Below are positions 1 through 64,000 of a stretch of DNA of 64,000 bases, in pieces (position 1 is the first letter of the stretch; each line of letters opens with the position of its first letter). The position numbers were made by a program, and so were the translations under genes. Under the pieces are notes generated by a model. That model did no database searches. It had not been told where the DNA came from and saw nothing but the letters and a program-made list of their open reading frames with translations. This DNA is from Chitinophagaceae bacterium (lineage in GTDB: Bacteria > Bacteroidota > Bacteroidia > Chitinophagales > Chitinophagaceae). The stretch spans positions 68,227 to 132,226 of the forward strand of contig JAACZQ010000001.1 in the NCBI GenBank assembly GCA_009996675.1. The letters run 5' to 3'.

Positions 1-677
1 CGCCGATATAGTTCCAGAAAGCATGACCCGCCAGTACGGGTTTTTCGAATGCAAACTGGTAGAATGAGTTGTATCGTCCGCCAAGTATGGCGCTTTTCAG
101 TTCGTCGTCTTTGGCCGTACTCCAGGGTTCGGCAGCATAGGATATATAACCATCAACCAGCCATTTGGGCAGATCCAGCAGGGCCTGGTTACTGGCAAAC
201 TCACCAATATCGTCGCCAAAGAGCAGGTTGTCGGTCAGTACTTTCGCGATACCTTCCCGGATTTGCTTTTTCAGGTTGGCGTGGTTACCATCGAAATACA
301 CCACCAGTTTATTGTTCACCAGTTTGGTTACACCGCCGGCATTCTGCCAGTCGCTGCCAATACCAATATTGCTGCTTTTATAGTCGTTGTAACTATTGTA
401 CACCACGATATTGGCGCGGCGCTGGAGGGAATATTCGACAAAATTTTCGATCGACCGCAGTTCTTCTTCGGCCACCTGGGCTACAAATTTACCCAGTTCC
501 ACACCGCCCTGAGAGGTATAGGTATTGAAGTTGGGGGACTGGTAAAACTTCCACACAAATTTTTTGTACTGAACGCGGTTTTTCCCATATTCCACCGAAT
601 TCACCTGTGCTCCGGAGAGGGCTGGCCAGAGAAAAAGTCCCAAAACCAATCCTTTCGTAATTCGATTCAGTTGCATA
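1..677 (-). CDS. Secreted protein, partial (3' part outside window); TolB/peptidase-MA-like family typical of Bacteroidota
   Basis: Open minus-strand frame from ATG at 677 (MQLNRITKGLVLGLFLWPALSGAQVNSVEYGKNRVQYKKF...) running off the window; signal peptide at N-terminus. Confidence 0.75.
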
Positions 678-732
678 TCCGAACTTTATTATTTTAAAAT
701 TAGTCATTTAGCCCGTAAACCCCACAATATTT

Positions 733-1368
733 ATGCTACAGGTAAAGGCCTTTACTTTCAGTCCCATCCAGGAAAACACCTATGTACTGTACACTGAACA
801 GAACAAAGCTATTATAATTGATCCCGGATGTTACTTCCCCGTTGAACAGGAAACGTTAAAAATGTTTTTCCAGGATACGCAGTTGGAGCCGGTGCAGTTG
901 CTCAATACCCATTGCCATCTCGATCATGTTTTCGGGAATCACTGGGTTCATCAGACCTACGGACTGGAGCTGTGGCTGCACCCGAAGGAGGAGCTTTTGC
1001 TGGAACGCGCGCCCGAGTCGGGAGCCCGCTGGGGACTTCCTTTCGAAAACTATACAGGCCCCCTGCACTTTCTCCGGGAAGGAGATACGGTTTTATTGGG
1101 AAATGATGCCCTGGAACTGATTGAAGCACCGGGTCATTCACCCGGCAGCATCTGTTTTTATTGCAAGGCCCAGGGTTTTATCATTGGTGGGGATGTATTA
1201 TTCCGCGATAGTATTGGCCGGACCGATTTGCCGGGGGGCGACCATGCCACCCTGCTGAGCAGCATCCGGGAAAAACTGTTCACCTTGCCCGATGAAGTGG
1301 TGGTTTATCCCGGGCACGGGCCAGCCACTACCATCGGTTATGAAAAGCGGAATAACCCTTTTTTCTGA
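733..1368 (+). CDS. MBL-fold metallo-hydrolase (YcbL/glyoxalase II-like)
   Basis: 211 aa ORF with THCHLDH and GHSPGS motifs of the metallo-beta-lactamase fold. Confidence 0.9.
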   Translation: MLQVKAFTFSPIQENTYVLYTEQNKAIIIDPGCYFPVEQETLKMFFQDTQLEPVQLLNTHCHLDHVFGNHWVHQTYGLELWLHPKEELLLERAPESGARWGLPFENYTGPLHFLREGDTVLLGNDALELIEAPGHSPGSICFYCKAQGFIIGGDVLFRDSIGRTDLPGGDHATLLSSIREKLFTLPDEVVVYPGHGPATTIGYEKRNNPFF

Positions 1369-3564
1369 TCAGGAACCTGCAATGGCTTTGTTATAAGCCA
1401 TGATGAAAATGGCACCCAGGTTTTTATGCGGTGGCACATAATCATCAAATTTTTCTTTGGCACTGCCATTGAAACGGGCTTCCAGACTGCCCCAGAGGGT
1501 AGGCCAGTTCAGGTCTTTTTTCTGCCGCAGCCTTTCACTGATGGCATCTACCAGTCCCTGGTTAATAATACCCGTACCCACCTGTTTGGAGGAAATGATA
1601 TGGGCGGCCGGGCAGATGCTCATAACCGAATTCAGTTTCTGGTATCCGCCGCAGCTTCCCAGTAGAATGACTTTGGCGCTGGGTGCCAGCTGATCAATGG
1701 TTTGCTGGAGATAATAACTATGCCCGCGGTGAATTACCACGGTTGGTTTGAGGTTGTTTTCTTCGAGATAAGTATTCAGGCTGTCCTGTGCCAGGGCATC
1801 CAGGTCCAGGGTTTCATCCAGTGGTTTATTGGCATAAATGGTTATCGGCGCACCTTTCACTGAACTCACTTCTACCCAATTGGGTTTTTGTACAATACGC
1901 CAGTTATTGTTCCTGAATTTGTTGAGGAAGGCATTAAACACCACGCCACCATCTTTATCGCCATAAAAAAACTGCTGAATAATCACCCGGCCCTTTTCAT
2001 CCCTCAGCAAACTGTCGGGCATGAAATAAATGGGATCAATACCCAGCTGGGCAGAAACATCAATGCGGTTGCTGGAATCCATTGACTGGAATATTACATT
2101 CAACAGGCGATAGATGATCTGTCCGCGTTTACGCTGCTGCTGCCGGCTCTGGTCGAGGTTTTTCTGTACCTGTGTGAGGATCAGGTTACGGATCTGCTTG
2201 TTGTAGATACTGGCATATGAATCGGCCACATCCACTGCATCTTCCAGGTTGCTGGTACGGTCGAGGTCGTTCACAAAATTACGCATGAGCTTTTCTGCGG
2301 ATGCCGGTGGCATTTTGCGCAGAAAATCATCGAGCGTATTATAGGCCGCCGACATTTTGATGAATTTCTTATAGAAGTCGTTATTAACTGAAGCCAGCAG
2401 TTGTTCGCCGTCTGCTTTTTTCATGCGGGCGAAAATGCGGGGATAAACACCGGATACGAAACTGGAGGTGTAAATTTCTTCTTCTCCCAATACAGCCAGG
2501 TAGTAGAGCTCCTGTGCATTCAGCGAATCCAGTTTGCGGAAACGGATATTCAGGTTGTTCTCATCATGCAGGGCGTTGATTTCATTGATGTATAACTCAA
2601 TGGCTTTGCCGCGCAGTTTACCGGTCAGGGCGCTTACCGCCATGGGGGTATCGTTGTGGTGTATCCGGTCGGCATACCCGATGCGTGTTTTCACCAATAG
2701 TTTGTAATACGCATCGGAGCTCTCGTTGGCAACCAGTGGTGTAATCTGGTCGAGGGTGATTTTTCCGGTATAAAGATCATCGAGGAAGGGGAAATACATC
2801 CGCCCCGTTTTCATCAATGCCAGCTTACCAATCAGTTTAACCAGCGGATGATTCACCGACTGGATTTTCTGACCCAGTGCATTGGGTGCAGCGGCGTAAT
2901 TATACAGTTCTTCCTGGTTGCGGAATGCCGCCCTGATAATCAGGCTGTCGGCGTATTTATTATTGGGAAAACGGCTGAGTATCTTCAGTATGTTTTCGGG
3001 GTCGCGCTGGCAGGTTTTGAGTACCAGTATATCGCGTGCAGCGGCGATACCGGTATTTTCTTTCAGACAGAAATTATCGATCAGTATATTTCCAATTTCC
3101 AGTTCATTAGCTGCGATGATGGGCTCGATAGACTGCTTTTTCATTTGCAGTTGCATGGCTTCTCCATAGGCTTTGACCAGTACGGGCAGCATCACGTTGG
3201 GAATGATACGGGCCTGCCAGGCCGATTGAAAGCTGGTAAGCATATCATTGATCCCCCGGAGCCAGCGGTATTTGGCATTGTCATCCAGTTCTGTACTGGA
3301 TTCCACCACTGCACGCATATTGTTTACCCGTATGCGGATGGATTGGTTGATGGAACGGTTTAGGGCCGCATCGCGGGTGATGGGGAAGAGGCTGTCGCGC
3401 GGATTCTCCAGCCGGGCAATATTGCGCAGGGAACTGAGTATGTATTCATGATGCAGTTCGCGCATGGCCGGTATGACCGGCATGGGCAATTCCTGCTGGG
3501 CATTAATCAGGGTCAGGCACAAAAAACCTGCTATCGTTGTGTAGAGTTGCTTCATGTTCATCAT
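1369..3564 (-). CDS. Large secreted protein of unknown function with possible C-terminal clan-CD (caspase-like) His/Cys motif
   Basis: 731 aa ORF, signal peptide, C-terminal VVIHRGHSYY...KVILLGSCGGYQ. Confidence 0.8.
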   Translation of the reverse strand: MMNMKQLYTTIAGFLCLTLINAQQELPMPVIPAMRELHHEYILSSLRNIARLENPRDSLFPITRDAALNRSINQSIRIRVNNMRAVVESSTELDDNAKYRWLRGINDMLTSFQSAWQARIIPNVMLPVLVKAYGEAMQLQMKKQSIEPIIAANELEIGNILIDNFCLKENTGIAAARDILVLKTCQRDPENILKILSRFPNNKYADSLIIRAAFRNQEELYNYAAAPNALGQKIQSVNHPLVKLIGKLALMKTGRMYFPFLDDLYTGKITLDQITPLVANESSDAYYKLLVKTRIGYADRIHHNDTPMAVSALTGKLRGKAIELYINEINALHDENNLNIRFRKLDSLNAQELYYLAVLGEEEIYTSSFVSGVYPRIFARMKKADGEQLLASVNNDFYKKFIKMSAAYNTLDDFLRKMPPASAEKLMRNFVNDLDRTSNLEDAVDVADSYASIYNKQIRNLILTQVQKNLDQSRQQQRKRGQIIYRLLNVIFQSMDSSNRIDVSAQLGIDPIYFMPDSLLRDEKGRVIIQQFFYGDKDGGVVFNAFLNKFRNNNWRIVQKPNWVEVSSVKGAPITIYANKPLDETLDLDALAQDSLNTYLEENNLKPTVVIHRGHSYYLQQTIDQLAPSAKVILLGSCGGYQKLNSVMSICPAAHIISSKQVGTGIINQGLVDAISERLRQKKDLNWPTLWGSLEARFNGSAKEKFDDYVPPHKNLGAIFIMAYNKAIAGS

Positions 3565-3733
3565 TCCGGTGCAAAAATACTGCCAAAGCCGGGGATTGAA
3601 GGCATTGGGTTTATTTTCCCGTCTGTTATGGCAGCTAAAAACGATTTTCCCGTCAATAGACAGTTATTTCGTAACTTATGTAGTTAACAATAACATAATA
3701 GTCGTAAATCCGGCATTTGCCATCGATAAAAAT

Positions 3734-3741
3734 TAATTTTG
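3734..3741 (+). promoter_or_regulatory. -7 element (TAATTTTG) for response regulator
   Basis: TAnnTTTG motif 19 nt before ATG 3760. Confidence 0.45.
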
Positions 3742-3759
3742 TGTAAACATTAGGTTAAC

Positions 3760-4440
3760 ATGGAAGGGAAGCCCAAGAAGATACTCATTGCAGACGACGA
3801 ACCGGATATCCTGGAAATCATCAGCTATAATCTCAGCAGGGAAGGCTTTGAGGTATATACGGCGAAAGATGGCAATGAGGCGATTGAGCGGGCCAAACAG
3901 CTGCATCCCGACCTGATTATCCTGGATATCATGATGCCCCGTAAGACCGGGGTGGAAGTATGCGAGATACTCCGTTCGCAACCCATGTTCCAGGATACAC
4001 TGATCATTTTCCTGACGGCCATGAGTGATGAAGCCTCACAGATCAAGGGGCTGGAAACCGGTGCCGATGATTATGTCAATAAACCCATCAGCCCGAAAGT
4101 GCTTGTGAGCAGGGTTCATGCATTATTCCGCCGGGTAAACAACAATGAAACCGGTAAAACGCTTAAACTGGGCAATATCCAGATCGATCCGGTGAAGTTT
4201 ATGGTATCGATAGACGGACAGGAAATCGTGCTGGCCAAAAAAGAATTCGAACTGCTTTATTTACTGGCTTCGCGTCCGGGTCGTGTATTCCTGCGCAATG
4301 AAATACTTTCCCAGATCTGGGGTAATGATGTGATTGTGGGCGACAGAACCATCGACGTACATATCCGCAAAGTGCGTCAGAAACTGGGAGTGGATTGTAT
4401 TACCACGGTAAAAGGCGTGGGCTATAAGTTTGATATCTGA
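3760..4440 (+). CDS. OmpR/PhoB-family response regulator
   Basis: Receiver (DDEPDILEII, DIMMP, K) plus winged-helix C-terminus (GDRTIDVHIRKVRQKLG). Confidence 0.93.
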   Translation: MEGKPKKILIADDEPDILEIISYNLSREGFEVYTAKDGNEAIERAKQLHPDLIILDIMMPRKTGVEVCEILRSQPMFQDTLIIFLTAMSDEASQIKGLETGADDYVNKPISPKVLVSRVHALFRRVNNNETGKTLKLGNIQIDPVKFMVSIDGQEIVLAKKEFELLYLLASRPGRVFLRNEILSQIWGNDVIVGDRTIDVHIRKVRQKLGVDCITTVKGVGYKFDI

Positions 4441-4539
4441 TACCTCTTATTAAGCTGTTCCCCGAACAAAAGCAATCCTGCGGGTGACGCAGTTTTGTAA
4501 ACTGTCTCTTGATAGATAGTTCTTCCTATCTTAGTCAGG

Positions 4540-5589
4540 ATGTTTAAGACCAAGAATTTATCTCCCAAGCAATTATCGGCATTCACGGCCCTGATTTTGT
4601 CGGTGCCCATTTCTATTGGTATCTGGATCATTCGTCCGGATTGGGTGATTGCATTGGTGGCACTGGCACTGACTTTTGGTGGCAGTTATTTGCTGATCAG
4701 GTTTGTACTGGAGTCTTTTATTTATCGCAAGATCAAGCTCATTTATAAATTCATTTACCAGACCAAAGCATCGAAGCGGGAAGAGACTTATTATAAGTAT
4801 ATCCTGCCGCAAAAGGGGATTGATGAAGTACGCGAAGATGTAGAGAAATGGGCGGAGCAGAAAAGTGCTGAGATTGAGTTGTTGCGCAGCAATGAAATAT
4901 ACCGCAAGGAGTTCCTGCAAAACCTGGCGCATGAGTTCAAGACACCCATTTTTGCGATCCAGGGTTATGTAGATTCATTGCTGGAGGGGGCGCTGGAGTC
5001 GCCCGAGCTGAGCAAAAAATTTCTGGAAAATGCCTCACGCAATGTGGAACGCATGGTGAACCTGGTGAAGGATCTGGATGATATTTCCCGGCTGGAAAGC
5101 GGTGAGCAGCCTTTGTATAAGCAGAATTTTGTGATCCAGGACCTGATCAGGGAAGTATATGATGCTTTATCGATCAAAACGGCGAAGCGAAATATCAAAA
5201 CCAGTATCAAAAAAGGTTGTGAGTATCCGATTATGGTATTTGCGGATAAGGAAAAAATAAGACAGGTGGTTACCAACCTGGTAGAGAATGCCACCAAATA
5301 TGGCAAACAGGATGGGGCTATTGTAGCCAGTATTTATAAGCCTGAAGAAGAGCGGGTATTGGTGGAATTCAGCGACGATGGGATTGGTATTGCGGAAGAG
5401 CACCTGCCGCGCATATTTGAACGATTTTACCGTACCGATCGGGGCCGTAGTCGTGATATTGGCGGTACGGGTCTGGGATTGGCCATTTGTAAGCATATTA
5501 TTGAAGCACATGGGCAGGCCATGCATGTACGGAGTAAGGTGGATGTAGGTACTACCATTGGTTTTACCCTGAGTGCCCGGAAGGATTAA
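4540..5589 (+). CDS. PhoR-like sensor histidine kinase
   Basis: HATPase and HisKA motifs (LAHEFKTPI, NLVENATKYG, DDGIGI, GGTGLGLAI), directly after the response regulator. Confidence 0.93.
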   Translation: MFKTKNLSPKQLSAFTALILSVPISIGIWIIRPDWVIALVALALTFGGSYLLIRFVLESFIYRKIKLIYKFIYQTKASKREETYYKYILPQKGIDEVREDVEKWAEQKSAEIELLRSNEIYRKEFLQNLAHEFKTPIFAIQGYVDSLLEGALESPELSKKFLENASRNVERMVNLVKDLDDISRLESGEQPLYKQNFVIQDLIREVYDALSIKTAKRNIKTSIKKGCEYPIMVFADKEKIRQVVTNLVENATKYGKQDGAIVASIYKPEEERVLVEFSDDGIGIAEEHLPRIFERFYRTDRGRSRDIGGTGLGLAICKHIIEAHGQAMHVRSKVDVGTTIGFTLSARKD

Positions 5590-5597
5590 TTAAAAAA

Positions 5598-5615
5598 CCC
5601 CGATAGAAATCGGGG
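5598..5615 (+). terminator. Hairpin terminator after histidine kinase gene
   Basis: CCCCGAT-AGAA-ATCGGGG perfect 7-bp stem right after the stop codon. Confidence 0.6.
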
Positions 5616-5811
5616 TTCCACATGAGAAAATCTACTTCCGTTGCTTGTATAAAACTATGCGCGAAAATCGGTGTACCGTGTTAATGGAATGTAACCGAAA
5701 GGCTAACAAACCGTTACCTATGGAAGGAATGCTTATACAAAATCCCGGAAAAATCCAATATTATCTAATCGTTAATTATCAAAAGGACTGGTCATTTAGG
5801 AACCTGTACAG

Positions 5812-5819
5812 TACTTTTG
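5812..5819 (+). promoter_or_regulatory. -7 element (TACTTTTG) for DUF47-pit
   Basis: TAnnTTTG motif upstream of ATG 5835. Confidence 0.5.
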
Positions 5820-5834
5820 CGTAAAATTTTACCT

Positions 5835-6482
5835 ATGGGTATCAATACAATCGGTCGTTTGTTCATGCCAAAAAACAAAGTGTTTTATGAACTCTTTGAG
5901 GATGTGGCTGAGAAGGTTCATGAAATGGGTCTGAAACTCAAAGAGATGGTAAGTGAGCCGGACAGTAACAAACGGGCGGGCATCCTGGCCCAGATTGAAG
6001 ACCTGGAACACAAGAACGACGATAATACCCACCGCATTTTTACCGAGCTCGGTCGCAATTTCATCACCCCTTTTGACCGGGAAGACATACACTACCTCGC
6101 TACGGCGCTTGATGATATCGCAGATTACATTTTTGCTTCTTCCAAAAAGATCAATTTTTACAGTGTTAATCCCAATGACCGGGGCATTCAGAAAATGGCT
6201 GACCTGATCCTGCAGGGGACGGTTGAGATTAAAAAAGCTGTACTGGGTTTGCGTAATATGAAAAACCTGCGTGAAATGACGGAAGCCATGGTAAAGGTAA
6301 ACAGCATTGAGAACCAGGCCGATGATGTATTTGATCTGAGTATTGAGATGTTATTCCAGCAGGAGAACGATTTTAAAGAAGTGATCAAGAAGCGGGAGAT
6401 TTATCAGGTAATGGAAATTGCCACGGATAAATGTGAGGATGCCGCCAATGTTATTGAGTCGATCATCATCAAATACGCATAA
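5835..6482 (+). CDS. DUF47 family protein (PhoU-like phosphate transport accessory)
   Basis: ORF 5817..6482; likely ATG at 5835 (MGINTIGRLFMPKNKVFYELFEDVAEKV); adjacent to Pit transporter. Confidence 0.88.
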   Translation: MGINTIGRLFMPKNKVFYELFEDVAEKVHEMGLKLKEMVSEPDSNKRAGILAQIEDLEHKNDDNTHRIFTELGRNFITPFDREDIHYLATALDDIADYIFASSKKINFYSVNPNDRGIQKMADLILQGTVEIKKAVLGLRNMKNLREMTEAMVKVNSIENQADDVFDLSIEMLFQQENDFKEVIKKREIYQVMEIATDKCEDAANVIESIIIKYA

Positions 6483-6535
6483 GCAGCGGATGGCTCAAAC
6501 ATCCCGGCACTGATTCTGAGAATAAACCCCAGTTT

Positions 6536-7576
6536 ATGTTCACACTCCTGGTCATTATCATTATCCTGGCTTTCATCTTTGACTATATCAATGGTTTTCA
6601 TGATGCTGCCAATTCTATAGCCACCATTGTTTCCACCAAGGTATTAACCCCTTTTCAGGCAGTACTCTGGGCAGCGGTGTTCAATTTCGCGGCATTCTTT
6701 ATTTCCAAATACCTGATTGGTGAATTCAAGATTGGTAATACCATTGCCAAATCAGTTAATGAGCATTTTATTACCCTGGAAGTGATTTTTGCCGGCCTAC
6801 TGGCAGCTATTACCTGGAACCTGATCACCTGGTGGTTTGGAATTCCTTCCAGCTCTTCACATACCCTGCTGGGTGGTTTTATGGGTGCAGCAATAGCTCA
6901 TGCCGGCGGCTTCAGTGAAAACGGCCTGCATGTGGTGAACTATGCCAAAGTGATACCTACGTTTCTCTTCATTTTTATGGCGCCCTTGATCGGGATGTTC
7001 ATTGCTTTCTTCATTACCATTCTCATTGTGCATCTCTGTAAAAGAGCCAATCCGTACCGGGCCGAGACCTGGTTCAAGCGCTTGCAGCTGGTATCTTCTG
7101 CTGCCTTCAGTCTGGGACATGGAGGTAATGATGCGCAGAAAGTAATGGGTATTATCGGTGCAGCGATCATTTATTACGATCATACCCGGGGTATTGAGCT
7201 TTCCTTCAACGAGTTTGTGGCCCATTACAGTTGGGTTCCTTTCTGTAGTTTCCTGGCCATTGGCCTGGGTACCATGAGTGGTGGCTGGAAAATTGTAAAA
7301 ACCATGGGTACCCGTATTACCAAAGTAACACCACTGGAAGGGGTGAGTGCTGAAACGGCAGGTGCTATTACGTTATTCCTGACGGAAAAACTGGGTATAC
7401 CGGTTAGTACCACCCATACCATTACCGGTTCCATCATTGGGGTGGGTGCAACCAAACGTTTGAGTGCGGTTCGCTGGGGTGTAACTGTTAACCTGCTCTG
7501 GGCCTGGATCCTTACCATTCCGGTATCGGCTGGTATGGCTGCAGTGTTCTACTATATCGTGAAACTCTTTGTGTAG
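6536..7576 (+). CDS. Inorganic phosphate transporter, PiT family
   Basis: Repeated PiT signatures (GFHDAANSIATIVST, GGNDAQKVMG, TTHTITGSIIGVG). Confidence 0.95.
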   Translation: MFTLLVIIIILAFIFDYINGFHDAANSIATIVSTKVLTPFQAVLWAAVFNFAAFFISKYLIGEFKIGNTIAKSVNEHFITLEVIFAGLLAAITWNLITWWFGIPSSSSHTLLGGFMGAAIAHAGGFSENGLHVVNYAKVIPTFLFIFMAPLIGMFIAFFITILIVHLCKRANPYRAETWFKRLQLVSSAAFSLGHGGNDAQKVMGIIGAAIIYYDHTRGIELSFNEFVAHYSWVPFCSFLAIGLGTMSGGWKIVKTMGTRITKVTPLEGVSAETAGAITLFLTEKLGIPVSTTHTITGSIIGVGATKRLSAVRWGVTVNLLWAWILTIPVSAGMAAVFYYIVKLFV

Positions 7577-7621
7577 TCTTCCCCAAGTTCAGTATTTTGC
7601 CGGCCTAATCAGGCGTAATTT

Positions 7622-8662
7622 ATGGCTAAGATTCTGGTAACCGGCGGTTGTGGTTATATTGGCTCCCATACTTTAGTGGATTTAATTGAACATGGGTATG
7701 ATGTAATTTCTATTGATGATCTTTCCCGGTCTTCCTTATCTGCTTTGACCGGAGTGGAAATGATTACCGGCAAAAAAGTCAAGAATTACAAAGTTGACCT
7801 CAAGAATTTTGATGAAACCCTGGCGGTTTTCCAGGAGCATCCCGATATCAGCGGCGTGATACATTTTGCAGCCTATAAAGCCGTAGGAGAATCGGTGGGA
7901 AATCCCTTGCTGTATTACGAGAACAATTTATTATCACTGATCAGCCTGTTGAAATGTGTGAAGGAGTTTGGTATACCACATATCGTATTCTCTTCCTCCT
8001 GCACCGTTTATGGCAATCCCGATCATATTCCTGTTACAGAAACCACGCCCATACAACCTGCAGCTTCACCCTATGGAGCTACCAAACAAATGGGAGAAGA
8101 GATTGTACGCAACCTGGCCGATTCCAGTGACGTAAAAGCAGTATTGCTTCGTTATTTTAATCCGGTTGGAGCCCATCCTTCTGCTTTAATCGGTGAAATG
8201 CCGTTGGGGAAACCACAGAACCTGGTGCCTGCCATTACGCAAACGGCTGCAGGAAAACTGCCTATGATGATGGTGTATGGGAACGATTATCCCACCCGCG
8301 ATGGCAGCTGTATCCGCGATTATATTCATGTTTGTGATATTGCCCGTGCGCATACACTGGCTTTGCAATACCTGGCCAGCGGTAAGCAGCAAACACCCAC
8401 AGAAGTGTTTAACCTGGGAACCGGTAATGGTATCACCGTGCTGGAAGCCATTCACAGTTTTGAAGCGGTGAGTGGTGTATCACTCAATTATACGATTGGT
8501 CCGCGTCGGGATTGCGATATTGTTGCCATTTATGCCAATAATGAAAAAGCCTTACAAACACTTGGATGGTCTATACAATACGATCTGCATGCAATGATGC
8601 GCACAGCCTGGGCATGGGAATGCCGCATACAGGAAACCGAGAAACAGGCGCGCAATAACTGA
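7622..8662 (+). CDS. galE: UDP-glucose 4-epimerase
   Basis: GGCGYIGSHT Rossmann motif, SSSCTVYGNP, SPYGATK catalytic region, RDYIHV. Confidence 0.95.
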   Translation: MAKILVTGGCGYIGSHTLVDLIEHGYDVISIDDLSRSSLSALTGVEMITGKKVKNYKVDLKNFDETLAVFQEHPDISGVIHFAAYKAVGESVGNPLLYYENNLLSLISLLKCVKEFGIPHIVFSSSCTVYGNPDHIPVTETTPIQPAASPYGATKQMGEEIVRNLADSSDVKAVLLRYFNPVGAHPSALIGEMPLGKPQNLVPAITQTAAGKLPMMMVYGNDYPTRDGSCIRDYIHVCDIARAHTLALQYLASGKQQTPTEVFNLGTGNGITVLEAIHSFEAVSGVSLNYTIGPRRDCDIVAIYANNEKALQTLGWSIQYDLHAMMRTAWAWECRIQETEKQARNN

Positions 8663-9361
8663 TCAGCCTTTGGCGAGTGCATTGTAATGGCGGAAGAGTT
8701 TAATCATGTCGTCTTCCCTTTTCAGTTTGATGGATTCTTTCTGGATAAAACCCATCATTTCCTTTTGTTGCCCGCCCAGTAATGCCGGTATTTCTGCTGC
8801 GTCTTTGGGCATGCGTTTAACCGATTTTCCGTCGGTTGACATATAATACAGGGTGCGATCGCGGTAGGTACGTACGAAACGGGCATTGGGATAGGGCTGC
8901 CGCTCACTGAATTTTACTTCTGCATATTTCAGCAGCAAAGCGGATCCGGAATCAAGTACTTCATAGAAAGCAGTGATTTCGCGGCCTTCAACCGGACTAA
9001 ACCCGGCCCGGTACACTTTGGTACCATCGGGTGTTTTAACCTGTACTTCTTTCACCGGTAAAGCTATAACCATTTCATTACCCGTATTATCTATGAATTC
9101 CACTTCATTACTGAGAAAATTGATCCGTACACTAAGCCCTTTGTAGGTATTGCCATTGCCAAGGGTAACGGTTCCTTCCATGAACTCCTTTGTATTGTAA
9201 GGAGAGCCCTCTTCATCAAAATTCCGGTTGGGTTTCATTAAACGACCATTGGCATCAATCATGAATTTGTCGGTTTCCAGTTTATTACCCAGGAAACTGG
9301 TTTGTGCCCCTGCTGTTAGTCCAATCGTCAGGATGCTCATGGTGAGTAGGATCTTTCTCAT
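8663..9361 (-). CDS. Secreted protein of unknown function, paralog of next gene
   Basis: 232 aa with signal peptide; shares GSPY...G..TL.NG.TYKGL pattern with 9396..10094. Confidence 0.75.
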   Translation of the reverse strand: MRKILLTMSILTIGLTAGAQTSFLGNKLETDKFMIDANGRLMKPNRNFDEEGSPYNTKEFMEGTVTLGNGNTYKGLSVRINFLSNEVEFIDNTGNEMVIALPVKEVQVKTPDGTKVYRAGFSPVEGREITAFYEVLDSGSALLLKYAEVKFSERQPYPNARFVRTYRDRTLYYMSTDGKSVKRMPKDAAEIPALLGGQQKEMMGFIQKESIKLKREDDMIKLFRHYNALAKG

Positions 9362-9395
9362 GTGTGTCCGGTTTATGGCACCGTTAAAGCCGGTG

Positions 9396-10094
9396 TTACT
9401 GGTTTAATGAATTGTAATACGCTACTATTTTTTTCAGGTCTTCTTCTTTTTTGAGTTTGAGATCGTTGCTGTTGATCAGTTTCAGGATGGCTGCCTGGTG
9501 CGGTTGCAACAGGTTGGCCAGGTCCTGAGCCGATTTGGGAACACGGATCAATGTGGTACCGTCTGTACTGATATAAAACAGGTCGGCCGGGGTAAGGGAA
9601 CGGGTGGTGGTATTACTGTTGATCGGGGTATAATCAGAAACCTGGATCAGTTTTGTTTTCAGCAACATCAGTTTCCCGCTTTCCAGCACTTCATAAAAAG
9701 TCTTGGATTTCTGTTTGTCGATCGGTGCGAAGCCGCTCAGGAAAATAATAACATTGCCATTGTCTTCCATATCTACGCGGGTGATTTCATTGGATGCCAC
9801 CATTTCTTCTCCATCAGGCGTACGGAATAAAACTTCCTGGAGCATCATATTCAATTTCACCTGCAGGCCTTTGTAGGTTTTGCCATTACTCAGCGTGAGT
9901 GCACCATTTTTGTACTCGGGGAAATAATAGGGTGAACCTTCTACTTCAAACCCTTTCATAATACGCAAGGGCCTGGCATGGCTTTCTTTGAGCAGGTTTC
10001 CCGGAGTTGAAACATTCAATTTGGGATCCGGATTCTGCGCAGATGCGGTTGCGCATGCTGCAAAAGTTGCTGAAAGGAATAGCAAACGTATCAT
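9396..10094 (-). CDS. Secreted protein of unknown function, paralog of previous gene
   Basis: 232 aa with signal peptide; GSPYYFPEYKNGALTLSNGKTYKGLQVKLN. Confidence 0.75.
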   Translation of the reverse strand: MIRLLFLSATFAACATASAQNPDPKLNVSTPGNLLKESHARPLRIMKGFEVEGSPYYFPEYKNGALTLSNGKTYKGLQVKLNMMLQEVLFRTPDGEEMVASNEITRVDMEDNGNVIIFLSGFAPIDKQKSKTFYEVLESGKLMLLKTKLIQVSDYTPINSNTTTRSLTPADLFYISTDGTTLIRVPKSAQDLANLLQPHQAAILKLINSNDLKLKKEEDLKKIVAYYNSLNQ

Positions 10095-10144
10095 ATAATG
10101 ACTTTTGTCAATAGAAAGATACGTTAATACCGGTAGGATTCCGT

Positions 10145-11230
10145 CTACTGCACCAACATTTTTTCTGCATTCTCTGCAACTTGCAGGGCTTCAATAAATT
10201 CGTCGATATCGCCATTGATCACGGCATCGAGATTATAGGAGGTAAGGCCAATGCGGTGATCGGTTACGCGTCCCTGTGGCCAGTTATAAGTGCGTATTTT
10301 GGCACTTCGGTCGCCCGTACTTACCAGGGTTTTACGGTGGCGGGCTATTTCCTCTTCCTGTTTGCGTACCTGTTCTTCATAGAGTTTGGTACGGAGCATG
10401 ACCATGGCTTTTTCGCGGTTGCCCAGCTGTGAGCGTTCGGTCTGGCATACTACGGTAACACCGGTGGGAATATGGGTGAGGAATACCTTGGTTTCCACTT
10501 TGTTAACGTTCTGCCCCCCGGCACCACCGCTTCGGGCCGTTTCCATTTTAACATCGCTTTCCCGCAGTTCAAAATCCACTTCTTCGGCTTCGGGCATCAC
10601 AGCTACGGTGGCTGCGGATGTGTGTACGCGTCCCTGTGTTTCAGTATTGGGAACCCTTTGCACGCGGTGTACGCCGCTTTCAAATTTCAGGGTACCGTAA
10701 ACATCTTCACCGCTCACTTCCACCACCACTTCCTTGTATCCGCCCACAGTACCTTCGCTTTCACTTACAATGCTGGTTTTCCAGCCTTTCTTGGCACAAT
10801 AGCGCAGGTACATGCCCAGCAGATCACCGGCAAATAAACTGGCTTCATCGCCACCGGTACCGGCACGGATTTCCAGGATGGCATTTTTATCGTCCTGCGG
10901 ATCTTTGGGGATCAGCAGTTTGGTAAGTTCTTTTTCGAGGCTTTCTTTTTGTTCTTCCAGGGCAGGCAATTCCATTTTCGCCAATTCACGCATGTCTTCA
11001 TCATTACCCTGAAGGCTTTCTTTGGCAAACTGGTAATCATTCATCACCCGACGGTAGGTGTCGTAGGGCTTTACTATTTTTTCGAGGGAACGGTATTCCT
11101 TGCTATACACACCAAACTGTTTGGGATCATTGATGATCTCAGGGTTGGTGAGGGCGATACCCACTTGCTCAAATCTTGCCTTGATGGCATCCAGCTTATC
11201 CAGCATATCCATTTTTTTATCGGACTGCAA
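10145..11230 (-). CDS. prfA: Peptide chain release factor 1
   Basis: GGQ region [17 protein letters not shown]; start may be internal (MLDKLDAIK at 11206). Confidence 0.95.
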
Positions 11231-11350
11231 AATTACAGCATTCGGCGCGAGTTTTCCGGTAAATTACCGCTTTCTCCCGGTCATCAATTTGCGGGTTTGT
11301 GCGGGAAATCCCTGTCAATTTCATTATCTTCCGATCCTAATCTGCTGACC

Positions 11351-12916
11351 ATGAAATGGATATTTTCTTTCGCCCTCTGCTTGTTTTCCGGTTTCTTACA
11401 GGCCCAGGAAGCCGATATACTGATACAGAACGGTAAAATACTGGATGGTACGGGTAATGGCTGGTACTATGGAGATATTGCTGTGAAAAATGGCAAAATC
11501 CTGAAAATAGGCAGGCTGACGGGGTGGAAGGCAGCTAAGACCATTGACGCAAAAGGGCTGTTGGTTACGCCCGGTTTTATTGATGTGCATACCCATATTG
11601 AGGGCGATGAAAAGAAAAATCCCCTGGCCAGCAATTTTATTTATGATGGGGTAACCACAGTAGTGACCGGTAACTGCGGTCTTTCCGATCCCGATATCGG
11701 TGCCTACCTGGCCATGATCGATTCCCTCAAAACTTCGGTGAATGTAGCGGCCCTGATTGGTCATAATGATGTGCGCAAGAAAGTAATGGGTTCTGCCAAC
11801 CGCGATCCCAATGAAACCGAAATGCAACAGATGGAAGCCATTGTGGAAAATGCCATGCGTAATGGTGCTGTGGGTATGTCAACCGGACTCATCTATATTC
11901 CCGGCACTTATTCCAAAACGGAAGAAATCCTGCGTCTTGCGAAAGTGGCTTCCCGTTACCAGGGCGTATATGCCAGCCATATGCGTGATGAAGGCGATAG
12001 TGTGGTACAGGCCATTGAAGAAGCTTTACTGATCGGAAGAGAAGCCAATATACCGGTGGAGATATCGCATTTCAAGTTAAGCGGACAACAAAACTGGGGG
12101 CGCAGCAAAGAAACGGTCCCCATGATTATCAAAGCCCGTGAAGAGGGACTGGATGTTACCATTGACCAGTATCCTTATACCGCCAGCAGTACATCGCTCA
12201 GTACACTCTTGCCCGATTGGGTATTGGCAGACGGGCGCGATTCCATCAAAGCGAGACTGGCCAGAGCGGATATCCGTAAAACGGTAACCGATTATATGCT
12301 GCGCAGGTTACAGGTTCGCAAACTCAAACATTTTTCATATCCCGTTGTGGCCTATTTCCAGGCCGATACATCACTCAATGGTAAAAGTATTGAGCAGGTA
12401 AATCTCATCAAAGGCAGAAAACACCATGCTGCCGAAGAAGCAGAAACCATTATTCAAATGATGGAGCAGGGTGGTGCCAGCATGGTATTCCATGGTATGG
12501 GTGATGAAGACATTAAAAACATTATGCGCTATCCCTTCAACATGTTTGCATCCGATGCCAGTATCCGTATTTACCAGCAGGGCAATCCACACCCCCGTGG
12601 TTATGGCACCAATGCCAGGGTATTGTATAAATATGTGCAGCAGGAAAAAGTTATTTCCCTGGAGGAAGCCATTCGCCGCATGACATCACTGCCTGCCCGT
12701 AAGTTTCACCTCAGCAATCGCGGATTACTGATTGAGGGATATGCTGCCGATATTGTTGTGTTTGATGAAAATGAAGTGCGTGACCTGTCAACGTATGAAC
12801 AACCCCACCAGTACTCAACCGGTTTCCGGTATGTATTGGTCAACGGACAAACTACGGTAGACAATGGTGTGCATATTGGAACACGTGCAGGTGTTGCTAT
12901 CAGAAACAAACCATAA
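11351..12916 (+). CDS. N-acyl-D-amino-acid deacylase / D-aminoacylase family amidohydrolase
   Basis: ORF 10949..12916; signal-peptide start MKWIFSFALCLFSGFLQAQ at ATG 11351; GFIDVHTHIEGD, ISHFKLSG, FASDASI. Confidence 0.9.
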   Translation: MKWIFSFALCLFSGFLQAQEADILIQNGKILDGTGNGWYYGDIAVKNGKILKIGRLTGWKAAKTIDAKGLLVTPGFIDVHTHIEGDEKKNPLASNFIYDGVTTVVTGNCGLSDPDIGAYLAMIDSLKTSVNVAALIGHNDVRKKVMGSANRDPNETEMQQMEAIVENAMRNGAVGMSTGLIYIPGTYSKTEEILRLAKVASRYQGVYASHMRDEGDSVVQAIEEALLIGREANIPVEISHFKLSGQQNWGRSKETVPMIIKAREEGLDVTIDQYPYTASSTSLSTLLPDWVLADGRDSIKARLARADIRKTVTDYMLRRLQVRKLKHFSYPVVAYFQADTSLNGKSIEQVNLIKGRKHHAAEEAETIIQMMEQGGASMVFHGMGDEDIKNIMRYPFNMFASDASIRIYQQGNPHPRGYGTNARVLYKYVQQEKVISLEEAIRRMTSLPARKFHLSNRGLLIEGYAADIVVFDENEVRDLSTYEQPHQYSTGFRYVLVNGQTTVDNGVHIGTRAGVAIRNKP

Positions 12917-12918
12917 CT

Positions 12919-14019
12919 ATGCGATATTCCATACTGCTTGTTTTTTGCTTACTGGGATTGCTGTCTTTTGGTCAACCCACCGATAAATACCAGCGTATTG
13001 ATTCTTTGTTCCAGTCGGTATATAGTAATGATGCTTTCAGTGGTGTATTGGTGATAACGGAGAAAGGGAAACTGCGGTATGAACAGGCCCTGGGTTTCCG
13101 CAATATTGCGGCGGGTATTCCTTTGGAGCAGACAGATATTTTTGAACTGGCATCTGTATCCAAACAATTTACGGCTATGATTATTATGATGCTGGCTGAA
13201 CAGGGGAAGTTGCAATACGATGATGCTGTTGAGCGTTACCTGAACATTCCCTACCGGGGCATTACCATCCGCCACCTGCTTACGCATACCAGCGGGTTAC
13301 CCGATTACCAAGCCATTATGGATCAGTACTGGGATAAAACACAAGTGGCAGATAACAATGATATCATTACTTACCTGAACAGGTATGCACCACCCGTACG
13401 TTTTGCGCCGGGTGATCGTTATGAATACAGCAATACCGGTTATGTTTTACTGGCCAGTATTGCCGAAAAAGCATCGGGACAGGATTTTACGGAGATGTGC
13501 CGCAAATGGATTTTCCGCCGGCTGAAGATGAAAGATACAGACCTGCGTTTCCCGGCACTGCGGGCAACCATGAAACGATTTGCACTGGGACATATATATG
13601 TACCCGAACGAAAGGTATACGTGCATGCGGATTCATTTCCTTCATCCAATTACACCATCTGGCTGGGTAAAAGAGAGGGGCCGGGACGCATCAGTGCTAC
13701 GGCCAAAGACCTGCTGAAATGGGATCGTGCGCTGCGGGCCGGTAAACTGGTTTCAGCAGCTACCATGACAGAAGCGTATCAGCCGATGAAGCTGAACAAC
13801 GGACAATATTCCAATTATGGTTTTGGCTGGATGATTGAACCTGAAACACCGCAGGGTAAAGTCGTGCAGCATAGTGGCGATAATCCGGGCTATAAAACAC
13901 AGATCATCCGTTATCTTGATCAAGATATTACCATCATACTGCTTAACAACAATGCACATGCACAATTCAACCAAGTATTGTCGGGAATCCGAAAAATCCT
14001 GGCCAACGCAAACGATTAG
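12919..14019 (+). CDS. Serine hydrolase (class C beta-lactamase family)
   Basis: SVSKQFT (SxxK), YSNTGY (YxN), signal peptide. Confidence 0.92.
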   Translation: MRYSILLVFCLLGLLSFGQPTDKYQRIDSLFQSVYSNDAFSGVLVITEKGKLRYEQALGFRNIAAGIPLEQTDIFELASVSKQFTAMIIMMLAEQGKLQYDDAVERYLNIPYRGITIRHLLTHTSGLPDYQAIMDQYWDKTQVADNNDIITYLNRYAPPVRFAPGDRYEYSNTGYVLLASIAEKASGQDFTEMCRKWIFRRLKMKDTDLRFPALRATMKRFALGHIYVPERKVYVHADSFPSSNYTIWLGKREGPGRISATAKDLLKWDRALRAGKLVSAATMTEAYQPMKLNNGQYSNYGFGWMIEPETPQGKVVQHSGDNPGYKTQIIRYLDQDITIILLNNNAHAQFNQVLSGIRKILANAND

Positions 14020-14020
14020 A

Positions 14021-15211
14021 TTGATACGGGGCGCTGTACTGGCAACTGCCTTTTTCGTTGCTGCAACAACTGCCAGCCGGGCACAGGCTTATCAACGCTT
14101 GCATCAGAAAGCAACTGTGGTGGATACGCATAACGACTTCCCCAATAAATCGGTGGAATATGGATATCTGTTTGAACAATCGCTCCAGGGGAAAACCCAT
14201 TCCGATCTGGGGCGCATGAAAAAAGGCGGACTGGATGTGCAGGTTTTTTCGATCTGGTGTGATGGTGCTTATGGGATGGGTAAGGGTTTTGCGCGGGCCA
14301 ACCGGCTGATAGATTCGGTACAGGCCTGGGTAGCCAGGAATCCGGCCGATATGATGCTTGTAAAGACGCCGGCCGATCTGAAGAAAGCGGTTAAGCAACA
14401 TAAGCTGGCCACCATGATGGGCGTGGAAGGCGGCCACATGATTGAAGACAACCTGGGTTACCTGGAACAATTGTATGGCAGGGGTGTACGATATATGACC
14501 CTAACCTGGAATAATTCAACTTCCTGGGCCAGTTCTGCACAGGATGAAAGCGGTAATAAAGTGCCGAATGCCAAAGCTGGACTGAATGATTTTGGCAAAC
14601 AGGTGGTACAAAGAATGAATGAACTGGGAATGATGGTGGATTTATCACATGTGGGTGAACAAACATTCTGGGATGCGATTAATATCACTACCAAACCCGT
14701 GATCGTATCGCATAGTTGTGCCCATGCATTATGCCCGGTATTCCGCAACCTGAAAGACGATCAGATCAAAGCCGTTGGAAAGAATGGCGGTGTGATACAC
14801 CTGAATTTCTATTCCGGCTTTCTCGACAGCAGTTTCATGACCCGCAGCCGTGCATTTAATCAGGCACATAAAGCGGAGCGGGATTCCTTGCGGAAAATAA
14901 ATCCGGAGCCTTATTTCGCTGATGAGTACCTGTTTGAACGTTATCCGGAAGAAGTAAAAAACCTGCGGCCCCCTTTATCCTTATTACTGGACCATATTGA
15001 CCATATTGTAAAACTGGTTGGTGTGGATCATGTGGGACTGGGTTCAGATTTTGATGGCATCAGTTCGGCACCGCAGCAACTGGATGATGTGGCGGCCTAT
15101 CCGCTCATTACCAAGGGGCTCCTGGAAAGAGGTTATTCCAAAAAAGCTGTCCGTAAAATACTGGGCGAGAATTTTATTAGGGTATTTCAGGCGAACAGCA
15201 AGCTTCCGTAG
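14021..15211 (+). CDS. Membrane dipeptidase (renal dipeptidase, M19 family)
   Basis: DTHNDFP, GVEGGHMIEDNL, DLSHVGEQTFWDA, SHSCAHAL, GSDFDG; likely TTG start at 14021 (LIRGAVLATAFFVAATTASRAQ signal peptide). Confidence 0.88.
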   Translation: MIRGAVLATAFFVAATTASRAQAYQRLHQKATVVDTHNDFPNKSVEYGYLFEQSLQGKTHSDLGRMKKGGLDVQVFSIWCDGAYGMGKGFARANRLIDSVQAWVARNPADMMLVKTPADLKKAVKQHKLATMMGVEGGHMIEDNLGYLEQLYGRGVRYMTLTWNNSTSWASSAQDESGNKVPNAKAGLNDFGKQVVQRMNELGMMVDLSHVGEQTFWDAINITTKPVIVSHSCAHALCPVFRNLKDDQIKAVGKNGGVIHLNFYSGFLDSSFMTRSRAFNQAHKAERDSLRKINPEPYFADEYLFERYPEEVKNLRPPLSLLLDHIDHIVKLVGVDHVGLGSDFDGISSAPQQLDDVAAYPLITKGLLERGYSKKAVRKILGENFIRVFQANSKLP

Positions 15212-15217
15212 CATTCA

Positions 15218-16447
15218 TTAAAAATTAATCTGTGCCTGTAGCCGTAGCAGGCTTCCTTTCTGCAGGTTATTCTGCAGGATAAAATCTTCGTATCTGCGAT
15301 TGGAAAAAGTATAAGTAGCCACCAGTTCAAATTCACGAACCGGCTGCCATTCAATTCCAATTTCGAATTCCCGTACACGATAACTGCGGGCATCCAGCTC
15401 ATGTTTGCGGCCCCCGTTATAGTATTGCCCGCGTACAAAAGGTATAATGACCTGCTTTTGCTGCCGGAACATCCAGGAGAGGGTAATATACCCACCCTGT
15501 AAATCACTGGTCTCAATAGAATCGGTAGCCTTGTTGAATTCGGGGCCACGGCCGATATTGTATTCAGCCTGTATGCCAAATGGTTGCGGGTACAGCACAA
15601 AACTGGCACCAATCCGCTCATCAGTATAGTTGCGGGAAGCTTTTAGTTTGGTGCCGGTACTGGTTTGGTCTCTGGTAACAACGTATTGTCCTGTATAAGC
15701 CTGTATACCGGTTTCAATGATTTGTTTGCCAACCTGCATGGGATAGGTAAAACGCACTACAGTATGCAGGCTGTTATTCTGTTCCGGTTTATTGGCGGTC
15801 TGGCCATTGAATACACCGAGCGCAAACAAACCATAATATCCTGAACCTTTCAAACCATCGCGTACCAGCCGGGCGAACAATTCCCTTTTGGCAGCGGGTG
15901 CCCAGTAGAAAAATACACCCAGGTCGCGCTCATTCACAAAAGCACTATTGGTAGCATCGGCGCGATCGAGTGGGATACGGTTCTGGCTGGACTGCATATT
16001 CTCAAAACCATAGGGAATCTTACTCTGCCCGATGCGGAAGCGATATTCATTTTTGGGATCTATACCAATATCCATATAAGCGTCGCGCAATTGGGCAAAT
16101 TGCAGGTTGGTATTACTGGCTGAACTGACAAAATCGGGCTGAATATAGAAGTATACCTGTTTACTGATCTGACCAAAAAAAATCAACCGTGCGCGGCGCA
16201 GGAAAATGCCCCCATTCTCCCCCCAACTGCGATCACCCTGCTCACTGCCCAGATGTGGATTGGTTTCAAAAAGCCGGTTGTAACGGGCCTGCATATAACC
16301 CCGCACCGAAATTAATTCATGCCATTTTTTAGTGTTGGCGGTCTTGTTTGTGGTAGTATCTACGGGTGTCTGGGACCAGGATGAAGTGGTGATCAGTAAT
16401 AAGAATAAAGACAAACAATGTCTCATGCTGTAGGGTTGTGGGCGCAA
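15218..16447 (-). CDS. Porin (phosphate-selective OprO/OprP-like)
   Basis: Signal peptide, RGYMQARYNRLFE, beta-barrel with terminal aromatic (LQAQINF); start may be MRHCLSLF at 16426. Confidence 0.85.
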   Translation of the reverse strand: MRPQPYSMRHCLSLFLLLITTSSWSQTPVDTTTNKTANTKKWHELISVRGYMQARYNRLFETNPHLGSEQGDRSWGENGGIFLRRARLIFFGQISKQVYFYIQPDFVSSASNTNLQFAQLRDAYMDIGIDPKNEYRFRIGQSKIPYGFENMQSSQNRIPLDRADATNSAFVNERDLGVFFYWAPAAKRELFARLVRDGLKGSGYYGLFALGVFNGQTANKPEQNNSLHTVVRFTYPMQVGKQIIETGIQAYTGQYVVTRDQTSTGTKLKASRNYTDERIGASFVLYPQPFGIQAEYNIGRGPEFNKATDSIETSDLQGGYITLSWMFRQQKQVIIPFVRGQYYNGGRKHELDARSYRVREFEIGIEWQPVREFELVATYTFSNRRYEDFILQNNLQKGSLLRLQAQINF

Positions 16448-16660
16448 AATTAAGAGCGGCTCTTTTCATAACAATTTTATAACCATTTGGTAATAATTTG
16501 ATAACATGACTTGATTATATAAGGGGTAATGGTTGCTGCCCGATCGTCTGTAAGTGAGTCCTGGCGAGGATTGTACACATTTGTTAATAATAAGATTCAC
16601 ACCAAAAATGCCAAACCAGCGAAGAAAAGAGTAAATTACGTAATACGTAAACCTTCATTT

Positions 16661-17134
16661 ATGCGTTGGAGAAAATTCAATGGTGAGCCAATTCAACTGC
16701 CGATCAAGGAGGCAGTGGAAGAGGCCATCAAACGGGAATCAGACAACGGTGTAAAACTGAAAGTCTGTATTGGCACCGACAGCCAGGTAAAGGGTGATGA
16801 TACCGAATTTGCTACCGTGATTGTTTTTTTGCGGGAGCACAATGGTGGTTTCATGTACATCCACAATGAAAAAACCAAACAGCGTTACCACATTAAGGAG
16901 CGCATGCTGGTGGAAGTGGCTAAAAGTATTGAGATCGCCTATGAACTTTGCGACCTGTTCATTGAGCACCATGTGGACATGGAAGTGCATGCCGATATCA
17001 ATACCAATCCGCAGTTCAAAAGCAATGATGCTTTGCGTGAAGCCATGGGCTATATCCTGGGTATGGGCTTTGCTTTCAAAGCCAAACCGGAAGCTTTTGC
17101 CAGCAGCTGCTGTGCCGATAAGGCGGTAAACTGA
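16661..17134 (+). CDS. YkuK-like RNase H-fold protein (DUF458)
   Basis: ORF 16529..17134; likely ATG 16661 (MRWRKFNGEPIQLPIKEAV); CIGTDSQVKGDDTEFATVIVF. Confidence 0.82.
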   Translation: MRWRKFNGEPIQLPIKEAVEEAIKRESDNGVKLKVCIGTDSQVKGDDTEFATVIVFLREHNGGFMYIHNEKTKQRYHIKERMLVEVAKSIEIAYELCDLFIEHHVDMEVHADINTNPQFKSNDALREAMGYILGMGFAFKAKPEAFASSCCADKAVN

Positions 17135-17286
17135 CCGGCACATGCTCTTATCCGTACTTATCCCGGTCTTCACCGGGGTACATGCCCCTCACTCCCTCAT
17201 CTTTTCTGTCCCCCTTTATCGCCTGATTACCAGACCTGTTTTTTTATCTGGTGAAAAAAACATATATTAACAGATAAACCTTTTGT

Positions 17287-17919
17287 ATGGTGCCCGAAGG
17301 ATATAAAAAAGTCAATTGGACTAATATCATGATCCTGCACTGGATCATGAATCCGGGGCTTACAGTTTGTGAGTGGCTGGGCATGCGTGTACCCCGTGTT
17401 ATGCTTTATGAACGACATTCTAAAAAGCCTTATTTAAGCAGGTTTACAGTTCCTTGTCCGCATTGTCAAACCATTCATGATGGGCTTACCTGGTCGGCGC
17501 AGAATCATACAGATCGGAAAAACTGGTTTGGCTTGTATTGTCCGTCTTGTGGTGGCATTATTCCTTGCGTGATTAATATTACCAGTCTGCTACTGCTGAT
17601 TATTACGGTGCCTATCTGGGTTTTCTTCTGGAAAAAGTGGCGTCAAAACTGGTTGCGGCAACAGCCTGACCGATTTACGAACCTGAAACTTGGGGCTGCT
17701 GAAAATCCGTTTGCAGGCCGGGGCTGGCTGGCGCAGGCATTGTCTTTTGCGTTCTTGTTGTGGCTAATTCACCTGGCTACCCTTGCTTTATTTGGCGAAC
17801 CCATTACCTTGAAAGATTTCATTCCCATTTCTCAGTTATTGGGTGGTTTGTTATTTGGATTGATGATGCGTTGGATGATGGGCGGGTGGAAGAATAATAT
17901 AAAAGATTCCAAGGGGTAA
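17287..17919 (+). CDS. Membrane protein with zinc-ribbon-like CxxC pair
   Basis: CPHC...CPSCGG, then two hydrophobic segments. Confidence 0.7.
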   Translation: MVPEGYKKVNWTNIMILHWIMNPGLTVCEWLGMRVPRVMLYERHSKKPYLSRFTVPCPHCQTIHDGLTWSAQNHTDRKNWFGLYCPSCGGIIPCVINITSLLLLIITVPIWVFFWKKWRQNWLRQQPDRFTNLKLGAAENPFAGRGWLAQALSFAFLLWLIHLATLALFGEPITLKDFIPISQLLGGLLFGLMMRWMMGGWKNNIKDSKG

Positions 17920-17949
17920 TTCATCCCATTGCTTACCCGTATTGAAATG

Positions 17950-18585
17950 CTAAGCTTTTTCAGCCCAGGCCTGATTACAATTATCAATGAATTGCAACAA
18001 TTCATCTTTACCCATTTTTTTTTCGGCACTCGTTACAAATCCACGTGGAAGAAATTGCCAGGTTTCACGCAGCGTGTCGAAAAAAGCTTTTACATTTCTT
18101 TCAACAACGGCCGGTTTTTCTTTATCGGATTTGGTAAATACAAGGGAGAAAACCACACCCCAGCGGTCGAGCTGACTAATGAACTCCAGGTCGTTTTTCT
18201 GTGGTGCGTGACGGCCATCGATCAGTACAAAAACATGGGTAAGATTTTCCCGCTTACGGAAATAACCTTCCAGCATCTGTTCCCATCTTCTTCTATCAGA
18301 TTGGGAACGTTTGGCATAACCATAACCGGGAAGATCTACCATATACCAGCCAGTACGGGGTCCCTTATCGGTGCTGCTGCTTTCGATGATAAAATGATTG
18401 ATGAGTTGCGTCTTGCCCGGTGTAGCAGAAGTTTTTGCCAGGCTGCGCTGGCCGGTAAGCATATTGATCAGGGATGACTTGCCTACATTACTTCGGCCAA
18501 TAAAAGCGTATTCCGGTTTATCGGGCTTGGGGCATTTATCGAAGCTGGGACTTGATACCAGGTAGGTGGCTTTTCTGATCTCCAT
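17950..18585 (-). CDS. engB: Ribosome biogenesis GTP-binding protein YihA/YsxC/EngB
   Basis: FIGRSNVGKSSLINML (P-loop), TPGKTQLINHF, VDLPGYGYA, TKSDK. Confidence 0.96.
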   Translation of the reverse strand: MEIRKATYLVSSPSFDKCPKPDKPEYAFIGRSNVGKSSLINMLTGQRSLAKTSATPGKTQLINHFIIESSSTDKGPRTGWYMVDLPGYGYAKRSQSDRRRWEQMLEGYFRKRENLTHVFVLIDGRHAPQKNDLEFISQLDRWGVVFSLVFTKSDKEKPAVVERNVKAFFDTLRETWQFLPRGFVTSAEKKMGKDELLQFIDNCNQAWAEKA

Positions 18586-18603
18586 GGGTGCAAAATAACA
18601 AAA

Positions 18604-18630
18604 AGCCCGCTGATCAATGGTCAGCGGGCT
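18604..18630 (-). terminator. Terminator of TonB-dependent receptor gene
   Basis: AGCCCGCTGA-7nt-TCAGCGGGCT perfect 10-bp stem followed on the minus strand by a T tract. Confidence 0.8.
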
Positions 18631-18650
18631 TTGAACAGGGGAAATCTGTT

Positions 18651-20864
18651 TTAAAAAGATAGTTTCAGGGAAACGGAGAGGTTTCTGCCGGGTGCCGAAA
18701 TACCACTGGCAAAATAGCGGTAATTTCGGTCCGCTATATTCTCCAGTAATACCTGTGCTTCCAGTTTTTTGGCAATGCTCACTGCGCCACGAAGGTTGAG
18801 TGTGTACCAGGAGGGCATACCATTGGGGGTAGCATACTGCAGGTTGTCTTCTCCTAAGGGATTGTAGTTGCTCATGCGTTTCCAGCCATTGAACAAAACA
18901 AAAAACTCAGCCTGCCATTTCGTGGAGCTGTGTTTGATACCGCTGCGACCATATACCGGCGGAATATGATCCAGTGGTACTTTGCTGCCATTCTGGTCTG
19001 TAAATCGTCCGTATGTATACGTAACCACCCCATCCCATACCGTTCCTTGGAAGAGGGTGATGGCTGCATTCACACTGAAGCCGGTAACATAGGCACTGGC
19101 TTTGTTCTGGTTGGCGAAAACGGCACTTCTGACACCGCTGTACAGAATGCTGTCCTGCCCGTTAAACCTGAATTTATCCAGCACCAGTGCATTACGAAAC
19201 AGGGTATAAAAAACAGACCCGCCGATGGTAATATTGTTGAATTGCTTGGTGGCACTCATCTCGGCATTGTATGTGTATTCGGGTTTGATATCGGGATTGG
19301 GGACTACTACTATACCGGTTCTTGTATCAAATACCTTGGAGAGGTCATCTACATTTGGTGCCCGGAAGCCACTGCTGAGGATGAATGACCAGCGGAAATC
19401 ATTGGGTGTGGCATATACAAGGCCGATATTGCCGGTCACCGCTACATTATTCTGTTTAGCCCTGGTAAAGGGAAAATGCATTAAAGTAGTATCAGCAAAA
19501 CGGGCGTCCAGTTGTACCAGGTTAAAACGAATGCCGTCGTTCAGTGTCCAGCGATCGTTGAACTTTAACGTGTGTTGTGCATAGATTGCATTGGACGACA
19601 TTTTAGTAGGCCCGTCGGCATACCTGGTGCTGATGCGACTTAAAGCTCCGCTCACGATATTTCTGCGCTCGGCGGTTGATCGTACAAAATTGGTATAACT
19701 CTCGGCGCCTATTTGTAATTCATGTTTATCACTGGTATGTTTGGCATCAATTGAAACACCGAATACGTTAATTCTTTCCCAGCGGTAATCTTTATTGTTG
19801 TTTTGGAATCGACGCGTCATGCGGCTTTCTTCAATGTCCTGAAAGCTGGTGTTGACTTGCAGGTTTTGAAAAAAAACATTCCGTTTGGAAGCGTTGAACT
19901 GATACGCGATCATATTGCGTATTTGCGGACCATAATACCATTCGGCATAAACGGGATTACCGCCGCTCACTTCCGATAAACGATCGTACCGGGGCAGGTC
20001 GCTGGTATTGGAAAACTGCAGGTTCAGGGTATGCCGGATATTTTCACTGGGGCTGTACAGGAATTTTTGCAATACATCTACCTGTTTGTATCCTGAAGGG
20101 CTTTGTTTGTTGGGGTCGGGATTGGGTACAGCAATATCGGTATTCCCGGATCGTTGTACCAAGAATGGCTTCAGTCCGAATCCCGGTGGGTAGGCATCAG
20201 ACCTGTTTTTTCCCTGGCGCATATCACCAAAAGAACCATAGGTTACCGATGTGAGTGAAGCCCATGCTTTACCGCCAATATTCATGATCAGGTTGCCCCG
20301 TTGTTCGTCGATGGCACTGGCATACCGGAGCGTACTGCTACCGCTTACACTGGTTTTACCGGTTGCAGACAACTGCGGATTACGGGTGTACATACTCACC
20401 ACCCCACCCAGTGCATCGCTGCCGTAAAGGGTAGAAGAGGGGCCGTATAATACTTCCAGGCGATCCAATACCATATTGTCGATGGTGATTACATTTTGCA
20501 GGTGACCGGCCCGGTATATGGCATTGTTCATACGTACGCCATCCACCATCAGCAATACACGACTGGCTTCAAAGCCGCGGATAACAGGACTACTGCCACC
20601 TTGCTGACTTTTTTGTACAAAAAGACTACCGGTATTAATCAGGATATCACCGGTATTGGCCTGTAGATTCAACGTGTTTTTATCACGGATAGATTTAACG
20701 GTTTGTGCAATGCGTCCCGATTTTTCCGCAAACTTATTGGCATACACAACCACTTCATTCAACAGTGTTATTTTCTGACTGGTATCAGCAGCCGTATTGG
20801 ATTGAGCAAAGCTGCATACCGGTATAGCAACCAGTATGGCAGCTTTCCATATAGTAAAAGACAT
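18651..20864 (-). CDS. TonB-dependent outer membrane receptor
   Basis: Signal peptide, plug domain (PVIRGFEASRVLLMVDGVRMNNAIYRAGHLQ), C-terminal barrel ending LSVSLKLSF. Confidence 0.94.
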   Translation of the reverse strand: MSFTIWKAAILVAIPVCSFAQSNTAADTSQKITLLNEVVVYANKFAEKSGRIAQTVKSIRDKNTLNLQANTGDILINTGSLFVQKSQQGGSSPVIRGFEASRVLLMVDGVRMNNAIYRAGHLQNVITIDNMVLDRLEVLYGPSSTLYGSDALGGVVSMYTRNPQLSATGKTSVSGSSTLRYASAIDEQRGNLIMNIGGKAWASLTSVTYGSFGDMRQGKNRSDAYPPGFGLKPFLVQRSGNTDIAVPNPDPNKQSPSGYKQVDVLQKFLYSPSENIRHTLNLQFSNTSDLPRYDRLSEVSGGNPVYAEWYYGPQIRNMIAYQFNASKRNVFFQNLQVNTSFQDIEESRMTRRFQNNNKDYRWERINVFGVSIDAKHTSDKHELQIGAESYTNFVRSTAERRNIVSGALSRISTRYADGPTKMSSNAIYAQHTLKFNDRWTLNDGIRFNLVQLDARFADTTLMHFPFTRAKQNNVAVTGNIGLVYATPNDFRWSFILSSGFRAPNVDDLSKVFDTRTGIVVVPNPDIKPEYTYNAEMSATKQFNNITIGGSVFYTLFRNALVLDKFRFNGQDSILYSGVRSAVFANQNKASAYVTGFSVNAAITLFQGTVWDGVVTYTYGRFTDQNGSKVPLDHIPPVYGRSGIKHSSTKWQAEFFVLFNGWKRMSNYNPLGEDNLQYATPNGMPSWYTLNLRGAVSIAKKLEAQVLLENIADRNYRYFASGISAPGRNLSVSLKLSF

Positions 20865-20938
20865 GAAAAGATATTTTGTATGAAATAAAACAATCAGTAC
20901 AGTCTTAGCTGTACCGGCATCTGTTGGTATGTTTTACT

Positions 20939-21439
20939 TCAGACCCGGGGCGGATGCGGAATAATATCGCCGGACCGGTGGGAGAGATCCAGGCCCGGTT
21001 GTATGTTGTGCTGAAGGACAGCAGGGATGAGCCCGGGGAGTTGACAGGCTTCTGTGATCAGGGCGGGTAACGACATCCACTGGAGTAATTTGCCCTGTGC
21101 GGCTGTACCCTGTTTATTTTTTTCGAGCGAAGCCATATCTTTTTCCAGCTGGTCTTCCTCCCAGTCAAATAATCCCGCTATGAGATAATCACCATTGTCT
21201 GTGGTTGTGTATTGGTGTACGTCAAATAATTGTCCTTCAAAGCGTATTTCTTTGCCTGGTTTTACCCAGTGCAGTTGTGCTGCAGGTACTACTATTTCAC
21301 TGAGCATGGACTGCTCAATTTTTTCGCGCATCTGGTGTTGATGAATACGCTGCGCTGCTTCCATAAAAATGCTCATCAGCGTGGGTGCGCTGATGAGCAG
21401 TAGCAATACAAATGCAATAATTTTCCTGCGAAGCTGCAT
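20939..21439 (-). CDS. Membrane-anchored/periplasmic protein of unknown function
   Basis: 166 aa ORF with N-terminal hydrophobic segment, 2 bp from upstream heme-binding gene. Confidence 0.65.
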   Translation of the reverse strand: MQLRRKIIAFVLLLLISAPTLMSIFMEAAQRIHQHQMREKIEQSMLSEIVVPAAQLHWVKPGKEIRFEGQLFDVHQYTTTDNGDYLIAGLFDWEEDQLEKDMASLEKNKQGTAAQGKLLQWMSLPALITEACQLPGLIPAVLQHNIQPGLDLSHRSGDIIPHPPRV

Positions 21440-21441
21440 GG

Positions 21442-21939
21442 TTATTTAGCTCCCTTTGGCTTCACCAGGCTATCGATGGGATAACGGGCTTTCATGCTGT
21501 CCATTACAGCCTGAGCCCAACCGGTTAAACTGGCAGCTTCTGCATCGGTTAACTTGGCGTCTTTATGAATCCAGGTATAAGAATCCAATGGCATTTCATG
21601 ACCTTTCACCTGTTCAATTACTTCCTCCAGTTTGTGGTATTGTTTACGCAAACGGTAGCTGGTGAATTCATCAAAATTCAGGTGTTTCTTTCCGTCGTTT
21701 ACATGTTTCTGCAACCACCAGGCTACGGGCTGTATATTGCTGTACCAGGGATAAGTTGTATTGTTGGTGTGACAGTCATTGCAGGCTTTTACCAGGATGG
21801 TATTAACATCATCCGGAATGGGATAAGCAGCAGCAATGCTGTTGGTTTTGTTATTGGAGTCGTTTTTCTCCGGGCGGATAACCTGGATTACGATGAGAAT
21901 GACCAGGAGGGCAAGTCCGATTTTTTTAAGCAGCTTCAT
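21442..21939 (-). CDS. Heme-binding domain-containing protein (single CxxCH)
   Basis: ACNDCHTNNTTYPWYSNIQPVAWWLQKHVNDGKKHLNFDEF typical of the Bacteroidota family. Confidence 0.85.
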   Translation of the reverse strand: MKLLKKIGLALLVILIVIQVIRPEKNDSNNKTNSIAAAYPIPDDVNTILVKACNDCHTNNTTYPWYSNIQPVAWWLQKHVNDGKKHLNFDEFTSYRLRKQYHKLEEVIEQVKGHEMPLDSYTWIHKDAKLTDAEAASLTGWAQAVMDSMKARYPIDSLVKPKGAK

Positions 21940-21960
21940 GTGGTTAAGGTTGTTTGGCCA

Positions 21961-23481
21961 TTAAATTAATACATTTCCCGTCATTTCTTTGGGAATCGGT
22001 AGTCCCATCATGGTTAAAATAGTAGGAGCCAGGTCGCCCAGCTTCCCGCTTTTCACTGTTCCCTTCCAGTTTTTATCGATGATAAAGAATGGAACCGGGT
22101 TTAAGGTATGTGCAGTATTGGGTGAGCCGTCTTCATTAATCATATAGTCGGCATTGCCATGATCTGCTGTGAGGAATATGGTATAACCATGTTCCAGTCC
22201 GGCTGTTACCACCCGTTTCACGCAGGCATCCACTGTTTCAGCTGCTTTGATGGCGGCACTGAATACGCCGGTATGTCCAACCATGTCGGTATTGGCATAG
22301 TTGAGGCAGACAAAATCGGCGCTTTCTGCTTCTATTTCAGGAATGAGCTTATCGGTAATGCCTACGGCGCTCATTTCGGGTTGCATATCGTAGGTGGCTA
22401 CTTTGGGTGAAGGCACCATGATGCGGCTTTCACCGGCAAATGGTTCTTCACGGCCACCGCTGAAGAAGAAAGTTACGTGCGGATATTTCTCTGTTTCCGC
22501 AATACGGATCTGTTTTTTTCCTGCGGCCGACAATACTTCTCCCAGTGTATTATTCAGGTTATCGTTCTCAAAAATCACCTGTACGTTTTTGAATTTCTGG
22601 TCGTACATGGTCATGGTGGTATAATGCAGTTGCAGGGTATGCATATCCTGCTCGTGGTGATCCTGCTGGGTAAGCACTTCCGTGATTTCACGGCAGCGGT
22701 CGGTACGGAAATTAAAACAGATCACAGCATCTCCGTCTTTTATGGGACCAACCGGTTTACCGGCGGCATCCACAATAACGGTTGGTTTCAAAAATTCATC
22801 TGTGATATTGGCTGCATAAGAGTCTTCAATGGCTGCAACCGCGCTGGTAGCCGTGGGGCCGGCCGATTTAACCAGTGCATCATAAGCCAGTTGAACCCTT
22901 TCCCATCTTTTATCGCGGTCCATGGCATAATAGCGGCCGCTGATGGTGGCAATGGTACCTACGGTTTTTTGGAGATGCGCTTCCAGGTTGCGGATAAAAC
23001 CCAGTCCGCTTTTCGGATCGGTATCCCTGCCATCTGTGAATACATGGATAAAGACCTGCTGCAAACCTGCTTCTTTACAAATGGTGCAGAGTGCTTCCAG
23101 GTGTTCAATATGCGAATGCACGCCACCATCACTCACCAGTCCCATCAGGTGCAGGGGCTTATGATTGGTCTTGGCATATGCTATGGCTTGTTGCAAATGT
23201 GCATTGGATGCCAGTTCGCCTGTGCGGATGGCTACATTGATGCGTTGCAGTTCCTGGTACACAATACGACCGGCACCAAGGTTGAGGTGACCTACTTCAC
23301 TGTTCCCCATCTGGCCATCAGGCAAACCCACATCCTCCCCACAGGTAACCAGTGTGGTGTTGGGGTATTGTTGATAGAGGGAACTTACAAAGGGTACATG
23401 GGCCTGTTGAATGGCATCGGAAGCAGGTACTTTTCCGAGACCCCATCCATCCATGATAACCAGCATTACTTTCTTGCTCAT
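21961..23481 (-). CDS. gpmI: 2,3-bisphosphoglycerate-independent phosphoglycerate mutase
   Basis: MDGWGLG, GNSEVGHLNLGAGR, TADHGNAD. Confidence 0.96.
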   Translation of the reverse strand: MSKKVMLVIMDGWGLGKVPASDAIQQAHVPFVSSLYQQYPNTTLVTCGEDVGLPDGQMGNSEVGHLNLGAGRIVYQELQRINVAIRTGELASNAHLQQAIAYAKTNHKPLHLMGLVSDGGVHSHIEHLEALCTICKEAGLQQVFIHVFTDGRDTDPKSGLGFIRNLEAHLQKTVGTIATISGRYYAMDRDKRWERVQLAYDALVKSAGPTATSAVAAIEDSYAANITDEFLKPTVIVDAAGKPVGPIKDGDAVICFNFRTDRCREITEVLTQQDHHEQDMHTLQLHYTTMTMYDQKFKNVQVIFENDNLNNTLGEVLSAAGKKQIRIAETEKYPHVTFFFSGGREEPFAGESRIMVPSPKVATYDMQPEMSAVGITDKLIPEIEAESADFVCLNYANTDMVGHTGVFSAAIKAAETVDACVKRVVTAGLEHGYTIFLTADHGNADYMINEDGSPNTAHTLNPVPFFIIDKNWKGTVKSGKLGDLAPTILTMMGLPIPKEMTGNVLI

Positions 23482-23597
23482 GAATTAAAACGGTATGCTT
23501 GATGATGATGAATTATGTTAACTTTATTGCTTTGATGCAATTCTCCCAAAGTTGGCATGTTTTTGGCAATTTATTGGGTGAAAGCAAAATAAAGTAT

Positions 23598-23981
23598 ATG
23601 AAAAAGCTTTTCTTTTCCGCTGTTAGTGCATTGGTTTTCATGTCGTTCACTGTTTTTCAGTCCGACCTGGATACTATCATCCGTTCGTTTAAGTCGGCTA
23701 ATACAGCAGAAATCGCGGAGTATTTTGATGATTATGTGGACATGAAACTGCTGGATAATGACGAAGTTAAAAATATGAGCCGGAATCAGGCCGGTATTGC
23801 GCTGAAACGTTTTTTCAGTGAAAATGGCGTGAATGGCTTTGAAAAAATATCCAATCGCGAGATCGGTGCTACCATGTATGTGGCCGGCAAATTACAGGCC
23901 GCTAACAAATCCTATAATATTACCATATTGCTGAAGCAGAAAAGCAATAAATACCAGATCGCCAATATCCGGATCAATTAA
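23598..23981 (+). CDS. DUF4783-like secreted protein
   Basis: ORF 23499..23981; signal-peptide start MKKLFFSAVSALVFMSF at ATG 23598. Confidence 0.75.
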   Translation: MKKLFFSAVSALVFMSFTVFQSDLDTIIRSFKSANTAEIAEYFDDYVDMKLLDNDEVKNMSRNQAGIALKRFFSENGVNGFEKISNREIGATMYVAGKLQAANKSYNITILLKQKSNKYQIANIRIN

Positions 23982-24043
23982 GTGCAATGCACCGGGTTAT
24001 CCCTTCATCCGCATCTGCCATACTGCTTTACCGCAGATAGCCT

Positions 24044-24051
24044 TAGTTTTG
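24044..24051 (+). promoter_or_regulatory. -7 element (TAGTTTTG) for nadC
   Basis: TAnnTTTG directly upstream of ATG 24056. Confidence 0.45.
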
Positions 24052-24055
24052 TACT

Positions 24056-24925
24056 ATGCAATCATTATCATTTGATGAATCATTAGCAGTACTGGTGAAA
24101 GCAGCCCTGCTGGAAGATATTGGCGGGGGCGATCATTCCACGCTTAGCTGTATTCCGGCTGCACAGCGGGGTAAGGCAGTCCTCAAGATCAAGCAGGAGG
24201 GGGTACTGGCCGGTGTGGCGGTTGCAGAAAAGATTTTCCGTATGCAGGACCCGCTGGTGCAATTCCATGCTTTTAAAAAGGATGGTGACCTGATGGAGCC
24301 GGGCGAAAAAGCATTTGAAGTAACGGCTTCCATCCATACCATATTGGGCTGTGAACGGCTGGTATTAAACTGTATGCAGCGCATGAGTGGTATTGCCACA
24401 TTAACCCGCACCTATACCCGCTTACTGGAAGGATACCATACCCGTTTATTGGATACGCGCAAAACCACACCCAATTTCCGGCTGCTGGAAAAAGAAGCAG
24501 TCCGTATTGGCGGAGGTATCAACCACCGGTTTGGTTTGTATGATATGATTATGCTGAAAGACAATCATATTGATTATGCAGGCGGACTGGAAGCAGCAAT
24601 CAATAAAGCCTGGGAATATGTACAAAGCAAAGAACCCGGCTTAAAAATAGAAGTGGAGACCCGCAGTATGGAGGATGTTGCTAGGGTTTGTGCGATGGGT
24701 GAAGGCAAAGTCTTCCGTATTATGCTGGATAATTTTTCACCTGAAACTGTAGCCGAAGCCGTAACCTATATCAAAGGTCGTTTTGAAACCGAAGCCAGTG
24801 GCGGGATCAATCACCAGAATATTGCAGCTTATGCAGCTTCAGGAGTGGATTATGTGAGTGTTGGCGGACTCATCCACCAGGCCAGGAGTCTTGATCTGAG
24901 CTTGAAAGCGGTCTTATTATCCTGA
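24056..24925 (+). CDS. nadC: Nicotinate-nucleotide pyrophosphorylase (carboxylating)
   Basis: LDTRKTTPNFRLLEKEAVRIGGGINHRFGLYDMIMLKDNH. Confidence 0.96.
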   Translation: MQSLSFDESLAVLVKAALLEDIGGGDHSTLSCIPAAQRGKAVLKIKQEGVLAGVAVAEKIFRMQDPLVQFHAFKKDGDLMEPGEKAFEVTASIHTILGCERLVLNCMQRMSGIATLTRTYTRLLEGYHTRLLDTRKTTPNFRLLEKEAVRIGGGINHRFGLYDMIMLKDNHIDYAGGLEAAINKAWEYVQSKEPGLKIEVETRSMEDVARVCAMGEGKVFRIMLDNFSPETVAEAVTYIKGRFETEASGGINHQNIAAYAASGVDYVSVGGLIHQARSLDLSLKAVLLS

Positions 24926-25012
24926 ATTCCGGCTGCTTCGCAGGTCATTTGCAAATGATTTTGTATCTTGTACACAGTAGTACCCTAACCTGGAAGCAAG
25001 CCTTCAATATAC

Positions 25013-26902
25013 ATGCTCAAGACTCGATTGGCTTTTGTTTTATGTTTGGCTGTAATTGTTACGGCGCATGGGCAAACCCGTAAGGCCGATAGTCTGTCTT
25101 CGCAGTTGCAGCGAATGGCGCCCGATTCCAATTATGTAAGAACGCAGAACCTTTTATCGGAAGAACTGGCGGATAAAAATGCAGATAAAGCATTGCAGTT
25201 TGCTGAGGCTTCACTGGAGCTGGCAAAGGAATTGGGTTACACTGCCGGTATCGCACAATCATTAAACAATATGGCCTGGGCCGCTTACCGCAAAGGCGAT
25301 TATTCCAAAGGCTTTGATTATGCTACGCGTGCTCTTCGCATCAACGATTCCATCCATAATATTCCGCAACTGGCTTTTTCCTATCGCGCTATTGGCGCCA
25401 TTTTCAATTCACAGTCGCGTTACCGGGAAGCCATCGATTATTTCCGGAAAGAAAAAAGCCTGCAGGAAACACTGGGGAATACCTATGCGGTTGGGAGAAG
25501 CCTTAATAATATTGCTTTTTGTGCCCAGCGCGGAAAAATGAAAGACTCTGCAATGATCCTGGCCAATGAAGCGCTGGAGTATAATGTGAAACAGCATGAT
25601 AAAGGCATGATCTCCTTCAGCCTGCGAACACTGGGTGATTTGTATTACGATGATAATGCTATTCCAAGGTCGATTGATTATTATCTTGCCGCAGCCAGTG
25701 CAGCCCGGGAAGCTAAAAGTAATTTCCTGCTGGAAACAGCTTTATACCGAATCGGCAAATCCTTTCAGCTTCAGCGGGAATGGAAAAAATCGTTGAGTTA
25801 CCTGGAAGAAGCCAATCGTATTTCGCTGGAACTGGGTGCGAAAAGTGAAAGGGCTACCATTAACCGGTTGCTGGCAGAATCCTATGCAGCATTGGGAGAG
25901 TATAAGCTGGCTTATGAGGCTTCCTCACTCGGCGGCCGGCTGAATGATACCTTGTATGAAGAAAGGAACCGTGCCCGCTTTGCGCAAATGCAGGTTCAGT
26001 TTGATACAGAGCGTAAGGAAGCGGAGATCAAGCTCCTGAAAAAAGAAGACGAACTGCAGAAAAATAAAATACAGGATCAGCGCGTTGTAACCATCTCTTT
26101 GCTGGCTATTGTGGGACTTGTATTAACCCTCTGGATCATCGCCTGGCGCCGCAATCAGTTTAAACAGGAAGTGAACAAACAATTGTCGGCCCAGAAACTT
26201 GCTTTGGAACAGGCTTCTTACCAGAAAGATAAAATATTCTCCATTTTGTCGCACGACCTGCGTTTGCCCATTTCCTCCCTCAGCAATGTAATGTCGCTGA
26301 TGGAAAAACAAGGCATTTCAGCAGAAGCTTTTGAAAAAATAAAACATGCTTTGGGTAAGCAGATTCATTCGCTTACCAATACACTGGATAACCTCCTGCT
26401 CTGGTCTCGTAACCAGATGGACGGTGTAACCAATACGCAGCCTGAACATTGTATGGTGCATGATGTAGTGGAAAGGAACAGACAAATACTGGATAGTGCA
26501 GCCATTCTCAAAAAAATCATGATCACCAACGATGCGCCTGTACTCACCAATGTGTATGCCGATCCCCAGCACCTGGATATCATCATCCGTAACCTCCTGC
26601 TCAATGCACTGAAATTTACCCATGAAGGCGGGTATATTCATATTTCTGTATTGGAAAACATCGATACGGTGACCATACAGGTAGCAGATAATGGTGTGGG
26701 CATGACCCATGACCAGGTTGAGCGATTATTCCGTTTGAATACCCATTTTACCACCACCGGTACACGAAACGAGAAAGGAGCGGGACTGGGATTGCTCTTG
26801 TGTAAGGAATTTGTGGAAGCCAACCATGGTAAGCTTACGGTTAGCAGCGAGCCTGGGAATGGTTCGGTGTTTTCTGTTACTTTGCCAAAAAATAAAGCAT
26901 GA
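25013..26902 (+). CDS. TPR-containing sensor histidine kinase
   Basis: Signal peptide, TPR repeats, TM, LSHDLRLPISSLSNV (H box), NLLLNALKFT, GAGLGLLLCKEF. Confidence 0.92.
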   Translation: MLKTRLAFVLCLAVIVTAHGQTRKADSLSSQLQRMAPDSNYVRTQNLLSEELADKNADKALQFAEASLELAKELGYTAGIAQSLNNMAWAAYRKGDYSKGFDYATRALRINDSIHNIPQLAFSYRAIGAIFNSQSRYREAIDYFRKEKSLQETLGNTYAVGRSLNNIAFCAQRGKMKDSAMILANEALEYNVKQHDKGMISFSLRTLGDLYYDDNAIPRSIDYYLAAASAAREAKSNFLLETALYRIGKSFQLQREWKKSLSYLEEANRISLELGAKSERATINRLLAESYAALGEYKLAYEASSLGGRLNDTLYEERNRARFAQMQVQFDTERKEAEIKLLKKEDELQKNKIQDQRVVTISLLAIVGLVLTLWIIAWRRNQFKQEVNKQLSAQKLALEQASYQKDKIFSILSHDLRLPISSLSNVMSLMEKQGISAEAFEKIKHALGKQIHSLTNTLDNLLLWSRNQMDGVTNTQPEHCMVHDVVERNRQILDSAAILKKIMITNDAPVLTNVYADPQHLDIIIRNLLLNALKFTHEGGYIHISVLENIDTVTIQVADNGVGMTHDQVERLFRLNTHFTTTGTRNEKGAGLGLLLCKEFVEANHGKLTVSSEPGNGSVFSVTLPKNKA

Positions 26903-27243
26903 GCCGCAAACAGAAACCCGATGCAAGGGGATTTATATACAGCACCGATCCTGATTTCCGGTTTGAACCGGAGGATGAACAGGTAACGAATACCCTGCCA
27001 CCCGCACAGCAAAAATTAAGAATACTGCTGGATACCAAACAACGGGCTGGTAAAGCAGTAACACTTGTAACCGGTTTTGTTGGGGTTGAATCAGACCTGG
27101 AAGACCTGGGAAAACAACTCAAGAATTTCTGTGGTACCGGCGGTAGTGTTAAAAATAAGGAAGTAATCGTGCAGGGTGATCAACGCGACAAAGTATTGCA
27201 ATGGCTGCAAAAAAAAGGGTATACACAAAGCAAGCGCGTGTAA
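26899..27243 (+). CDS. SUI1/YciH-family translation initiation factor-like protein
   Basis: VTLVTGFVGVESDLEDLGKQLKNFCGTGGSVKNKEVIVQGDQRDKV; ATGA overlap with upstream kinase. Confidence 0.92.
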   Translation: MSRKQKPDARGFIYSTDPDFRFEPEDEQVTNTLPPAQQKLRILLDTKQRAGKAVTLVTGFVGVESDLEDLGKQLKNFCGTGGSVKNKEVIVQGDQRDKVLQWLQKKGYTQSKRV

Positions 27244-27245
27244 TC

Positions 27246-27692
27246 TTATCCCTCGAAACCTATTTTGCGGTGAGAGCCGTCACAGAATGGCTTATTGGTT
27301 GAAGCACCACACCGGCATAAAGCCGTTGTTCCTTGTTTGACTTCGGTATGTCCGTCGCTATGTGTGATTTCACAATCTGTTTTAATTAGGATCGGGCCAT
27401 TGGGACTGATTTGTATTTGTGAAATACTGGCTTTTTCGGCTACAATATCGGAGGCTTCTCCGGTATCGACAGCCTGTTCGTTCATAAAATAACTGAGTGC
27501 ACCACTCGGACATTTTCTAACCTGTTCAATAATGGCTTCGGTATCCGCTCCCGACATATTTATCCAGGGTTTTTTGGCTGGATCAAATACATCGCGCAGC
27601 TGTGTCCAGCAAATGCGACTGTGTATGCAGGTGTCGGGTTTCCACACAACAGTCAGTTCTCCATTGGTATATTTAAAAGTAGACTTGGGCAT
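27246..27692 (-). CDS. Fer4_19 plus CDGSH iron-sulfur protein
   Basis: N-terminal CIHSRICW...KCPSGAL and C-terminal CRCGASTNKPFCDGSH. Confidence 0.9.
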   Translation of the reverse strand: MPKSTFKYTNGELTVVWKPDTCIHSRICWTQLRDVFDPAKKPWINMSGADTEAIIEQVRKCPSGALSYFMNEQAVDTGEASDIVAEKASISQIQISPNGPILIKTDCEITHSDGHTEVKQGTTALCRCGASTNKPFCDGSHRKIGFEG

Positions 27693-27804
27693 TGGGGTGG
27701 TATGTGGTTTATAGTTTTAGGTTGTTCGTTTAGACCTATGTGCTTGCTGGTAACTTGCTGTCATCATACCCCCTTCCTTGCTACCGATTTAGGACTGAAG
27801 ATCA

Positions 27805-29610
27805 TTAATAATCAATCTCCAGTTTCAATCGCTCTTTCAGTTCCTTAACCAAGGGATATTGTTCTGCTATTCGTTCAAATCTTTCTTTGCTATTTAAACG
27901 CATATGAAGGGGTACATCTTCTTTTTCACTGGCTTCTACCAATATGGTAAAAGTAATACCGCGGTTGTTGAAGGCTTTGTGCAGGTGATCAATCAGCATC
28001 ATTCTTTCCTGCTCAACAAATTTCTGCGCAGTAAGTGCCGGCACGCGTACGGTAAAATGAATGTCATCGTCGATCTGCAGATCAGCCATTCTGAATGTAC
28101 CTGCCGAAGAATGTTTTTGTTGTTGTTCCAGTTGTGTGCCATAGGCATCCCAGCAGGAGCGCAGTTTATCCATATTCAGGACTTCCGCTTCTTTTACCTC
28201 CTCAATAGCGTATTGATCGCCTACCTTCTCCCGCAGGGCATCCAATAAACTTTTTTTAGGTCCATTGTTAACAGGAGGGCGGCTTGTTTTGGCAGCTGCA
28301 CTTGTTTTTGCAGGTTGGGCTGTGACAGGTGTTGCTGCAGTAACGGGGTTATTTGTTTTTGGCTGATCTTCTATATACAAACGGGAACCGCTGCTGGCAG
28401 GAGAGCTGACCTGTTTTACCTGGATGGATGGAACTGCTTTGGTACGGAATGCTACCGGACCATCAACCCGTTTTTTTTTAACGAGTTGCCCGTTCTCGGT
28501 ACTCAGCTCAATGGCTTGCTGCAGGAAGTTGAGTTTGATAAGTGTTAATTCCACATGCAGGCGTTTATTACGCGCCATCTTAAAATTAATCTCTGCCTCA
28601 TTGAGTATGTTCAAAGCGCTAACCAGGTAAGAAACCGAAGTATTCGCGGCAGTGCTAATATATTTATCCCGCAAACCTTCCACCACTTCCAGCAGGGCTG
28701 CAGATTTGGGGTCTTTGCAAACCAGCAGGTTACGAATGAATTCGGCGAAACCATTCAATACCAGATCGCCTTCAAATCCTTTCCGGTTTATTTCGTCGTA
28801 GAGTAACATGGCTGCAGCCATATCCTGTTCCTGCATGGCAGCAAGTATTTTAAAATAATAATCCTCATCCAGGATATTCAAATGCTCGAGTGTATTCTGG
28901 TAAGTAACAGTTCCGTTGGTAAAACTGACGATCTTATCCAGGATACTGAGTGAATCGCGCATACAACCTTCGCTTTTTTGTGCGATGACCTGTAACGCCG
29001 CTTTTTCTGCTTTGATGGATTCTTTGTCTACAATTTCCTGCAGGTGTTCAACAGTATCCTGATTGGTAATGCGTTTGAAATCGAATATCTGGCATCGGCT
29101 TAGGATGGTAGGAAGTATTTTATGTTTTTCTGTTGTGGCCAAGATGAAAATGGCATAGGAGGGAGGCTCTTCCAGTGTTTTCAAAAAAGCGTTGAAAGCG
29201 CTGGCACTGAGCATGTGTACCTCATCTACAATATATACTTTGTATTTACCTGCCTGTGGTGCAAAGCGAACCTGTTCTACCAGGGTACGGATATCATCGA
29301 CCGAGTTATTGCTTGCCGCATCCAGCTCGTGTATATTGAGGGATGTACCGGCATCAAAAGATACACAGCTGTTACAGGTATTACAGGCTTCTCCTTCCGG
29401 GGTTGGATTGGTACAGTTGATGGTTTTGGCCAGGATACGGGCACAGGTGGTTTTTCCCACCCCCCTGGGTCCGCAAAACAGGAAAGCATGTGCTAACTGG
29501 TTGTTTTTGATGGCATTTTTGAGCGTAGTGGTAATATGCGACTGCCCCACCACGGTATTGAAATTCTGTGGTCTGTACTTCCTCGCCGAAACAATAAACT
29601 TGTTCTCCAT
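27805..29610 (-). CDS. dnaX: DNA polymerase III subunit gamma/tau
   Basis: FCGPRGVGKTTCARILAKTINC, zinc module CNTCNSC, VDEVHMLS, LEEPP. Confidence 0.96.
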   Translation of the reverse strand: MENKFIVSARKYRPQNFNTVVGQSHITTTLKNAIKNNQLAHAFLFCGPRGVGKTTCARILAKTINCTNPTPEGEACNTCNSCVSFDAGTSLNIHELDAASNNSVDDIRTLVEQVRFAPQAGKYKVYIVDEVHMLSASAFNAFLKTLEEPPSYAIFILATTEKHKILPTILSRCQIFDFKRITNQDTVEHLQEIVDKESIKAEKAALQVIAQKSEGCMRDSLSILDKIVSFTNGTVTYQNTLEHLNILDEDYYFKILAAMQEQDMAAAMLLYDEINRKGFEGDLVLNGFAEFIRNLLVCKDPKSAALLEVVEGLRDKYISTAANTSVSYLVSALNILNEAEINFKMARNKRLHVELTLIKLNFLQQAIELSTENGQLVKKKRVDGPVAFRTKAVPSIQVKQVSSPASSGSRLYIEDQPKTNNPVTAATPVTAQPAKTSAAAKTSRPPVNNGPKKSLLDALREKVGDQYAIEEVKEAEVLNMDKLRSCWDAYGTQLEQQQKHSSAGTFRMADLQIDDDIHFTVRVPALTAQKFVEQERMMLIDHLHKAFNNRGITFTILVEASEKEDVPLHMRLNSKERFERIAEQYPLVKELKERLKLEIDY

Positions 29611-29676
29611 AACAGGTGCAATATAGCAATACTAAAGAAGGAAAGAGAATAGGGTATTGTGAATAGTGAATAAAAC

Positions 29677-29717
29677 ATATACCCTCCCGGAAATCAGCGG
29701 TTTCGGGGAGGGTATAT
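29677..29717 (-). terminator. Hairpin between 29777..30952 and dnaX
   Basis: ATATACCCTCCCGGAAA / TTTCGGGGAGGGTATAT, 16 of 17 positions paired, 7-nt loop. Confidence 0.6.
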
Positions 29718-29776
29718 TGGCCTGTATTACCTGGAATACAGCAGCGGTTGCGGGGCAACAGGTGCCGGAATCAGTT

Positions 29777-30952
29777 TCAGGTTTTATATTCCATTTCAGG
29801 GTGCCTTTGGAAAGGCATATCCCGGTTAAACAGATAGCGGAAAGTTACCATCTGCCGGCTCTGGCTGGCGCCCAGGCTTTTATAAATATTCAGCATTTTG
29901 GGATTCCAGTCGCCCGCCCAACCCATTTCATATTCATCATACCAGCCTTTGAACTGGATAAGCAGGGAAGTTTCATAAATGATAAAACTGTCGACACCCA
30001 GTGCCTGGTACTTGGGAACAACCCCAAAAGCCAGACCGGTGAGGCGTTTACCAACGCCTCTTTTCTTCATCCACAATAAATGTAGTTTCTGCCAGAGCCC
30101 GAATTTGCCATTAAAATGTTTGAAGTATTGGTTCACATCGGGAATATTAATGAACATGGCAATGGGTTCATCCTTGTAATAAGCAAACCAGATTACTCTC
30201 TCATCCATGATGGGTTTCATGGTGTTGAACAATTTAAGCACCTGCTCTTTTGTGATCTCTTTATTTTCTCCATGCTGGGCCCAGGCGGCATTGTATACTG
30301 TAGCAAAATCACCGGCATATTTCTCCAGTTCACTGAGTTTGACATGCCTGGCAGTATAACCGGGTTTATTTTTAAAACGGGCATGTCTTTCCGGAAAACG
30401 ATCCGGTAAAGGATCATCTACCCGCATGGAATAATAGTACTGGTTATAATAGTTCTCAAATCCGTATCCGGTGAAGAGTGACTCGTAATAGGGCGGGTTG
30501 AATGACATGCCATACATGGGCTCTTTGTCGAAACCTGACACCATCAACCCCCAGCCCTTGTCGCGGTCGCCAAAATTAATGGGCCCATCCATGGCTTCCA
30601 TACCCTTGCTTTCCAGCCATGCTTTTGCCGTATCAAACAGGAGATTGGCCGAAGCCTGGTCATTGATGCAATCGAAAAAGCCGATACCACCCGTGGGGAA
30701 ATCGGTTCCTTTATTGATGTATTTGCTGTTTGTAAAAGCAGCAATCCTGCCCACCATCTCCCCATGCTCATTTTCCAGAATCCAGCGCCGGGCTTCTCCG
30801 TATTTGAAAGTTTTATTCTTGGCGGGATCGAATACAGCATTTACTTCATTATCCAGCGGGCGTATATAACAGGGATTTGACCTGTTCATGGCCGCATTGA
30901 TATCATTAAATGCCTGTTGCGTTTTTTTATCGGTTACTTCAATCAAATGCAT
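29777..30952 (-). CDS. GNAT-like acyltransferase family protein of unknown function
   Basis: 391 aa ORF; conserved WILENEHGEMVGRIAAF pattern; no secure family name. Confidence 0.65.
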   Translation of the reverse strand: MHLIEVTDKKTQQAFNDINAAMNRSNPCYIRPLDNEVNAVFDPAKNKTFKYGEARRWILENEHGEMVGRIAAFTNSKYINKGTDFPTGGIGFFDCINDQASANLLFDTAKAWLESKGMEAMDGPINFGDRDKGWGLMVSGFDKEPMYGMSFNPPYYESLFTGYGFENYYNQYYYSMRVDDPLPDRFPERHARFKNKPGYTARHVKLSELEKYAGDFATVYNAAWAQHGENKEITKEQVLKLFNTMKPIMDERVIWFAYYKDEPIAMFINIPDVNQYFKHFNGKFGLWQKLHLLWMKKRGVGKRLTGLAFGVVPKYQALGVDSFIIYETSLLIQFKGWYDEYEMGWAGDWNPKMLNIYKSLGASQSRQMVTFRYLFNRDMPFQRHPEMEYKT

Positions 30953-30992
30953 TCCGATGCTTTTTTACAAAGGTAGGTAAACTGCTGGCTTG

Positions 30993-32585
30993 TCAGGATT
31001 TGCGGAACAACTTGGCCGCCAGCTTTTCATCATGTTTATAAATATCCCTCCGGAAATTAATCAGCCCGTCGGCATCTACCCAGGATGTGAAATATACAAT
31101 ATATACAGGGATGGTGTGTTTCAGTGTTACCCATTTTTCCTTTCCGGCATACATGGCGCTGTCTATGGCACGTGAAGTCCAGCTGCTATCGTATTGCAAG
31201 AGGTAACTGGCCAGTTTTTTTGGTTCGCCGAGGCGAATACAACCATGACTGAGGTTGCGGGTTGACTGGGCAAACAGGTTCCGGTTGGGCGTGTCGTGTA
31301 AGTAAATGTTATAGCTGTTGGGGAAAAGGAATTTAACATGCCCCAATGAATTCCGTGGACCAGATTTCTGGCGGATCACCGGAATTGTACCATCGGTCAC
31401 GATTTCCATATTCTGTTTGGCCAGGTAATTCGGGTCTTTTTTCATGGCAGGCAGTATTTCATTTCTGACAATGCTTTCAGGGACATTCCAATATGGACTG
31501 AACACGATGTATTGCAGTTTGCCTGTGAAAATAACAGTGTTGTTGGCGGCAGACCCTACAATCACATTCATGCGAAACTGTTGTTTACCGCTGTCTACCA
31601 GTTGCAGGTTGTAGGATGGGATATTCACCAGTATATACCGTTGTCCCTGATCGGGCGGCATCCAGCGAAGTCTTTCCAGGTTTACCAGTATCTGTTGAAT
31701 CCGTTGCCTGACCGGTACGTTGAGTTCATTGATCATGCGGTTACCAATCACGCCATCTACCAGCAGGCCCATGCGCTGCTGGAATTGTTTTACGGCGAGC
31801 ACCAATGTTGTATCCAGCAGGGGGATATTATTATCTTCTTTCAGGTCGCCCAATAAAAATAACCTTTTGCGGATGGCTGGAATTACTGCTGCAGAATCGC
31901 CTTTACGCAGCGGTTTGGCAACACTTGCAATGGTATCGCTGCCGATTTGTTTTTCGAGCTGTGCATAGGCAGAGAGGAAGGCTTCGAGTTTGCGGTATTG
32001 CGGGCTGATGAATGCAGTTTGTTCCTGCCCGGTACGGATGGTGGAATCCAGTAGGGCCTGCAAATCAATTTTTTTCCGGGGAATAAACCAGCCCAACTCA
32101 GCTGCATCCATATCGGTGCCGGCATATACTTTGGCAGCATACCTGAAAAACTGCCCGGTAAGCGAGAGTTCTGCACGTAATATGGTGCTATCGGGTATGC
32201 TTAGATTTTTCCCGGGTGCTTTTACTGACTGGTATAATTGGTTAAAGCCTGCGTCGTATAAACTGCTATCGGTATAATCGGTGATATAAGCCGATTGCAG
32301 GTTGTAAAAATTATTGGCTTGTTCCGATAAGCCGGAGCTGTCGAACCAGGCATAGGCATAATTGCGTTCGGTATAAAAATTCTCAAACTGTTCCCGGAAT
32401 TCCTGGAATTGGGGATGCTGGTGGAGAAAAGCCCCCAGCGTGCTGCTATCCAGGAAGAGGTCATTGAAAGCTGTTTGGGAAGTGATGCTGGTATCACGAA
32501 TCACCATTCCGCGACTCCTGCCGTTCTTACACGATGAGCCAGCGAGTACAAACAAAACCGATAATGCCAATAGAAGGACACGCAT
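30993..32585 (-). CDS. Murein L,D-transpeptidase (YcbB/LdtD-like, lipoprotein)
   Basis: PGBD-like repeat, YkuD motif HDTPNRNLFAQSTRNLSHGCIRLGEP, lipobox LAGSSC. Confidence 0.93.
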   Translation of the reverse strand: MRVLLLALSVLFVLAGSSCKNGRSRGMVIRDTSITSQTAFNDLFLDSSTLGAFLHQHPQFQEFREQFENFYTERNYAYAWFDSSGLSEQANNFYNLQSAYITDYTDSSLYDAGFNQLYQSVKAPGKNLSIPDSTILRAELSLTGQFFRYAAKVYAGTDMDAAELGWFIPRKKIDLQALLDSTIRTGQEQTAFISPQYRKLEAFLSAYAQLEKQIGSDTIASVAKPLRKGDSAAVIPAIRKRLFLLGDLKEDNNIPLLDTTLVLAVKQFQQRMGLLVDGVIGNRMINELNVPVRQRIQQILVNLERLRWMPPDQGQRYILVNIPSYNLQLVDSGKQQFRMNVIVGSAANNTVIFTGKLQYIVFSPYWNVPESIVRNEILPAMKKDPNYLAKQNMEIVTDGTIPVIRQKSGPRNSLGHVKFLFPNSYNIYLHDTPNRNLFAQSTRNLSHGCIRLGEPKKLASYLLQYDSSWTSRAIDSAMYAGKEKWVTLKHTIPVYIVYFTSWVDADGLINFRRDIYKHDEKLAAKLFRKS

Positions 32586-32678
32586 ACTTCAAGTTACGAA
32601 ATTTCTGATATGAATAGTAGTGTGTTTGGAGGGAAATTGGTGAATAGTGAGTACCCAGTCCGAACGATAAAAAACCAA

Positions 32679-33386
32679 CTAATGATCACCATTGACCAGT
32701 AAGGCCGCGGCTACCAATCCGGCTGTTTCTGTACGCAGACGGGTATTACCCAGGCTAACCGGCTGATAATGATATTCAAGTGCCTGGTTGATTTCCTGGG
32801 GGGTGAAATCACCTTCGGGGCCGATCAGAATTTGTATATCGTTCATGAAATGTAGCGAAGCCAGTTCTGTTTTACTGTCTTCTTCACAGTGTGCGATGAG
32901 TTTATGGGTATGGGCTGCGTGCTGAACAACTGCCGGTAGTTTGGTAGGTTCATGCAGGATGGGCAACCAGACCTGCTGGCTCTGCAGCATAGCAGATACC
33001 AGTATCTGGGTCATTCGATCGGTGCGGAAGCGGCTATGTTCAGTTCTGGTGCAGAGCAGTGGAATAATTTCGTAAACACCTATTTCAGTGGCTTTTTCCA
33101 GGAACCATTCCAGACGGCTGGCATTTTTCAGCAATGAAATACCAATACTTACCTGTTTGCCAGTTCTCGGCCGGAGCTGTTCTTCTTCAATCAGTACGAT
33201 GGTTTTGCGTTTGTCTTCTGCCAGGATTCTGGCCGTGTACAGACTGCCTTTTCCGTTGGTGATCTGTAGTTGTTCCCCATTACGCATGCGCAATACCTGG
33301 GTGCAGTGTTTGCTGCTTTCCTCACTCAGTTGAAAATGGGTTTGTACACCGGAAACAGCCGGTTCATAAAAAAAGGGCAGTGCCAT
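32679..33386 (-). CDS. rsmE: 16S rRNA (uracil-1498-N3)-methyltransferase
   Basis: HCTQVLRMRNGEQL, IGPEGDFTPQEI, LGNTRLRTETAG. Confidence 0.95.
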   Translation of the reverse strand: MALPFFYEPAVSGVQTHFQLSEESSKHCTQVLRMRNGEQLQITNGKGSLYTARILAEDKRKTIVLIEEEQLRPRTGKQVSIGISLLKNASRLEWFLEKATEIGVYEIIPLLCTRTEHSRFRTDRMTQILVSAMLQSQQVWLPILHEPTKLPAVVQHAAHTHKLIAHCEEDSKTELASLHFMNDIQILIGPEGDFTPQEINQALEYHYQPVSLGNTRLRTETAGLVAAALLVNGDH

Positions 33387-33419
33387 GATGCAAACTTACA
33401 ATACTTGGTCAAGCGGTGA

Positions 33420-35030
33420 TCAGAAGGGTGCTTCATTGTCAAAACCTTCATCAAAATCACCACCATTCATGCGGCTGCCTTTTTGAATAAAGAGTTTGCC
33501 GCCATCCCCTGCGCCACCGGAACTGGCTGGCGGTGTGCTGCCGGGTGTAACGGGACGCCAGTTGCCGCCACCAAATCCACCCTCTTCTTCCCACTCCTCA
33601 AATTTCTGGATTTCCAGTTTGGCGCGGAGCTTAATGGTTTCCAGGGAACCGTTACGGTGTTTGGCGATACGGATATGGGTTTCGCCCTGGGTGCTTTCGC
33701 CCATTTCATTGTTCATTACCTCATAGTATTCGGGGCGATAAATGAACATAACCATATCGGCATCTTGTTCAATGGCACCCGATTCACGGAGATCGCTCAA
33801 CTGAGGCATTTTACTTTCCTTACGTGTTTCAACAGCACGACTCAACTGGCTCAGGGCAATAATGGGTATCCCCAATTCTTTGGCCAGGGCTTTGAGGTTA
33901 CGGGAGATGCTGCTGATCTCCTGCTCACGGTTATTGTTGCGGTCACCACTGCCGCTCATGAGCTGCAGGTAGTCGATGATGATGATACCAACATTGTGTT
34001 TGTTTACCAGCCGGCGTGCTTTGGCCCGGAACTCGAAAATGTTCAGTGCTGCAGTATCATCGATAAAAATAGGAGCTGTTTCCAGTTTTTTGATACCCTT
34101 GGCATGGAGTTGCTGGTATTCGTATTCCTCCAGTTTGCCCCGACTGATTTTCTCCATCTTAATTTCGCTTTCTGCACTCAGGATACGTTGTACCAGCTGG
34201 GCGGCGCTCATTTCCAGGGAGAAAAAGCCAACCGGTATGGGTTTTGTCGGATGCAATGCGGCATTGCGTGCCAGGTTTAGGGCGAAAGCGGTTTTACCGA
34301 CAGAGGGACGGGCAGCCAGGATGATGAGATCTGTGGGTTGCCAGCCATATGTGATGCGGTCCAGGGTGCTGAAGCCGCTGGGCACACCGGAAATATCTTC
34401 TGTTTTGGTCCGCAGTTCGTCGATACGGTTGATGGTTTTAGCCAGCACATTGCCAATATCTTCAAAATTCTTTTTAAGGTAGTTGTTGGTGATGTTGAAC
34501 ATCTTACTCTCGCTGTCGTCGAGCAGGTCAAATACATCGGTGCTGTCTTCATACGCATCGCCAATGATTTCTCCGCTGATACGTATCAGTTCCCGCTGGA
34601 TGAATTTCTGCAACACAATACGGGCATGTGCTTCAATATTCGCGGTGGAAACAACGGTATTTGTGAGTTTGGTTACGTAGTAAGGTCCACCCACCGCATC
34701 CAGCTGCTCCCGAAACTTAAGCTCTTCCACAACCGTGAGGATATCAATGGGCATGCTCTTCTGCTGTAAGCCCTGCATGGCCCGGAAAATGATCTGGTGT
34801 GCTTCAACATAGAAACATTCGGGTTTTACAATCTCCGTTACCGTATCGAAGGCACTTTTTTCGAGCATAATGGCTCCCAGGATGGCTTCTTCCAGTTCCT
34901 TGGCCTGGGGAGGCACTTTGCCATATACCATGGTACTCAGGTCTATCGCGGGTTTTCTTCTCTTGTTTCTTTCTTTATTCAGGCTGGTTAGGTCCATTGC
35001 AGTGCGTAGTGCTTTATTGATGGTGATCAA
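33420..35030 (-). CDS. dnaB: Replicative DNA helicase
   Basis: GVPSGFSTLDRITYGWQPTDLIILAARPSVGKTAFALN, DYLQLM, SQLSRAVE. Confidence 0.97.
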   Translation of the reverse strand: MITINKALRTAMDLTSLNKERNKRRKPAIDLSTMVYGKVPPQAKELEEAILGAIMLEKSAFDTVTEIVKPECFYVEAHQIIFRAMQGLQQKSMPIDILTVVEELKFREQLDAVGGPYYVTKLTNTVVSTANIEAHARIVLQKFIQRELIRISGEIIGDAYEDSTDVFDLLDDSESKMFNITNNYLKKNFEDIGNVLAKTINRIDELRTKTEDISGVPSGFSTLDRITYGWQPTDLIILAARPSVGKTAFALNLARNAALHPTKPIPVGFFSLEMSAAQLVQRILSAESEIKMEKISRGKLEEYEYQQLHAKGIKKLETAPIFIDDTAALNIFEFRAKARRLVNKHNVGIIIIDYLQLMSGSGDRNNNREQEISSISRNLKALAKELGIPIIALSQLSRAVETRKESKMPQLSDLRESGAIEQDADMVMFIYRPEYYEVMNNEMGESTQGETHIRIAKHRNGSLETIKLRAKLEIQKFEEWEEEGGFGGGNWRPVTPGSTPPASSGGAGDGGKLFIQKGSRMNGGDFDEGFDNEAPF

Positions 35031-35479
35031 GTAGGGTTAGGCTGCCTCCCACGGTTCATGTTACCAAATTGTTACCCCGGCAGTAAGGGGGAGCGAATAT
35101 GGGATAGAAAATCTTGTTAAGAAAATTTTTTTCTGGCATTTTTCATCCACAGCAATTCACAGTTCCACGCAGGTTATACACCGCTCCATGCACACAATTT
35201 ACTAAGGTTATCCCCCAAAATCAAAAGTTTTCCGCCAACTGTACCCGGAAATGCACAATTGTCTGTGCAGAAAGAATTTCCCGGAAAACAGGGCCTGAAT
35301 TGGGTATTTGTTGTATCTGGTAGGGGATCTTGCTTGAGGCGATTCAGGTAAATAAATGTGAAAACTGTGTGGTTGGAAGTTGGAGACTGAGGGCTTTCTT
35401 TCACATTTGCCCTTTCACCTAAAACGATTGGTCCAACGATGCAACAATGGCTGTAGCACGTTGGAGGTCCGGGCCATTC

Positions 35480-35514
35480 TTTTCACCTTTCACCTTTCCC
35501 TTTTCCCTTCTCCC
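35480..35514. repeat. Heptad-periodic repeat (TTTTCAC CTTTCAC CTTTCCC TTTTCCC TTCTCCC)
   Basis: Five consecutive degenerate 7-mers with exact period 7. Confidence 0.75.
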
Positions 35515-35522
35515 ATATTCCG

Positions 35523-35530
35523 TACTTTTG
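35523..35530 (+). promoter_or_regulatory. Bacteroidota -7 element (TAnnTTTG) for pheT
   Basis: TACTTTTG upstream of ATG 35554. Confidence 0.5.
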
Positions 35531-35553
35531 ATGCCCGTAAAGAGCGAGCATTT

Positions 35554-37965
35554 ATGACCATTAGTTACAACTGGCTGAGCGAATACCTCCCCTGGCCCAT
35601 AGAACCGGAAAAATTATCGGCTATCCTTACTGCTATCGGACTGGAAGTAGAAAGCCTGGAAGCCTATGAAAGTATCAAAGGCGGCCTGGCAGGTGTGGTG
35701 ATCGGACAGGTACTTACCTGCGAACAACATCCCAATGCCGACAAACTTAAGGTTACGACCGTGGATATTGGTGCAGACAGCCCTTTACAAGTGGTTTGCG
35801 GCGCTTCCAATGTAGCGGCAGGACAGAAAGTAGTAGTAGCAACAGTTGGTACCACCATTTACCCCCTGGGCGGAGAAGCCCTTACTATGAAAGTCGCCAA
35901 AATCCGTGGCGTAGAAAGTCATGGTATGATCTGTGCGGAAGATGAACTGGGGCTGGGCTCCAGTCATGCCGGTATCATGGTACTTCCGGATAGTGTAACA
36001 GTTGGTACACCAGCTGCGGCGTATTTTCAGCCTTATTCAGACTGGATTTATGAAATCGGACTCACCCCCAACCGGATGGATGCTATGAGTCACTATGGCG
36101 TTGCCAGGGATGTTTGTGCCTGGCTCACCCATCATGAGCAGGAAGCCAGACCGGTTAGCCCCTTTAAAAACGGGTTTACCGCTGGTAGCGGCACCCCGGT
36201 TACTGTATCTGTTCTCGATACAGAAGCCTGTCAACGTTATGCCGGCATCACAATTAGTGGTGTTACCGTGGCAGAATCACCGCAGTGGCTGAAAAACAGA
36301 CTGATGGCTATTGGACTGCGTCCTATTAATAATATTGTAGATATTACCAATTTTATACTGCATGAAACCGGCCAGCCCCTGCATGCTTTTGATGCTGCGG
36401 CCATTAAGGGCAATACGGTAATCGTGAAAACCCTGCCGGAGGGGACAGCTTTTGTTACCCTGGATGAAAAGGAGAGAAAACTGAGTGCTGAAGACCTGAT
36501 GATCTGTAATGCCTCAGCAGGAATGTGTATTGCCGGGGTTTTTGGTGGTATTACCAGTGGTGTAACGGATAAAACAACAGCTATATTCCTGGAAAGTGCC
36601 TGGTTTAACCCGGTTCATATTCGTAAAACCTCACTCCGGCATGGATTGCGGACCGATGCTGCTACCCGTTTTGAAAAAGGGGTGGATATTTCGCTTTGTG
36701 CTGAAGTACTGAAGCGTGCCGCAACGATGATCGTGGAAATTGCCGGTGGTAAGATCGGTAGTGAACTGATTGATATTTATCCTTCCCCCCGTGCGAAAAC
36801 GGAAGTGACGGTGAAATATCACTACATCAAAAAATTAAGTGGTAAGAATTATCACCCCGATAAAGTAAAAAGAATCCTTTCCTGCCTGGGTTTTGAGCTG
36901 ATCAAAGAAGATATTGATGAGTTGCGGGTATCGGTTCCTTACAGCAAGCCCGATATCAGTATTCCGGCGGATATAGTGGAGGAAGTGCTTCGGATTGATG
37001 GGTTGGATAATATTGACATTCCCGCCACCATCACCATGAGTCCGGCTATTGAACAAATCGGACCGAAAGAAGCATTGAAGGATAAAATGGCGGCCTATCT
37101 GGTAGGTCGCGGTTTCCTGGAAATCTTTACCAATTCCATTACGAACAGTCAATATTTTACTGCGGAAACCCTGGATCAGACGGTGAAGATGTTGAACAAT
37201 CTCAGTGCAGAACTGGATGTGTTACGTCCGTCTATGCTGGAAACGGGGTTGGAGACCATAGCGTATAACATCAATCGCCGTAACCTCAACCTGCAACTGT
37301 TTGAATTCGGCAAAACCTATCATACCAGCGGACCCGGTAATTATACGGAAGCGGAACACCTGGCTATTTACATGACGGGCAATGCACAGGATACCGGCTG
37401 GAGAACACCGGCATCGGCATCGGATCTGTATACCATTAAAGGGCTGGTACAGGCATTGTTTCAGATCGCCGGTTTACCTGATATTCGTTTTGAAGCGGCA
37501 GAAAATAATGGTTTATTAAATATTGTTTTAGGCAAGAATACAGTAGGTGTGTTGGGTGTGGTGGATCGCCAGAAAGCCCAGCAGTTTGATATCCGTCAGT
37601 CGGTGGTATATGCAGATATTCAGCTGAAACCGGTATTGCGTTCGGCTGCCAAACAAACCATTACTTACCGGGAGGTGAACCGTTTCCCGGCCATGCAGCG
37701 CGACCTGGCATTGGTGGTAGACCAGTCTGTAACATATGCAGCCATTGAAGCAGTTGTGGCCAAAACAAAACTTTCCCGTTTAACCGATATGCGGTTATTC
37801 GACATTTTTGAGAGCGAAAAACTGGGAGCCGGAAAAAAATCCATGGCCATCAGTTTTACTTTTACGGATGAAGAAAAAACACTGACGGATAAGGAAACGG
37901 ATGCCATGGTACAGAAATTAATCCAGGCACTGGAAAAAGAAACAGGCGCCGTAATACGCAAATAA
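35554..37965 (+). CDS. pheT: Phenylalanine-tRNA ligase beta subunit
   Basis: ORF 35380..37965; ATG 35554 (MTISYNWLSEYLPWP); tRNA-binding domain, RRDLALVVD-like FDX-ACB. Confidence 0.96.
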   Translation: MTISYNWLSEYLPWPIEPEKLSAILTAIGLEVESLEAYESIKGGLAGVVIGQVLTCEQHPNADKLKVTTVDIGADSPLQVVCGASNVAAGQKVVVATVGTTIYPLGGEALTMKVAKIRGVESHGMICAEDELGLGSSHAGIMVLPDSVTVGTPAAAYFQPYSDWIYEIGLTPNRMDAMSHYGVARDVCAWLTHHEQEARPVSPFKNGFTAGSGTPVTVSVLDTEACQRYAGITISGVTVAESPQWLKNRLMAIGLRPINNIVDITNFILHETGQPLHAFDAAAIKGNTVIVKTLPEGTAFVTLDEKERKLSAEDLMICNASAGMCIAGVFGGITSGVTDKTTAIFLESAWFNPVHIRKTSLRHGLRTDAATRFEKGVDISLCAEVLKRAATMIVEIAGGKIGSELIDIYPSPRAKTEVTVKYHYIKKLSGKNYHPDKVKRILSCLGFELIKEDIDELRVSVPYSKPDISIPADIVEEVLRIDGLDNIDIPATITMSPAIEQIGPKEALKDKMAAYLVGRGFLEIFTNSITNSQYFTAETLDQTVKMLNNLSAELDVLRPSMLETGLETIAYNINRRNLNLQLFEFGKTYHTSGPGNYTEAEHLAIYMTGNAQDTGWRTPASASDLYTIKGLVQALFQIAGLPDIRFEAAENNGLLNIVLGKNTVGVLGVVDRQKAQQFDIRQSVVYADIQLKPVLRSAAKQTITYREVNRFPAMQRDLALVVDQSVTYAAIEAVVAKTKLSRLTDMRLFDIFESEKLGAGKKSMAISFTFTDEEKTLTDKETDAMVQKLIQALEKETGAVIRK

Positions 37966-38037
37966 ACCGTTGTTGGTGGTGCATAAGAAGTGTACTAAAA
38001 ATGCCGGTTCACCCAAGAGACCTATTAAATTCGGGAA

Positions 38038-38331
38038 ATGGTTGATTTAAGTCAACATATCAAAAACCTCCAGGATAAACTGCAGTTGTTGATCCGGAAC
38101 CAGCAACAATTGCAACGCGATAACCAGCGTTTGCAAAAAGAGCTTGACAGGGTGCAGGCTGTGCTGGTGGAGAAAGATGCGCTTGTGCAGCAGGTGCAGC
38201 AACAGCTCGATGCCCGTCAACTGGGTGCTAATGGACAGGGACAGAGTGCGGAGGAAAAAGCCAAACTGGAGAAGAGAATCGACGCTTACCTGAAAGAAAT
38301 TGATAAATGCCTGAACCTGCTTAATCAATAA
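38038..38331 (+). CDS. Small coiled-coil protein upstream of zapA
   Basis: 97 aa, heptad-rich coiled coil, 2 nt from zapA start. Confidence 0.75.
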   Translation: MVDLSQHIKNLQDKLQLLIRNQQQLQRDNQRLQKELDRVQAVLVEKDALVQQVQQQLDARQLGANGQGQSAEEKAKLEKRIDAYLKEIDKCLNLLNQ

Positions 38332-38333
38332 TC

Positions 38334-38630
38334 ATGGCAGAACTGATACCGGTTAATATTGTTATCGCCGATCGCAGCTACCGATTGCGTATTGATGCTG
38401 CGGATGAAGAAATGGTACGGAAAACTGCCGGCCTGATCAATGATAAGGTCACCGAATTCCGGACCAACCTGGCGGGTAAAGACATGCAGGATTATGTATC
38501 CATGGTGCTGCTTTGGTTTGCTACCGAACAAAATCACCATGGCATTGACCTGGTTAAATGGCAGGAAGCGGCAGACCGGCTTTCGATGCTGGAAAAGCAG
38601 ATCGACCGGGCATTGGAAGATGCTGGATAA
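38334..38630 (+). CDS. zapA: Cell division protein ZapA
   Basis: IPVNIVIADRSYRLRIDAADEEMVRKTAGLINDKV. Confidence 0.9.
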   Translation: MAELIPVNIVIADRSYRLRIDAADEEMVRKTAGLINDKVTEFRTNLAGKDMQDYVSMVLLWFATEQNHHGIDLVKWQEAADRLSMLEKQIDRALEDAG

Positions 38631-38670
38631 CTGTTTGTAATTGTAGCGCTGGTTCAAGGTGGTCTGGACC

Positions 38671-38872
38671 ATTACCAGCATATTCCGGAAGATGTATACA
38701 GTTTTTTGATGCGTTGGGCTATGCGATCATTTGGTCAAGTATTATATCGCAGGTCATCCGCCAAGGAATATTCATGTGTTCCTGCACAAGTCCCAGTCAG
38801 GGGATGAGTCCCAGTTCATTGCCTATTCCGTTCAAAACCCCTTCACCCCGGATGCCAATAACGGCTGGTAGT
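38671..38872 (+). ncRNA. Candidate structured RNA (possible 6S/ssrS) in zapA-rny gap
   Basis: 388-nt gap between zapA and rny; long-range pairing ATTACCAGC (38671-38679) with GCTGGTAGT (38864-38872). Confidence 0.3.
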
Positions 38873-39018
38873 CGCCGTATTCACATAAAGGTCAGTCCGT
38901 ATGCGTATCTCTGCCTGATTTATTTTATCTTCGCCTGTATCAGCTTACCCATTATTGTAAATTATGATGTGTGAGTGTGTATCAATGATTTTGAACGATT
39001 TAAAAAACTACCGAAAAA

Positions 39019-40584
39019 ATGGACCAGACGATAGTCTTGATTATAACAGGGGCGGTTGCATTAATTGCAGGGGTTGTAGCGGGTAAGTTTGTTTTTGCGA
39101 AAAATACCCAAAAGCAAATCGACGAAGCCAATTCCCAGGCCCAGAACATCATTCGCGAAGCAGAACTGCGGGCGGAAACCATTAAGAAAGAGAAGCAACT
39201 GGAGGCTAAGGAGCGGTTTGTTCAGCTGAAAGCGGAGCATGACCGGGAAGTACTGGACCGGAACCGTAAGGTCGGTGAGGCTGAAAACCGGGCCAAGCAG
39301 AAGGAGATCAGCATTAACCAGAAAGAGGCAGCGCTGGAAAAGCAGATCAAGGAAAATGAAGCCATCAAGGAAAACCTGAACCGGCAGATTGAAGTGGTTA
39401 ACCACAAGCGTACCGAGCTGGAGAAGCACCAGGAAGAGCATATTCGCCGTCTTGAAAAAATTGCTGGTCTGAGTGCAGAAGAAGCCCGTGCCCAACTGGT
39501 GGAGAGCCTCAAACAGGAGGCCCGTACCCAGGCGATGGCGCTGCAACAGGAAATTATTGAAGACGCTAAGCAGAAAGCCAATAAGGAAGCCCGTAAAATT
39601 GTAATCCAGTCCATTCAGCGTACTGCTGCAGAACAGACCATTGAAAACACGGTAACCGTATTCAATCTGGAAACCGATGAGATCAAGGGTCAGATCATTG
39701 GCCGTGAGGGCCGGAATATCCGGGCTATCGAAGCGGCTACGGGTGTTGACCTGATTGTAGACGATACCCCGGAAGCGATTATCCTGTCTTCTTTTGATCC
39801 CCTGCGCCGTGAGATCGCGCGGTTGAGCTTGCAGCGCCTGGTAGCCGATGGCCGTATTCACCCCGCCCGTATTGAGGAAGTGGTGGAGAAGACCCGTCGT
39901 CAGCTGGAAGAGCAGGTTATGGAGATCGGGGAGCGTACCGTAATTGAAATGGGTATCCATGGCTTGCACAAGGAGCTGGTGCGTATTGTGGGAAAAATGC
40001 GTTTCCGTTCTTCATACGGACAAAACCTGCTCATGCACAGTCGTGAAACGGCCAATCTTTGTGCCATCATGGCTGCAGAACTGGGTATGAACCCCAAATT
40101 GGCCAAACGTGCCGGTCTTTTACATGATATCGGTAAAGTGCCTGATGAGGAAACCGAGTTAAGCCATGCTTTGCTGGGTGCTAAACTGGCTGAGAAATAT
40201 GGCGAGAACCCGGCTGTGGTAAACGCCATTGGTGCCCACCACGATGAAATGGAAATGCAGTACGTGATTTCTCCCATCGTACAGGCCTGTGATGCCATCA
40301 GCGGTGCCCGTCCCGGTGCCCGCCGCGAGATCATGCAGCAGTATCTCCAGCGTATCAAGGACCTGGAAAACCTGGCACTGGCTTACCAGGGCGTGGAAAA
40401 AGCTTATGCGATACAGGCCGGCCGTGAATTGCGTGTGATCGTAGAAGCCGAAAAAGTAACCGATAGCGACAGCGATAAACTCAGCTTTGAAATTGCCCAG
40501 AAAATTCAGACCGAAATGACCTATCCCGGTCAGATTAAGGTTACGGTTATCCGCGAGAAAAGAGCGGTGAATGTGGCGAGATAG
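39019..40584 (+). CDS. rny: Ribonuclease Y
   Basis: N-terminal TM, coiled coil, KH domain ([11 protein letters not shown]), HD domain ([12 protein letters not shown]). Confidence 0.97.
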
Positions 40585-40596
40585 GAAAGATAATAT

Positions 40597-40631
40597 GAGC
40601 TTCTAGCCGCTAGCTACTAGCTGCTGGAAGT
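40597..40631. repeat. Heptad repeat, left arm (GAGCTTC TAGCCGC TAGCTAC TAGCTGC TGGAAGT)
   Basis: Period 7; 18/21 inverted match to 41054-41074. Confidence 0.75.
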
Positions 40632-40633
40632 AT

Positions 40634-40666
40634 AAAAGTCACTTCGTTTGTATCGAAGTGACTTTT
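40634..40666 (+). terminator. Rho-independent terminator after rny
   Basis: AAAAGTCACTTCG-TTTGTAT-CGAAGTGACTTTT perfect 13-bp stem and T tract. Confidence 0.85.
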
Positions 40667-40688
40667 TTTATACTTGCCCTAAAAAGAC

Positions 40689-41048
40689 ATGATAAATTTT
40701 AAAAAATTGAAAGTATGGCAATTGGGGTTTGATATTGCGAGGGAATGTTATGGTTTAGTCGCATTTTATCCCGGTGATGAACGATTTGTTTTGAAAAACC
40801 AGATCACCAGATCTGCCATTTCAATCCCTGCTAACATAGCCGAAGGCAGCAGCCGAAAGAGTACAAAAGAATATGCCCATTTTCTGGAAATCTCGCTCGG
40901 GTCAAGCTATGAATTGGAAACCCATTTGCTATTAGGGGAAGCCTTAGGGTATGGTGATCTAAATAAAACAAAATCAATACTTTACGACCTAAATACAGAG
41001 CAAAAAATGCTTCTTTCCCTTATCAATAAAATTAAAAATTCCTTCTAG
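40689..41048 (+). CDS. Four-helix bundle protein (S23/IVP family)
   Basis: FKKLKVWQLGFDIARECYGLV...RSAISIPANIAEGSSRKSTKEYAHFLEISLGSSYELETHLLL. Confidence 0.95.
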   Translation: MINFKKLKVWQLGFDIARECYGLVAFYPGDERFVLKNQITRSAISIPANIAEGSSRKSTKEYAHFLEISLGSSYELETHLLLGEALGYGDLNKTKSILYDLNTEQKMLLSLINKIKNSF

Positions 41049-41083
41049 GAGCGAGTAGCTGGAAGCTAGAAGCTAAAAACTTT
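41049..41083. repeat. Heptad repeat, right arm (GAGCGAG TAGCTGG AAGCTAG AAGCTAA AAACTTT)
   Basis: Period 7, inverted relative to 40597-40631, starts directly after the stop codon. Confidence 0.75.
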
Positions 41084-41105
41084 TGGATTTTCCCCATCCC
41101 CTCCT

Positions 41106-41113
41106 TACCTTTG
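41106..41113 (+). promoter_or_regulatory. -7 element (TACCTTTG) for rplS
   Basis: TAnnTTTG motif upstream of rplS. Confidence 0.5.
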
Positions 41114-41135
41114 CCGTCCGCAAAAAATAAATGTT

Positions 41136-41486
41136 ATGAACGCAGCAGTTCAGTTTGTACACGAACAATTAACCGTGAAGAAGGAATATCCCAAGTTCAA
41201 AGCCGGGGATAATGTTACTGTAAACTATAAGATCATCGAAGGGGGTAAAGAGCGTATCCAGAGCTTCCGTGGTGATGTAATTAAGTTGCAGGGTACTGGT
41301 GCTACTGCTTCTTTCACTGTACGTAAAATTTCCGATGGTGTGGGTGTTGAACGTCTGTTCCCCATGCTGTCTCCCAATATCGACTCTATCGTGCTGAATA
41401 AGACCGGTAAAGTTCGTCGCGCTAAACTGTACTACCTGCGTGAGCGCAGTGGTAAGAGCGCCCGTATCAAGGAAAAGCGCTTCTAA
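41136..41486 (+). CDS. rplS: 50S ribosomal protein L19
   Basis: [29 protein letters not shown]...[21 protein letters not shown]. Confidence 0.97.
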
Positions 41487-41520
41487 GCAAGCTGCTCCTT
41501 TATTGGTGAAGACCGATTTC

Positions 41521-41552
41521 ACGGAAGCCTCAAACAGGCTTCCGTTTTTTTT
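41521..41552 (+). terminator. Rho-independent terminator after rplS
   Basis: ACGGAAGCCT-CAAAC-AGGCTTCCGT followed by T tract. Confidence 0.85.
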
Positions 41553-41632
41553 GGAAGCTAACAGCCGTTAACCGGCTGGTTTACCGGAGAAAACTTAGGT
41601 TTTTATTTCGTACAATCACATTTCTTTTCCCT

Positions 41633-41640
41633 TACCTTTG
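41633..41640 (+). promoter_or_regulatory. -7 element (TACCTTTG) for tatA
   Basis: TAnnTTTG motif upstream of 41663. Confidence 0.5.
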
Positions 41641-41662
41641 ATTCTCCTCAAAACATTTTTTT

Positions 41663-41851
41663 ATGGGCAACTTAGGATTTCAGGAAATTTTGATTATCGC
41701 TTTAGTGGTGCTGGTATTATTCGGCGGCCGTAAAATCCCGGAATTTATGCGCGGACTGGGTAAAGGTATCCGTGAATTCAACGACGCAAAGAATAATGTG
41801 AAGAAAGAATTAGAAGAAGGCATGAAAGAAAAAGACCAGGCAGCACAATAA
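41663..41851 (+). CDS. tatA: Twin-arginine translocase TatA/TatE subunit
   Basis: [39 protein letters not shown]. Confidence 0.94.
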
Positions 41852-41885
41852 GCATTTCCAGAATTTCTAAAACGTATTATAGCCT

Positions 41886-43349
41886 TTGTTTCGGTTTACT
41901 ACAATCAAAGACTATCATAAAGCATTACAGAACGGCCAGACCACCTGTGTGGAGGCCGTTCGTTTTTTTGTGCAATCAATTCAACGCGATCAGCACCTTA
42001 ATGCATGGATAGATGTATATGAAGCGGAGGCCCTTGCAAGCGCTGCCTCCCTTGATCAGTCGCGACTGGCCGGTGAACCAACAGGTGCATTGCATGGCGT
42101 GGTGATCGGACTGAAAGATGTGATTGCGTATAAAGACCATCCACTTACGGCAGCATCGGCAATGCTGCAACCATTTACCGCTATTTACAGTGCTACGGCA
42201 GTAGAAAGATTACTCCAGGCGGGTGCCATCATCCTGGGCCGGCAGAATTGCGATGAATTTGCCATGGGCAGCAGCAACGAAAATTCTGTTTATGGTCCGG
42301 CAAAGAATGCAATAGATCCTTCCCGGGTGCCCGGTGGTTCTTCGGGTGGCTCTGCAGTAGCTGTACAGGCCGGCCATTGTATGATTAGCCTGGGTAGCGA
42401 TACCGGCGGCTCAGTTCGTCAGCCTGCCGATTTTTGTGGTATTGCCGGACTCAAACCTACTTATGGCCGTATTTCCCGTTATGGATTAATCGCCTATGCA
42501 TCTTCATTTGACCAGATCGGGATATTTGGAAACAGTATCGATGACCTGGCCCTGACCCTGCAGGTGATTGCGGGAACAGATGCCATGGATAGTACGGTAT
42601 CGGAAAGACCGGTACCCGATTATTCGGCAGCGCTCCCGGCGTCTGCGGCCAAAAAATACCGGATCGCCTATTTCCGCGAAGCGTTGGATCATCCCGGACT
42701 TGATCCGGAAATGGCAAAAGCCATCCGTAATTTTATTGGCGTATTACAAACCGCCGGACATACAGTAGAACCGGTGGATTTTCCCATGCTGAACTATGTG
42801 GTTCCTGCTTATTATGTGCTGACCACAGCGGAAGCTTCCAGTAATTTATCCAGGTATGACGGTGTTCGGTACGGACATCGCACCAAAGAACCTATTGAAG
42901 ACCTTACGGAATGGTATAAACAAAGCCGTACGGAAGGTTTTGGCAAGGAAGTACAGCGACGCATTCTGTTGGGTACATTCGTGCTGAGCGCCGGTTATTA
43001 CGATGCATATTTTACCCGTGCACAGCAGGTACGGCGTTTGTTGAGCGATCAGACCAAAGCTATCTTCAGTACCTACGACGCCATTCTTTCGCCAACGGTA
43101 CCTTTTCCGGCTTTCCCGCTGGGTTCCATGGGGCAGGATGATCCGGTAGCCATGTTCCTGGCCGATATCTATACCGTTTTTGCAAACCTGGTGGGTATCC
43201 CCGGCATTTCCATTCCCTTATTCCGTCACAGCAGTGGATTGCCTTTCGGCCTGCAACTCATGACATCTCATTTCGATGAGGTATCTTTGCTGGGACTCTC
43301 CCAAACCTGTATGCAGCTGTCACAGACTACTACTGCGGATGCTGTTTAA
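41886..43349 (+). CDS. gatA: Asp-tRNA(Asn)/Glu-tRNA(Gln) amidotransferase subunit A
   Basis: GSSNENSVYGPAKNAIDPSRVPGGSSGGSAVAV amidase signature; TTG start. Confidence 0.95.
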   Translation: MFRFTTIKDYHKALQNGQTTCVEAVRFFVQSIQRDQHLNAWIDVYEAEALASAASLDQSRLAGEPTGALHGVVIGLKDVIAYKDHPLTAASAMLQPFTAIYSATAVERLLQAGAIILGRQNCDEFAMGSSNENSVYGPAKNAIDPSRVPGGSSGGSAVAVQAGHCMISLGSDTGGSVRQPADFCGIAGLKPTYGRISRYGLIAYASSFDQIGIFGNSIDDLALTLQVIAGTDAMDSTVSERPVPDYSAALPASAAKKYRIAYFREALDHPGLDPEMAKAIRNFIGVLQTAGHTVEPVDFPMLNYVVPAYYVLTTAEASSNLSRYDGVRYGHRTKEPIEDLTEWYKQSRTEGFGKEVQRRILLGTFVLSAGYYDAYFTRAQQVRRLLSDQTKAIFSTYDAILSPTVPFPAFPLGSMGQDDPVAMFLADIYTVFANLVGIPGISIPLFRHSSGLPFGLQLMTSHFDEVSLLGLSQTCMQLSQTTTADAV

Positions 43350-44397
43350 TACTGTTTCACTGCATTACCCGATTAAACAGACCAGATTGAAAAACACCTG
43401 GCATTTAGAAACCATTTTTTTGGGCCTGTTAATAGGCTTGGTGACGGCATTGCCTGCCACAGGACGCTCCGTAGCGGATACTGTTATCAATGATAAACAG
43501 GCATTTCACAGCTTATTCAGTGTTGATCGCTTTGACGCCAATAAGCCCTATGCCGCACAGCTCAATCCAAGGGCTGTATCGTTTGTGCAGGAATACATCC
43601 GGAAACAGGGAAAGGGACTGGAAAAGATGAAATCTTGGGGCAAACCTTATTTCGATTTATTTGATAATATCCTTACTACTTACGGGTTACCCCGTGAAAT
43701 GAAATACCTGAGTGTAATTGAAAGCCACCTCGGTGCCAACCTGGTTTCCTGGGCCGGCGCCGTAGGTCCCTGGCAATTGATGCCTTATGAGGCCAAACGC
43801 TTCGGTTTGCGTGTGGGGGCAGTGGATGATCGTACCGATTATTACAAAAGCACCCATGCTGCTGCCAGGCTCATGAAAGAACTTTATGCCGAGTTTAATG
43901 ACTGGCTGCTGGTTGTGGCTGCCTATAACGGCGGAGCGGGCCGGGTGCGTCAGGCGATCAGGCGATCGGGTAGCAGGGATTTCTGGGACCTGCAATACTT
44001 TCTGCCTGAAGAAACACGTACCCATGTCAAGAAATTCATCGGTACACATTATGTGTTTGAAGGAAGTGGCGGTTTAACAACCATGACGGCTGCCGAAACC
44101 ATTGTGGCCAAAAACAAGCAGGATACCACACCGGTGATACTGAATGAAACAGAGTTGCTGAATACTGTATTGGTGGAACTGAGTGGTCGCTATCAGTCTG
44201 TGTTGGTTGCCAATGCGCTCACCATGGATCTGGCCCAGTTTAACCGCTGGAACCCGGGTTTTGATAAAGCGCTTGCTGCCGGAAAAAAATACAGCATGCG
44301 CATCAGTAAAGACAAGGAAATGATCTTTCAGGCTAAGAAACAACAGCTATTGATGGAATCATTGCGGATGTTGCTGGATGGCGTAGATAGCCATTAA
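43339..44397 (+). CDS. Lytic transglycosylase (MltD-like)
   Basis: SLT motif VIESHLGANLVSWAGAVGPWQLMP, VAAYNGGAGRVRQAI; start uncertain (ATG 43339 or TTG 43387). Confidence 0.88.
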   Translation: MLFNTVSLHYPIKQTRLKNTWHLETIFLGLLIGLVTALPATGRSVADTVINDKQAFHSLFSVDRFDANKPYAAQLNPRAVSFVQEYIRKQGKGLEKMKSWGKPYFDLFDNILTTYGLPREMKYLSVIESHLGANLVSWAGAVGPWQLMPYEAKRFGLRVGAVDDRTDYYKSTHAAARLMKELYAEFNDWLLVVAAYNGGAGRVRQAIRRSGSRDFWDLQYFLPEETRTHVKKFIGTHYVFEGSGGLTTMTAAETIVAKNKQDTTPVILNETELLNTVLVELSGRYQSVLVANALTMDLAQFNRWNPGFDKALAAGKKYSMRISKDKEMIFQAKKQQLLMESLRMLLDGVDSH

Positions 44398-45704
44398 ACC
44401 GCTTCTATGCCCAATGCTTTGCGAATAGCGGCAGCTTTCAGTAAACATTCTTCATATTCCTGAACCGCGTCACTATAAAAAGTGATGCCACCACCCACCT
44501 GGTAGCCCAGGTATTTTTGTGCTGCATTATACAGGATACTCCGGATCACAACATTGAAATCAAAATCACCCTGTGGATCAATATAACCTACGGCACCGGA
44601 ATACAGTCCCCGTTGCTGGTATTCATATTGTTCAATTAGTTCCATAACCCTTTTCTTGGGAGCTCCGGTCATACTGCCCATGGGAAAACAGGCATCAATT
44701 ATAGCAGCGAAGGAATATTGCACATCCAGCTCCCCTTCAATGGTAGAGATCATCTGGTGTACCTGGGGAAAACTATAAATGCCAAATAATTCAGTCACCT
44801 GTACCGTACCACGCCGACAAACCCGGCTCAGGTCATTACGCACGAGATCAACAACCATTACGTTTTCACTTTTGTCTTTCTCGCTTTGCTGCAGGGATTG
44901 GATGAGTGCCTGGTCTGCCTCTGCATCGCCCTGGTTCCGTTTAATGGTTCCTTTGATCGGTTGCGAACAGAGCTGATTGCCTTTTTTACGCAGGAAGCGC
45001 TCTGGACTGGCGCAAAGAAGGTGCCGGTCCTGTAAACGGTAATAGGCAGCAAATGGAGTGGGCGAAAGCATGGTAAGCCGCTGGTATAATGGCAGCGGAT
45101 CAATGCTGGTATCGGTAGCAAAAAATTCCTCACAGTAATTGATTTCATAACAATCACCTCTCAGAATATGCGCCTGCAACTGCCGGATGGCTTCGAGGTA
45201 TTGTTCCCTGGACATGCGTGACCGGATATGAATACCCGTGGGTGCTGGAGGATACTCCTGAATGGCTTCACTGTTGCAAATGGATTGCCATACCTGGGCT
45301 GGATCGGCCTGTAAACAGGAGATCGTTAACGTATTATTTTGCAGTTGCAGCAGAATGTCCGGTACGAAAAAGCAAAGATGTGGGAATGCAATAGGATCGG
45401 GGCGGGAATTAGCGGGACTGCCCAACGCTGCGGGCTGACTTTTCAGTTCGTAACTAAAATGCCCAAAAACCCAATCGCCCTGCTGCTCCGCCAACCAGCT
45501 ATCCAGTTCGGCTAAACTGCTTTTTTCTGGGGGAATTGTATGAACAGCACCAGCTGCTACCAGGCATTCGGCCTGGTGATGTTTGATTTCATACGCATGG
45601 TTATCCAGAAAACAACAGATGTTGAACTGGCGGCACCAGCCCAACATCTGTTGTTTAATGATTGTTGTATGGGGTACAGTAAACTGAAGTGTCTTTCTTT
45701 TCAC
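44394..45704 (-). CDS. pabB: Aminodeoxychorismate synthase component I / anthranilate synthase I family
   Basis: GDCYEINYCEEF, PERFL, QPIKGT, VDLVRNDLSRVC, MGSMTGAPKKRVMELI. Confidence 0.9.
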   Translation of the reverse strand: MKRKTLQFTVPHTTIIKQQMLGWCRQFNICCFLDNHAYEIKHHQAECLVAAGAVHTIPPEKSSLAELDSWLAEQQGDWVFGHFSYELKSQPAALGSPANSRPDPIAFPHLCFFVPDILLQLQNNTLTISCLQADPAQVWQSICNSEAIQEYPPAPTGIHIRSRMSREQYLEAIRQLQAHILRGDCYEINYCEEFFATDTSIDPLPLYQRLTMLSPTPFAAYYRLQDRHLLCASPERFLRKKGNQLCSQPIKGTIKRNQGDAEADQALIQSLQQSEKDKSENVMVVDLVRNDLSRVCRRGTVQVTELFGIYSFPQVHQMISTIEGELDVQYSFAAIIDACFPMGSMTGAPKKRVMELIEQYEYQQRGLYSGAVGYIDPQGDFDFNVVIRSILYNAAQKYLGYQVGGGITFYSDAVQEYEECLLKAAAIRKALGIEAV

Positions 45705-45716
45705 GCTTGGGGATGA

Positions 45717-46181
45717 TTAAAAATCATCGTCATCATCGTCGTCAAATCCGCCGCTCTTATCGTTGAACAGATCGAACTCTTTGAAGTCGTCATCGATTTT
45801 GAAATCATCTTCATCTTCTTCTCCTTTTTTCTTGCTGCCTCCGGTCTTTTTACCCTTGCTTTTGGGAATATCAAATTCATCGAAGTCGGGATCCCAATCA
45901 TCGTCTTCTTCCTCACCTTTTTCCCAATCGTCCGATTCTTCAACATCATCATCTTCCTCGTCGTCGTCCTCATCATCTTTAGACTTTTTCGACGCGGTTT
46001 TGGATGCCGATTTTTTTGCGGATGGTTTCAGGTCCATCTCGTCATCATCGTCTTCCAAATCATCATCATCCTCTTCCAATTGTTTTTTACTCTTAGGAGA
46101 GGGTTTTGCAGCTTTCTTGTCTGCTGCGGGTTTCGGGGCGGATTTTTTATTATCCTTATCAGGTCTCGCTGCCATATCCAA
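45717..46181 (-). CDS. Highly charged disordered protein, Lys-rich N-terminus and Asp/Glu-rich C-terminus
   Basis: 154 aa, extreme low complexity, ends GGFDDDDDDDF. Confidence 0.7.
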   Translation of the reverse strand: MDMAARPDKDNKKSAPKPAADKKAAKPSPKSKKQLEEDDDDLEDDDDEMDLKPSAKKSASKTASKKSKDDEDDDEEDDDVEESDDWEKGEEEDDDWDPDFDEFDIPKSKGKKTGGSKKKGEEDEDDFKIDDDFKEFDLFNDKSGGFDDDDDDDF

Positions 46182-46261
46182 ATAAGATTACTGCGTAAAA
46201 TTTCAACGCAAATTCCTATTAACCAAATAAATTTTCTCGTTACAAATGCGGTGCCAATCCG

Positions 46262-47673
<1,412 letters not shown>

Positions 47674-47679
47674 CATCAT

Positions 47680-49941
47680 TTAAACCGTTTCCGCATCAAA
47701 ACGATCAACCGTTTGTATACCATTGAGCGATTTCAGGCGGGTAACCAGTTCTTCCAGCTCTTCCTTATCGTGTACAAACACTTTGATGGTTCCCTCAAAT
47801 AATCCCTCCCGTGACTCAATAGTTAGTCCGGATATATTGATCCGCAGATCACCACTAATCACATTGGTTATTTTGTTGATAACACCCACATCATCCAATC
47901 CTACAATCTTTAATCCGGTCAGGAAGGATATTTCCTTGTTTTTCGCCCATTTGGTTTTTACAACCCGGTGCCCGTAATTGGCCAGGAGCTGGGCAGCATT
48001 CGGACAGGAAGTCCGGTGGATGACAAGCCCTTTACCGGTACTGACAAAACCAAACACGTCATCCCCGGGAATCGGGTTGCAGCATTTGGCCAATGCATAC
48101 ATGATTTTGTCGCTGCTTTCCCCGAAAATAATCAGTTCCGAATCTTTCCGGTTCAGGGATTTGGGTGTTGGATCTGCAACCTGTTCATGCACCACCGGTT
48201 TGGGACGGGGAATCTCTATCTTGTCGCCCAATACCTGAAAATCTTTCAATTCCTTCAGGTCAATCGACTTATTGGCAATGCGGTAGTTCAGGTCCAGCGA
48301 AGACGGGAGCTTGTAGAACTGTACGAGTTCGTCGATATTATACTGGCTGTATGCAGCTCCCATACTTTCCAGTTTACGCTGCAATATGTATTTACCGTCT
48401 TCGGCAATTTTTCTCTTTTCTTCCCGCAGCGCATCTTTGATTTTATTGCGCGCTTTGGCTGTTACCACAAATCCCAGCCAGTCTTCCGAGGGCTTTTGTT
48501 TATTACTGGTAATGATCTCTACCTGGTCGCCACTCCGCAGTTTATGACTGATGGGTACCAGCTTATGGTGCACTTTGGCTCCAATACATTTTGATCCGAT
48601 GGCTGAGTGGATGGAAAAAGCAAAATCAAGCGCTGTACTGCCGGTGGGAAGCATTTTCACTTCTCCCTTGGGCGTGTACACATAAATTTCCTCTGCCAGG
48701 AAGGAGGTTTTGAAATCCTGGAGAAAATCCACCCCCTCCGTATCCTGGTTGCTGAGCACTTCCCGGATTTGTCCGAACCATTTATCAAAACGGTCTTCAT
48801 CGGTATTGGTACTGCCTTCCTTGTATTTAAAATGCGCCGCCAGACCTTTTTCCGCAATTTCATTCATGCGTTTGGTCCGTATCTGTACTTCCACCCATTT
48901 TCCCTGCGGGCCCATTACCGTGGTATGCAAGGCTTCGTATCCATTGCTTTTGGGATTACTGAGCCAGTCGCGCAAACGCTCAGGCGAGGGCATATATTCG
49001 TCGGTGATCATGGAATATACTTTCCAGCAATCTTCTTTTTCCCGCTCGGGAGGTGAATCCAGTATTACGCGGATGGCGAAAAGATCATATACTTCCTCAA
49101 AAGCCACTCCTTTTTTCCGGATTTTATTCCAGATGGAATGTATGCTCTTGGGACGTCCATAAATCTCAAAATTGAAGTTGGCATGCTGTAATTTTTCTTT
49201 CAGCGGCCGGATAAACTCATTGATATAACGGGTTCGTTCACGCCTGGTCTCAGCCAGTTTACGTGCAATGTCCTTGTAGGCTTCCGGCTCCATGTATTTC
49301 ATGGACAGATCTTCCAGCTCGGTCTTGATATTATACAAACCCATGCGGTGCGCCAGCGGGGCATAAACCCACACGGTTTCTGAAGCAATCTTGAGCTGTT
49401 TCTCCCGTTTCATGTGATCCAGCGTACGCATATTATGCAGCCGGTCGGCCAGTTTGATCAGGATAACACGGGGATCATCGGTAAGGGTTAATAGAATCTT
49501 TTTGAAATTCTCAGCCTGCTGGGAGGTATTCGTATCAATAACATTGGAAATCTTGGTCAGCCCATCCACAATACGGGCTATTTCCGTTCCAAACTCCCGC
49601 TCAATATCTTCCAGGGAAATATCCGTGTCTTCCACGGTATCGTGCAACAAGGCACAGATGGTACTGCGTACACCCAGACCAATCTCTTCCACACAAATCA
49701 TGGCAACGGCAATGGGATGGAGGATATAGGGCTCGCCACTTTTGCGACGCATGGTTTTATGCGCTTCCGCAGCCATTTCAAACGCGTGACGTACCAGTTC
49801 CTTGTCGCCTTTTTTCAACTTCGACTTCAAACTGCGCAACAGCGCCCGGTAATGCCGGATAATCTCTTTCTTTTCCTGCTCTTCGTTCAGGTTATACGGC
49901 GGTAATGCCGTCTCCACGGGACTGACTTGCGGTTGCTCCAT
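47680..49941 (-). CDS. Bifunctional (p)ppGpp synthetase/hydrolase RelA/SpoT
   Basis: HD domain (LLHDTVEDTDISLEDIEREFG), synthetase, TGS, ACT; likely start MEQPQVSPVE at 49941. Confidence 0.95.
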   Translation of the reverse strand: MEQPQVSPVETALPPYNLNEEQEKKEIIRHYRALLRSLKSKLKKGDKELVRHAFEMAAEAHKTMRRKSGEPYILHPIAVAMICVEEIGLGVRSTICALLHDTVEDTDISLEDIEREFGTEIARIVDGLTKISNVIDTNTSQQAENFKKILLTLTDDPRVILIKLADRLHNMRTLDHMKREKQLKIASETVWVYAPLAHRMGLYNIKTELEDLSMKYMEPEAYKDIARKLAETRRERTRYINEFIRPLKEKLQHANFNFEIYGRPKSIHSIWNKIRKKGVAFEEVYDLFAIRVILDSPPEREKEDCWKVYSMITDEYMPSPERLRDWLSNPKSNGYEALHTTVMGPQGKWVEVQIRTKRMNEIAEKGLAAHFKYKEGSTNTDEDRFDKWFGQIREVLSNQDTEGVDFLQDFKTSFLAEEIYVYTPKGEVKMLPTGSTALDFAFSIHSAIGSKCIGAKVHHKLVPISHKLRSGDQVEIITSNKQKPSEDWLGFVVTAKARNKIKDALREEKRKIAEDGKYILQRKLESMGAAYSQYNIDELVQFYKLPSSLDLNYRIANKSIDLKELKDFQVLGDKIEIPRPKPVVHEQVADPTPKSLNRKDSELIIFGESSDKIMYALAKCCNPIPGDDVFGFVSTGKGLVIHRTSCPNAAQLLANYGHRVVKTKWAKNKEISFLTGLKIVGLDDVGVINKITNVISGDLRINISGLTIESREGLFEGTIKVFVHDKEELEELVTRLKSLNGIQTVDRFDAETV

Positions 49942-49977
49942 ATCTACTACGAATATACGAAAAGGCGGTCGTTGAGG

Positions 49978-50058
49978 GTGCAAAGTGAAAGGTCAAAACT
50001 GAAAAGAGCATTCTTCCCAAAAACCTTTTCCCATTTCATTTTTCGCCTTTCGCACCCC
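49978..50058. repeat. Oppositely oriented heptad arrays between relA/spoT and ABC transporter
   Basis: GTGCAAA GTGAAAG GTCAAAA CTGAAAA (49978-50005) versus CCTTTTCCCATTTCATTTTTCGCCTTTCGCACCCC (50024-50058). Confidence 0.65.
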
Positions 50059-50107
50059 GCCCCCGCATTTTTTCCACCGGCGGCAAGTTCTTCGTCGATT
50101 CACCCGT

Positions 50108-50115
50108 TAACTTTG
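50108..50115 (+). promoter_or_regulatory. -7 element (TAACTTTG)
   Basis: TAnnTTTG 8 nt before ATG 50123. Confidence 0.5.
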
Positions 50116-50122
50116 CAGGTTC

Positions 50123-51943
50123 ATGAGCGAGGCCAAGAAAAAGAAACTGTTTGATTTTTCATTACTCGGACGGGTATTTTATTTCGTGCGTCCTTACCGG
50201 GGTATTTTTTACCTCAGCCTCCTGCTGGCCGTGGTCATGGCCGTTTTTGCACCCATCAGGCCCTACCTGATTCAGTTAACAGTTGATAAAGCTACCGGTA
50301 AAGCTGTAACGGCACCAGGATGGCTGGAAAGCCTGCTGCTGGGTCAGGATATCTCGGATGCCACCAGGTTTATCATTGCCATTACTTTGTTCCAGATCGT
50401 ATTTCTCTTTGTGGAAACCACCATCCGCTTCATCTTTTCTTTCTTAACGGCGTCCATGGGACAACATGTGGTGAAAGATATGCGGGTGACGGTTTATAGG
50501 AAGATACTGGGACTGAACCTGCGCCAATTTGATCAGACACCCATTGGTACCCTAACCACCCGCACCATTGATGATATAGAAAGGATCAATGATATATTCT
50601 CAGACGGACTGATTCCCATCATTGCCGATCTGCTGACGATTGTGATTACACTGGGTACCATGTTCTGGATGGACTGGCGATTGACCCTCATCAGCCTGGC
50701 GCCTTTCCCCATTATGATTGTGGCTACCTATTATTTCAAGGAGAGCGTGAACAAGAGCTTTATACAGGTGCGGAATGCTGTTGCGGCGTTGAATGCTTTT
50801 GTGCAGGAACATATTACCGGTATGCAGGTGGTACAGGCATTTGCGGCAGAAGAGCGGGAGATGAGCAAGTTCAAAAAAATCAACGCCCAGCACCGGAATG
50901 CCAATATCAAAGCCATTTTTGCCTATTCCGTTTTCTTTCCTGTGGTGGAAGTGGTGCTGGCACTGAGTACAGGCTTATTGGTGTGGTGGATAGCCGGACG
51001 TTCACTGGATGCGGGTTTGCTGATGGCATTTATCCTTTACCTGAACCAGATATTCCGCCCGCTCCGCGTGATTGCCGATAAGTTCAATGTATTGCAGATG
51101 GGTATGGTGGCTGCTGAAAGGGTATTAAAAGTGCTGGATAATCAGGATGCTTTACCGCCCGATGCACCCGATGCCCTGAACCCGTCAACCATCCGTGGGG
51201 ATATTGCGTTTGAAAAAGTACATTTTTCCTATACCGGCGAACAACAGGTATTGCGCGATATCAGTTTTACGGTAAAAGCAGGGGAGACGGTAGCCCTGGT
51301 GGGACATACCGGCAGCGGCAAAACCTCCATCATCAGCCTCCTGAACCGGTTGTACCAGGTACAGGAAGGAACCATACGTATTGATGGTGCACCCATACAG
51401 TCATACCAGGTAGATGCTCTGCGGAAGCATATCGGCGTGGTATTGCAGGATGTATTCCTCTTCTCGGGCTCTGTACTGGATAATATTACCCTGCGTAATC
51501 CCGATATCAGTCTCGAACAGGTTGAATCAGCAGCCCGTATGATTGGGGTACACGATTTTATTATGCAATTGCCGGGGGGATATCAGTACCATGTGATGGA
51601 AAGGGGCAGTACATTAAGTCTGGGACAGCGACAGCTGATTTCCTTTATCCGGGCTTTATTGTACAATCCTTCCATCCTGATCCTGGACGAAGCCACTTCT
51701 TCCATTGATACAGAAAGTGAATTACTGATAGAGAAAGCCATTGATACCCTGATTGCCGGGCGTACATCCATTGTTATTGCGCACCGCTTATCGACTATAC
51801 GTAAAGCCAATAAAATCATTGTATTAGATAAGGGTGAAGTCAAGGAAATGGGGTCTCATGAGGAATTGCTCATGGCGGGCGGCTTTTATGCGCGCTTGCA
51901 TGAAATGCAGTTTGAAAAAAAGAAAACCAGCCTGGTCCCTTAA
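50123..51943 (+). CDS. ABC transporter ATP-binding/permease (lipid/multidrug exporter type)
   Basis: Fused TMD and NBD: GHTGSGKTS, LSLGQRQLISFIRAL, ILDEATSSID. Confidence 0.95.
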   Translation: MSEAKKKKLFDFSLLGRVFYFVRPYRGIFYLSLLLAVVMAVFAPIRPYLIQLTVDKATGKAVTAPGWLESLLLGQDISDATRFIIAITLFQIVFLFVETTIRFIFSFLTASMGQHVVKDMRVTVYRKILGLNLRQFDQTPIGTLTTRTIDDIERINDIFSDGLIPIIADLLTIVITLGTMFWMDWRLTLISLAPFPIMIVATYYFKESVNKSFIQVRNAVAALNAFVQEHITGMQVVQAFAAEEREMSKFKKINAQHRNANIKAIFAYSVFFPVVEVVLALSTGLLVWWIAGRSLDAGLLMAFILYLNQIFRPLRVIADKFNVLQMGMVAAERVLKVLDNQDALPPDAPDALNPSTIRGDIAFEKVHFSYTGEQQVLRDISFTVKAGETVALVGHTGSGKTSIISLLNRLYQVQEGTIRIDGAPIQSYQVDALRKHIGVVLQDVFLFSGSVLDNITLRNPDISLEQVESAARMIGVHDFIMQLPGGYQYHVMERGSTLSLGQRQLISFIRALLYNPSILILDEATSSIDTESELLIEKAIDTLIAGRTSIVIAHRLSTIRKANKIIVLDKGEVKEMGSHEELLMAGGFYARLHEMQFEKKKTSLVP

Positions 51944-52092
51944 GACCTGCAATACTAACAGATACGGGGGACAGGGACTGTTTTATGGCTATCAGAAACC
52001 CGATTTTCAGGGGATTCCGGGCTTCTGCGCCTGCATCATAGAAATTTATCATTTTCCCCTTCCCGCATTTCATTTTTACCCCCCTTTACCCC

Positions 52093-52100
52093 TATCTTTG
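52093..52100 (+). promoter_or_regulatory. -7 element (TATCTTTG) for atp operon
   Basis: TAnnTTTG upstream of atpB ATG 52121. Confidence 0.6.
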
Positions 52101-52120
52101 CCGCAAATTTTGAGATAGGT

Positions 52121-53469
<1,349 letters not shown>

Positions 53470-53492
53470 TTGGATCCAACGAATTCCAATCT

Positions 53493-53534
53493 TATACAGA
53501 CCCCAAGCAAAGGGCGAAAGGGTCTGTATATTTT
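53493..53534 (+). terminator. Intra-operonic hairpin after atpE
   Basis: TATACAGACCC-16nt-GGGTCTGTATA perfect 11-bp stem followed by TTTT. Confidence 0.65.
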
Positions 53535-53576
53535 CCCAAGTAGAACTTTACAAACGCGTTATAATAAACTGTATTT

Positions 53577-54086
53577 ATGCTGTTAGAGATCAATCCGCTG
53601 GTATTACCTGATATCGGACTTGTATTCTGGAATACCGTTGCTTTTCTGGTATTGGTGATCGTATTGGGTCGCTTTGCCTGGAAGCCCATCCTGAAAGCCA
53701 TTAATGATCGTGAGCAGGGTATTGAAGATGCCCTGGCAAAGGCCGATAAGATGAAGGCTGATATGGCTGCCATGCAGAATGAAAACGAAGCAATGCTGGC
53801 CAAGGCCCGTGAAGAAAGATCTGTTATGATCCGTGAAGCCAAGGACACTGCCGATAAAATGGTAGCTGAAGCCAAAGACAAAGCCAGAGCAGAATACGAT
53901 CGTATTGTTGCTGAAGCGCAAACGGCTATCACCCAGCAGAAAAATGCTGCCCTCACTGAAGTGAAGAATCAGGTAGGGTCACTGGTGGTTGAAGTAGCAG
54001 AGAAAGTGCTGCGCCGCGAATTGGCAAACAAAGCAGAACAGGAGAGCTACATCAGACAACTGGCTGATGGTGTTAAATTAAATTAA
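53577..54086 (+). CDS. atpF: F0F1 ATP synthase subunit B
   Basis: N-terminal TM (FWNTVAFLVLVIVLGRFAWKPIL) and long charged helix. Confidence 0.95.
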   Translation: MLLEINPLVLPDIGLVFWNTVAFLVLVIVLGRFAWKPILKAINDREQGIEDALAKADKMKADMAAMQNENEAMLAKAREERSVMIREAKDTADKMVAEAKDKARAEYDRIVAEAQTAITQQKNAALTEVKNQVGSLVVEVAEKVLRRELANKAEQESYIRQLADGVKLN

Positions 54087-54170
54087 TCGCTTTGGAAATT
54101 TGTGCACTTGAAAATGAGCTGAGCATCATTTTTAAATGTTCAAAGTAAAAATGATCAAATTAAAAGATAG

Positions 54171-54734
54171 ATGCAAAATCCACGTTTAGCCGGCAGATAT
54201 GCGAAGAGCCTGATTGACCTTGCCATTGAGCAGGGCCAGCTGGAAGCCGTGTATGCGGATATGAAATACCTGCAGCAGGTTTGCAAGGCCAGCAAGGATT
54301 TTACCAATCTGCTGAAAAGCCCTGTAATCAAGGCGGATCAGAAGAACAGTATTATTAAAGCTGTAACAGATGGTAAAGTAAGCAAACTTACTGCCGCTTT
54401 CAACGACCTGCTGGTTCGCAAAGGACGCGAAAGCGATCTGATGGAGATAGCAGCCGCTGTTGTTGAACAATACAATACCCTGAAAGGCATACACCGCGTA
54501 ACACTCACAACAGCTGTACCGGTAAGCGACGAGCTGAAAAAATCAATTGAAGACAAAGTGAAAACCGCCAATGATTTTGGTACCGTGGAACTGGAAACCA
54601 AAACAGATGAAAGCCTGATCGGCGGGTTTGTGCTGGAATTCAATAATAACTTGGTGGATGCAAGCATCCTCCGCGATCTGAAAGACATCAAAAAACAGTT
54701 TCTGCAGAACCTTTATATTCAGCAGATCCGATAA
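54171..54734 (+). CDS. atpH: ATP synthase F1 subunit delta
   Basis: GRYAKSLIDLAIEQGQLEAVYADM, FNNNLVDASILRDLKDIKKQF. Confidence 0.95.
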   Translation: MQNPRLAGRYAKSLIDLAIEQGQLEAVYADMKYLQQVCKASKDFTNLLKSPVIKADQKNSIIKAVTDGKVSKLTAAFNDLLVRKGRESDLMEIAAAVVEQYNTLKGIHRVTLTTAVPVSDELKKSIEDKVKTANDFGTVELETKTDESLIGGFVLEFNNNLVDASILRDLKDIKKQFLQNLYIQQIR

Positions 54735-54764
54735 TTAAACAACAATCATCAAATACAATACATC

Positions 54765-56342
54765 ATGGTGGACATTAAACCCGATGAGATATCAGCGATA
54801 CTGAGGCAGCAACTCAGCAACTTTAATGCTTCGGCTGACCTGGAAGAAGTAGGTACCGTATTGCAGGTGGGTGACGGTATTGCCCGCGTGTACGGTTTGA
54901 ATGGCGTACGCAGTGGTGAGCTGGTAGAGTTTGAAAACGGCGTTAAAGCAATTGCCCTGAACCTGGAAGAAGATAATGTGGGTGTGGTATTGATGGGTGA
55001 GAGCGGCGACATTAAAGAAGGTGCCAAAGTTAAAAGAACCGGTAAGATCGCTTCTATTAAAGTAGGTGACGGTCTGGTAGGTCGTGTGATCAATACCCTG
55101 GGTGATCCCATCGACGGTAAGGGTCCCATCACCGGCGATCTGTATGAAATGCCCCTGGAGCGTAAAGCCCCCGGTGTTATTTACCGTGAACCCGTTAAAG
55201 AACCACTGCAAACTGGTATCAAAGCCATCGATGCGATGATTCCCGTTGGCCGCGGGCAGCGTGAGCTGGTAATCGGTGACCGCCAGACTGGTAAAACTGC
55301 CATCTGCGTGGATACTATCATCAACCAGAAAGAATTTTACGATGCCGGCAAACCGGTATATTGTATCTATGTAGCCATTGGTCAGAAAGCATCTACCGTT
55401 GCCGGTGTGATGAAAACCCTGGCTGATAATGGAGCGATGGCTTACACTACCATCGTTTCCGCTTCTGCATCAGATCCCGCTCCCCAGCAGTTCTATGCTC
55501 CTTTCGCCGGTGCTGCCATCGGTGAATTCTTCCGCGATACCGGTCGCCCCGCACTGATTATCTATGATGATCTGTCTAAGCAGGCCGTAGCTTACCGCGA
55601 AGTATCCCTGCTGCTGAGAAGACCTCCCGGACGTGAAGCATATCCTGGTGACGTATTCTACCTGCACAGCCGTTTGCTGGAGCGTGCCGCTAAAGTAATC
55701 AGCAATGATGAAGTGGCTAAAAACATGAACGACCTGCCCGATTCCATCAAACACCTGGTGAAAGGTGGTGGTTCATTAACAGCCCTGCCCATCATTGAAA
55801 CACAGGCCGGTGACGTATCTGCCTATATCCCTACCAACGTAATCTCCATCACCGATGGTCAGATATTCCTGGAGAGTAACCTGTTTAACGCAGGTATCCG
55901 TCCGGCAATCAACGTAGGTATCTCTGTAAGCCGTGTGGGTGGTAACGCTCAGATTAAATCCATGAAAAAAGTATCTGGTACCCTGAAGCTCGACCAGGCA
56001 CTCTATCGCGAGATGGAAGCCTTCTCTAAATTCGGTGGTGATCTGGATGCGGCTACCAAACTGGTACTGGACAAAGGTGCCCGTAACGTGGAAATCCTGA
56101 AACAGCCTCAGTATACGCCCTTCTCCGTTGAAAAGCAGGTAGCGATCATTTACCTGGGTACCCAGGGCCTGCTGCGTGAAGTAGCTGTGAAGAAAGTGAA
56201 GGAATTCGAATCTCACTTCCTTACCGAAATGGAAAACAAACTGCCCGATGTACTGGCCGAATTCAAAAAGGGTAACCTGCCTGAAGATGGCATTAACAAA
56301 ATGGTGGAACTGGCGAAAAGCCTGACTGCTATGTACAAATAA
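54765..56342 (+). CDS. atpA: F0F1 ATP synthase subunit alpha
   Basis: [65 protein letters not shown]. Confidence 0.98.
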
Positions 56343-56361
56343 GCATGTTGATACCTGATAG

Positions 56362-56389
56362 AAAAAACCCTCCGTTCGGAGGGTTTTTT
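56362..56389. terminator. Bidirectional terminator between atpA and amylosucrase
   Basis: AAAAAACCCTCCG-TT-CGGAGGGTTTTTT between convergent genes. Confidence 0.9.
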
Positions 56390-58347
56390 TATTGGGGGGT
56401 AAGAAGCGTATTGTCCATCACTTCCAGCAAACAAAAACCATACGGCGGTATCAGCAAATATTCATAGTCGGCGCCAACCATATACTTTTTGCCTTCCCAG
56501 TGATCATAGAGTTTTACCGGTATTGTTTCCTGCTCTTTAAATGCATACCAGGTGAGGTACGAAGTTTTATTGCCGTAGTTAAACAGGCAGTAAAGAGGGC
56601 GGTCACCATGCCTGATAAAACCAGCAACATGAATATTATGGGGACGCAGCCAGCTGATATTTCCCTTATCGGCAAACTGTGGGAACTGCTTGCGCAAACG
56701 GATCAATTTTTGTGTGGCTTGAAATACCAACGCTTCCGTACGCAGTGCCTCATGCCTTCTTTCATTTTTAGACCAGTTGATCAGCGGCCGGTGCATCCAG
56801 CGGTTATCATAACTTTTACCCGGATCTGTCAGATAGCTGTAGTCATTGGTATAACCCAGCTCATCTCCATAAAACAACATGGGTAAACCACCAATGAAAA
56901 AACTCTGCGCCTGCATGAGTAATATCTTCCGGATAGCCAGATTAATTTCATCGCTGGTAACAGCTTTTTCCAATCCGCATAAACTGGCTAAGGAACCACT
57001 GATGCGGGCGTCCTGTGTTTTGGGGTTTACAGAAAACAAAGCGCCACTGGCTACGGAACCCTCGGCTTCACCCGAATAATATTGTTTGAGAAATTTCCGG
57101 TGTTCATAAGGATCAAAACCCGCAGCTGCAATCATACTGTCGTCGTAACCCAATCCAATATCATCATGACATCTGGTATAAGTAATCCAGGAACAACCTG
57201 GTGGTTTCTGCAGCAATTGTGGTTGTGCGGCCAGCATAACACGGGTATCACCGGTTGCCAGTGCATCCCATTGTAAAGCCATTTGTGTGGCGTGGTAAGC
57301 AAAATCACATTCCTGACCAATGCGGTTACCAGTTCCAAAATATTTCATGATTTCTGAAGGCGCCACAATCGCTTCACCCAATAATGCCATGCCGGGTGCA
57401 GCTACTGCAACACATTGTTTGATCAACTGGAGTATCTGGTGGGCCTGGGGCAGGTTCTGACAAGTGGTGCCGGCGACTTTCCAGATGAAAGCCGGAGCAT
57501 CAATGCGTAATATGTCAACACCCAGGTTCGCATAAAACAGGATATTATCCAGCATGTCAATCAATACAGCAGGATTGGTATAATTCAAATCCCATTGATA
57601 CTGGTGAAAAACGGTCATTATCCATTTTTTAGCCTGATCATTCCAGGTAAAATTGCCAGGCGCAGTTTCGGGAAAAATTTCAGGCATAGCGGCATCAAAG
57701 CTGTCCGGAATACTCCGATCGGGGTACATATAGAAATATTCCTGGTACACGGGATCACCCTTTCTTGCTTTCTGCGCCCATATATGTTGTTGCGAAGTAT
57801 GGTTTAATACAATATCCAGCATCAGATACATGCCTGCTTCCTGCATTTGCTGTTGCAATTGTTGCAGGTCAATCAGGCTTCCGAAACGGGAAGCTACTTT
57901 CCTGAAATCAGACACGGCATAGCCGCCATCACTTTCTCCCTCCGGGCTTTCAAAAACGGGCATGAGGTGTAATAGATTAATGCCAAGCTCTTTGCAATAA
58001 TCCAGTTTTTCCTGCATGCCTTGTAAGGAACCAGCAAACCGGTCTACATATAAACTCATCCCTGCCAGTTCATTACTCAAAAACCAATGACCAGCAGCTG
58101 CTTTTGTTTCATCCCGCTGGCGTAAAGTTTGGCTTCTTCGCTTATGGTTATCGATTAATGTAAGTAATAGTTTTTCAAACAAAGCATCTGCCATCAGGTG
58201 ATTGCTGTATAAACCTGTATAGAGTTCATGAATGGCGGCAGCATTGGCGGATAGTCTGGTATAAAACAACAGATCGGATCCTTCGTAACCTATCTGTTGT
58301 TTCTGACAAAGTTTGCGTAATCTTTCGTGTAATGAATATTGATACAT
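56389..58347 (-). CDS. Amylosucrase-like GH13 enzyme
   Basis: DIVLNHTS, GVDILRIDAPAF, YTRCHDDIGLG, NPKTQDARISGSLASLCGLE as in the GH13_4 group. Confidence 0.87.
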   Translation of the reverse strand: MYQYSLHERLRKLCQKQQIGYEGSDLLFYTRLSANAAAIHELYTGLYSNHLMADALFEKLLLTLIDNHKRRSQTLRQRDETKAAAGHWFLSNELAGMSLYVDRFAGSLQGMQEKLDYCKELGINLLHLMPVFESPEGESDGGYAVSDFRKVASRFGSLIDLQQLQQQMQEAGMYLMLDIVLNHTSQQHIWAQKARKGDPVYQEYFYMYPDRSIPDSFDAAMPEIFPETAPGNFTWNDQAKKWIMTVFHQYQWDLNYTNPAVLIDMLDNILFYANLGVDILRIDAPAFIWKVAGTTCQNLPQAHQILQLIKQCVAVAAPGMALLGEAIVAPSEIMKYFGTGNRIGQECDFAYHATQMALQWDALATGDTRVMLAAQPQLLQKPPGCSWITYTRCHDDIGLGYDDSMIAAAGFDPYEHRKFLKQYYSGEAEGSVASGALFSVNPKTQDARISGSLASLCGLEKAVTSDEINLAIRKILLMQAQSFFIGGLPMLFYGDELGYTNDYSYLTDPGKSYDNRWMHRPLINWSKNERRHEALRTEALVFQATQKLIRLRKQFPQFADKGNISWLRPHNIHVAGFIRHGDRPLYCLFNYGNKTSYLTWYAFKEQETIPVKLYDHWEGKKYMVGADYEYLLIPPYGFCLLEVMDNTLLTPQ

Positions 58348-58380
58348 GATCCAATAAATGATTGTTTGACCAGTAGCGGC

Positions 58381-59331
58381 TTATTCAAAAATCTGGTTAC
58401 TCAGGTGTTTAAAAGCTTCCATCGCACCCATGTATTCGCATGTTCTTGCCCCGGCTTTATTGGCGTTCAGAATAATCTGCTGCCAGGATTCTGCCGGTAA
58501 TACCTGTATTTCCCCGGGTGTTAAATGCCTCAGCTGATACAATACGGCACCCACAAACGCATCACCAGCACCGGTGGTATCTACTGCCTGTATGGTAATG
58601 CTGGGAATGAGATATGTTTGCTGATCTAATCCCAACAATGTTCCTTGTTTACCCAGGGTAATACAAAAAACAGCATTCGTTTTCTCCAATAAAATATCCG
58701 TTGCTGCTGCTACATCATGTGCGCCGGTAATCAGTATGGCTTCTTCATCACTTAATTTAAAAAAATGACAGGACTGCAGGAAATTCCAGGATTGATCAAT
58801 AAAAGTTTGGGTATTGTTGGGGAAAAGTAAGTGCCGGTAATTCGGATCGAAACTGATAAAGAGTTGCTGTTGCAGTGCTTTCTGCAGCATGGCCTGGTAA
58901 GCTGCCTGCAAAGGTCCGGGCAGAAAACCAGTTGCCGACCCGAAATGCATGATGTTTACACCATCCAGGGGTACACTGTCTACTTCATCGCGATTCAATT
59001 GCCCATCGGCTCCACGGTTAAACACAAAATCGCGTTCACCGTCTTCCATCAGCGATACAAATGCAAAAGTGGTAAAGTGTTGGTGGTCCAGGAATACCCA
59101 CCGGGTATTAACCCCAAACGTATGCATAACATCAATCAATTGCTTACCAAAGGGATCATTGCCAACTTTGGCAACCATTTCAACTTCACCGCCCAATGCA
59201 GCTATTGCCGCTGCAACATTGGTGGGTGCACCACCGGGCTTTTTCAGGAAATACTGACCTTCCGATAGGGTTTTACCTTTATCGGTACAGATCATATCAA
59301 TCAGTGCTTCTCCAATACAGAGGGTTTTCAT
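58381..59331 (-). CDS. PfkB-family carbohydrate kinase (fructokinase-like)
   Basis: GGAPTNVAAAIAALGG, VDTTGAGDAFVGAVLYQL. Confidence 0.92.
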   Translation of the reverse strand: MKTLCIGEALIDMICTDKGKTLSEGQYFLKKPGGAPTNVAAAIAALGGEVEMVAKVGNDPFGKQLIDVMHTFGVNTRWVFLDHQHFTTFAFVSLMEDGERDFVFNRGADGQLNRDEVDSVPLDGVNIMHFGSATGFLPGPLQAAYQAMLQKALQQQLFISFDPNYRHLLFPNNTQTFIDQSWNFLQSCHFFKLSDEEAILITGAHDVAAATDILLEKTNAVFCITLGKQGTLLGLDQQTYLIPSITIQAVDTTGAGDAFVGAVLYQLRHLTPGEIQVLPAESWQQIILNANKAGARTCEYMGAMEAFKHLSNQIFE

Positions 59332-59349
59332 GGTGTTGTTTTTTTAGCC

Positions 59350-59421
59350 AGTAGTGAGTAGTCAGTAGTGAGTATGTTGTTACCTATGGCAATACATTTT
59401 ACTTACTGCTCACTACTCAGT
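59350..59421. repeat. Oppositely oriented heptad arrays at the 3' end of the MFS gene
   Basis: AGTAGTG AGTAGTC AGTAGTG AGTATGT versus ACTTACT GCTCACT ACTCAGT. Confidence 0.75.
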
Positions 59422-60752
59422 TCTTCCTCGGTCAGCACCACTTTCATACGCATAGTGGCTATTGCTGCCAGTAATAAAAGTACCGCAGCAAAAAGAATCG
59501 CCCGTGAAGGATCATCTCCCAGCAAATGTTTATAGATGTATCCGAATGAAAGGGTTTGTAGAATCATGGGCACAACAATCATCATATTAATGATCCCCAT
59601 GTATACCCCGTATTTTTCTTTGGGGATACTACCTACGACCATAATATAAGGCACCCCCATCATGCTGGCCCATGCAATACCAAAACCAATCATAGGCAGG
59701 AATAGCCAATAACGATCCTGTATCTGCGGCAGAATGAAAAGTGAAATGGATGCCAGTAATAAACAAACCACATGTACCCGTTTGGCGGTAAATTTCCTGG
59801 CCATACTTACCAATATAAAAGCAGAAAGAAACGTAACGATATTATAAAACCCGTTTACCAAACCAGTCCAGCCAACTGCTTCTTCGTATAATTTCGGATT
59901 GGCTTCAGCAGTAGTGCCCCAAACCGATTTGGCGATGCTATGTGAAATAAACTGCCAGTAACAAAACATGGCATACCATTGAAACAGGTACACCAGTGCC
60001 AATTGCCATAGTGTTTTAGGCATACCGGAGATGGCGGTTATTATTTCCCGGAATGGGGTTAAAATACCCCGGTGCTCTGCGCGTAAATGAGCCAGTTCTT
60101 CGGGCGTGGGTGGTATTTCTGGCGTTTTGTAAACAGACCAGGCAACCGATACAATGGAACATAGGGCGCCAACGAAAAATGAACCATAGACCCAATAAGG
60201 AATACCAGGCTGTCCATCATCGGTTACAGATTCACCGGTAATGATTTTTTGGAAAAAGAATAAAGAAAGGTTCGCGAGGGTAATACCCAGGCCGGTAAAA
60301 AAACTCTGCGTAAGAAACCCCATGGCACGCTGACTGGCGGGAAGTTTGTCGGCAATAAAAGCCCGGTAAGGTTCCATGGCCGTATTGTTGGCTGCATCAA
60401 GAATCCATAATAAACCAACAGCCATCCAGAGTGCTCTGCTGAAAGGGAAAGCAAAAAGACAAAGACTGCAAAAAATGGCCCCGATCAGAAAATATGGTTT
60501 TCTCCGGCCCCAGCGGGGATGCCAGGTTTTATCACTCAAAGCACCGATAATGGGTTGAATTAATAAGCCGGTCATGGGACCGGCGAGATTCAGCAGGGGC
60601 AGGTCTTCCGGTTTGGCATGTAAGAAACTGTATAACGGATTAACAGCGGTTTGCTGCAAACCAAAACTGTACTGGATGCCAAAGAACCCGACATTCATAT
60701 TAATGATCTGCCAGAAACTCAGGCGTGGTTTACTCAATTGCATGGCAAGCAT
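59403..60752 (-). CDS. MFS sugar transporter (SLC45-like sucrose/maltose type)
   Basis: GPMTGLLIQPIIGALSDKTWHPRWGRRKPYFLIGA. Confidence 0.9.
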   Translation of the reverse strand: MLAMQLSKPRLSFWQIINMNVGFFGIQYSFGLQQTAVNPLYSFLHAKPEDLPLLNLAGPMTGLLIQPIIGALSDKTWHPRWGRRKPYFLIGAIFCSLCLFAFPFSRALWMAVGLLWILDAANNTAMEPYRAFIADKLPASQRAMGFLTQSFFTGLGITLANLSLFFFQKIITGESVTDDGQPGIPYWVYGSFFVGALCSIVSVAWSVYKTPEIPPTPEELAHLRAEHRGILTPFREIITAISGMPKTLWQLALVYLFQWYAMFCYWQFISHSIAKSVWGTTAEANPKLYEEAVGWTGLVNGFYNIVTFLSAFILVSMARKFTAKRVHVVCLLLASISLFILPQIQDRYWLFLPMIGFGIAWASMMGVPYIMVVGSIPKEKYGVYMGIINMMIVVPMILQTLSFGYIYKHLLGDDPSRAILFAAVLLLLAAIATMRMKVVLTEEELSSEQ

Positions 60753-60906
60753 TTGTTGATCAGGAAATCAGCCAATCTCCTTCTAATATAATTCTCTTTT
60801 ACCTTGTTCCTGGTATTTGTGCCGCGAAAAACCGGCAGAAAACGTTTGCAGTGGGAAAATACTAACACAATAGTGCTTTGCCCAGGTGTAACAGCGGAGG
60901 GTTGAT

Positions 60907-61048
60907 GTCAGATCTCAGATATCAGATCTTTGATTTTTTGATCTTTTGATTTCTTGATTGAATGAAGTGAGTAGTCAGTAAGCATACCTAACACCTAATA
61001 CCCAATACGCCAACACGCTAACGGCCACCTCCAGGTCAGATCTCAGAT
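60907..61048. repeat. Heptad/octad repeat island, left arm of long inverted repeat
   Basis: GTCAGAT CTCAGAT ATCAGAT CTTTGAT TTTTTGAT CTTTTGAT TTCTTGAT; 60988-61048 inverted match to 62018-62079. Confidence 0.85.
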
Positions 61049-61209
61049 ATTAGATATTAGGAATGGTGTACGGCGTTGGGTTACTGATGATCCTGATGCT
61101 GTATACCATTCTTCGTTTTCAGCGGAATTTCAATCATGCTGATTATTAAACACTTATGCGATGAGGCGGTTTTATCCTTTTTATAAGGATTGATAATGAT
61201 TCCTATATG

Positions 61210-61308
61210 GTATGTATATGGATACCCAAGGTATACCCTTTAGATACCCAAGGTATACCCAATCGTATATATTTAGATACCCAATCGTATGTATTTAGAT
61301 GCCCTTGG
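61210..61308. repeat. Phased 11-bp tandem array (9 units)
   Basis: GTATGTATATG GATACCCAAGG TATACCCTTTA GATACCCAAGG TATACCCAATC GTATATATTTA GATACCCAATC GTATGTATTTA GATGCCCTTGG, no indels. Confidence 0.85.
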
Positions 61309-61433
61309 ATATGTTCAGGTCAGGGGTGCTGGCTGGGAGCCCCTTGCAAAGCCGGTAATATTCAGTAAATTGTATTGGAGCATCCGGATAATCCGGTTGT
61401 TTATACCTCAATAACCCTCCTTAAACCCACACC

Positions 61434-61856
61434 ATGAAAAACAGGCTATTCCTCTTGCTTTGTATGGCTTTACTGGTGCTGATCAGTTGCCAGACCCAAC
61501 AAAAACAGACTCCGTTGCCGGAAGCCGGCTTGTATAAGATTTCAATTTTGTATCCGGGTGGGGCAGGAAAAACCTTTGATATGGACTATTACCGGCAGCA
61601 ACACATGCCCATGGTTGCCGGCTTCCTGGGTAAAAATCTGCAATTGTATGAGATAGATAAAGGCGTGTCGGGCAGAACACCTAAGGATAGTGTACCTTTT
61701 GTTGCCGTCGGTTATTTTTATTGTAAAAATATGGAGGAGTACCATAAAGCCATCGCCCTTCATATTGATACCATTATGGCTGATATCAGGAAATATACCA
61801 ACATTCAACCTGTTATTCAGGTTAGTCAGATTGAAGTGATGCGGAAGGGGGAGTAG
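61434..61856 (+). CDS. EthD-family lipoprotein
   Basis: Lipobox LLVLISCQ; KISILYPGGAGKTFDMDYYRQQHMPMV. Confidence 0.82.
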   Translation: MKNRLFLLLCMALLVLISCQTQQKQTPLPEAGLYKISILYPGGAGKTFDMDYYRQQHMPMVAGFLGKNLQLYEIDKGVSGRTPKDSVPFVAVGYFYCKNMEEYHKAIALHIDTIMADIRKYTNIQPVIQVSQIEVMRKGE

Positions 61857-61951
61857 TGAGTGAGGAGTGAAAGGTGAAACGGAATTGGGGGCTCTGTGGT
61901 GAAAAATCGTAAGTGGTGAGTTGGATATCTCTTCCAACCTCCAACTTCCAA
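61852..61951. repeat. Heptad repeats abutting EthD stop codon
   Basis: AGTAGTG AGTGAGG AGTGAAA GGTGAAA (61852-61879) and CTTCCAA CCTCCAA CTTCCAA (61931-61951). Confidence 0.75.
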
Positions 61952-61990
61952 ACGAAATAACGATTCCTATATTTAAGAAATCAAAAACTC

Positions 61991-62213
61991 AGGAAATCAA
62001 GAAATCAAAGATCTGACATCTGCGATCTGACCTGGAGGTGGCTGTTAGCGCATTGGCGTGTTGGCGCATTGGGTGTTAGGGAGCCGTTAGCTATTGGCTT
62101 TTGGCCGTTGGCTAATTCCCCGTAAATCAAGAAATCAAAGATCAAGAAATCAAAGATCTGATATCTGACATCTGCGATCTGACCTAAAATCAAAAGATCA
62201 AAAAATCAAAGAT
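61991..62213. repeat. Heptad/octad repeat island, right arm of long inverted repeat
   Basis: Includes ATCTGCGATCTGACCTGGAGGTGGCTGTTAGCG...GGGTGTTAG and GCCGTTA GCTATTG GCTTTTG GCCGTTG GCTAATT. Confidence 0.85.
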
Positions 62214-62227
62214 CACCCATCTCCACC

Positions 62228-62235
62228 TACCTTTG
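62228..62235 (+). promoter_or_regulatory. -7 element (TACCTTTG)
   Basis: TAnnTTTG 5 nt upstream of ATG 62240. Confidence 0.5.
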
Positions 62236-62239
62236 CCGG

Positions 62240-62713
62240 ATGCAGCACAGTTTTGCTTACGATAAGAAAAAAACCATACAGGCCCTGCGCTATCATTTTG
62301 TACAGCGGCCCGAAATCCGTATCCTGCTGGTACTGGTGAATGTTTTTGCCATTGTGGCGGCGGTATTGTTTTATACCAAAAAAATTCGCCCCGAACCTTT
62401 TTTGCTGGGATCGCTGATCTGGCTGATCCTGATGGCCAGTTTCTGGTATTTTCTGCCCAATAATATATACAAGAAGGCCCAAACTTTTCGCGACAGCTTT
62501 ATTATCGACTTTTCTGACCAGCATATTCGTTTGGAAACTGAGCGGGGGCATACCAACTGGGACTGGAACCGGTTCAGTAAATACTTTGAGAGTCCGCATT
62601 TTTTTCACCTCTATTTCGACAGCCGGTCTTTTTTCCTGGTGCCCAAGGATGGCATGGGTGATGAGTTCCGTCATGACCTGCGGGGATTGTTGCGGAGGAA
62701 AATTGGGGGGTGA
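62240..62713 (+). CDS. YcxB-like membrane protein
   Basis: Two TMs then DSFIIDFSDQHIRLETERGHTNWDWNRFSKYFES...FFLVPKDGM. Confidence 0.78.
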   Translation: MQHSFAYDKKKTIQALRYHFVQRPEIRILLVLVNVFAIVAAVLFYTKKIRPEPFLLGSLIWLILMASFWYFLPNNIYKKAQTFRDSFIIDFSDQHIRLETERGHTNWDWNRFSKYFESPHFFHLYFDSRSFFLVPKDGMGDEFRHDLRGLLRRKIGG

Positions 62714-62719
62714 GGGGGA

Positions 62720-62814
62720 GGTTGGATGTTTGAGGTTGGAGGTTGGAGGTTGGAGGTTGGAAGTTGGAAGTTAGTTCTTACTCACTACTGACCACTCACT
62801 ACTCACTATTCACG
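62720..62814. repeat. Heptad repeats: 8 x GGTTGGA-type followed by 5 x ACTCACT-type
   Basis: GGTTGGA TGTTTGA GGTTGGA x4 AGTTGGA AGTTAGT; ACTCACT ACTGACC ACTCACT ACTCACT ATTCACG. Confidence 0.9.
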
Positions 62815-62815
62815 C

Positions 62816-63244
62816 TTACAATGTCTTCTCCATCACATAGTGGGGTATGGTAACTTCTTCAAATTCATCGCTGCAGACTTTATAACCTGCTTTTTCATAA
62901 AAACCGAGTGCGCTTTTGCGGGCGTGCATGGTGAGGCGGCGAAAACCGCGGTCGCGGGCAATATTTTCAGCAAAAGTCATCAGTACCCGGCCGATTCCTT
63001 TGCCCTGCAGGCCGGAAAAAACCGCCATCTGGCGTAAACGGACGGTTTTGGGGTCTTCCTGGGTGAGCATACAGCAGCCTTCCAGCCGATCATCGTCGAA
63101 ACAGCCCAGCAGGATATCGTCTTTTTCCTGGTCCAATTCTTCCAGGGTAAAGAACAATCCCAGGGGTTTACGCAGTATCTGGTAGCGTAAATCCACCATT
63201 TGTTTGTATTCGGGGGAGCCGTGATCAATTATTTTGAGTGCCAT
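62816..63244 (-). CDS. GNAT family N-acetyltransferase
   Basis: RLRQMAVFSGLQGKGIGRVLMTFAENIARDRGFRRLTMHARKSALGFYEKAGY. Confidence 0.94.
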   Translation of the reverse strand: MALKIIDHGSPEYKQMVDLRYQILRKPLGLFFTLEELDQEKDDILLGCFDDDRLEGCCMLTQEDPKTVRLRQMAVFSGLQGKGIGRVLMTFAENIARDRGFRRLTMHARKSALGFYEKAGYKVCSDEFEEVTIPHYVMEKTL

Positions 63245-63382
63245 AGGCTGATGCTAAGAAATACAAGATAATCATCATTTTGGTAAAAAAGGGCATAAAA
63301 CCGGTCCGGAATGGCGAAAACGGGGGGCGGGGAGCTGTGGAAACAAATATGGCTGAATTCATTGCTTATTTGCCAAAAAGTA

Positions 63383-63390
63383 TATTTTTG
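63383..63390 (+). promoter_or_regulatory. -7 element (TATTTTTG) for acpP
   Basis: TAnnTTTG upstream of acpP ATG 63415. Confidence 0.55.
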
Positions 63391-63414
63391 CGCCTGTAAC
63401 AAAAACTTTTTACA

Positions 63415-63651
63415 ATGTCAGACATCGCAACAAGAGTAAAGAAAATCATAGTTGACAAGTTAGGTGTTGATGAGGCCGAAGTAACCAATGAGGCTTCTTT
63501 CACCAACGACCTCGGTGCCGATTCACTGGATACCGTGGAGTTGATTATGGAGTTCGAGAAAGAGTTCAACATCTCTATTCCCGATGAGCAGGCCGAAACC
63601 ATCACTACGGTGGGTCAGGCGGTAGCTTACCTGGAAGAGCATGCCAAGTAA
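63415..63651 (+). CDS. acpP: Acyl carrier protein
   Basis: [33 protein letters not shown]. Confidence 0.98.
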
Positions 63652-63687
63652 GACAATAATTACATTAAGGAATATCTTTTTTTGTTC

Positions 63688-63727
63688 AATCCGCCTTTCT
63701 GGGGCTGTCAGCCACAAAAGGCGGATT
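63688..63727 (+). terminator. Intra-operonic hairpin between acpP and fabF
   Basis: AATCCGCCTTT / AAAGGCGGATT perfect 11-bp stem with inner GGCT/AGCC stem. Confidence 0.6.
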
Positions 63728-63749
63728 CTCACTTAAACAGGTCAAGATC

Positions 63750-64000
63750 ATGGAAGCAAGGAGAGTCGTTGTAACAGGCATAGGTACTTTCACCCCGCTG
63801 GGCAATAATCTGAATGATTACTGGAACGGATTACTCAATGGGGTTTCCGGTGCTGCCAACATCACTTTATTTGATGCCTCCAAATTCAAAACACGGTTTG
63901 CCTGTGAGATCAAAGGTTTTGATCCCACGGCATTTATGGATCGCAAGGAAGCCCGCAAAATGGACCGCTTTGCCCAGCTGGCCCTGGCGGCCAGTGACCA
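63750..64000 (+). CDS. fabF: Beta-ketoacyl-ACP synthase II, partial (3' end outside window)
   Basis: Open frame from ATG 63750: MEARRVVVTGIGTFTPLGNNLNDYWNGLLNGVSG. Confidence 0.95.
   Translation, partial: MEARRVVVTGIGTFTPLGNNLNDYWNGLLNGVSGAANITLFDASKFKTRFACEIKGFDPTAFMDRKEARKMDRFAQLALAASD

Follow-up and report, generated by a model that had tools for sequence, protein, structure and literature searches.

The locus analysed here raises the question of whether a long inverted repeat enclosing an EthD-family gene marks the ends of a mobile element. The first-pass annotation had proposed either a non-autonomous mobile unit or a large palindrome-forming island. The window, i.e., the entire 64,000-nt stretch of DNA that was analysed, comes from the Chitinophagaceae genome referred to as G000.

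Structure of the inverted repeat and its cargo

When the left edge was aligned, with gaps, to the reverse complement of the right edge, the local score was 82; in 500 dinucleotide shuffles, scores averaged 12.0 (sd 2.1) and did not exceed 21. The inverted repeat originally described at 60988-61048 / 62018-62079 is real, and corresponds to two arm pairs, 61002-61058 / 62008-62064 (57 nt, 86% complementarity) and 60994-61021 / 62053-62080 (28 nt, 89%). The second facing pair claimed in the annotation was recovered at 60904-60946 / 62137-62179 (43 nt, 91%). Pairing was also observed between 60907-60959 and 61979-62031 (53 nt, 85%), and three core copies, rather than one, are present on the right side. 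Outward, inverted pairing stops approximately 25 nt short of either end of an insert of 1,355 bp. No Rfam element matched within 60700-62900. The arms and the DNA between them are organized as follows.

60904-60963, plus strand: left-arm core copy, GATNTCA heptamers followed by TTTGATTTTTTGATC units
60964-61032, plus strand: second part of the left arm, GTGAGTAGTCAGT and CTAACACC..CGCCAACACGCTAACGG units; recurs elsewhere, e.g., C139 and C42
61033-61064, plus strand: inner partial core of the left arm (AGGTCAGATCTCAGATATTAG)
61221-61310, no strand: 11/22-bp tandem array (GATACCCAAGGTATACCC / ATACCCAATCGTATGTATTTAG); relative on contig C58, 72% over 113 nt
61434-61856, plus strand: EthD-family lipoprotein gene, 140 aa, cargo (PF07110, TIGR02118, PDB 3bf4)
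61857-61952, no strand: heptamer-like 3' flank of the EthD gene, by direct reading (GTGAGTGAGGAGTGAAAGGTGAA; then CCAACCTCCAACTTCCAA)
61979-62031, minus strand: inner core copy of the right arm
62032-62124, minus strand: middle part of the right arm, TACGGGGAATTAGCCAACGGCCAAAAGCC..CTAACACC..GCGCCAACACGCC units; matches on contigs C9 and C115
62125-62179, minus strand: middle core copy of the right arm
62187-62214, minus strand: outer partial core of the right arm; perfect 28-nt inverted match to 60925-60952

As annotated, both an 11-bp array (61222-61262), with a 22-bp array at 61255-61304, and the EthD ORF lie between the arms. The assignment of the ORF to EthD-like lipoproteins holds: matches to Pfam PF07110 (25.9 bits, cut-off 22) and TIGR02118 (63.6 bits, NCBIfam cut-off 30.5) exceed the thresholds, PDB 3bf4 is matched with E=5e-20, and the signal of the protein, read by eye, ends in the lipobox LISC. 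The gene is single-copy, with one match in G000. No relatives were found in 40 same-genus or same-order genomes, and a homologue is present in 13 of 396 other Bacteroidota genomes, the best of which (62% identity) comes from a different family in the class; the gene was probably acquired or lost in a patchy manner. The 11/22-bp GATACCC array (61196-61312) recurs on G000 contig C58 (6436-6537), beside heptamer cores.

The segment is absent from related genomes

The genes and sites that delimit the segment are listed below.

59403-60752, minus strand: MFS transporter gene, left neighbour (Pfam PF07690, E=5e-26)
60876-60882, no strand: CTTTGCC copy 1, left candidate target duplication, located by aligning the joined flanks to empty sites of relatives
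60883-62237, no strand: inserted segment, defined by gap sizes in relatives and by alignment of the joined flanks
62231-62237, no strand: CTTTGCC copy 2, contained in TACCTTTG, the present -7 box of YcxB; candidate target duplication on the right, from the joined-flank alignment
62240-62713, plus strand: YcxB-like gene, right neighbour (Pfam PF14317, E=1.5e-10)

MFS and YcxB are divergent neighbours in 22 same-genus genomes, where the gap between them ranges from 31 to 204 bp, versus 1,487 bp in G000. Flanks joined at CTTTGCC align with the empty sites of the relatives through the YcxB start codon, restoring the layout found in these genomes. The insert, which the relatives lack, therefore corresponds to 60883-62237 (1,355 bp, counting one CTTTGCC copy). 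The empty sites that the annotation had suggested looking for in related genomes thus exist in 22 of them, and the sequence comparison indicates that the unit is a true insertion and that the MFS gene is the ancestral divergent partner of YcxB. In the explanation that we favour, a 1.36-kb segment was acquired within the divergent promoter region of MFS and YcxB.

In the relatives, a common motif, AAACG[TA]TTGC.G, lies 5' of a -7 box of the TAnnTTTG type, 3-4 nt before the YcxB start. G000 also has the motif, with TGCTTTGCC (60874-60882) after it at a comparable distance, and TACCTTTGCCGG directly precedes the ATG of the present YcxB gene. The CTTTGCC at 60876-60882 likely belongs to what remains of the -7 promoter element that YcxB had originally.

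A search for a target-site duplication gave a mixed outcome: a 7-bp CTTTGCC is present at both edges of the insert but coincides in part with a functional -7 box. This sequence is a candidate 7-bp target duplication, given that any -7 box needs TTTG, and would be compatible with a transposition-like entry.

The arms belong to a dispersed heptamer family

Across the genome, 71 matches to the left arm were counted. The family core, which reads GATNTCA-GATNTCA-GATNTCA-GATNTTT-GATTTTTT-GATCTTT-GATTTTTT-GATT, is present in 43 strong non-overlapping copies, and core copies contain no GGG. The arms are composite copies of this genome-wide, non-coding intergenic family of degenerate 7/8-nt units. Family copies occur singly beside unrelated genes and have no shared ends. 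Longer composites also recur. For instance, the right arm shares 82% identity with a copy on contig C9 across 170 nt, and 80% with one on contig C115 across 149 nt.

In sampled DNA, period-7 arrays account for 3.3% of the intergenic bases in G000 (versus 0.06% of the coding bases), 4.5% in the related genome G080 and 0 in G017, a genome of the same genus. G000 statistics refer to 0.49 Mb (contig starts taken by contig number, and the window) and to loci around core copies. Of lags 5-20, the prominent ones are 7 and 14, together with 8 and 15; other neighbouring periods are near zero. Many words occur in the genome, including GTGAGTA, TTGGAGG, TTAGGTG, GGAATAAG and GAAACAAG. The GTGAGTA word was detected in 19/147 genomes of the genus and in 12/396 of the phylum.

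Additional repeats were noticed in these surveys. Within the window, heptamer arrays of other words (TAGTTTG, AGTAGTG, GCTAGAA and CACCTTT) map at 47566-47608, 59345-59374, 41046-41081 and 35474-35524. Two other dispersed intergenic repeats of G000, one of 45 nt (CCGCCGTTGTTGTGTCGCC..; contigs C100, C3, C108 and C38) and one of 66 nt (GACTTGTCCGCCGACCGCG..; C108, C31, C84, C22, C100, C67 and C2), are mixed with heptamer arrays. The reversed GTGAGTA control pattern had up to 36 matches per genome in four Bacteroidota genomes of family f34 (G284, G434, G315 and G312); therefore, another heptamer word, similar to TGATGAG, is abundant in these genomes.

The arms are probably not transposon ends

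A non-autonomous transposon, either MITE-like or composite, with terminal inverted repeats, EthD as cargo, a trans-acting transposase and a 7-bp CTTTGCC duplication, would account for a true insertion with empty sites. CTTTGCC at both edges would fit a transposition-type target duplication, and the inverted arms, including the perfect 28-mer, reach within approximately 25 nt of both edges. Nevertheless, single copies at other loci are the better match for most of each arm. When split into 40-nt windows, 26/33 windows of the left arm and 42/52 of the right arm were closer to another locus than to the partner arm, often by margins of 10-20 bases of 40, in a comparison set (0.66 Mb enriched for core loci) that somewhat favours matches elsewhere. 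Ends belonging specifically to a mobile unit would show the opposite, and the arms are therefore not unit-specific ends; on these counts terminal inverted repeats were ruled out. The only part closest to the partner arm spans approximately 50 nt (CTAAC..CCACCTCCAGGTCAG); hence, the two arms have some local history in common.

Other observations also speak against the transposon. Copies of the family elsewhere adjoin unrelated genes and lack common ends, no second cargo was found between the same arm pair, and the arms never flank EthD elsewhere. Heptamer arrays or arm-like DNA were absent at all 11 EthD homologue loci examined in other genomes; in related genomes, the EthD locus has unrelated flanks, the finding that the annotation had named as refuting its own reading. 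The duplicate itself says little, as TTTG is expected in any -7 box and CTTTGCC occurs 15 times on both strands within 64 kb. The insert shares with MITEs a small size, inverted ends and a possible target duplication, but its ends are not unit-specific, and there is no repeated unit with fixed ends of its own. We regard the transposon as improbable, and the data do not support the non-autonomous mobile unit envisaged in the annotation, taken as bounded by terminal inverted repeats.

REP/REPIN sequences, which are associated with RAYT, are dispersed intergenic repeats that often occur as inverted pairs at gene 3' ends. The heptamer copies resemble them in being intergenic, dispersed and found in inverted pairs, which would be compatible with mobilization by a RAYT (Y1) transposase. 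In contrast, they consist of 7-nt units and lack a conserved REP hairpin. Moreover, despite many arrays, no match to Y1_Tnp (PF01797) was found in the G000 assembly, which is 95% complete, and G126, another array-rich genome, is not among the genomes with a PF01797 match. RAYT was therefore excluded as the mover in the G000 assembly, and a REP/REPIN origin is very improbable.

Copies are polar and face each other across spacers

Leaving out the studied locus, the 5' edge is nearer to the gene in 33 of the 38 scorable intergenic cores (p=4e-6). Cores starting at most 40 nt from a gene number 27, of which 23 are at the 3' end and 4 at the 5' end of the gene; none of the 38 has its 3' edge within the same distance. 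Genes were called simply as longest ORFs, and single distances may be off. When arrays of every word are pooled, their G-rich strand is directed away from the closer gene at a ratio of 21:5 in G000 (p=0.0025) and 24:10 in G080 (p=0.024). The family is dispersed, intergenic and polar: a copy begins at a gene edge, usually just past the stop codon, and reads into the spacer.

Since copies read away from gene edges, arrays located at both edges of a spacer form an inverted repeat. The inverted repeat at the studied locus arises from such facing gene-edge copies, and no transposon is needed. The left core starts approximately 20 nt from the old -7 box, the outermost right core is approximately 26 nt from the YcxB start, and both read inward, as the polarity rule predicts. 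Strong inverted repeats (z>6) are found in 21.5% of the spacers in G080, 7.2% in G000 and 2.4% in G017. Inverted array pairs are common in such spacers, and the alternative label given to the locus, a palindrome-forming island, is a fair description. Core pairs less than 400 bp apart are inward in 9 cases, outward in 2 and direct in 16; direct pairs are as frequent as all inverted ones, which counts against the explanation that we favour.

Three heptamer near-palindromes of approximately 230 bp are present within 4 kb at a G080 locus (L161; 9954-10172, 11456-11741 and 13169-13459). Each is in a different spacer, and their right arms are nearly identical.

The same polarity could mean that heptamer arrays are selected cis elements acting at gene edges in termination, pausing or protection of mRNA 3' ends, EthD being merely located there. 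Strong proximity to stop codons in the sense direction, with 23 copies within 40 nt, is in line with this idea, as is the finding that Xanthomonas heptamers of the same polarity are mostly transcribed (PMC4692102). Arrays also occupy the same position in orthologous YcxB/GNAT spacers, though their words differ. Yet the folding of single arrays does not surpass that of shuffled sequence (z -0.4 to 1.4), the arms yielded no call of a terminator-like hairpin, and most same-genus genomes lack the arrays, as seen from the distribution of the GTGAGTA word. Selected cis elements are thus an unlikely explanation, and any effect of the arrays on transcription would be hypothetical. Intrinsic terminators in the arms were discarded on the same hairpin and folding data. 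A three-frame stop cassette, an idea suggested by the 7-nt step, was also considered; although some words have stops in every frame, GATNTCA and TTGGAGG lack this property, and the cassette therefore cannot be general.

Spacers beside YcxB carry other words and other genes in relatives

Two further features lie downstream of YcxB.

62714-62815, no strand: convergent YcxB/GNAT spacer, taken up by a pair of heptamer arrays that face each other (left, GGAGGTT; right, GTGAGTA)
62816-63244, minus strand: GNAT acetyltransferase gene (Pfam PF13673, E=4e-16)

In relatives, the orthologous YcxB/GNAT spacer features other words, the arrays being GGAATAAG-like in G080 and G099 and GAAACAAG-like in G103. 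The comparison of this spacer, in which words differ between species, covered the window and loci L197, L198, L200 and L201.

The spacer 5' of YcxB also bears heptamer arrays and other cargo in near relatives. In G103, G099 and G104 (loci L198, L200 and L202), a two-gene cassette, one gene of which resembles by eye the EF-Tu C-terminal domain, lies upstream of YcxB between direct copies of a heptamer array of approximately 130 nt. In G111, the spacer has an added PIN-type pair, named by eye from ORF sequences, and in G126 an inverted array of a third word is present without cargo. These observations hint, but do not prove, that spacers with arrays acquire genes more readily. In all three loci with the two-gene cassette, the direct array copies include the -7 box.

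Comparison with known heptamer repeats

The GGGNATC heptameric repeats of Xanthomonas and Nostoc are degenerate 7-nt tandem units, intergenic and genome-wide (Rehm et al. 2015, PMC4692102). They lie no more than 50 bp from a stop codon, on the sense strand, or from a start codon, on the antisense strand, form about 70 facing inverted pairs per genome, are not linked to insertion sequences and were tied by the authors to G-quadruplexes; their loci are more stable than controls (PMC4692102). The family described here shares the degenerate 7-nt units, the intergenic and genome-wide distribution, the polarity at gene edges, the facing inverted pairs and the lack of a link to insertion sequences. 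The differences are that many words coexist in one genome, that the one locus studied gained a gene (other cargo being present in relatives), whereas the Xanthomonas and Nostoc loci were more stable than controls, and that the core word (GATNTCA / TTTGATT) is free of G-tracts and unable to fold into the proposed G-quadruplex. G-quadruplex folding therefore cannot be the general cause of polarity. Gene-edge polarity was already known in Xanthomonas and Nostoc for a quadruplex-forming word; here, the same polarity is seen without G-tracts.

TAACTGA heptamer repeats, described in Beggiatoaceae, cyanobacteria and some Bacteroidetes, are mostly direct, in forward orientation, and immediately precede start codons, with a single fixed word, and a role in rearrangement was suggested (MacGregor 2015, PMC4679880). 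Spacer heptamer arrays, mixed-word assemblages in some Bacteroidetes, a patchy distribution and a suggested role in rearrangement are common to both systems. In contrast, the words differ here and most copies follow stop codons.

Origin of the locus and implications

We assign a probability of roughly 0.72 to the explanation that the locus is an acquired segment whose arms are polar gene-edge heptamer copies, with array spread and EthD capture involving no dedicated transposase. Arrays would grow by 7-nt slippage, and template switching or gene conversion would carry copies from one spacer to another. The EthD gene may have entered by recombination or microhomology-mediated joining at an array site, and the arms would not be ends recognised by a recombinase.

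More tentatively, and as a proposal that we still consider doubtful, a subset of the genus may possess a process acting on DNA that places heptamer words specific to the species at gene edges in a fixed polarity, replaces the words at orthologous spacers and turns these spacers into palindromic entry points for new genes. If so, EthD would be one captured gene. The occurrence of the same polarity and inverted pairing with non-quadruplex words, in an unrelated phylum and with many words per genome, shows that the rule is not due to G-quadruplex folding and points to a shared mutational or transcription-linked origin. The facing of gene-edge copies also explains in simple terms why, in genomes of this kind, an inverted repeat flanking a gene is not to be taken for a pair of transposon ends.
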